DNA from: Auxenochlorella pyrenoidosa
Taxonomy: Eukaryota; Chlorophyta; Trebouxiophyceae; Chlorellales; Chlorellaceae
DNA length: 45,206 bases
Reading direction: 5' to 3'
Assembly (NCBI GenBank): GCA_001430745.1
Contig: KQ482061.1
Location: 991,114-1,036,319 of the forward strand
Program-made: the position numbers and the translations under genes
Part shown: one piece after another, positions 1-45,206 of the stretch
Position numbering within the stretch: position 1 is the stretch's first letter
Layout: every line of letters starts with the position of its first letter
Notes under the pieces: generated by a model
What the model was told of the DNA's origin: nothing
Seen by the model: only the letters and a program-made list of their open reading frames with translations
Databases searched by the model: none

Positions 1-170
1 GGGGGGGGCTGGTCTTGCGGCGTCCATGCGCGCCACGCAGCCAGCAGCCCGGGCAAGGCGGCCATTTTTGTGCCAGGGACCCCTGTGGAGAACCCTGCGG
101 ATGGCACGGCCGCTGGATGCGTGTTTCCTGTGCTCGCGCTCGCTGCGACAGCCGCGCCGCGGGGCCCCAC

Positions 171-313
171 CTGTATGCAAAGTGCAGGGCGGCCAGCAGG
201 ATGCCGCCCGCGATGCCCGCCTCCAGCCCCAGCGCCATGACCAGGCCGAAGGTGGCCAGCAGCAGGGCATACTCCACGCCGCTGATGCGCTTGCGGGCAA
301 TGAACAGCCAGTC
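171..313 (-). CDS. Orphan exon of a SulP/SLC26-type anion transporter
   Basis: Read on the minus strand, this stretch is an open 47-codon exon. It has a good acceptor before it (CAG at 314-316) and an AG|GTGGGG donor after it (intron from 170). The translation starts DWLFIARKRISGVEY and continues into one long hydrophobic, glycine/alanine-rich segment. The basic 'W..ARKR+S..EY' turn followed by a helix resembles the late transmembrane helices of SulP-family (SLC26) sulfate/anion transporters, so this is probably a plasma-membrane or organelle carrier fragment. The rest of that gene would lie beyond the left edge and none of its N-terminal part is visible. It begins in phase 0, whereas the malic enzyme exon before it (604-709) ends in phase 1, so the two are not exons of one reading frame. 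The family call rests on motif resemblance only. Confidence 0.5.
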
Positions 314-345
314 CTGCGGGTTGAGAGGTGGGGAGGCACGGCGGG

Positions 346-370
346 GGAGGGGGGGGGGGGGGGGGGGGGC
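346..370. repeat. Poly-G tract
   Basis: A run of G interrupted by a single A lies between the malic enzyme fragment and the SulP-like exon. The window itself also opens with a short G run. Such homopolymers are easily mis-sequenced or collapsed, and this one sits exactly where two unrelated genes meet. Confidence 0.8.
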
Positions 371-603
371 AGCGTGGGGGCTCAAGGGCTGAACTCATCC
401 GCACGGTGTGTCCCGGCTGGCACAGCACACACTGCCAGGCCAGGCCACCCTTGTGTGCTCTCTCCAACCCCTACCTCTGCTCATGCAAGGTTTGCCGCGA
501 TTTGGGGCATGCCCGGTTGAGCTGCAGGCCCGCACCTGCCAGGCAACCGGGGACCAACCCCCACCCACCCCCACCCGCTGCCGCAGCCGGGGCTGGCCCT
601 CAC

Positions 604-3033
604 CGGCGGTGCCGTAGCGGCGGCGCACCGCCGTCAGGAACTCATCCACCAGCTCGTAGTAGGCGTCCCCCCGCACCCGGCGGTGCTTGGTGCCCACGTA
701 GATGGGGTCCTGGGCGGGTGGAGGTGGGGGGGTGGTGTGTGTGGGTTGGGTGGGTGGGTGGGTGGGTGGGGAGCGGCTGTTGGGGGCAGGACATGGCAGA
801 CCAGACAACCAGGAGCAGCGCTTAGGCCTGCCTCACTGCGGAGGCGGCGCGTCAGGGTGGCGCACGCCTGCTCAGCTTCCCCCTGGCGGCAGCCGCCCAG
901 GTACCCCAGCCTCAGGGGAGGACTCCCCCACCTGCAGCAGCGTCTCATTGTCGGTGCCGGCATCAATGGTCACTGGCATGCAGGCAGATGGCACCACGCC
1001 GCCGCATGCCGTGTACAGCGCCAGCCGGCTGATGGGGACGCCGATTGCCTGCGGGTGGGCACAATGGGGAGCATGGGGTTGGCAAGTTCACGTCACATGG
1101 AGGGGCAGTCGCCCATGCAGTCATGGACAGCTTGCATCCAGCAGCGTGCAGAATGACAGAGAGGCTGGTCCTGCCGGCTGAGCATGCCGACTGCCACGGC
1201 AGCGCCGCCTCCTCGCCAGGCTGCGCCAAACTTGCGGCAGGCAGGCAGGCTGGCCCTGGGGAGAGGGGCCCCACCTGCACGCCCAGGTCCCCCAGGATGC
1301 CCACGCGCTGCCCGTCGGTGAGGCAGATGGCCTTGATGCGCCGCTCCGGCCAGTTCTTCAGGATGGAGAAGATGGAGCCCTTGTCCTCCAGGGAGAGGTA
1401 CATGGCGCGCGGCATGCTGCAGGAATCGGCACGCAGGGCAGGCTGGGGGCTCTCAGGCCGTGGGCACACGGCACCGGCTGCTCGTCTGAACACCGGCATG
1501 CTGCGGCAGTGCAGCAACCTCCTGCCCGCTGGCAGGCAGGCCGGCCAGCACCCACTCATCGCAGGCTGTGTGCCGACCTTGGTGCATCCATCCCCAGGCT
1601 GTGCAGTGCAGGACGCAGGGCGATGCAGAGCAACGGCAGGCGCGCATGCTGCTGCGCTCCGCGCACGGCGCATCCCTGCTATGCGTCGCCGCACCCTGCA
1701 GCCCCACCTGCGGAACATGAGGCTGTACCCCTGGCAGTACTGCCCAATGGTGGGCTGCAGCATGATGGGCAGCAGCTCCTCAATGTGCTGCGGGGCGCAG
1801 GCGGGTGGGTGGGTGGGTGGGTGGGGGCCCGCCTGTCAGCAAAGAGGTGAGCAAGCCCTGCAACGCTGCCAGATCACGACGGCATACCGCATGCCAGGCC
1901 TGGAGACGAATGGAGAGGTAGCCTCTGCGCCGCACTCGCATCAAGGCCAGGCGCAGCAGCCAGCCTGGGTGCAGCCAGCTGGCCCAACGGCGCACAGCAG
2001 GTTCTGGCTGCCCATAACGGTGCAGGGCGGGGGCAGCGCCAGCCTCTGGCGGCCCCGATGCGCACCTCGCTGAGCACGTAGTAGAAGAGGCGCTCGTTGC
2101 GCTCCTGCAGGCTCATCAGGTAGGTGTGCTTCTCGATGGGGTTGCTTTTGCTGCAGGCCAAGAGAAGCGCGCCAGGTGGCAGGGGGGGCTGAGGCAGAGG
2201 TGGTGCGCAACTACACAGACAGCACGCAGTCGGGAAGAGCAGAGGCGCTGCCACGGTTGGGATCAGCAGTCATTCGCCAAAACACATGGTCAGCCCCCCC
2301 CACCCCCCACCCCCCACCCCACCCCACCACCCGCCCCAGGCACACGCACACCTGCGGATGTTGGTCAGCACCCTCTCCGCCTGGACCTCCTGGGAGAGCA
2401 CCGCAGGGGGCAGCAGGCCCCGCAGGTACAGCCTGTCCCGCTCCAGCTGGCTGAAGGCCAGGCCCTTGTTGTACTGCATTCGCCGGGCGCACGCCAGCAG
2501 GGGCACTGAGGCACGGCAAAGCGAGAGAGGGACCCACTGCAGCTGGCCGAGGACATTTGTAAGGATGCGCAGCACAGCAACCTGCTGCAGGGGGCTGGCA
2601 GGCAGCTACGGGTCACACGGGGCGGGGGGGGGTCGGGGCGGCACCGGCCGCCGCCAGCTGCACGCACCCGCGCGTCGCGCATGAGGTCCACTCCGCTGAT
2701 GACCGACCGCACCCACGGCGTTGTGGGTCGGCTGTGAGACTGCACAGCGTCCGATGGCGAGTCGAGGGGGGCGAAAGAAAGCTTGACAAACGCAAGTGCG
2801 GCGACAGGCGGCAGCAGGCGGCGAGGCCTGCTGCTGGCTCAGTGTTTCGCACATCCAGCGCAATCGCTCTCAACCACACCGTCAGCAGGTTTTGTAACAC
2901 CATCCGAACGCACCTCCCGCTCGTCCTCCTCGCCTCCCGGCAGCACACTCAGACTTCGCACTGCTGTAGCGGCCCTGCCGAGTCCATCAGCTGCCAGACC
3001 GCGCCTGAGCGCATGTCTAGCAGCTGCCAGCAT
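604..3033 (-). CDS. Malic enzyme, N-terminal half, mitochondrial-type (partial)
   Basis: Malic enzyme decarboxylates malate to pyruvate with NAD(P) reduction. Eight exons join in frame: 2914-3033, 2668-2739, 2352-2473, 2066-2150, 1708-1787, 1275-1416, 932-1048, 604-709, all with GT-AG introns. The start at 3033 opens with [12 protein letters not shown], an arginine- and alanine-rich leader typical of mitochondrial targeting. The body then carries the family's N-terminal hallmarks: [63 protein letters not shown] (NAD(P)/active-site lead-in) and the [21 protein letters not shown] segment split between residues. The gene stops after the last of these at a phase-1 donor. The metal-binding and NAD(P)-domain half, roughly 300 residues, is not found in the remaining 600 bases, where a different gene's exon appears. 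Cofactor preference cannot be read from this part. Confidence 0.9.
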
Positions 3034-4083
3034 GCCGGGAGCAGCTCGAGACTGCACCGCTGTCGGCAAGGGCTCTTGGCGGTGCGCTTGCAGACGTTGC
3101 TGCTTGCACTCTGCAAGACACAAGAACTCTTTGATGCAGAAACCACTGCACACTCTGTCAATGCACGTCTCCCCTCGCTGGATGAGCCTCTGCTGCGTGC
3201 GCTGGGCGGTGCCGCAAACTGCTGAACAGAAACAGATGATCACCATGCTGCCCATCTTTATTATCACTGACTCTGAGAATTCTATGAATTACGTGCCACA
3301 TCATTCGTTCGGATAATTGGAAAGAAAACCAACACGCTGTTCTTGAACACTCACTGCACCCAGGCATGGCAGCTCGCTTGTCGTTTGCACTGACGCAGTT
3401 TGAGGCAGCTGAATGAAGATGCATTCTACTCGGCTTTATGACTGAACAGCTGCATCCGAGCAGCATTACGCCTGTATAACGTGCCGGAGTCCTCGTGGCG
3501 ATGGTTGAATATCGGAAGCCAGTGTCTGGCATTCTCCCCATCTTCCTACCTGACGGCACGGGACTTCAACCACCGGCTGGTATGAACCGAGGTTGCACCC
3601 ATGACTGCAGGGGTTCAAATTGTACCTAAACCAGTGCGATGGAGGGTACATGTCACCCTGCTTGCTCAACCAGGGCATGGGCATGCCAGCACGACTCGCC
3701 GTGGCGCAGCACAGCGGTGCCTGCGGCAACTGCGGAAACTGCGGCAGAATGTCGATCGCGTGGATCTTCGCAACTCCAGTGCCATACACACATAAAGGTT
3801 AGTCTGTCACGCTCGGAAGCGCTGGGGCTGCCTGTCGCCACGCGGTCACGCGCCCGCGACGCCATTTTAGGGTAGCTGCTAGCACATTGGGATCAAAATC
3901 ACGTTGTTGGACAAGGTTCAAGGTCTTCGGAAGCGGCTGGACGAGCTGCCCTGCCGCCCCCGTCCACCGCCGCCCGGCCGCTACGTGCCCCTCGATGCCC
4001 TACAGGCCTGCCATGGCTCTGCTCAGTCGAGGTACTCAACTCATGTGCTTTCCACCCCAGAGTGCAGGGAGTGGCCAGGAGCA
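3034..4083. other. Intergenic, divergent promoter region
   Basis: This 1.05 kb lies between the start of the malic enzyme (-) and the start of the small membrane protein (+). It is less GC-rich in 3240-3500 than the genes around it. I see no convincing coding exon. A short open stretch at 3904-4050 has no recognisable similarity, although an upstream exon of the following gene cannot be excluded. Confidence 0.5.
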
Positions 4084-4836
4084 ATGTCGGCTGCTTCGCT
4101 GCTTGTGATGCGGACGTTCTACGGTTTCAACGTTCTGGGCGCTGGCCGCGCCGGGCTGCAGCTCCTGCTGGACGACCGCAAGGCGGCGGAGGACTCGTGG
4201 GGGGTGCCCGTCACCCCTCGCCTGGCTGCGGTGGCAGTGGGCAGCATGTGGACCTCCGCAGCGCTCCTCTCGCTCGCTGGCCTGGCTGCCCCGGTCACCT
4301 TCAGGTGCGGTGCCTGGCAGTGCTGCCCGTCACACCCTCCCAATCGACGTCGCCATCTGCCCTGACAGATGAGGACCAGGAGCTGAAGTGGACTTGTTGG
4401 CTGTCCCGTGGTGACAGCTCCTGGGATGCCCTGCCCATGCAGCCCGCTGCTGCTGTTCCAGGTAGTGTACAAGAGCATCTTCACGCTGTCCAGCACGCTG
4501 CCAGCGTTGCGCCGCCGCCAGCCGGCCGACCGCCCCGCGCTGACTATGGGTACGCCGGGGCGGTTGTCCCCCATACACCTGAAGTGTTGGGAGCAAGGGT
4601 GAAGGGTCAGGGTTGCGCCGGTCTCTGAGGAGGATGGCAGGCCTGCCCGTCACGGCCTGCCCCTTGCCCTCTGTGCGCCCTCGCTATGTCCTCTATCCGG
4701 CCCCCATGCACAGAAACCTACTCCCGTATGCGCCACACCGTGCTGTGCAGGCGCGATCTTCGCTCCCTACGCTCTGCTGCTGCCTTTCTTCCTGCCCTGG
4801 GGCCACCTGCTGGGAGGCCTGTGGCTCTCGGCCTGA
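4084..4836 (+). CDS. Small multi-pass membrane protein, unknown function
   Basis: Three exons, 4084-4304, 4443-4549 and 4751-4836, join in matching phases into a 137-residue protein that starts MSAASLLVMRTFYGFN and ends at TGA 4834-4836. It has hydrophobic segments near residues 46-67 (LAAVAVGSMWTSAALLSLAG), 73-92 (SPLLLFQVVYKSIFTL) and 108-136 (rich in P, F, L and W). The 'PLLLFQVVYKS' turn recalls short bacterial membrane proteins of unknown role, but I cannot name the family. A basic loop (RRRQP) separates the last two helices. A TGTAA signal follows at 5152. The start was chosen because it is the first in-frame ATG giving a contiguous product. An extra 5' exon is possible. Confidence 0.65.
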
Positions 4837-5639
4837 CAAGCGCCAGGCTAGCCTGGCTCGAGGGGCGGTCGCCCGCCCAGAGCACGGCGCCCAGTCAGCC
4901 CGCTCTCGGTGTCTGCATCGTGGTGTGGGCCCCTGCAGGACCTCTGTCCGCTCATGTCGCTGTTGCTGGGTGCACCATCGCGCATGCGCGGGTCTGCTGT
5001 TCTGTGCCTTTCGAGTCTGCCAGCACCAGTGCTGGCACCGCGAGCGCCCCCGTGCACGACCAAGTGTTTGGGATTAGCACAGCACCTGCATCCAGGCTTT
5101 GGGTTGCATCTCAGGGTCTGCCCTCCTGGGTCCTCATGCGACTGTCTTGCGTGTAAATCTCAGCCCGTGAAGCGTGCCGGATGCTGCTGGCCAGCACCTC
5201 GCACCTGCTGGTCCCGGTGCAGATCCCGGTGCAGAGTGGGGGCAGTCTGACGCAGGCCCTGCCCCTACCAGCATGCTGGGCACCCAGCTCCTACCAGGGG
5301 CGGCATGCCTACAACAGCGTGTGGCGGGGGGGCAGCTGGGGGAGGTGACTCAACGCAGCCCGGACCACCCTGCGGGGGCCGGCAGCAGTGCCCAGCAGTC
5401 TGCAAGGCGTCTGCCACCGCTTTCAGATCCGTGCCACAACAAGTGCAAGTGTACACAACGCACAGGCCAATGACTGGGGTCTGGCACAGGGTGGGCCTGT
5501 GGGTGGGCTGGCGGCGCAGCGCGCTCAGCGCAAGGGGCCCATGTGGGACATGTGGAGATTGCGGGCCACCAGCGGCACCTTCGGTTGTCGATCGACTTCC
5601 TCTGCCCACCCGGCCTCCCCCCCCGCACAAACCACTGCA
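4837..5639. other. Intergenic: 3' UTR of the membrane protein and promoter of glutamine synthetase
   Basis: About 800 bases between two genes of the same orientation. They contain the TGTAA element at 5152-5156 that likely ends the first transcript. No exon with recognisable coding content is seen, and no plastid transit peptide joins in frame to the glutamine synthetase start. Confidence 0.5.
5152..5156 (+). terminator. TGTAA polyadenylation-type signal
   Basis: TGTAA is the usual green-algal poly(A) signal. This copy lies about 315 bases after the stop of the small membrane protein gene. Confidence 0.4.
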
Positions 5640-8600
5640 ATGGCGGAGCCCTACACCCTCCCGCCGTGCTTCGGCACCACCGGCAAGGAGGAGCAGCTGC
5701 TGGACGGCTCGCTGTGGGACAACCGCTTCGCTGGCCTTGACCAGGCCGGCAAGATTGCCGCCGAGTGAGTTTTGATACAACCCTGGGCAACTGCCCTGCA
5801 TCCCGCGGCTGGCCAAGGGCCGCCCAGGCCGCCTTACAGGCAGCCGTCACACCAGTAGAGCCAGGAAAGCCCCCCGGATCGCGGCAAGAGCTGCCTGCGC
5901 TGCCAGAAACCCCGGCTAGGGCATGGCGTGGACCCTAGACCTGATCCTTGTTCTGCGGTCGTTGTTCCCGCCGCCTGCCCTTCATACGGGCGTGTGGATG
6001 AGTTGCAGCACGGCCGATCGTCAGGTTGAAGCAACCGCCAGCCCCACTGCCGCCGCTCCCGCCAGCGCCGCTGCCTGTCGGCGCTGTCCCGGGCGCCAGC
6101 GCCTGCGGCGTACTGCAGCCAAATGAGCGCAGCAACCAGCATCTGGGCTCAGCCACGCAGCAGGAGACAGCCACAGAGCCATGCGCACGCTCATGCGGTC
6201 TCCGCACCCCAGCAACACCCTTCCGACCCCCGAGCCAGTGCGCACGCTGCACCCACTGACTGCGGCGCTGCCCTCTCTGTTTGATCCCCTTGCAGGTATG
6301 TGTGGATTGGCGGCACCGGACAAGACAGTGAGTCTCGGGGGAGTTACTGCACCCCGCTCGTACATCCTCAGCACCCACCTGGGGGGTGTCCTGCGTTCTG
6401 CACGTTTCGCTGGCCCCCGCGCTTGTCTCCGGCCCTAGATCCCATGCTCATCCATTCCCCCTGCCTGCTCCCCATGCGCTGCCCCCGCCCCTATTGCAGT
6501 GCGCTCCAAGACCCGGGTGCTGGCCAAGGTGCCCAAGAGCCCCTCTGAGCTGCCCATGTGGAACTACGATGGCTCCTCCACCGGCCAGGTGGGGGGGGGC
6601 GGGAGCACCAGGGTGGCCCACTCGGCTGCCCGTGCACAAGCTGCCGGCCCGGCTGCAAACCTGCCAGCTGCCCCTGCGCGCCACTCAGGTTCCCTCGTTC
6701 AAGCCGGAAGCGCCGTTGCCAAACGGTGTTTGCCACTGCGCCATCACCGAGCTTTCCGCGCTCGTCGCTGTGTGCAGGCCCCGGGCGACGACTCCGAGGT
6801 GTACCTGGTGCCGCGCGCCATCTACCGCGACCCCTTCCGTGGCGGCGACAACATCCTGGTCATGTGAGCGGCCCGCCCGCCAGCCGCGCCCAGCGCCTGG
6901 TCACCGGCGCGTGCTGGCCAGCTTGCCGACTGTTCAAGCCCATGCTAAAAACCCCTTCATCTCGTCCCCCCCGCCAGGTGCGACGCGTACGAGCCCCCCC
7001 GCGTGCTGCCCGACGGCACCGTGACCGCGCTCAAGCCCATCCCCACCAACACCCGTGCCGCCTGCGCCGAGGTGCGCCGCCCCCGCTGCTGGCATGCAGC
7101 CCGTGCCGCCCGCTTGTCACACCCTGCCTGCCCCATCCTCACACCCTGCCTGCCCCCCCCCCCCACCCCCCCCCAACCTCCGCTCCCACCCATCCTGACC
7201 CTGCATTCCCCCATCCGCCCTGTTCCAGGTGATGGAGAAGTGCAAGGACGAGGAGCCGTGGTTTGGCATCGAGCAGGAGTACACCCTGCTGAACGCGCGC
7301 ACCAAGTGGCCGCTGGGCTGGCCCACCAACGGCTACCCCGGCCCCCAGGGCCCCTACTACTGCTCCGGTGGGCACAGCCCCAGGCCCTGGCTGCTACTGC
7401 TCGGGGATGCTGCGCCCTGGCTGCTGCACAAACGCAGCGATTCATGCTTGCCACCTGCCTGCGCGGTCTGCCCACTCATTGCTGTCCCCCCGCGCTCATC
7501 TCTCCGCTGCAGCTGGCGCGGGCGCCGCCATTGGCCGTGAGATTGTGGAGAGCCACCTCAAGGCCTGCATGTACGCGGGCATCAACATCAGCGGCGTGAA
7601 CGCGGAGGTCATGCCCGCGCAGTGGGAGTACCAGGTGCCTGGGCCGGGCTGCTGCGGGCTGGGCGGCAGGCAGGGAAAACCTTATGTCAGGCATCTCGAG
7701 AGGACAACACAGCTCTCCCTGCCTGCTCTGTGCCGCATCTCTGTCTCTAGCTCTGCACGGCAGCACGACCTGGGCTGCTGGCCCACGCTGTGCCTGTGCC
7801 TCGGCAGCATCCCGCCTGCCCGCACTGCCGCGACCATTCCCTCGTTGTGGCTCGTGCAGGTGGGCCCCTGCACCGGCATCTCCATGGGCGATGACCTGTG
7901 GATGTCTCGCTACATCCTGTACCGCCTGGCCGGTGAGCAAGGCAACGCCGGGCACTCTTCGCGCCCGGAACGGCGTGGCCAGCTCAGCAGGCCTCATCCT
8001 GCCACCACTAAGCTCAGGCTCTTTAATCTCCCCTCGCGGAAGGCATCTCTTGACCGGTATACCGCTTACCCCCGCCCCTCCCTCGCAGAGCTGTACAACG
8101 TGGAGGTGACCATTGACCCCAAGCCCATCCCCGGCGACTGGAACGGCGCTGGCGGCCACACCAACTTCTCCTCCAAGTCCACGCGCCAGGCTGAGACCGG
8201 CTGGCAGGTGGGAACACAGGCTGGGCGCACAGCCCAGACCTCCAGCAGCCCGGCATGCCTCAGCCTGCGATGAAAGCTATTTTACTTTGCTGGTTGCTCT
8301 GCCTGCTGATGTGTGGGCGCCTTGCGCGTGCCCCCCTCCCTGCAGGCGATCCAGGACCAGATTGCCAAGCTGGAGAAGCGGCACGCCGTGCACATCGCAG
8401 CCTACGGCGAGGGCAACGAGCGCCGCCTGACTGGTGAGCGCTTGGCCGGCAGGATGGGACGCAAGGTTGCGCGGGTCGCTGCTTGGTGCATTCAGATTCT
8501 GCCCCATGCTGGGTTGCCCACCGTCCTGCACCCTGCTTGCACCCACCCGCCCCGCAGGCAAGCACGAGACCAGCAGCATCCACGACTTCTCTTGGGGCGT

Positions 8601-8742
8601 GGCCAACCGCGGTTGCTCCATCCGCGTGGGCCGCATGGTGCCGGTGGAGAAGTGCGGCTACTACGAGGACCGCCGCCCCGCCTCCAACCTGGACCCCTAC
8701 GTCGTCACCCGCCTCATCTGCGAGTCCGCGCTGCTCATGTGA
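5640..8742 (+). CDS. GLN1: Glutamine synthetase, cytosolic (GS1) type
   Basis: It forms glutamine from glutamate, ammonium and ATP. Eleven exons join without a phase conflict: 5640-5764, 6296-6327, 6500-6588, 6778-6863, 6978-7071, 7229-7367, 7513-7634, 7860-7932, 8089-8207, 8346-8433, 8558-8742. The product is 383 residues, normal for eukaryotic GS II. Visible hallmarks in order are [45 protein letters not shown] (metal/glutamate site), [35 protein letters not shown] (ATP/ammonium side), [18 protein letters not shown] and [11 protein letters not shown]. The start [12 protein letters not shown] gives a short N terminus without a transit peptide, so the cytosol is the likely site. All introns are GT-AG. 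TGTAA follows at 9063. Confidence 0.96.
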
Positions 8743-9432
8743 GCACGCGCCGAGGCGGCTCTGCTGGCGCAGCCGCAGCCCAGCCAATGAACGTACGCAA
8801 GGGGCCCCGCCCCACACGATGATACCCGGGTGCAGCCAACCGCACTGCCAGGACCCTACTGATGTTTCCTCTTGACGCCCGCTCCCGACTTGCTCCCCTG
8901 CCTCCCCTGCTCCTCGCCACGCTCTCCCACTGTGCTGCGACTGCCTGTTCCCCTGCCGGCCGGAAACGGCCCCTACCCCCGTGTCCCTTCAATGCCTCCC
9001 CTGTTCCTCTGCTTGAACGAGCCTGCTTTTCCATGGGACTGTCGCTGCATTCAATACCTTGCTGTAACCAGTAGATGGCGGTTCCGGTTGCACGAGGCGT
9101 GCACGCCTTGATTGCCAGCAGAGGAGGCAGCACCGTCGAGCATCGCAAATGTGCACACAGAAAGGTCCTGAATTATAGAGATCCATGTGTTTCCTGTCAG
9201 CAGCAAAGTCCGCTGTGCAGCAATGAATGCAGTTGGGACGCCCATCATCCTGCTCTGCTGTGCCTGCCGCCGACAGCGCTGCGTTTCAGGTGCCCCCTTT
9301 TGCCGCCCTGCCTACCTCCGCATCCGCACTTCTGCGCTCACCTGCGATCGCCGCAGCCAAGCTGCCGAAGGCTCGGCCTCGTTCAGAAGGCTCCAGGCGA
9401 TCAGGCTCCTTCCCAGCTCGACAGGGGCAACG
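8743..9432. other. Intergenic between glutamine synthetase and CDC48
   Basis: It holds the 3' UTR of glutamine synthetase, including TGTAA at 9063-9067, and then the CDC48 promoter and 5' UTR. No gene was recognised in it. Confidence 0.5.
9063..9067 (+). terminator. TGTAA polyadenylation-type signal
   Basis: It lies 320 bases after the glutamine synthetase stop and marks the probable end of that transcript. Confidence 0.45.
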
Positions 9433-17261
<7,829 letters not shown>

Positions 17262-17430
17262 GAGCTGGACACGACAGGGGCAGGGAGCACTCCAGCAGCT
17301 GTGCGCATGGCTAACCGCGATTGACAAAGTCTCGCCATTCTTGCGCCAGCGCGCCGCATGCTGCCGCCCCATACCTCTGCAGTGCCCTGGTCATTCCTGT
17401 CCAGCCCTCCCCTCCTGTGCACTCCCCCCC

Positions 17431-17435
17431 TGTAA
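17431..17435 (+). terminator. TGTAA polyadenylation-type signal of CDC48
   Basis: It lies 170 bases after the CDC48 stop. The convergent DUF3110 gene has a minus-strand TGTAA at 17522-17526, so the two transcripts probably end within about 90 bases of each other. Confidence 0.5.
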
Positions 17436-17521
17436 CTTTTCGACTTGCACGACATCAGACTTGCACAACAGAACACGTGAGGCTGTGATGACCAGATTGG
17501 CAGGTGAACAGGGGTAAGAGT

Positions 17522-17526
17522 TTACA
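17522..17526 (-). terminator. Possible TGTAA polyadenylation-type signal of the DUF3110 gene
   Basis: Minus-strand TGTAA in the convergent interval. It would imply a long 3' UTR of about 940 bases for the DUF3110 gene. I found no closer copy. Confidence 0.3.
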
Positions 17527-18462
17527 GGGGACAGACGGCGGGTGTCGGTCATCAGCGACTCCTGGTGCAGGTGTGGGAGGGAAGCAAGCGCCAGGGCTGG
17601 CAGCGTTTGTGGTCAGACATAAGCAAAAGGTTGGAGATACAGCGAGAGTAGTTGGCATCTTGCGGCAGTAGATTAACCGCATCTGGACTGGTGCTGGCAA
17701 GCGACTGCAACGACTCACACAGTGCGGCGCTAGGGGCAGCGTGCGGGCGCAGGCTGGGAACAGGGAAGAGACGACGGGATTCCTTCGGGAGAGCAGTACC
17801 TAGAGCAGGTTGAGCAGCTGCAAGAGGAGGGCAGCGCCAGACGGGGAAGGCAAAGAGCCCAGAAATGCCCAGAGCAGGCTAGCAAATGAGGGGCGCGTGC
17901 GCCATGGCGTGCGCCCCGCGGTGAAAAGGCTTGGTGGCCGGGGGTGCAGCCGAATGAACTTGCGCTGACGAGAAAAATGGCATTTGTTCAAAAACAGATG
18001 GAGAGGAAGGGGAGGTTGGACGGTGGGTGGGGGCCAGACTGGGACGGAACAAAAGGGGCAGGGTGGGGGTCCGGGTCTCCGCAATCTGTGAGGGCGGCCC
18101 TTGCAAGGGGATGGGGCGGCGTCACCAGCGGCGCATGCGCGGGCTCAAAACTTGGGGCTGGGTGGTCGCAGAGTGGACCTGGGTTGCGCTCAAGGCCGGG
18201 CGAAGGGCGGAGGTCGCGCCATTCTCGTTCAAATGGGTCAATGTGCAGATTGGCGGGCGGGGCGAGCAGCTGCGGCGGTTGCTGGCTGCCGCCAGAACCT
18301 GTCGGAACAGCTGTGCACCACGCCTGCCGCCAAGGCTGGTGCCACATTGCAGGGGAAGAAGGTGGGTAGTGGCCATGGGAGGGTGCAGCTGCGCTGCGGA
18401 CGACGGTGCTGCGCCAAAGCAGGCGGTTCCGCCACAGGGCTGCAGCCAAGCGTCGGGCCGCA

Positions 18463-20660
18463 TCAGTCGTGCGGCAGCAGCTGCTCAAGGTGGCGGCGCA
18501 GCCTGTCCAGCTCAGACGGGTCGCGCAGCTGGGCATCCAGCCTGGCATTGAGCTCCGCCGCCGCCATCTCCTCCTCGTCTGCAAGGCAGGGCGGGGGCAC
18601 CAGCAGGAGTGGGTGGGTGGGCCGCACTTTGCGGGCTGCAAGCAGGGCAGCAGAGCAGCAGGGGGGGCAGGCAGCTGTCGGCAGAGGGTGCACATGCCGC
18701 CTGGCAGCGTGCGCGCACTGCCCGAGCCCGCCGCGCCGGCAACCAGCAGGCAGGACACGCACTGACGCCGCCACTTGCTGCCGCCACGCTGCCAAGCCGC
18801 ACCGTGCTGCTGCCCTGGTTGAGGGCAGCGCAGGGCCTCACTCTGGGGCAGGTCCTCGGGCGCCCACGCCCAGCGGGCGACGTTGTCGAGCGCCAGGCCG
18901 CGCATCGCCGCCGGCGCCGGCGCCGGCGCCACCTCCTGCTCCCCCGTCACGTTGATGTCGTCGCGCCGCAGCTTGAGGCACTTCTCCCAGTCGGTCATGC
19001 TGACGTTGTAGTCGGGGGGGATGAGCAGCGAGCCGGCGGGCTCCAGGCGGCAGCGGTAGCCGGACGAGTTGCAGAACTCGAGCAGGTCGCCCCACTCGAT
19101 GGGCCACACCGTGGGCTGGTGCTCCATGGTGGCCTCCAGCAGCGTGGAGTAGCTGCGGGGGTGGGGGGTGGGGGGCGGGTGGTGGTGGTAAGTTGGGGGG
19201 GGGGGGGGGGGCAAAAGCAGCGCGCAGCAGATGCTGGGCAGAGGACGCGCCCCACCCCTCCCGCCCCGGCCTTCTTCTGGACGGCCAGTTGCTGGCTCTG
19301 CTGCCGGTTCTGCTCCTCCTCAAGCGCGCATGCGCACAAGCGCACGCCCTCTTCCCGGGCAAGAACGCCCCGCTCACCGCTGCGCGTCGTCCTCCTTCTC
19401 AAACGCCACAATCGTGTCGACGGGCATGCCGTCATCCTGCAGCGGCGGGGAGGGGCGCAACCCGCTGGTTAGAACGACCGCTTGAGGAGCCAGGCGGGAT
19501 GCACAGCTGGGGTGGCACGGGGGCACCTGGGGCACTGCGGCGCTGGGCTCCCCCGCCAGCCCGCCTGAAGCTGCCGACACAGCTGGCAGCACCGGTTGCG
19601 CGTGGGTGCGCGGCCTTCCACCCACCAGCATGCGGCCCCCACCTTGGCCAAGGCGCGCAGCGAGTAGATGCCTTCCGTCTCGGCGCGGCCCACGCCAAAC
19701 AGGATGACGAAGCAGCGCGAGCGGTCGCCCGCGGTCGCGCCGGGTCCCAGCCAGGGCTCGGCGCCCGCCCCGGGGGCGCCCCAGTCCAGCTCAAACTGGG
19801 AGGTGGGGTAGAACTCGAGCGGGTGGTACGGCTCGTGGCTGAGCGGCAGCTGCGCGGAGAAGGCGCCAGCGGGGTCCTCGGCGCGCTGCTGGCTGCTGGT
19901 GTCGGGGTGCGGCGGCTGCAGGCCGCCCTGCTGCGGGTGCTGCGCCGCGGGGTCGGGCTGGCCCTGGCCCCTGATGGAGAGGTCGCCGGCCGCGCCGCCC
20001 AGGCGCGAGGCGTTCAGCTCCTGCACAGAAAGAGGGTCAGGTGGGGCAAGGTTCAGGGCCGGCGTCTTACTTTGCCGCGCAGTGCCGAAGCTGCCCATTC
20101 GGCAGATATTCGGCGCTGGTATCTGCCCCCACCTTCAAGCGCTCCTGGCTCAGGCCGCCGCTGCTGCTGTCGCCGAACAGGCTCATGGCCCGCTTCTTGA
20201 ACTCCTCCTCCAACTCCCCAGCGCGGATGGCGCGCGAGGCAGTCGGAAGTCGCTGACGTGGGCAGCCTGCAGGCGGGGAAGGGGCAGCGCCGCCGCGCGC
20301 TCACTCGCACGGTTGGCCACTGCAGCGGGTGGCTCGAAGCCGGCTCGGCGGCCCAGCAGGGGCGACCGAGCGTTCCCAGGCGGCAAGAGGCAGGCACCAG
20401 AGCAAGGTGTGCCACGGCCAGCTTCGGCCGCCTCTGGACCGGCTGTGCGGCGCTGCAAGGAACTCCAATCGGCCCCATTGCCGGTTGCAACCTTAGAACG
20501 ACCCAAAGGGCGACGGGGGCCGCCCCCAGGGCCCCCAAGCGCTGCCTTGCTCCGACGCCCAGCCACGCGATTCCGTGTGCTCACTCTGGCGGAAGGGCCG
20601 TGGCCCTTGGGTCGTGCAGACCGCATGAGTCAGCCGGCCGGAGCTGGAGGCCGCGGCCAT
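18463..20660 (-). CDS. DUF3110-domain protein, probably plastid-targeted
   Basis: Function unknown; DUF3110 is a domain of cyanobacteria and chloroplast-bearing eukaryotes. Six exons, 20585-20660, 20133-20266, 19643-20020, 19378-19436, 18842-19152 and 18463-18578, join in phase to 357 residues. The start MAAASSSGRLTHAV and following Ser/Arg-rich stretch look like a plastid transit peptide. A charged segment (ELEEEFKKRAMSLFG) and a Gln/Pro-rich spacer follow. The conserved core is CFVILFGVGRAETEGIYSL, then VDTIVAFEKEDDAQRYSTLLEA, EWGDLLEFCNSSGYRCRLEP and LLIPPDYNVSMTDWEKCL. That matches the DUF3110 pattern of a beta-strand, an 'E.EDDA.RYa.lLEA' helix and a 'Ef C..aGY.CrL.P.G.l..PP' end. The C-terminal tail is charged and helical, with many Leu and Arg. 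The start codon has a strong context (gccATGGCC). Confidence 0.8.
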
Positions 20661-21080
20661 GGCTCAGAAAAAAGCCCCAGCGTCGGAAAGGCCGCTTGGG
20701 TGGGACTGTAGAAGAGTGAGAGCGTGTCCACCTTGTCCTCGCGACTCCACAGTTGATGAAGAGGGCGAGTGCGGCGCGGAGCCGCGAGATGTGTAGCGTG
20801 CTGCGAGCCCCCGCCTCAGCACATGACTGTGTCTGCCGGCAACACAAGGTCTGATTCATTACTCCTGCTTTGCATACGCGCTGCATCCCCAGAGAGCAGC
20901 CAACCCGGGTTTGGCCTGCGCTACCGTCTGCCAAGCTGCCGGCATGCTGCAGCCGTGAGCCTGCACCCCCTTCTCGTCCGTCGACGACTGCTGTGCATTC
21001 ATATGGAGCCAATGAGCTGAGCCGCATATCCCTGCTGGCCAAGAGCAGAGCCCTGTGGCAGCACACCCGCCGGCGCAGCC
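20661..21080. other. Bidirectional promoter between the DUF3110 gene and the FVE-like gene
   Basis: 420 bases separate the two divergent start codons. No clear TATA box or other site was recognised. Confidence 0.45.
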
Positions 21081-24000
21081 ATGGCTGCAAGCGCTGGGCA
21101 GCCACAGGATGCCACGCACCAGGCCTGGAAGCGCATGGTTCCCTACCTGTGAGCCTGGGTTTGTTGTGACGGGCCCGGCGCCAACGCTCTGCCACGCACA
21201 CGCCCGGGCGCTCCCCAGACACCTTGGCTGGCGGCCCCGCTCTCGCCTGCACCCGCCTTTGAACAGTTTCCGCGCGGCAGTGCACCATTGGTTCCAAGCT
21301 GGGTTCGAACAGTGGCCACCGCACCCAGCTTTGGCGCTCACTGCTGCTCTGTACTCCGCCCGCGGCCCCTCCCCACCCACCCCCTACCCGTCCCCCCCTG
21401 CAGGTACGACCTGATGGCCAGCCACGCGCTGCCCTGGCCCTCCCTTGCTGTGCGCTGGGGCCCGGTGCTCAACGAGGGCCCCAAGCGCTGCCGCCAGCGC
21501 GCCTACCTGTCCGAGCAGACGGATGGGTCGGTGCCCAACCTGCTCATGGCGGTGGATGTGGACCTGGCCCGCCCCCGCACCGCCACCGCCGACCACCTGC
21601 TCGCATTTTCGGGTGAGCGCGGGGGGATTGGGGGTGTGGTGGGAGGGTGGGAGTGGGTGCAGGGGAACTGGCTGCAGCGTGGGCGCCTGCGTGGGCGTGG
21701 AAGTCTGTTAAGGCGCCCCCACAATCCGCCATGCCTCACGCTCGCCAGTGCAGGCAGCCGCTGCGCCAGTACACGACGCCTCCACCCTGGCCCCTCCCTC
21801 TCGCTTGCCGCCCCCCGCGCTTGCAGAGCACAGCAGGAGCCCCTACGTCAGCAAGCCCGTGAAGACTGTGATCCACCCCGGGGAGGTGAACCGCATCCGC
21901 GAGGTGCCGCAGCACCCGCATGTGCTGGTCACGCACACCGACGCGCCGCACCTGTACGTGTGGAACATGGAGGCGCAGCCCGACAGGGCCGGCGTCAGGG
22001 TGAGCTGCATTAGGGGCGGGGGGGGGGGGGCGGGGGGGGGGGCGGGGCGGGGCGGAGAGCAGGCAGCTGGGTGGTGAAACCCTGCTGGGTGTAGATTGCG
22101 CGCCAGGCGAGCGGCGGAGCAGGCCGTCGAATTGCTGCCTTGCCAGCAGCCCTGCCGATCCTGCCTGCGCTTCATGTGCGGCGCTGCTTTGCTGGCCCAC
22201 TCACCCTGTGCCGCGCGCCCCCCCCCTCCCCCCGGGCAGGACACCAGCCCCAAGCTGCACTCTGTGGCCGACCTCGTTTTGGAGGGACACAAGGAGGTGG
22301 CGGCGTTTGCGCTGGGAGTGAGCTCCGCGGCGCCCCTGGCTGCCAGCGGCGGGCGCGACGCGCAGGTGCTGGGGTGCGCAGGACTGCGTTGCGGGAACAG
22401 CATCGGGGATTGGGCGCGCCGGGCAGCGGCGCTGGCGTGAAGGGCGCACGGGGAAGAGTCTGCTTGACAGTCCTGCCTCTTTGCCTGCCCAGCTGCGCCT
22501 GTGCCAGGCCCCTGCATGCTGCACCACCAAGCCGGTGATACACTTTTGTTACACACACTGAGCACGTGGTGCAGTGCTCCTCGCGAGCCTCACTGCCTGC
22601 ACCTGTGATCGACAACTTTTCGATGAGGCTGCTCCGCACTGCTATGCTGAAAGCACACGCACCTGCTGCACCCCTGCATGGCCGGTGATATGTATCTTTG
22701 TTACACACACTGAGTGGGGAATTCGACTCCTCGCATCCCGGATTGAAAAACATTAGCGGATTTCTCTGAGGCCTGCACAGCATGCACACCTGCATGAGTC
22801 ACCTTGCACATGCATGGCCCGCTCCCTCGCCCGTCGGCTGGTGATGCCTCAATTCACGCATAGTTCATCCGCAGCGGGCTTACTCCCCGCGCTGAGGAGA
22901 CCTGTCACCAATGTCTTTCGCTCCTATCTGAGGCCGCACACGGAGGGGCAGGCCGCCGCCTGTACACATCGCAGGCAGACACCATCCCGGCACTGCTGCA
23001 TTGCTTGCCGAGCCTGCTGGACCCCCCGATCCTGCCTGCACCTGACTGCTACCGCTTGCCCTCCTTCCAACCCACTTGCCGCAGGTCCTGGTGTGGGACC
23101 TGGCATCGCATGCCACCAGGCTGGCCCTGCCCGGCAGCGAGGGCGGCGGGCGCGCAGCGGCGGGCACCCGGCTGCAGCCGGTGCACACGCTGAGGGGGCA
23201 CGGCAGCACCGTCGAGGATGTCTGCTGGCTGCCTGGCAGCGCCTCGGAGCTGGCCAGCGTCGGTGAGCGCCCGCCCCGCCGCTGAGCCGTGTCGCCAACA
23301 CACCGCAGCTCTGCTGCCTGCCGCCTGCCCGCACACTAGTGGCTGCCCGCTGCCCACGCTTTGGCGGCACCCGCCACCCACCCGCCCAGCTGTGCCTGGG
23401 CACCCCCGCTGTGTGACCAGGCTTCAGCAGCTGCGGCCCCCTCCATGCACACACACACACACGCACCACCCACGGCCCTGCAGGCGACGACTCCTCCCTG
23501 CTGCTGTGGGACACGCGGCGTGGCGGCGCGCCCGTGCTGCATGTGGCCAAGGCCCACGGCCCGCAGGACGTGCACTGCGTGTCGTGGAGCCCCCTCCGGC
23601 AGGACATGCTGGTCACAGGTCAGCCGGGGAGGGGGCCGACAAGGCGCTGACAGTGGCAGCCTGCTGGGCGGAAGGGGTTGGGCGGGACTCAGTGGGGACA
23701 TGCCGGGTGCGGCATGCGCTATTTCGCCAGGTGTGAGGCAGTTCGGGGCAAGTTTTCTGGGTTGCAGCTGGTGGGCTGCACGGCCGCAGACAGGCGGGCC
23801 CCTGGCAGCAAGCCATCCACTGCCTGATGCACCGTGAATGCACGCCTCTGGGCGGGTCTGTGACGAGCCTCTGTGCCTGACAGACGGCTGCTACCGCCGC
23901 GGAGCAGCGCCCCCGGCCGCATGTCTTATGCGGCCGGGCCAGCGCCCCGCTCCCGGCGGATGCCGCCTAGGGAAGCTCCTTGTTATAGTTACTCTGAGAC

Positions 24001-25410
24001 CACGTTCCCACACCTGCCTGAACTGGTGGACCAACCACACCCTGGTGGACCAACCACACTCCACTCCCATAGCCCCTATGGGAGTGGAATCATAATCTGC
24101 TCTGGGCCGTACCCTGCCATGCACAGCAGTTCTCAACCCGCGCCAATCCCGCCCGCCCCCCGCCTCCGCGCAGGCGCCGCCGACGGCAGCTTGAAGGTGT
24201 GGGACCGTCGGCAGGCGTCCTCCCCCGCCTTCTCGTTCCGCCACCACGCTGGCGCGGCCACCGTCGTCGAGTGGAGCCTGCACGCTGCTGGGGCCTTTGC
24301 CAGCGCCGGAGAGGACAGGTGGGGGGGCCGGCTGCGGCTAAAGGAGTGTGCACAGCAGGCATTTGCCCCGCACTGGGTGGAGCGTGCATGGTGCCGGGCC
24401 AGTATACAAGGGGTAGGCAGAGGCAGGGCCAGGGTCAACAAGCTGACTGCCGCTGCGCCGACCGCACAGCCGGCAGCCCTGTGGGGTGCAGCTCCTCATA
24501 GCTTTACCGCACGCCCGGGTGCTCCCCCCCTCGCTCCCGCTCTTCAGGCTGGTGTGTGTGTGGGACCTTGATGCGCCGCCGCCGGACGCCGATGGCCCAC
24601 CGGTGCCGAAGCGCCCAAAGAGCGCCACCCCGCAGCAGCTGCTGTTCCAGCACGCGGGGCACCGCGCAGCGGTGAGCCCCCGCCTGCATGACCCGCACTG
24701 CGCTCCTCACCTGGCAAGCCCTTGCGCGCCCTGGCCCCATCCCACACTGTGCCAGCGTGCATGCTGCTCCCACCCGCCCACCTGAGCCCGCCCATGCCGC
24801 CAGGTACCCGCCTGCCCCGCCTCCTGCGCTGCCCCGCCACGCCCTGGTGGCCAACTCCGCGGCACCACCCGGCCCCCTGCCCGCCACCCCAACCCCCCCA
24901 CCCCACCCCACCCCACCCCAGGTGGTGGACCTGCACTGGAACCCGCACGACCCCTGGACCCTGCTCAGCGTGGCGGACGAGGCGGGGGAGGGCGGCGGCG
25001 GCACGCTGCACGCGTGGCGCATCAGCGACCTCGTCTACCGCCCTGCCGACGAGGTGGGCGCCGCGCTTGCGCGCCTGGCATGCCACATGCGGCGTCCGAA
25101 GCCACGCCTGCTCAGCGGCTGTGCGCACGGATGCCCTGGGTGCTGCTGGTGGCAAGCAAGGAACGCGAGAGGCTGATGCTGACCATGGCGTGCCTGATGT
25201 CGCGCCCACCTGACGCAGGTGGTTGCTGAGCTGGAGCCGTACCGCGACTACATCCTCACTGGCAACGAGGTCTCCCTCCCACGCAAGCCCTCCGCCACGC
25301 CTCTGGCGGAGGGCGGCGCGGGCGCCAGCAGCGCACAGCAGCCTGCCGCGCGCGGCCGCTCGCCCGCTGCCAGTAGCCGCGGCGCCACGGACGGCGGAGC
25401 GCCTGGCTGA
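21081..25410 (+). CDS. FVE/MSI4-like WD40 histone-binding protein (RBBP4 family)
   Basis: MSI/RBBP4-type WD40 propellers bind histone H4 in chromatin complexes; FVE/MSI4 is the plant subgroup tied to histone deacetylation. Ten exons give 493 residues: 21081-21148, 21404-21612, 21827-21999, 22240-22365, 23085-23262, 23484-23618, 24174-24318, 24548-24671, 24922-25053, 25219-25410. The N terminus has HQAWKRMVPYLYDLMASHAL then PWPSLAVRWGP, the H4-binding helix. RAYLSEQTDGSVPN and VIHPGEVNRIREVPQHP are distinctive of the FVE branch. WD repeats follow: LVWDLA, LLLWDTRRGG, LKVWDRRQ, LVCVWDLD, LHAWRISD. The residues PPPDADGPPVPKRPK mark the basic linker known from FVE. The C-terminal 45 residues are low-complexity Ser/Ala/Arg. 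Intron 4 (22366-23084) carries two snoRNA-like genes. Confidence 0.92.
22530..22630 (+). ncRNA. C/D-box snoRNA-like unit A (intronic)
   Basis: A 4-base terminal stem (AGCC 22530-22533 / GGCT 22627-22630) encloses a C-like box GTGATAC (22535-22541), a D' box CTGA (22558-22561) and a D-like box ATGA (22623-22626). The guide before D' reads TTTGTTACACACA and is identical to unit B. Its core TTGTTACACAC is complementary to the conserved 25S rRNA tract GUGUGUAACAA as I recall it. The C and D boxes are imperfect, so this may be a decaying duplicate of unit B. Confidence 0.5.
22680..22773 (+). ncRNA. C/D-box snoRNA-like unit B, double guide for 25S rRNA (intronic)
   Basis: It has a terminal stem GGCC/GGCC (22680-22683 and 22770-22773), a C-like box GTGATAT (22685-22691), D' CTGA (22710-22713) and D CTGA (22766-22769). 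Two guides can be read. TTGTTACACAC before D' matches 25S rRNA GUGUGUAACAA. TTAGCGGATTTC before D matches the rRNA stretch GAAAUCCGCUAA that lies just upstream of the first target in plant-type 25S rRNA (recalled, not aligned). The expected product directs 2'-O-methylation by fibrillarin at the base paired five nucleotides upstream of each D/D' box, namely a U and an A. The stem differs from unit A by a compensatory A-U to G-C change. The C box departs from RUGAUGA at its last two bases. Confidence 0.65.
23619..24173 (+). repeat. Intron 6 of the FVE-like gene with two perfect hairpins and a tandem repeat
   Basis: This 555-base intron holds an 11-bp perfect inverted repeat (912-922 / 928-938 of the 23 kb block, 5-base loop). 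It also has a 12-bp perfect inverted repeat at 24060-24071 / 24077-24088 with a 5-base loop. Just before the latter is an 18-base unit repeated in tandem (24023-24040 and 24042-24059). No gene is recognised in it. Confidence 0.7.
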
Positions 25411-25966
25411 GTGGCACCCACGCCCTTCGCTCTTTTCACCTTGTGTACCCTACTGAGCAGTGCACCTCCTGCTCAGGCCTCTCCCTGGCAGCAGCGGGTG
25501 CGTTTCTGTATGTACCTGTCCACATCACCCAGTTGCACCTTATCCCACCTGTATGCGACTTGACTGTTGTGCGTTTCTGACCGTTGTGGCCCTTGCCTGG
25601 ATGTTTTGAAGCACTGCCCAGCACTGCCCCCTGCTCAATCACTCATCTTTCTACCTTGCCTGCAAACCAACCACTGGAACATCCCTCGATTGCTGGTCGT
25701 GGTGCCAGCATGCCTAACCTCATCGGCCCAATGAAATCACCGCAAGCTTGTGCCGCATCCAACGCTCTATTGGGTATCTCTGAACTTGTGAATGCAGATA
25801 ATTCCATTTGCCCCCTGTCCATCAAGTGGGCACAGTTCCGCAAGGTGTCAGCCACATCTGCGGGCGCTGGGGCCGCTGGGTGAGAGGCACCTGACCAATG
25901 TGATGCCGGGCCGGCCTTTCGCCTCTGGTTGCAATTTTCTGCGGCGCATTCTCCTTGCGATCTGTC
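25411..25966. other. Intergenic between the FVE-like and DUF819 genes
   Basis: 556 bases between genes in the same direction: 3' UTR of the first, promoter and leader of the second. Nothing else is recognised. Confidence 0.45.
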
Positions 25967-27364
25967 ATGGCGCTGCTCCAGACAAGCCTGGCTGCTGGGC
26001 TGCGACTCCCGCAAGTCCCCAACAGCGAACGGGCAGCCGTCTGGCGAGGAGCACAATTGGTTGTCTGCAGCGGCAAGTGTCGCCAACAACTAGCGCAGCC
26101 ATCGACGCTTGCGGCGACGCCTTGGTGCACACCAGCCCATCGCTACCGGCGCAAGCGCACCGCCTCGCCTCTGCCAGCTGCAGCAGGGGCAGCAGCTGCG
26201 CCGGTGGCTGCAGGGCTGCAGGGCTGGGCCATTCCACAGCTGCAGGAGGGCTGGCCGCTATGGACAGCGTTTGCAGTGTGCGCCGCGCTTGGCCAGGTGG
26301 GCTGGAGTGTGGCAGGGATCGGCGCAATGCCTCTTGCATGTACTCAACTCCGCAGCTGCGTGTGCCTGCATGCTTCTCATTGTCTTGAGCCCTTGCATTT
26401 CGACCACCACACCAGCAGGTTGTGGAGCGGCGCACCCCGGTGGGCGGCGTGCTCAGCGCCCCGCTAGTCTCCATGCTGCTCGCGCTGGCGGGGGCAGCTG
26501 CCGGGCTGTTGCCCACCGCCAGCGCCGCCGCCGACGCCATCTGGGTGCGCACACACTTGCCCGCAACCCCAGCTGCTGTTCCTGCCGCTGCCGTGCCGTG
26601 CTGCATCCCAGGCGTGCAGAACTCTTGCATGTTTTCCCCGTGATTGGTCCTTGCCACAGAACACCTGCCCTTCCCTGCGTCTGCTGCGCAGGCCTACCTG
26701 ATGCCCCTGGGCGCCGCCTGCTACCTGCTGGAGAGTGACTTGTCGCAGCTCCTCGGCAGCGCCGGCCCCACCCTGGCGGCCTTTGTGGTGGGGGCGGTGG
26801 GCACGCTGGTGGGCACGCTGGTGGCCTTCTGGCTGGTCGGCCCCCGCCTGGGCCCAGAGGGGTGGAAAGTCGCGGCGGCACTGTGCGCCAGCTACATTGG
26901 CGGTGAGCAACAGGCGCAGGCCTGGACTGTCTTGTGGCACAGTTCACTCCACAGGCCGCGGTGGCTTGCACGCAAGGGTGCACAGATCCGGCGGTTGGCT
27001 TGGGCGCTGTCTCCCTGCTGCACAGCAGTCGACCGTCGCCACAGCAGTTGACCGTCGCACCAGATGCTGGCATTTGCCCATCGTCACCTGGCCTAAGTTT
27101 TGGAGGCCGCTTCACATGCGCCCCTGCCTCGCCTGCAGGCGCCGTGAACTTTGCGGCGGTGAGCCAGGCGCTGGCGCTGGCGCCGGGGCCGCTGCTGGCG
27201 GGCGCCATGACGGCCGACAACTGCGCCATGGCCCTCTACTTCCTGGCCCTCATGTCCATCCCCGCTGAGCAGGGAGACCCGGCGGCCGCAGCCCTGCAGC
27301 AGCAGCAGCAGCAGCAGCAAGCCAGCGACGGCACGGCGGCGGCAGGCAGCAAGCACTCTGCAGC

Positions 27365-27396
<32 letters not shown>

Positions 27397-28208
27397 AGCC
27401 GGTGGTGACGGCGGAGAGCCTGTCGCTGTGCCTGGCGGCGGCGGCGCTGGCGTGCTGCCTGGGCAACAGCGTGGCGGCGGCAGCCGGCATTGGCAGCTGC
27501 GCGCTGGCGGTCATGGCCCTGCTGGCCTCGCTCATCGCCACGGCTGCATCCAGGCTGGCAGCGGCGATGGGCCGCGGCGGCGGGGCGGGCGGCTCGCCCT
27601 TCCGAGGGGCGGAGCGCCTGGGAGGGGCGCTCATGATGCTCTTCTTCGCCACCATCGGCACCTCGGCGGGCAGCGTGCAGGCCCTGAGCGGCTGCGGCTG
27701 GCTCCTGGTCTTCATTGTGCTGCAGCTGGGGTGAGGGCCGGGTGTGCAGGGGGGGTGCCAGGCGGGCTGACGTTTGGGTCGGCGCGTGGGCGCCTGTGCT
27801 GGCTCGGCGTCATTCGGCAGCCTGCAGCATCTGTGGAGGGACAGATGCACTCGTGCCATGCGCGCCACCTGGTCGCCTGTCTGCGCATGGTGCAGACGAG
27901 CAGGGGCCGGCCTTCAGGGGCTGCCTGTCCTGGCCACCAACTTGAAGGCTGCTCCCACCTCTGCCCCCGGCTGCAGCATCCACATGGCGATCTGCATCGC
28001 TGGCGGCCGCCTGCTGCGCCTCCCCATGCAAGCCATCCTCATTGCCTCCAACGCAAACGTGGGCGGCCCCGCCACAGCGGCGGCCATGGCGAGCGCCAAG
28101 GGGTGGCCCCACATGGTGCAGCCGGCCATGCTGACGGGCGCCCTGGGGTACGCGGTTGCCACCGGCCTGGGCATCGCGCTGGGGGGCTGGCTGAAGACCT
28201 GGTTCTGA
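25967..28208 (+). CDS. DUF819-family integral membrane protein
   Basis: DUF819 (YjcL-type) proteins are multi-pass membrane proteins of unknown transport role, found in bacteria and plant plastids. Five exons, 25967-26296, 26419-26544, 26692-26902, 27139-27730 and 27977-28208, join to 496 residues. About 90 N-terminal residues are basic and Ala/Ser-rich, fitting a plastid transit peptide. Core motifs are AYLMPLGAACYLLESDL, GAVGTLVGTLVAFWLVGP, AALCASYIGGAVNFAAVS, MTADNCAMALYF, LMMLFFATIGTSAG and ILIASNANVGGPATAAAMA (the family's conserved glycine-rich 'NANVGGP' end). Hydrophobic helices run throughout. Between two helices lies a loop with two glutamine runs from CAG/CAA repeats (27298-27320 and 27370-27395), which should face a soluble compartment. 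The ATG at 25967 is the first in frame. Confidence 0.88.
27298..27395 (+). repeat. CAG/CAA trinucleotide tracts coding polyglutamine
   Basis: Two CAG-rich tracts, at 27298-27320 and 27370-27395, encode runs of about eight and nine glutamines inside a loop of the DUF819 protein. They are separated by a Ser/Ala/Gly-rich stretch. Such tracts are prone to length change. Confidence 0.85.
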
Positions 28209-28560
28209 GGCAGGGAGCCCGCCCACCCTCGTCTGCCTGCTGAGTGCAGCGTTTTGCCCTTGCTATCCCTGCCATGAATGGCTGCAGCACTCTGCACTGC
28301 CCATTTTTTACTTGCACCCCATTTCTGCTAATTGTTTATACAGTGTGTGTGAGTTGGCCAAAACGTTTTGCGCTACATGGCGTCGAAATGTGGCTTTGAG
28401 AAGTGAACTGAGAGGTTGCAGAAGTCACGGGATGGAACACGAGATCATTGCTGGGGTGCTGTGGTTTCACCAGTGGTACGCTAGATACACAGAATTGGCC
28501 GTGAGATGGTCGGGGCGCAGAGCCGATGTCACAAAATGGTGCGTGAAGAGAAAGTGCAAA
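28209..28560. other. Convergent 3' region between the DUF819 gene and the cysteine-rich peptide gene
   Basis: 350 bases, AT-richer than the genes, holding both 3' UTRs. No canonical TGTAA was found on either strand here and no RNA gene was seen. Confidence 0.4.
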
Positions 28561-29059
28561 TCAGACGGGGATGGTGCACCAGCCAGCAGCAGGGTCACAG
28601 GTGAGGCCCTCGCAGCAGGGCTTGTCACTGCAGTAGAACCCTAGCTTCGCACAATCGCCAGGTGGGGGCGTGGGAGCACCCCCTGCCCCTTCAGGGGCCT
28701 CGGCCGGCCCAGGGCCGGGCGCTGGCGCTGGTGGCAGCACGGTGTCGCCGGCCTCCTGATCAGGGGCAGGAATGCCGCCAATTGCATCAATTGTAGCAAG
28801 CAGTGAGCGTGCCTGCAGTAGGTAAATGTGAACCAGGAAATGCTGGCTTTGTGGCCGCTTGAAAGGACAGTGACAACTGTAAAGCACACAGTTGGCTGCG
28901 AGGCAGCATCGGCAAGAGCAGCTGCCGGGCAGGGGGAAGAAGCTACTTGTTGTACCCTCGAACCGGCGCGCACTCCCTGCGTGCTCCCTGCGCACTAACC
29001 TCGCATGTTACGATGACAAGCAGCAGCGCCAGAGGGAGAGCTGTCGCAGAGCGCCGCAT
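28561..29059 (-). CDS. Small secreted cysteine-rich peptide with cystine-knot-like spacing
   Basis: Two exons, 29000-29059 and 28561-28812, give a 103-residue precursor. The N terminus is a clear signal peptide (MRRSATALPLALLLVIVTC). A 30-residue Pro/Ala/Gly linker at about 42-72 looks like extensin-type wall-protein spacers. The C-terminal 30 residues hold six cysteines at 74, 81, 86, 87, 92 and 99, spaced C-x6-C-x4-CC-x4-C-x6-C. That fits the inhibitor-cystine-knot (knottin) pattern, a disulfide-locked fold found in protease inhibitors, antimicrobial peptides and venom peptides alike. I infer a stable extracellular or wall-associated peptide. Its target is unknown and nothing in the sequence shows toxicity. 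The exon junction (GAG|GTTAGT ... CAG|GC) keeps frame. It is head-to-head with the hydrolase gene. Confidence 0.75.
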
Positions 29060-29718
29060 GGCAGACCCTCCTCACGCTTCTTGCGCTTTGGTGCCCGCTC
29101 AGGAGCCCCTCCAAACGTTTGGAGGTCAACCACGCAGGAAGGAGCTGGCTTCAGCCAGGCCAGGCGGGACACTAGGGCCAGGTCTGCAGGATGCTGCCCT
29201 GCTGGCGGCACAGCGGCGGCGGCATCATGTGTGGTTCGTGCCACTGGTTGATGGCTTGTTGCAACACTATCCTTCCCCTAGGAAAGCACTGGATACTGCA
29301 CCAGAATGACATGGTGTGATGGATTGATTTCACGACATAAATGTGCGGTTTTCCCTGCGGTTGCATGCGGCAGGCGGTAGGACCGAGATGGCGGCAGAGG
29401 CCTTGTTCACCTGTCTGCCTCTCGTGTTGCTTTGCTACATGCATCGCCGACCGATCGACCAATCCTCAAAAGGCTCGAGCGGCAGTGGGCCTCCGCCAGG
29501 GCTGTCCGACTCTGACTGATTTTCTTCTCTGTGAGACCTTCACTCTCCGGGAAGGGCGTTGCTTGTGGAGCGAGACTTTCAGAGCGGGGTTTGCAGCGGC
29601 GACGACACTGCGGCTGCCCTTGCCCCACTGCCGCGCCGCCGGCGCCGACCAGCGCTTCTGCCTCCCAGCGCCGCCCTCTCCTCCAGCCTGCGGGCCCTGC
29701 CCATAGTGGGCACCAAGC
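29060..29718. other. Divergent promoter region between the peptide and hydrolase genes
   Basis: About 660 bases between two divergent starts. It has AT-richer patches at 29300-29345 and no convincing exon. Confidence 0.45.
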
Positions 29719-31070
29719 ATGGAGGCGCAGGTTGCCCCTACACAGCACGCAGAGATGCTGCAGCCAGCGGAGCTCTACGCCAGCCCAGCGGGCGAAGCGG
29801 CGTTGCGCCAGCTGTACAATTCCACGCTGGCAGCGCTGCCCTTCCCTCACGAGCAGCACCTGGTGCACACCTCAAGCTTTGGCCGCGCGCATGTCGTGGT
29901 GTGCGGCCCGCCGGCTGCGCCGCCGCTGATGCTGTGGCACGGCGCGACAACGCCCGCGCCGTTCATGCTGGCTGCCCCCTCCCTGGCGCCCCTGGTGCGG
30001 CGCTTCCGCATCTACGCACCCGACACCCCCTGCCACGGTGAGTGAGGCCGCGCACTGCGTGTACCCTGCTGCCCCCCTTGAAGCGCTGATGATTTGCCTG
30101 CAGCTCTGAACAACACCCACGCGTCTGGCCCCGTGCTGGCGGTTAAGGCTGCTCACACCTCTGCAACCCCTGTTGCAGCTGGCAGCCGCAGCGACCCTGC
30201 AGTGCTTGACCCTGCCACGCATGGGCATGGCAGGTGGTGCTTGGAGGTCATGCAAGCCCTGGGCCTGCTGCGTGGCAGCAGCGGTGGCGACAGCAGTGGC
30301 ACTGCGCACGACAGACCCTTTGCCTCCCAGCAGCAGCCCCCCCTGTGCGCCCTCCCTTCCATGCGGGAGTGTCCATCGGCGCCGACATGCTGCTTGACCT
30401 TGCAGCTGTGGCCCCGGGTGCCATCAGGGCTGCAGCGCTGGTGGTGCCGGGCCGCCTGCAGCGCGGGGGCCCCGCCTCCATCCCCACAGCGCTGCTGCTG
30501 CGCCTGGCCCTGTACCGCCTGCTGCCCTGCTCGTGGACAGAGCGGCTGATGCTGGCGTGCATTCTCGACGAGCCAGCTGAAGTCGACCCTCTGGTGGAGC
30601 AGATCAAGCTGGGCATCCGGCGCGCAGGGGGTCGGGCTGAGGGACAGGGCAGACACGGCACCGAGTTGCAGCCCTGCTGTTCTTGTGCTAAACGGTGGTG
30701 CGCCGCGTGCCCACCTGCAAGTGCCTGGCTTGGCGTGTCGGGCCTGACTTGCAACGCGGCTGCCACCCGCCCCAACCGACCCTCCAGGCACGTGCGCCGG
30801 TACCCCCCGCGACCAGCAGCGCCCACAGACGACCAGCTGCGCCTGCTCACATCCCCAGTCTTCCTCACTGCTGCTGAGCTGGATGTGTGGGGCCCGGGGC
30901 AGGCGACCATGAGGCATGCGCGCGAGGTTTGGGCCCCAAGCCAGCTGCAGGCACTGCTGCTGCAGGGGGCCCGCCATGTGCCCAGCCAGCAGCGGATGGG
31001 ACACGCCATTGAACGCATCACTGCATTCTTTGAGGCGCAGGTCTCGGAAAGCCTTGCTGCCGACGCTTGA
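29719..31070 (+). CDS. Alpha/beta-hydrolase fold protein (esterase-like)
   Basis: Probable four-exon gene: 29719-30037, 30179-about 30271 (or 30283), about 30337-30619, and 30788-31070. Exon 1 codes MEAQVAPTQHAEML..., then FGRAHVVVCGPPAAPPLMLWHG (strand and oxyanion-hole HG region) and FRIYAPDTPCHG. Exon 2 gives THGHGRWCLEVMQALGL, the usual segment before the nucleophile. Exon 3 carries GVSIGA, a G-x-S-x-G nucleophile elbow, then DLAAVAPGAIRAAALVVPGRL. Exon 4 supplies an acidic AELDVWGP and the late histidine in QGARHVPSQQ, completing a Ser-Asp/Glu-His triad. The boundary between exons 2 and 3 is uncertain, and the intron after exon 3 appears to start with GC (CCG|GCGCGC). The substrate cannot be told. 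No targeting signal is evident. Confidence 0.75.
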
Positions 31071-31120
31071 TCCCGTCGTCCTGAGTTGCCTGTTCCGCCT
31101 GGCAGGCAATGTTCTACACA

Positions 31121-31125
31121 TTACA
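31121..31125 (-). terminator. TGTAA polyadenylation-type signal (minus strand)
   Basis: It lies 126 bases after the stop of the FrnE-like gene on the minus strand and 50 bases beyond the stop of the convergent hydrolase. Confidence 0.4.
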
Positions 31126-31250
31126 CCTTTGCGTGCGCAAAATTGAGTTCAACAGCTAGAATTGGTTTGTACTGTACTGCTGTGCAAGGCAACATGCAGG
31201 CAAACCCAGTTTGCCCATAGGGTTCCCTGCTGGCTCTGCGCCCGCCGGCC

Positions 31251-32908
31251 TCACTCCTCGGCTGCCGCCCTGGGTTCCTGCTTGGCAGCAGCGCCAGCCG
31301 CCTTGTCAGCAGCAGCACCGCCTGGCCCAGTGGCAAACCCAGCCTCGTGCAGCGTCTTCCTGAAGGCCACCTCAAAGGCCCTGACGCTCTCTGCCCCCAC
31401 AAGCGGCACCGGCTTGCCGGCCCCGCAGCTGATCAGGAAGGTCGGCACAGAGTGCATGCCGCGGCTGCGGGCAGGGGGAAATCAGAGGCTGGGGACGGCG
31501 GGTTCAGAGGAGTGATTGGCACCCAGGGAATGGTAGCTTTTTGCATCAAGTGCAACGGCATCACTTCCTGGCAGCACAGCTGGAGATCCCCATAGCTCGC
31601 TGGAAAGCACCGCATGCTCCGCTTGCCTGTCCTTGGCCTCCCGGTCTTCCTCCGCCACCGCCTGCTGCGCCTCGTGGCTGCCCAGCCAGGCATCTGCCTC
31701 GCCAGCTGGCAGGCCCATCTGGGCAGCTGCCTCCAGCAGCTGCTGCCGGCTCGACACGTTGCTGCCCTGCTCGTACCTGCCAGCAGCAGAGGGCAGAGAG
31801 CGCGCAGGTGAGCGGACGTTTCTATGTGTAAATGTCTCACACTTGGACAGACATGTGCGAGGCTGTGTGATACAGTGCAGCAAGCAGCTTTTGTGCCATG
31901 CTGCCAACCCCTGGCCTGAGCATTTTTAGGCGCATCAAACAGGCGGGAGCTTTGAGCACAACATCTGCCTTTTCTGCCAGGCACTGTCCTGCTGCTGCAG
32001 TACTGGGCACATCAGCCCGGCGGCAAAACCCGCCCTGCTCACGTCATGCGGAACAGCAGGCCGGCGGCCTCGTGGCTGTGGCCGTGCCGCCCCGCCAAGA
32101 CGATCAGCTCGTGGGCGCCCTGCATCGCACTCAGAAGCCGCGTCCGTGAGCCACGTGCAGATGCATGGCCTCTGCAGGTGCGCATTCAGCCACCACCCTG
32201 TGTCCCGTCTGCTTGCCTGCGTGCTTGGCCGCCAGCGCCAGTCGGCAAAGGGCGCGCCATCCCACTTCCCTGGGGCGGGGCATGTCCAGGGGAGGGGGGC
32301 AGTCTGCCTGGGTCAGCTCGGTGGCCAGCAAGGGCATGAGGCAATCCGAGGTTGAACAGGCATGGCGCAAACAGGCAGGAGCCAAGGGCACACACCCGAG
32401 TCGTGCAAGCGCTGGCGCAGGGCCGGCGCCTGGCTGCCAAAGCGGCGGCGGTAGTAGCTATCAATTGGCTCGCCTGGTGTGGTCAGGTGCAGGTGGGCGT
32501 GAACCAGAAGGAGTTTAGATTAAAGCATTCATAAAGGGTTTGAACCCTCTCCAGAACACATGCCAGCAGCTAGCGGCAGAGCCAGCGAGCACACTCACCC
32601 CCCTCTGCAAAGTCTGGGTCCAGCAGGAAGGCGTGCAAGCGCACATCGAACCGCGCCGGAGACTGCTCCGCCAGGTCCTGCATGGCCGTGCTCAGCCGGT
32701 TTCAGCCCACCCAGCACCTGGGGGAGGGCGGCGGTGGCAGGACAAACGGTCAGCAGATCCTTGGCCTGGCCTTCCCGCCAAGGGCAGCTGCCCCCAATAA
32801 CGAGGTGCATTAGGGCACGGGCAGACCCTGCTACAGGAGGAAGGCACGCTGCTCTAACCAGGGGCAGGCAACATCGCTCCAGACGTCCACCCGAATCACG
32901 GGCACCAT
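31251..32908 (-). pseudogene. FrnE/DsbA-like thioredoxin-fold protein with an in-frame TGA (paralogue A)
   Basis: FrnE-type DsbA-like proteins have a thioredoxin fold with a CxxC active site for disulfide exchange. Six exons, 32859-32908, 32599-32717, 32392-32473, 32043-32171, 31627-31776 and 31251-31464, join in phase to 248 codons. The start MVPVIRVDVWSDVACPW runs into C at the next exon, forming CPWC. Codon 22 (32702-32704) is TGA, four residues after the active-site cysteine, where relatives have Lys or Arg. Everything else reads through: DVRLHAFLLDPDF, EPIDSYYRRRFG, GAHELIVLAGRHGHSHEA, YEQGSNVSSRQQLLEAA, HSVPTFLI (cis-Pro loop), and an Ala/Glu-rich tail. The paralogue at 41282-44068 has 246 residues and shares intron positions. 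Options are a recent nonsense mutation (CGA to TGA), a sequencing error, readthrough, or use of an acceptor at 32691-32692 that skips the stop in frame but changes the active site to CPC. Confidence 0.75.
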
Positions 32909-33112
32909 ATTTGAATGTTAGTAAGGAAATGGCAGGAGTAATCAGGGGTCGGCAGCCAGCCAAGGCAGTCTGGAAGAGCAGTGGGCACTGCTCGTCGCGC
33001 CCAGCACAGCTCGGGCCTCTTCTACCTTGGAGCTCGTAAAACTTTCACTGCCCAACCCCACAGATCATGCTAGGCTCACCTTGAGCTGTGGCAGCCAAGC
33101 AGCCTCGAAGCC
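32909..33112. other. Divergent promoter region
   Basis: 204 bases lie between the FrnE-like paralogue A (-) and the next plus-strand gene. A minus-strand ATG stretch ending in a good donor at 33079 could be a 5' exon but adds nothing recognisable. Confidence 0.35.
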
Positions 33113-34241
33113 ATGCTCCCAGCCCTGAGGGAAGCAGCAGCGCGCCTGCGCCTGCTCACCCTCCCTGGGCCGGGCCTGGCAGCGGCACCAGCTGCGGCAG
33201 CAGCCTGCTCCCACCTGCTTGCCGGGCGCTGGCTGCCCGGCTGTGGGCCCGCCCTTGGCGGCGCTGCCCCCGTCGTCACTCTTTGCGGCGTCACTGCAGC
33301 AGGGTCCACCACAGCCGGCAGCAGCGCAACTGAGGAGCTGGGCGACCTCCGGCCAGGCAAGCAGCCCATGTAACGGCATCTGAGGTTCCACAGGGCACAG
33401 TGTGCCTCGCGTTCCCTGGGTCGTGCATTCAAACAGGCAGACAGGCAGATGCATTTGCACAGAAGACTGCAGCTGGCCTGAAAGAACCAAGCCACCAATT
33501 CCCAGCATGCCATCGTGAACTGTCTCTCATGCGGGGGGTGGAGATGGGATGGGGGGTGACAGGTGGTGTGGTGTGTGTGTGTCCTTCGCTGTGCAGCTGC
33601 CCTGTCCTGCGCACGAATCGTGAGCTCGCCATATCCCTCATGCTAGCGGGCGCAGGAATGACCCTCAGCGAGGAGGAGGATGACGAAGCGGAACACTACA
33701 GGTAGGCACACGGCGCTTGCATTTGCCCCCAGCCTGCCGGCTCTTGGTACACTGACGATGTGCTTGCGTTGTGCTCACAGCTCGCACCTGCATGGCCACT
33801 ACACAAGGCGGCTGCGGTGCAGGCAGGGCCGGCTGCCGCAGTGGCAAACAACTGGCCTGACGCCCCCTTCCCTTGCGCTGCTGCCTGCAGTGTGCGCGCA
33901 CATGTGCACCGCCAGCGGCTGAAGCTGCACGAGGAGCCACATCTGGATGAGGAGGATCCGCCCGGGGAGGAGGCACCAGGTGGGCACCCGGGCAGTGGCC
34001 ACAGTGGAAGGCGAGGGTGGCAGCTAAAGGGCTGCCGCTGTAGGGCAAGCATCCATGCCTGGCTGAAATCACCCCTTCGTGCCTGCACCCCGAAAATGTA
34101 CGGCAGCCTGCCTAGCGTACCTCTGTGCTCGCCCTGCTGCCTGCAGGCGAGGAGGCGTACAACGAGCCTGGGCCGCTGCTGCCGCCCGACTCTGAGGAGG
34201 AGGATGTTGTGACAGATGAGGAGGAGGAGGCCAGGAAGTGA
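33113..34241 (+). CDS. Acidic-tailed protein with organelle-like N terminus, unknown function
   Basis: Four candidate exons, 33113-33369, 33597-33701, 33891-33979 and 34147-34241, join in phase to 181 residues. The last three are secure: each junction keeps frame and they form one protein with SEEEDDEAEHY, VRAHVHRQRLKLHEEPHLDEEDPP and a C terminus of Glu/Asp clusters ending EEEEARK. The first exon (MLPALREAAARLRLLTLPG...) is Arg/Leu/Ala-rich like a mitochondrial or plastid leader. It joins through a GTAACG donor, so it is less certain; otherwise translation could start at 33640. The central stretch CPVLRTNRELAISLMLAGAG has no match I recognise. Function unknown. Confidence 0.5.
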
Positions 34242-34649
34242 GGCGCCACACTGGCTGCTGCCAGCAGCATGGTGCCGGCACCAGGCACCTCACTTCCTGA
34301 TGCCGGCAGCGTGCGGGGGCAGCCAGGGCAGCGAGCGCGCCGCTGCACTGCTGCAAACGCCGGCAAGGCGGAGGCGAATGCGAGCGGCGTGAGCGGGAGG
34401 CATGAGAGTGAAGCAGACTCCCCGTGTGTGTGTATGCATGGTTTCTATGTCAATGCGTGCACCTGTACCACTTTAGGACCATGAATTCCTGAGGAAGATA
34501 ACAGTGTGTTGATAGGCAGGGCCGGGTGCATGACCACGAGTGGCACAGCGGACCTGCCGTGACCATGCTGCAGCCTTGGCAGCCATGGCGAGGGTTGGCT
34601 CAAGCCACAAATTCTTTAACCAGTAGGGCACTGACTAGAAGAGCCGGGC
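34242..34649. other. Intergenic between two unrecognised plus-strand genes
   Basis: About 410 bases with no recognisable exon, repeat or RNA gene. Confidence 0.4.
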
Positions 34650-35443
34650 ATGCGGCCGTTCGTTGTTGTGAGCGAACCCGCCTCGTGGGCTGTGCTAGTG
34701 CGCAGCAGGGACGAGGTGCAGCAGGTGCTGGAGGCTGCGCAGCTGCACAACGAGGAAGGGCTGGCGCCGGTGAGAATCCAGGAGACGGGCGGGCACAGCC
34801 AGCGTCGGCGTCAACGACTATGTGTGATTGTGGGAGGGCCTTGACCCTGCATGCTGTAGCTTCTTCACTTGAAATGCACCAGGCCTACAGTATTTCCTTC
34901 CTGCCTGCAGGTGGGAGAGCAGCTGGCGTGCCAAGGCCTGCTTGAGTTTGAGGGTCAGGCCTGGCTGCTGCTCGGCAGCGCGAGCGGGGAGGGCCACGCC
35001 GCAACCTCAGCATGGCTGAGCCAGCACCTGCCCCCTGCGCTGGACGTTCTGTGGCCCTTCCAGGACAGACCAGAAGGATGGCTGGAGGGCAGGTATGCGC
35101 AGGGCTGGATTGTGAGCACCCTACCAAGGCAGTGTAGGCCCTCAACGTGCCAAACTGCTGCGCATGCCTCACCTCCCCTGGCTGCGGGGATCTCTTTGAG
35201 CACAATGCGGCCATCTGCCCGCGCTCCGCCTCTCATCTGCTTGCCCATCAACAAGAAGCGCCTGTCACCACAACCCTGCGACCCCCCTGCAGCACATACA
35301 TGTGGCGGCCAGCTGCTGGCGCCGGGGTACTGCCAGAGGCGGTGCCGCTGTGGGAGCTTCAGCTGGCTCCCTGGGCGGGGCCTGAGCAGGCGCTGGAGGC
35401 TCAGGAGGCTGAGCTGGAGGAGGGCTCTGAGTGCGCGGGATGA
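34650..35443 (+). CDS. 150-residue protein of unknown function
   Basis: Three exons, 34650-34769, 34911-35092 and 35293-35443, join in phase with GT-AG introns. The start MRPFVVVSEPASWAVLVRS is followed by EVQQVLEAAQLHNEEG, QLACQGLLEFEGQAWLLLGSA, a helix-like SAWLSQHLPPALDVLWPFQ and a Trp-rich segment (YMWRPAAG, PLWELQLAPW). The C terminus is Glu-rich. It is globular-looking, without signal peptide or membrane helix, and matches no family I know. It converges on SRP68. Confidence 0.6.
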
Positions 35444-35593
35444 GCTGCAGACTTTGGGAGCTGCGGCATGGCAGCCGCTTGGTGTCAACGAACCTGGGGC
35501 TGCCCCTGCCTGTAGCTGCATCCGCGGGTCGCTGCCTGTGCTGCGAAGACTTGTGTGCCTGGCGCCTGCTTGGTATGCAAGTCTGGTCTCAAC

Positions 35594-35598
35594 TTACA
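35594..35598 (-). terminator. TGTAA polyadenylation-type signal of SRP68
   Basis: Minus-strand TGTAA, 86 bases after the SRP68 stop. Confidence 0.45.
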
Positions 35599-35683
35599 AT
35601 CCAGTGACCAAGTGCAACCTCTGCCAGCATGGCACAAGGCACAAGCATGCCAAGCTGGGTTGGTGGGCCTGCTGCAATGCCGC

Positions 35684-38600
35684 CTAGCGCCCCCAGCCGC
35701 CGAAGAGGCGCGAGAAGGTGCCCTGCCCTGCCGGCGCTGCCTGCTTGGCTGGCAGGCGGTGGCTGAGGTCTGGCGCCTGCAGAGAAAGAGAGGCGAGGGA
35801 AGGGGTTGTTCCAAAAATGCAGCAAGAATGACGCAGTTGCAAGCCGCAGCCCAGCACAACCCCTCAGATGGTTGGCGGCAGCTTGGCACTGCATGCCACC
35901 GCCACCCTCTCCCCCCAGCCCTGCATGCGGCCCCCGCCACACCTGGATGTAGTTGAGCGCGGTGTCCAGGAAGATGGGGCGCACCGGCACGGCGCGCAGC
36001 GGCGGCGGCACCCTGCGTGCGGGCGGCAGGGGAGGGCGCGGGGGCCGTCGCGGCGCAGGCGTCGATACGCAAGCTGACGAGGCACCCACCCAGCAGGGTG
36101 TGCAGGCATTCCTAGCGGCGCATGCACGTCAAGGTGTGAAGCAGATGCGCAGGGTGCCCTCTGAGCCCCGCGCTGCCTGCGGCCCCACGCGCACCTGCAG
36201 ATGCGCGCGCTGCCCTTGCCGCTGCCCACAAACGACTCGAACGCGTCCAGCTGCTCCGACAGGAAGGCCTCCTCGTGCGACCGCTTCTTCCCTGCTGGGG
36301 GCACACGCGCACGAGTGGAGCAATGCAGGTCAGAACCTGTTGTTGGGCAGCTTGAGCCAAAGATTCCTGGCCATTGGTGCCAGCACACAGGGCCGGAGCG
36401 CTGCGCTGGCCATCGCAGCCCAAGCACCCCGCCCTGCCCCAGAGGGCAGGCCCAGGCCCACCTTCCGCCCCCCCCTCCAGGCTCATGCCCTCCAGGCCCT
36501 TCTGCGCCGCCGCCTTTTCCCGCAGCTCCCCCGCCCGCTGCTCCGCCGCCGCCACCGCCCCCCAGGCCGCAGCCGCCTCCCGCAGGCGGTCCAGGTCTGC
36601 TGCTGCCGTGGGGTCGGGCTTGGCGCAGTCCTCATACTTGCTGCAGGACGGGCAGGGGAGGCGGGAGGCAAATGTGAGCAGACTGCGTCACAGGCGCAGC
36701 AGTTTGACAGTTGTCACACGCTCCGCACAGCAAAGCCTGCTCCCGCAGCTCCAAGTCACATGCTTTGCACAGCAAAGGCTGCTCCCAAAGCCCCAAGCCT
36801 GGGCAGCCTGGCACTGCAGCGCTGCAGAGGCTGCCATCCAGGAGCAGTCGCAGTGCCAGCATGCATGACCACAAGTGTTGCAGCTGAGGCATGGGGGCGG
36901 GCTCACCTGGCTGCCTGCTTGCAGCGCTCTAGGGCGCGGCCAAACAGGCCCGCCGCCTCTGCAAGCTTCTCTGCTGCAAGGTAGGAGTGTGCCACATAGA
37001 GGCAGCGAGCTGCCTGGTAGTGCGCTTGCTGCAGCCCAGGGACAGCGGCAGCAGCAGGCGGTAAGGAAGGTTGGCGCGCTCAGCGGGCGCCCTGGGTGGC
37101 GGGGGTCGGCAGGGAGAGACGGCAGGGTAATTGGTCCGGCGCCTCGGCCGGTCCGCAACCGTTGGAGGCACCCCCGGAAGCTTCTTGTCCCTGTCCCGGG
37201 CACGAAGTCTGTAGATTGGCGCTGGAGCCCGCCCCCGCCCCCCCCCCCACACACACACACACACCCACCTTGGCGGTGCACTCGTCCATGAGCATCTCGC
37301 CCGCGGCGCCGCCCACGTGCGCCGCCAGGTCGTTCAGCTCCAGGGTGTTGGCCACCAGGGCGTCGTACAGCCGCACCTGCAGGGGGGGGGGGGGTCCGCA
37401 GCTTGGGGTCGGGGCGAGGGGGGTGGGGAGCACGCAGCCTGGGGTGCAGGGGAGGGACCATGCGCAGTGGCCCGCCCTGCCTGGAGTGCACGCGCCGACC
37501 ACACGACGCATCGCATGCACGGGCAGCGGCCGCCGGCGTCCACACGCGTGCGCCCAGGCACTTGGCACGCACCACGTCCTCCGCCTTGGCTGGCCGCTCC
37601 CGCGCGCCCTCCTTGCCGCCGCCCCTGCCGCCGGCCAGCGCGCGGCGCAGCGTGCGCGCAAACCGCGCCTCGGCGTCCGCCGCCAGGAACAGGTTGCGCT
37701 GCAGCGCAGGGCAGGGCAGGGGTGGAACCATGAGGGATACGAGGCCCCCCCTGGCATGCTGGCTCGGCCACGCAGTCACAACAGAGCGCCACTCTGCACA
37801 GCGCAGTGATGGCAGGGGCGGGACGCAATGTGCTGCTGCGCCTGCGCGCAGCGGCGCTGGGCGGTGTGTCCACAGCAGGCAGTGCGCGCACACTTGCCTG
37901 TACCGTGCGTTCCAGCGCCAGCCCCAGCACTGCACGGTCCAGCGCCACCAGCTCGGCTCGCAGCTGCTCCGAATCGGCGCCGCCTGCGGGGAGCGGGGCG
38001 GTGGGCATGGCAGCACGGGGAGCGTGGGGGTGGCGGCAGGCAACCGTCGGCAGGCGACACGTGGGGTTTGCGACACAACCGCGAGTTGACGGCCGGCCGT
38101 GCATCCACCTGTGAAGGCAAACTCACAGGCAGGCATGATCGCAGGCTTGAGCAGAGAGGGTGAACAGGCTCCGCCTGCCACACACGCGCCAGGATGCTGC
38201 ACCACGCGTGTGGAAGCGACCAGTTTAGCAAGGACAAGCAGGCACGACGCCACGGGTGGCCCCCCCCCCCCCCTCCTCACCCTGGCCCAACGCCAGCACC
38301 GACTTGATGGCTGCCCGCGCCTCGTCGTAAGCCAGCACCACTCGGTCGTACCGAGCCACCCGCTGCTCCACCTCCGCCGCCGCCCCCGCGCCCTCAGCCT
38401 CCATCGCGCCCTCCAGCTCCGCCTCCGCCTCCTGCAGCGGGAGGGGCAGGGGGAGGTTATGTGGTGGTGAGGGGTGTCGGCCTGCAGCGCTGCGCAGGCT
38501 CCCGTTCCGCAACAAGAGAGGCCAGAGGGCCATGGCCCGGCGCCTCGCCTGCAAGGCTGCAGAGCATCCGCAGAACAGCGCATCTGCAGGACCGGCACCA

Positions 38601-41090
38601 GCTGCCACCAGTGCTGGTGTCTGTCAGGCTCACGGCGCACCCCGCCCCGCCCCCCACCTGCGCCGCGTGCAGCGGGATGCGTATCTTCTCCTCGCGCACC
38701 GGGTACACCTCCCCCGCCCAGCGCAGCTCCGAGGTGAAGGCCGCCTTCTGCGCCTGTGCCTCGGCCGCCAGCGAGGCCAGCTTGGACTGCGGGAGAGGTG
38801 GGACGCGGCGGGTGGGGCTGGGCTTGATGAAGTGTTGCACCAAGCGGATGCTTCCCACAGCATGTCCCTGCCCCTGCCCCGTCCCCGTTCCCGCCCCCCA
38901 GCCCTCCCCCACCACAGCCGCCCACCTGCAGGAGGTCGCTGCCGCCGCCACCGATGGACTCGAGCAGCGCGGCCGGGTCGGGAGCGGCGCCGCCCTTGCG
39001 GCTGATCTGGTACTGGCAGTACCTGCCAGGGGCGCCAGGAGGTGCAACTTGCTGTCAGGCTCACGACCGCCTCTGTGCCAGCCTCTCATTTCCCCTCATG
39101 TCAACGTGCCTCCCATCAAGCATGCAGCCGCCTCTGCCGCAGCGAAAAAACCCTGGCAGCATGAGGACATCCAGGGCAGAGATGTTCCAGCCACCCTGGG
39201 CTGCACAGGCGGAGCAGTCTCTAGCCCGCACGCCCCCTGGCTGCGGCCCCTGCTCGCCCAGCGGGCGTGGCGTGCCGCGCACCAGGCCCGCCCCCCTCAC
39301 CGTATGGTGGGCTCCACTTGGTCCAGGAAGTGCTTGCACACGCTCTGCTGCTCAAAGCTGCCCACCTTGGACAGCTCCTCAAACAGCTTCCTGCAGCGCC
39401 GGGCACGCGGCGGGGGAACGGCGAGGTGGAGGTGGCTCAAAGGCACGGGAGCTGAGGGGGCTTGCAAGGTTGGGGGCTGGAAAGCTGCCAGCCGCCGCAG
39501 CTGCCTTGGGGGATGCCGCATTGCATGCAGCCGCGCCTGGAAGCAGGCTGTGCAGCGGTCAGCAACCCACCAAACCTACAGCAAGCACGCCGACGTGCAC
39601 TGCAGCTTCAGGGGCACGCCCCTGCCGCGCTTGCACCGCCGGCGGGCCCTCCCCGGCGCCCACCTGGCCCTGAGGAAGCGCGCCAGCGCCCCCTCCCAGT
39701 CGCTCTCCTTCTCCAGCAGCACGCTGCCGGCCATCCACAGGGAGTAGGCCTCCGCCTCCAGCTGCGGGGCGGGGGTGGGGGCCAGCGCTGCCGTGAGGAG
39801 CAGAACCAAGCATCCGCTCACAGTGGTGGGTGGAAGGGACTGAGCACGTGACGGCTGCTTTCCTGCCAGCAACACTGCAGATCGCGGCTGCTGCGCTGCC
39901 GCAGCGACCTGCGGCGGCGAGAGCACACAGGCGGCAGGTCCCCTGGGCCAGCCCGCACCTGCGTGCGCGCGTCGCAGCGTGCCGTGGTCAGCGCCACCAG
40001 CTCGGCTGCATGCGAGGCAGCCTTGGAGAGGCGCCGCACCAGGTGCTGCCGCTTGGGCGCCACCTGCCGCCAGGGGAGGGCAGCAGCGGTGGGCGGTGCG
40101 CGCCGGCCAGCAGCAGCATGCGGCGGCAGGGACGCCAGAGGGCGCCCACCAGTGCCCAGGCAGTTCAGTGCCACCTTGCGAGACCTCTGCTGAAGCTCCC
40201 TCGAGTGCCGACAAATGCGCAAGTGGCGTCAACCACCCCGCCATCACCACGCCTCTGTGTCCCTGCCCATGTCACGTGTCTGTCTTGTGTTCATGCCGGT
40301 GTGCCCACACGGCACCCCACCCCATGCCCTCCCACCTGCTCCTGCTCCAGCTGGCTCTTCAGATCCATGGCATACGCCCAGGCCCGCTCAGCCTGGACCA
40401 GCGGGATGTGCAGGTGCCTGCGGCGACAGGCAGGGAGGCGCGGACGAGCTGCAAGCCGCTCAAACAAAGGGATGCCAGCAGATGCGGAACACGCAGTTGC
40501 GTGCCCGTGCCACTACAGCGGGCTGCGGCGGTGCAGGTGCTGCTTCAATGCAGTCATGGTGTCGGCAAAACCTTAGCATCAAAAAGCCTGCCCGTGCATG
40601 CACGCATGTGGAAACAAACGGCCTGCTGGGCAGGCATTGGGGAAGAACAGCTGGTAGAGGCGGCAGCGGCAGCAGGTTGGCCGCAGGCCAGCAGCCATTG
40701 GCAGGGCGTGCCCACCGCGATCCAGCCGGCCCACCAGGTCCCACCTGACATCCTTGACGCCCTCCGGCTCCAGCTTCTTCTTTTGGTAGCGCCCACGGCC
40801 GTGCAGGAAGCGGACGCTCTTGTAGATGCGGCGCAAGCGGCGGGAGCAGTACTGTCTGCAATCGGCATGTTGGGGACAACAGGTGAGCGACGCAATCGTG
40901 CTCAAAAGACCGTCGAGGAGCAGCGATGACACCAGTGCAGCACGGACGCTTGCCTGTAGCGCTGATAGTCACTGTGCTTGAGTCCGTGCAATCCCTGCGC
41001 ATCCTTGACGATGGCCAGCACCGGCAGCGAGAGCGTGGGCAGCTCGGGCGCTGGGGGTGGCCCCTGAGGCGCTGACTGCTCCACCTCCAT
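35684..41090 (-). CDS. SRP68: Signal recognition particle 68 kDa subunit (SRP68)
   Basis: SRP68 binds SRP RNA and, with SRP72, supports elongation arrest and co-translational targeting to the ER. Seventeen exons give 626 residues in phase: 40954-41090, 40745-40855, 40336-40417, 39959-40063, 39664-39761, 39301-39390, 38926-39022, 38658-38786, 38281-38431, 37898-37983, 37573-37698, 37269-37376, 36907-37028, 36462-36640, 36195-36291, 35943-36012, 35684-35776. The RNA-binding region shows HGLKHSDYQRYRQYC, SRRLRRIYKSVRFLHGRG and QAERAWAYAMDLK. TPR-like helices include VLLEKESDWEGALARFLRA and YVAHSYLAAEKLAEAAGLF. The SRP72-binding end is VRPIFLDTALNYIQ, and the last residues are FSRLFGGWGR. Introns 1 and 10 begin with GC. 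A 191-base gap separates it head-to-head from the next gene. Confidence 0.95.
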
Positions 41091-41281
41091 GCTGGCGATG
41101 ATCGCTGCACGAGTGCTACAGACCGCTGCAGACGCAATGGAGACCGCTGCGGTGCGTGCTGGCCCTGACAGCCTGGCGACCAGTTCTTTTCTCTCAGAAA
41201 CCCCAAATGTACACTGCAAGATCCGTTTCGAGGGCATTTCAGACCGCCTCCAAGCGCTGCGCCCGAGGGATTGTCACAGCC
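41091..41281. promoter_or_regulatory. Short bidirectional promoter between SRP68 and FrnE-like gene B
   Basis: Only 191 bases separate the two divergent start codons, so both genes must share this promoter space. No TATA box was recognised. Confidence 0.5.
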
Positions 41282-44068
41282 ATGGCCAAACAAAGCGTGA
41301 AAGGTGCGGGAAGGAGGCTTTGGTGGCTCCCATTTGTGTCTTGATCTCTGGGCTCATCAGTGTCAGCATATCAGCTGCAGCAGCCGCTGTAGGGCGACCT
41401 CCTTACACCCGCCGACAGACGCAGCACCTGCCCCAAGTCTCGAAGCCTCGTGTCGCATTAGTGTTATGCCCACAAAGCGCATCCCCAGCGTTGCATCTGC
41501 ATATGGCGTGAAGCCATGGTGGCTTCTGCAGCCCACCAGCCTGGGCATTCCAAGAAGCCGCGCTCCTGTCTCTGGTCATCGCCCCGCCTTGATGACGTCA
41601 GCTGCCTGCCCTGCCTGCGCTGCCTGTGCCTGCAGTGACCGTCTTCTCCGACCTGGCATGCCCCTGGTGGGTGCGACAAGCTGGCCAGTGCGCCCTGACA
41701 TTTCGCGCCAGTCCTAAATTTGGGCTGTTGCTGGGCAGGCTTGCCGCTGGCGCCGCGCTTAGGCCGTGTGCGGCGCATGCTGTTCTGAGCTGGGCTGGCC
41801 TGCCTGTGGCAGGTGCTACGTGGGGCTGAGGCGCCTGGACAAGGGGCTGGCAGCCATGCCTGAGGTGTCGGCAGAGAAGGAGTGGCACGCATACCTGCTG
41901 GACTGGAACGCTCCGCCGTTTGGTGAGCAATCGCCCGTGGAACAGTGGGCAGCCCCCTGTGTCGCAGGCTCCTGCTCGGCATGCCCCAGCCTGTCACTGC
42001 TTGGACTGCAGCCATGTGGCCAGCCGTCAAATGATCCTGGGTTTGCACTGCTCGCTGCTGGCTGGAGGTGGCCAATAGCCTCTGAGAGTTCTGGCCGCCG
42101 GCACAGCCGTCAGCAATTTCCCTCCCTCCCACCCTCCCTGGCGCCCACAGGCGAGCCCATCCTGGAAGCCTTGAAGAGAAAGTTTGGGCCGCAGGCGGGC
42201 GCGCTGATGCAACGCGTGGCAGGCGCTGGCCGAGGGGACGGCGCAGCCTTTGCCAACTGGGCGTGGCGGGCCAACACGGTCAAGGGTGGGCGCTGGCTGT
42301 GTGGGGGGCACTGTGTGGTGGAACGTTGAGTCCCAGCGTGGGCAAGAGCTGTGGGGCACTCGCCCTTCAGACGGCCGGGTATGAAGTGGCATGCCATGCA
42401 AGCCACAGCATGCGGCATGAGCCACTGGTTTGGGGCTTCACCTGTTGTTGGCAGAAGGCAACACAGGCGGAGCTCTCAATCTGCTGCCGGGCTGCCGCTG
42501 TGCAGGCCACGTGCTGGTGGCGCTTGCGCGGCGGCACGGCAAGAGCCACGAGGCCAACCAGGCGCTGTTTGTCAAGAGGCGAGTGCTTGCAACTGTGGGC
42601 TGCAATGGGAGCGCCGCCCTCTTTTGCAGCCAACACTCAGCTGGGTTGCGTGCACGCTCTGGCCCGCTGCACAGTGCAACCGCACCTTTGCGTTTGGTCC
42701 GCCCTCCACCCAGTCTGCCTCCTTGTCCCTGTGCCAGCGCCAGCAGGGCAGCGCTGCATGCGACACATGCAGGCTACATGGGGGCCCCCGCCTCACATCT
42801 GGTTTCTGCGGTGGGCCAAACGTACATTCTTCCCTCCTTCCCTCCCTGCCTCCCTGCCTCCCGGCCCTTGCTGCAGCTACGAGGAGGGCGCCAACATCAG
42901 CGATGCAGAGGTGCTCATGGAGGTGGGGCGGCAGCTGGGACTGCCAGAGCAGGAGCTGCAGTCGGCGCTAGGGTGAGCTGAGGGCGGGGGTCGGTGCCAG
43001 CCCTGCATGTGGTTTGGGCTCAGGGCCGTTGCGGGCGTTGCGCAAGGACCTGCCAATTGGCAGGCTACAGAGCGGCTCTGGCAGATTGTAGCCACCAAAT
43101 GGTGCATGGTGTGTTGCAGTATACAGCGTGCGCTGAGGTGCTCTTTGAAGGAGAGCGTGTCTCCACGCGGCACGCTTAGGGAGAGCGGCTGTCCACGCCC
43201 GGCACATTTCGGCGCTGGCAGCGCACGATTGCTACCCGACCTGTGGCCTGCGACCTGTTTCGCTGCCACCCTGGCGTGCCACTGCCTGGCAGGGGTGCCG
43301 AGCTGGATGCCGAGCTGCTCAAGGAGGTGGAGGTGGACGATGCGGTGGCCAAGTCGCAGTGAGTGCACCGCACAGCTGCCCCTGGGCAGGGCACAGTGAA
43401 GTGACTGTGGTGGCAGTGATCGAGGCCCGCTTGCCTGCTGATGCAAGGTGTGGATCAGCCAGGGGCTGCCCTACAAGGTGCCTCCAGCAGCGGTCTCTGC
43501 TTGGCTGGCAGGCCAGCATGAACGGCTTGGCAGCGTGCCCGGCCTGCTGCCTGTGCTGCCAGGGCCCGCGGCCCGCACTGGGGGATGGCTTCACAGAATA
43601 AAAGGAGCGATCGCAGCCGTGAGATCCCTGCTCCTCTCATCGCCTTGCAGGCTGCGGGTGTCGGGGGTGCCTTTCTTCCTCATACAGGCAGGGGACAGCA
43701 AGGCATATGCGCTCTCAGGCGAGTGCTCTGCGTGGTTGCCCCTCTCTGCATTTGTTGTGGGCTTGTCACCACCCCCTTGTTGTGCAGCCTCCAAGGCCTG
43801 CTGGTTGCAAGGCCTGGGCTTGGCATTGGAATGCATGCAACTCTACGCAGCTGTGACGAGCATGGCCTCAAGTTCCTGCCTCTCCCTGAGGGGCCCTGCA
43901 CTCCCTCCCTGACAAACCTGCCAAGCAGGTGCGCAGCCGCCGGAAGCCTTCCAGGAGGCTGTGCGGCGGGCACTGAAGGACGCGGGCAGCGGCGCGCCAG
44001 AGGCAGCAACAGGTGGCGGCGGCGGGGCTGCCAATGGGGGCGCGTGCACGCGCGACGGCTGCAATTGA
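41282..44068 (+). CDS. FrnE/DsbA-like thioredoxin-fold oxidoreductase (paralogue B, intact)
   Basis: Nine exons, 41282-41303, 41636-41666, 41813-41922, 42151-42285, 42506-42578, 42877-42972, 43293-43358, 43651-43718 and 43929-44068, give 246 residues. The short first exon MAKQSVK joins VTVFSDLACPW, and the next exon starts CYVGLRRLD, completing the CPWC active site across an intron. HAYLLDWNAPPFGEPILEALKRKFG, ANTV, GHVLVALARRHGKSHEANQALF, YEEGANISDAEVLMEVG, EVDDAVAKSQ and VSGVPFFLI (cis-Pro loop) follow the FrnE pattern. The C terminus is Gly/Ala-rich and ends CTRDGCN, adding two cysteines. No targeting signal is seen, so it is probably cytosolic. Two introns begin AG|GCGAGT. The shared intron positions show a common origin with paralogue A. 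Confidence 0.88.
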
Positions 44069-44129
44069 GCTTCTTAGGCTGAGCGGCGCTGCCCTCTCAT
44101 GTTGAGGTGCTTCAGTCATTCGCAGAGTT

Positions 44130-44134
44130 TGTAA
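44130..44134 (+). terminator. TGTAA polyadenylation-type signal
   Basis: It lies 62 bases after the stop of FrnE-like gene B. Confidence 0.5.
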
Positions 44135-44581
44135 ACGTGGCAAGTGCAGGTTGAGCAACAACTGGAGTCCTGCACACATGGAGAGCGGAGGGCCAAGCAG
44201 GGCAGCCAGGTCAGGCAGGCTTGGCAAGGTGTGCGCATGCATGGCCGCCTCATCAGGGCTGCAGGTGTGTTGCCCCAACGACAGCTCAGCCTAACAGAGC
44301 AAGGGCGCCACATGGCATACCTGTTTGAGAGGTATTAGCTTATCCACCTGAGCAGCTGGGTGCCAAGTCGGTGTAGTGTATAGCCCCAGTCATCTTGTGC
44401 GCATCACAGCCGCCTAGGGGCATTGCGGCGCTGGCCTCAGGCATTCTCTCGAGGGAGCGCAGCCACATAGCACTGCACTGCACTAGATGTGGCTGAAGTG
44501 GGCAGGCCCACCCGCCTGCAGGTGTAGCCAAAATCGCTGCGATGAGCGCTTGCCAGCCCGCTGCACCGTGTGCGAGCAGCC

Positions 44582-44585
44582 AAAA
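44582..44585 (-). terminator. Pol III T-run terminator of the permuted tRNA gene
   Basis: TTTT on the minus strand starts 7 bases after the end of the 5' half, where Pol III would stop after transcribing both permuted halves. Confidence 0.7.
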
Positions 44586-44591
44586 GGTGTT

Positions 44592-44670
44592 CTGCAGTCG
44601 ACCGCTCTACCACTGAGCTATAAGTCCAGAGCCAAGGACCCACCCGGGATCGAACCAGGGACCTGTCGAT
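44592..44670 (-). tRNA. Circularly permuted tRNA-Cys(GCA) gene
   Basis: On the minus strand the 3' half comes first (44670 down to 44635), then a 7-base spacer (44634-44628), then the 5' half (44627 down to 44592). Joined as 5' half plus 3' half, the 72 bases fold as a standard tRNA. The acceptor stem GGACTTA/TGGGTCC has 7 pairs, two of them G-U. The D arm is GCTC-AGTGGTA-GAGC. The anticodon stem GTCGA/TCGAC carries loop CTGCAGA with anticodon GCA. The variable loop is AGGTC and the T arm CCTGG-TTCGATC-CCGGG. The discriminator is T73, the cysteine identity base. Flanking GAAC and GTTC pair into a 4-bp helix at the two cut sites, like a splicing-endonuclease substrate. The B box therefore precedes the A box. 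A TTTT Pol III terminator follows at 44582-44585. Confidence 0.93.
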
Positions 44671-44717
44671 GAACTGTATGTATCGGCGGATGATGCCGCT
44701 GATGTCATGAGCACCGG

Positions 44718-44735
44718 TTTTTATAAATATATATT
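44718..44735 (-). promoter_or_regulatory. AT-rich TATA-like element upstream of the tRNA gene
   Basis: An isolated AT-rich block (TATATATTTATAAAA on the minus strand) lies about 50-65 bases upstream of the tRNA 3' half in otherwise GC-rich DNA. It may help position Pol III, because the internal A and B boxes are in the wrong order. Confidence 0.45.
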
Positions 44736-44770
44736 GGAACCACGTTTTTCGACGTGTTAAAAAATTGAGG

Positions 44771-45206
44771 ATGCACCTTGACCGCCCCTGCCTCTGCGGC
44801 GCCAGCTCTGCCCGCCCCGACCGCCATCACCACTTCTGGGCCTGCCCTGTGGCCCAGGCCGTCATCACCGACATCCACGCAGCCATGAGCGTCGCCGCTG
44901 CTCCCTCCCCTCGCCCTCCCGCCCTCACCTGCCCCGCCATCTGGCTGGCCTGCACCCCGCCGGGCCTCCACCCCGGTGTCTGGGGGGTCGTCTGCTTGGC
45001 GGCAGCGGAGGCCATGGACTGCGGCCGCCGCAGCCTAGCGGCAGCTCAGCTGCGGCAGGAGCGGCTGGCGGCCGCAGCCGCCACCTCGACACAACCTCGC
45101 TACTCCCAGCTCACCCTCGACGCCTTCCTTCGCCAGCCCGTCCCCGACGGCAGCCCGGGCGGGTCTGATGCCCCGCCCCCCCCACCGGAGGTGCCGACGC
45201 CGGCGG
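44771..45206 (+). mobile_element. LINE-like retrotransposon ORF, 3' part with reverse-transcriptase-linked zinc motif (partial)
   Basis: An open frame from the ATG at 44771 runs off the right edge (145 codons visible). It opens with MHLDRPCLCGASSARPDRHH, followed directly by HFWACPVAQAV. This C-x-C...H-H-x-x-x-C arrangement is typical of the zinc-binding region after the reverse transcriptase in plant and algal non-LTR elements (zf-RVT). Then come Ala/Arg-rich helices, YSQLTLDAFLRQPVP, which resembles a PCNA-interacting QxxLxxF box, and a proline-rich stretch. The polymerase domain is absent upstream, where tRNA sequence begins, so this is a 5'-truncated copy or a domesticated fragment. Confidence 0.6.

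Follow-up and report, generated by a model that had tools for sequence, protein, structure and literature searches.

The nearest described counterparts of the gene reported here are the permuted tRNA-Cys(GCA) genes of the prasinophytes Ostreococcus lucimarinus, O. tauri and Micromonas pusilla, all with the junction at 37/38 (Maruyama 2010, as tabulated in PMC3978253). In that tabulation they are nuclear, of type II and free of any further intron, and the present gene shares these features together with the isoacceptor; its host, however, is a Chlorella-like alga and not a prasinophyte, and the spacer between its halves measures 7 nt, as against 26 nt in O. lucimarinus, 38 nt in O. tauri and 12 nt in M. 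pusilla (PMC3978253). The same source notes that AT-rich sequence precedes some permuted genes of green algae.

The permuted genes of Cyanidioschyzon merolae (Soma 2007), as presented in PMC3978253, resemble the present locus in having a TATA-like element upstream, a T-stretch downstream, behind the 5′ half, and no encoded CCA. Their spacers of 7-74 nt include ones as short as here, and the TATA-like element lies no more than 50 bp upstream in most of them, compared with 48-65 nt at the present locus. A circular intermediate has been detected in this alga (PMC3978253). Unlike here, several junction positions are in use and, in that account, Cys is not among the permuted isotypes (PMC3978253).

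The permuted arrangement is also known from trebouxiophytes. In Auxenochlorella UTEX 250-A, permuted tRNA genes were reported in 2025 after tRNAscan-SE had returned an incomplete tRNA set (PMC12636532; preprint PMC12633428), so that the host group, the reversed halves and the failure of a first tRNA scan are all shared with the present case. A point of difference is that the best named matches of the mitochondrial uS3 protein are here to Micractinium and Chlorella. A preliminary description of this DNA, made from its letters alone, had held that a trebouxiophyte case would extend the known range; with the Auxenochlorella report in print this is no longer so, the reading as a first trebouxiophyte example is rejected (PMC12636532), and the tRNA-Cys(GCA) gene is an added case of a known arrangement. 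In the open-licence literature, the Auxenochlorella work was the only account of permuted tRNA genes found for Chlorella or trebouxiophytes.

Layout and structure of the tRNA-Cys locus

The window, that is, the whole stretch of DNA analysed (45,206 nt, G+C 66.9%), corresponds to C57:991114-1036319 in an assembly of 51.6 Mb and 65 contigs. In all likelihood, the minus strand of 44592-44670 carries a nuclear tRNA-Cys(GCA) gene that is functional and circularly permuted; it is of type II, with its junction at 37/38 in the anticodon loop. The 3′ half precedes the 5′ half, each is 36 nt long (72 nt together), and 7 nt lie between them (Table 1). The junction is ambiguous by one base, an A being assignable to either half. 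The spacer has neither an encoded CCA nor a T-run, and CCA is not encoded at the locus, as in eukaryotic genes. Order of the halves, spacer length, U73, GAAC/GTTC and T-run are all as the preliminary description gave them; its coordinates were exact too, although it left the minus strand unmentioned.

Table 1. Positions of the permuted tRNA genes, their parts and flanking elements (window numbering unless a locus or contig is given)
Feature	Position	Strand	Remark
TATA-like element, 18-nt A/T-only run AATATATATTTATAAAAA	44718..44735	-	48-65 nt upstream of 3′ half
Leader GTTC	44671..44674	-	can pair with GAAC across the junction
3′ half of tRNA-Cys	44635..44670	-	nt 38 = 44670 (A38)
Anticodon-stem 3′ strand	44669-44665	-	
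Variable loop	44664-44660	-	
T arm	44659-44643	-	
Acceptor 3′ strand	44642-44636	-	
Discriminator U73	44635	-	
Intervening sequence TGGCTCT (7 nt)	44628..44634	-	closes acceptor stem into hairpin
5′ half of tRNA-Cys	44592..44627	-	
Acceptor 5′ strand	44627-44621	-	
U8 A9	44620-44619	-	
D arm	44618-44604	-	
nt 26	44603	-	
Anticodon-stem 5′ strand	44602-44598	-	
Loop nt 32-37	44597-44592	-	anticodon GCA = 44595-44593; G37 last
GAAC (G37 + three trailer bases)	44589..44592	-	partner of leader GTTC
TTTT, RNA polymerase III type terminator	44582..44585	-	7-10 nt past nt 37
Permuted tRNA-Ile(UAU)	L123:144-225 = L269:3643-3724 = C60:1848693-1848774	-	near end of contig C60

Joined in tRNA order, the halves give a 72-mer that ARAGORN names tRNA-Cys(gca). 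With G-U counted, all pairs are present in the acceptor (7/7), D (4/4), anticodon (5/5) and T (5/5) stems, and U33, R37, U73, the D-loop GG and the T-loop TTC are kept. The ARAGORN call and the pair counts thus agree on a complete cloverleaf with consensus bases, as had been claimed for the stems and for the D-loop and T-loop positions. The loop CTGCAGA and the arms seem to resemble those of plant tRNA-Cys. The RNAfold minimum of the reordered 72-mer has the acceptor stem and the D arm, but another fold between them and not a cloverleaf; minimum-energy folding backs the tRNA-Cys shape only in part.

Neither ARAGORN nor Rfam at gathering cut-offs reports a tRNA in the window as written, and the expectation that standard finders would miss the gene proved right. 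A pattern in which a B box is followed after 18 to 48 nt by an A box matches the window only at this locus (two overlapping matches), the mean over 100 dinucleotide shuffles of the window being 0.00. BLAST of the reordered tRNA-Cys over the 51.6 Mb returned the two halves of the locus only, and no contiguous copy was found in the assembly by this search.

A covariance model, R2, was built from class-I tRNAs of the assembly, 6 of them nuclear and 10 encoded on contig C51, after these 16 sequences had been rearranged on paper to a 37/38 permutation; its training set holds no Cys of any kind and includes one mitochondrial Ile, and in the alignment used (A2) the Glu sequence is off by one column. 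R2 scores 67.8 bits (rough E 1.6e-20) at 44592-44670 and finds no second match in the 45,206-nt window up to E 10. Another model, R1, gives 67.2 bits there; since the tRNA-Cys locus is itself in the R1 training set, this value is not counted as evidence, and R2 serves as the blind test. Over 108 other loci of the assembly (60 + 48), the best R2 score was 57.3 bits at L123, the tRNA-Ile gene discussed below, and the next, 22.0 bits, fell on a normal-order Arg gene (L093). The L123 gene was also the single hit when 22 loci (87,166 nt) were scanned; 17 of these belong to the 48, and of the remaining five, two consist entirely of N. In 26 of the phage loci R2 picks up apparent tandem tRNAs and YrlA-like RNA with scores of up to 64.6 bits, and by itself it cannot separate a permuted gene from either. 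Tandem tRNAs at the Cys locus were rejected, because ARAGORN on the L001 stretch (984 of 3,111 bases read N) and R2 revealed no further tRNA piece adjoining the halves. Taken with genome BLAST, the ARAGORN call and the flanking signals, the blind R2 score upholds the original identification of a permuted tRNA-Cys(GCA) gene in a Chlorella-like alga.

Flanking signals and the junction helix

The TATA-like element is the longest A/T-only stretch in the window, where only one other such run reaches 10 nt (44757-44766); both lie upstream of the 3′ half, at a distance of 48 to 96 nt. On the downstream side, 10 of the 12 normal nuclear tRNA genes (all but Ser and SeC) have a TTTT no further than 15 nt from the 3′ end, compared with 173 of 17,730 background windows; a TTTT also stands behind both permuted genes, starting 7 nt past G37 in Cys and 2 nt past G37 in Ile. 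At the permuted Ile gene the T-stretch is present and no clear TATA element was seen upstream. The SeC gene, at L042:138-225 on contig C15, is a candidate normal-order tRNA-SeC(UCA) lacking TTTT within those 15 nt.

On the plus strand, an open frame (44777-45205) starts 107 nt upstream of the tRNA-Cys gene. By eye it resembles the zinc-finger region at the C-terminus of LINE reverse transcriptases (LCGA...HHHFWACPVAQAV); it has no Pfam match and four unnamed homologs, and is possibly a retroelement inserted upstream of the tRNA gene.

The 4-bp GAAC/GTTC helix, which the preliminary description regarded as the feature needed by tRNA splicing endonuclease, can indeed form at the cut sites, but as an endonuclease signal it is possible and weak: a Watson-Crick helix of equal length arises in 11.7% of 5,000 flank shuffles, and its use as strong evidence is rejected on that ground. 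In short Cys precursors GTTC/GAAC folds outside the anticodon stem, and with a leader of 15 or 20 nt the helix is lost from the minimum-energy fold; CUG (nt 32-34) can alternatively pair with a leader CAG. Under the eukaryotic splice rule, nt 32 pairs with the third-last intron base, with a 3-nt bulge. At the Cys junction nt 32 is unpaired with the third-last leader base and three pairs form in the register one base on, so that the helix departs from a strict bulge-helix-bulge. The Ile junction follows the nt 32 rule with four pairs, which 4.1% of shuffles reach. The junction motif is compatible with a permuted gene and is no proof of one.

The splicing endonuclease family PF01974 occurs twice in the assembly, once in a Sen34-like frame (best chain 6z9u, E 2.5e-7) and once in a Sen2-like frame (best chain 8iss, E 9e-8). 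By these similarities, the host encodes two catalytic tRNA splicing endonuclease subunits.

A second permuted gene

The L123 locus, which entered neither training set, scores 44.4 bits with R1 in addition to its 57.3 bits with R2. Reordered, it is named tRNA-Ile(tat) by ARAGORN, with the junction again at 37/38, 7/7 acceptor pairs, 5/5 anticodon-stem pairs, a D stem of three pairs and a 6-nt spacer, CAATTA. The T arm appears in none of the minimum-energy folds of the Ile precursor at four flank lengths. Ile is not among the isotypes in the 2014 table of 34 permuted genes (PMC3978253).

A repeat (query L015:1281-1409; matches of 32 to 129 nt) lies upstream of 7 of the 13 nuclear tRNA loci, on the strand of the tRNA gene and with the closest copy ending some 70-116 nt before it; these are the permuted Ile gene (L269), L005, L023, L028, L034, L093 and the query locus L015 itself. 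Lys, Pro and Glu have several copies, and at Glu one of them is downstream. No match was found in 142,296 nt of other nuclear DNA, the window included, and the Cys locus is without it. The repeat has the look of a tRNA-gene-targeting element, or of an RNA polymerase III upstream element that these genes share. Its being common to the permuted Ile gene and to several normal tRNA genes gives a hint, independent of structure, that the cell treats the Ile locus as a tRNA gene.

Alternative interpretations

The locus might be a permuted pseudogene, the inner halves of a decayed tandem duplication now out of use. Tandem duplication followed by loss of the outer halves is in fact one of the proposed origins of permuted genes (PMC3978253), yet decay has left no trace in the pairing: none of the 21 pairs is broken, G-U counted, and the checked bases are kept. 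The A/T-run and the TTTT are likewise in place, BLAST found no contiguous copy, and the genome holds a second intact permuted gene, which together make disuse very unlikely. Even less credit is due to an assembly artefact, in which a tandem pair or a rearranged read was joined in the wrong order. The examined stretches of the assembly are rich in N, which would favour such an error, but spacer, upstream A/T-run and downstream TTTT all suit the permuted order, and a second permuted gene of another isotype speaks against it as well.

Bacterial YrlA RNA (RF02553), a non-coding Y RNA that binds the Ro60 protein and is not a tRNA, shares with the present locus a T arm, an acceptor-like hairpin and a D arm in permuted order, and it is the best sub-threshold Rfam match of both algal loci (31.2 bits for Cys, 26.0 for Ile). 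The YrlA model also scores 32.1 to 43.4 bits on six phage loci that show this order and have 6-7 acceptor pairs. The Cys score is far below the gathering score of 69, which the Ile locus does not reach either; this score decides little, because the six phage loci fall below it as well and a pair of normal tRNAs at L224 also gives a YrlA match, at 30.5 bits. The anticodon arm is therefore relied upon. It is exact at the Cys locus (5/5 pairs, U33, R37, and GCA with U73), and the combination of 7/7 acceptor pairs, 5/5 anticodon-stem pairs, U33 and R37 is found at both algal loci and at none of the six phage loci. On this basis a YrlA identity for the Cys locus is rejected, the chance that it is a Y RNA being very slim.

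The phage examples come from viral contigs, in which the inverted order was found in at least 120 stretches. Among the 80 listed there are 84 matches, eight of them with 6 or 7 acceptor pairs; two of the eight adjoin normal tRNAs by ARAGORN, and the six that do not all coincide with YrlA matches. These six IMG/VR loci are L151, L156, L166, L182, L199 and L224, and L166 also has a GOLLD RNA. The permuted-Cys pattern was found in none of the viral contigs, and BLAST of the Cys locus against phages gave no match.

Proposed maturation

The tRNA-Cys gene is real and very likely functional; its mechanism can be proposed by analogy with the described systems. RNA polymerase III, positioned by the upstream TATA-like element, would synthesise a transcript consisting of leader, 3′ half, 7-nt spacer and 5′ half, and would stop at TTTT. 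The transcript would then fold as a tRNA-like body in which the spacer closes the acceptor stem and the ends meet at the anticodon loop. A Sen2/Sen34 endonuclease may remove leader and trailer at 37/38, after which ligation of the ends would give a circle; the spacer would be taken out by RNase P and RNase Z, and CCA would be added. We infer that the gene is transcribed, that its RNA folds in the cell, is cleaved and circularised, and that the resulting tRNA-Cys is charged. Maturation through a circular RNA is plausible by analogy with the algal genes surveyed in PMC3978253.

tRNA complement of the assembly and implications

Of 239 RF00005 candidates 63 were scored, which gave at least 37 matches; contig C51 accounts for 27 of these, and the other 10 are nuclear. 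T-arm patterns were found at 32 places (GGTTCGANTCC), 63 places (GGTTCRANCCC) and 26 places (GGTTCAANTCC), and a wider one, GGTTCRANNCC, at 245 places, 100 of them listed. The 86 still-unexplained places of the first three patterns were examined, and by ARAGORN they include SeC(tca), Gln(ctg) and Arg(tcg, intron). A T-arm pattern for iMet/Ala occurs at 15 places, none of them a tRNA by ARAGORN, and D-arm patterns occur at 7 and 5 places, the nuclear ones being the known Lys gene and three not called tRNA. A single DNA query of ten plant tRNAs found no match in the assembly and is uninformative, as it had no positive control. The nuclear tally stands at 12 normal-order genes and two permuted ones, to which come a doubtful gene (L035) and one interrupted by N (L051); L033 is counted as Leu by our own reading, while ARAGORN says Ala.

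No normal-order nuclear tRNA-Cys was seen among the scored RF00005 candidates, the T- and D-arm patterns or the BLAST matches. The patterns presume a usual T or D arm, and 18% of the bases in the assembly stretches examined (46,103 of 252,326) are N, so a normal-order Cys gene could be hidden in them. Of the tRNA-Cys listing that had been proposed as a check, this incomplete census gives the permuted gene in the nucleus; the only Cys(GCA) among the loci run through ARAGORN lies on C51.

It is tempting to speculate, although we regard this as rather improbable, that permutation is common among the nuclear tRNA genes here and includes isotypes beyond the 2014 table (Ile-UAU), that most of the unfound nuclear tRNA genes are disrupted, as are many in C. 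merolae, and that the permuted state of Cys is old and common to this alga and the prasinophytes. The two genes add a Chlorella-like lineage, with named isoacceptors, to the few known to have permuted tRNA genes. As the same Cys isoacceptor is permuted in prasinophytes, it can be tested whether permuted tRNA-Cys goes back to the green algal ancestor or has evolved more than once. The results also hint that normal finders see the nuclear set poorly and carry a warning that standard finders undercount tRNAs in such genomes.

The identification of the host as a Chlorella-like trebouxiophyte, as proposed, is based on one protein, the uS3 of C51. Its best named match is Micractinium pusillum (66% identity), M. 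singularis and the Chlorella clade come next, and three unnamed proteins have higher scores. It is encoded in an AT-rich stretch with organellar tRNAs. The contig spans 362 kb, with at least 27 tRNA matches at 18-67 kb, N at 70-79 kb and a G+C of 0.67 at 235-244 kb, and is either chimeric or the site of a large mitochondrial insertion. Elsewhere, L131:215-252 (C47 near 416151) holds a Met(CAU)-like 5′ half, GCCTGCT..GCTCAGTTAATTAGAGC..CTCATAC, with no D-loop GG and no recognisable 3′ half in the stretch inspected, which is perhaps a decayed tRNA of organellar or bacterial type.
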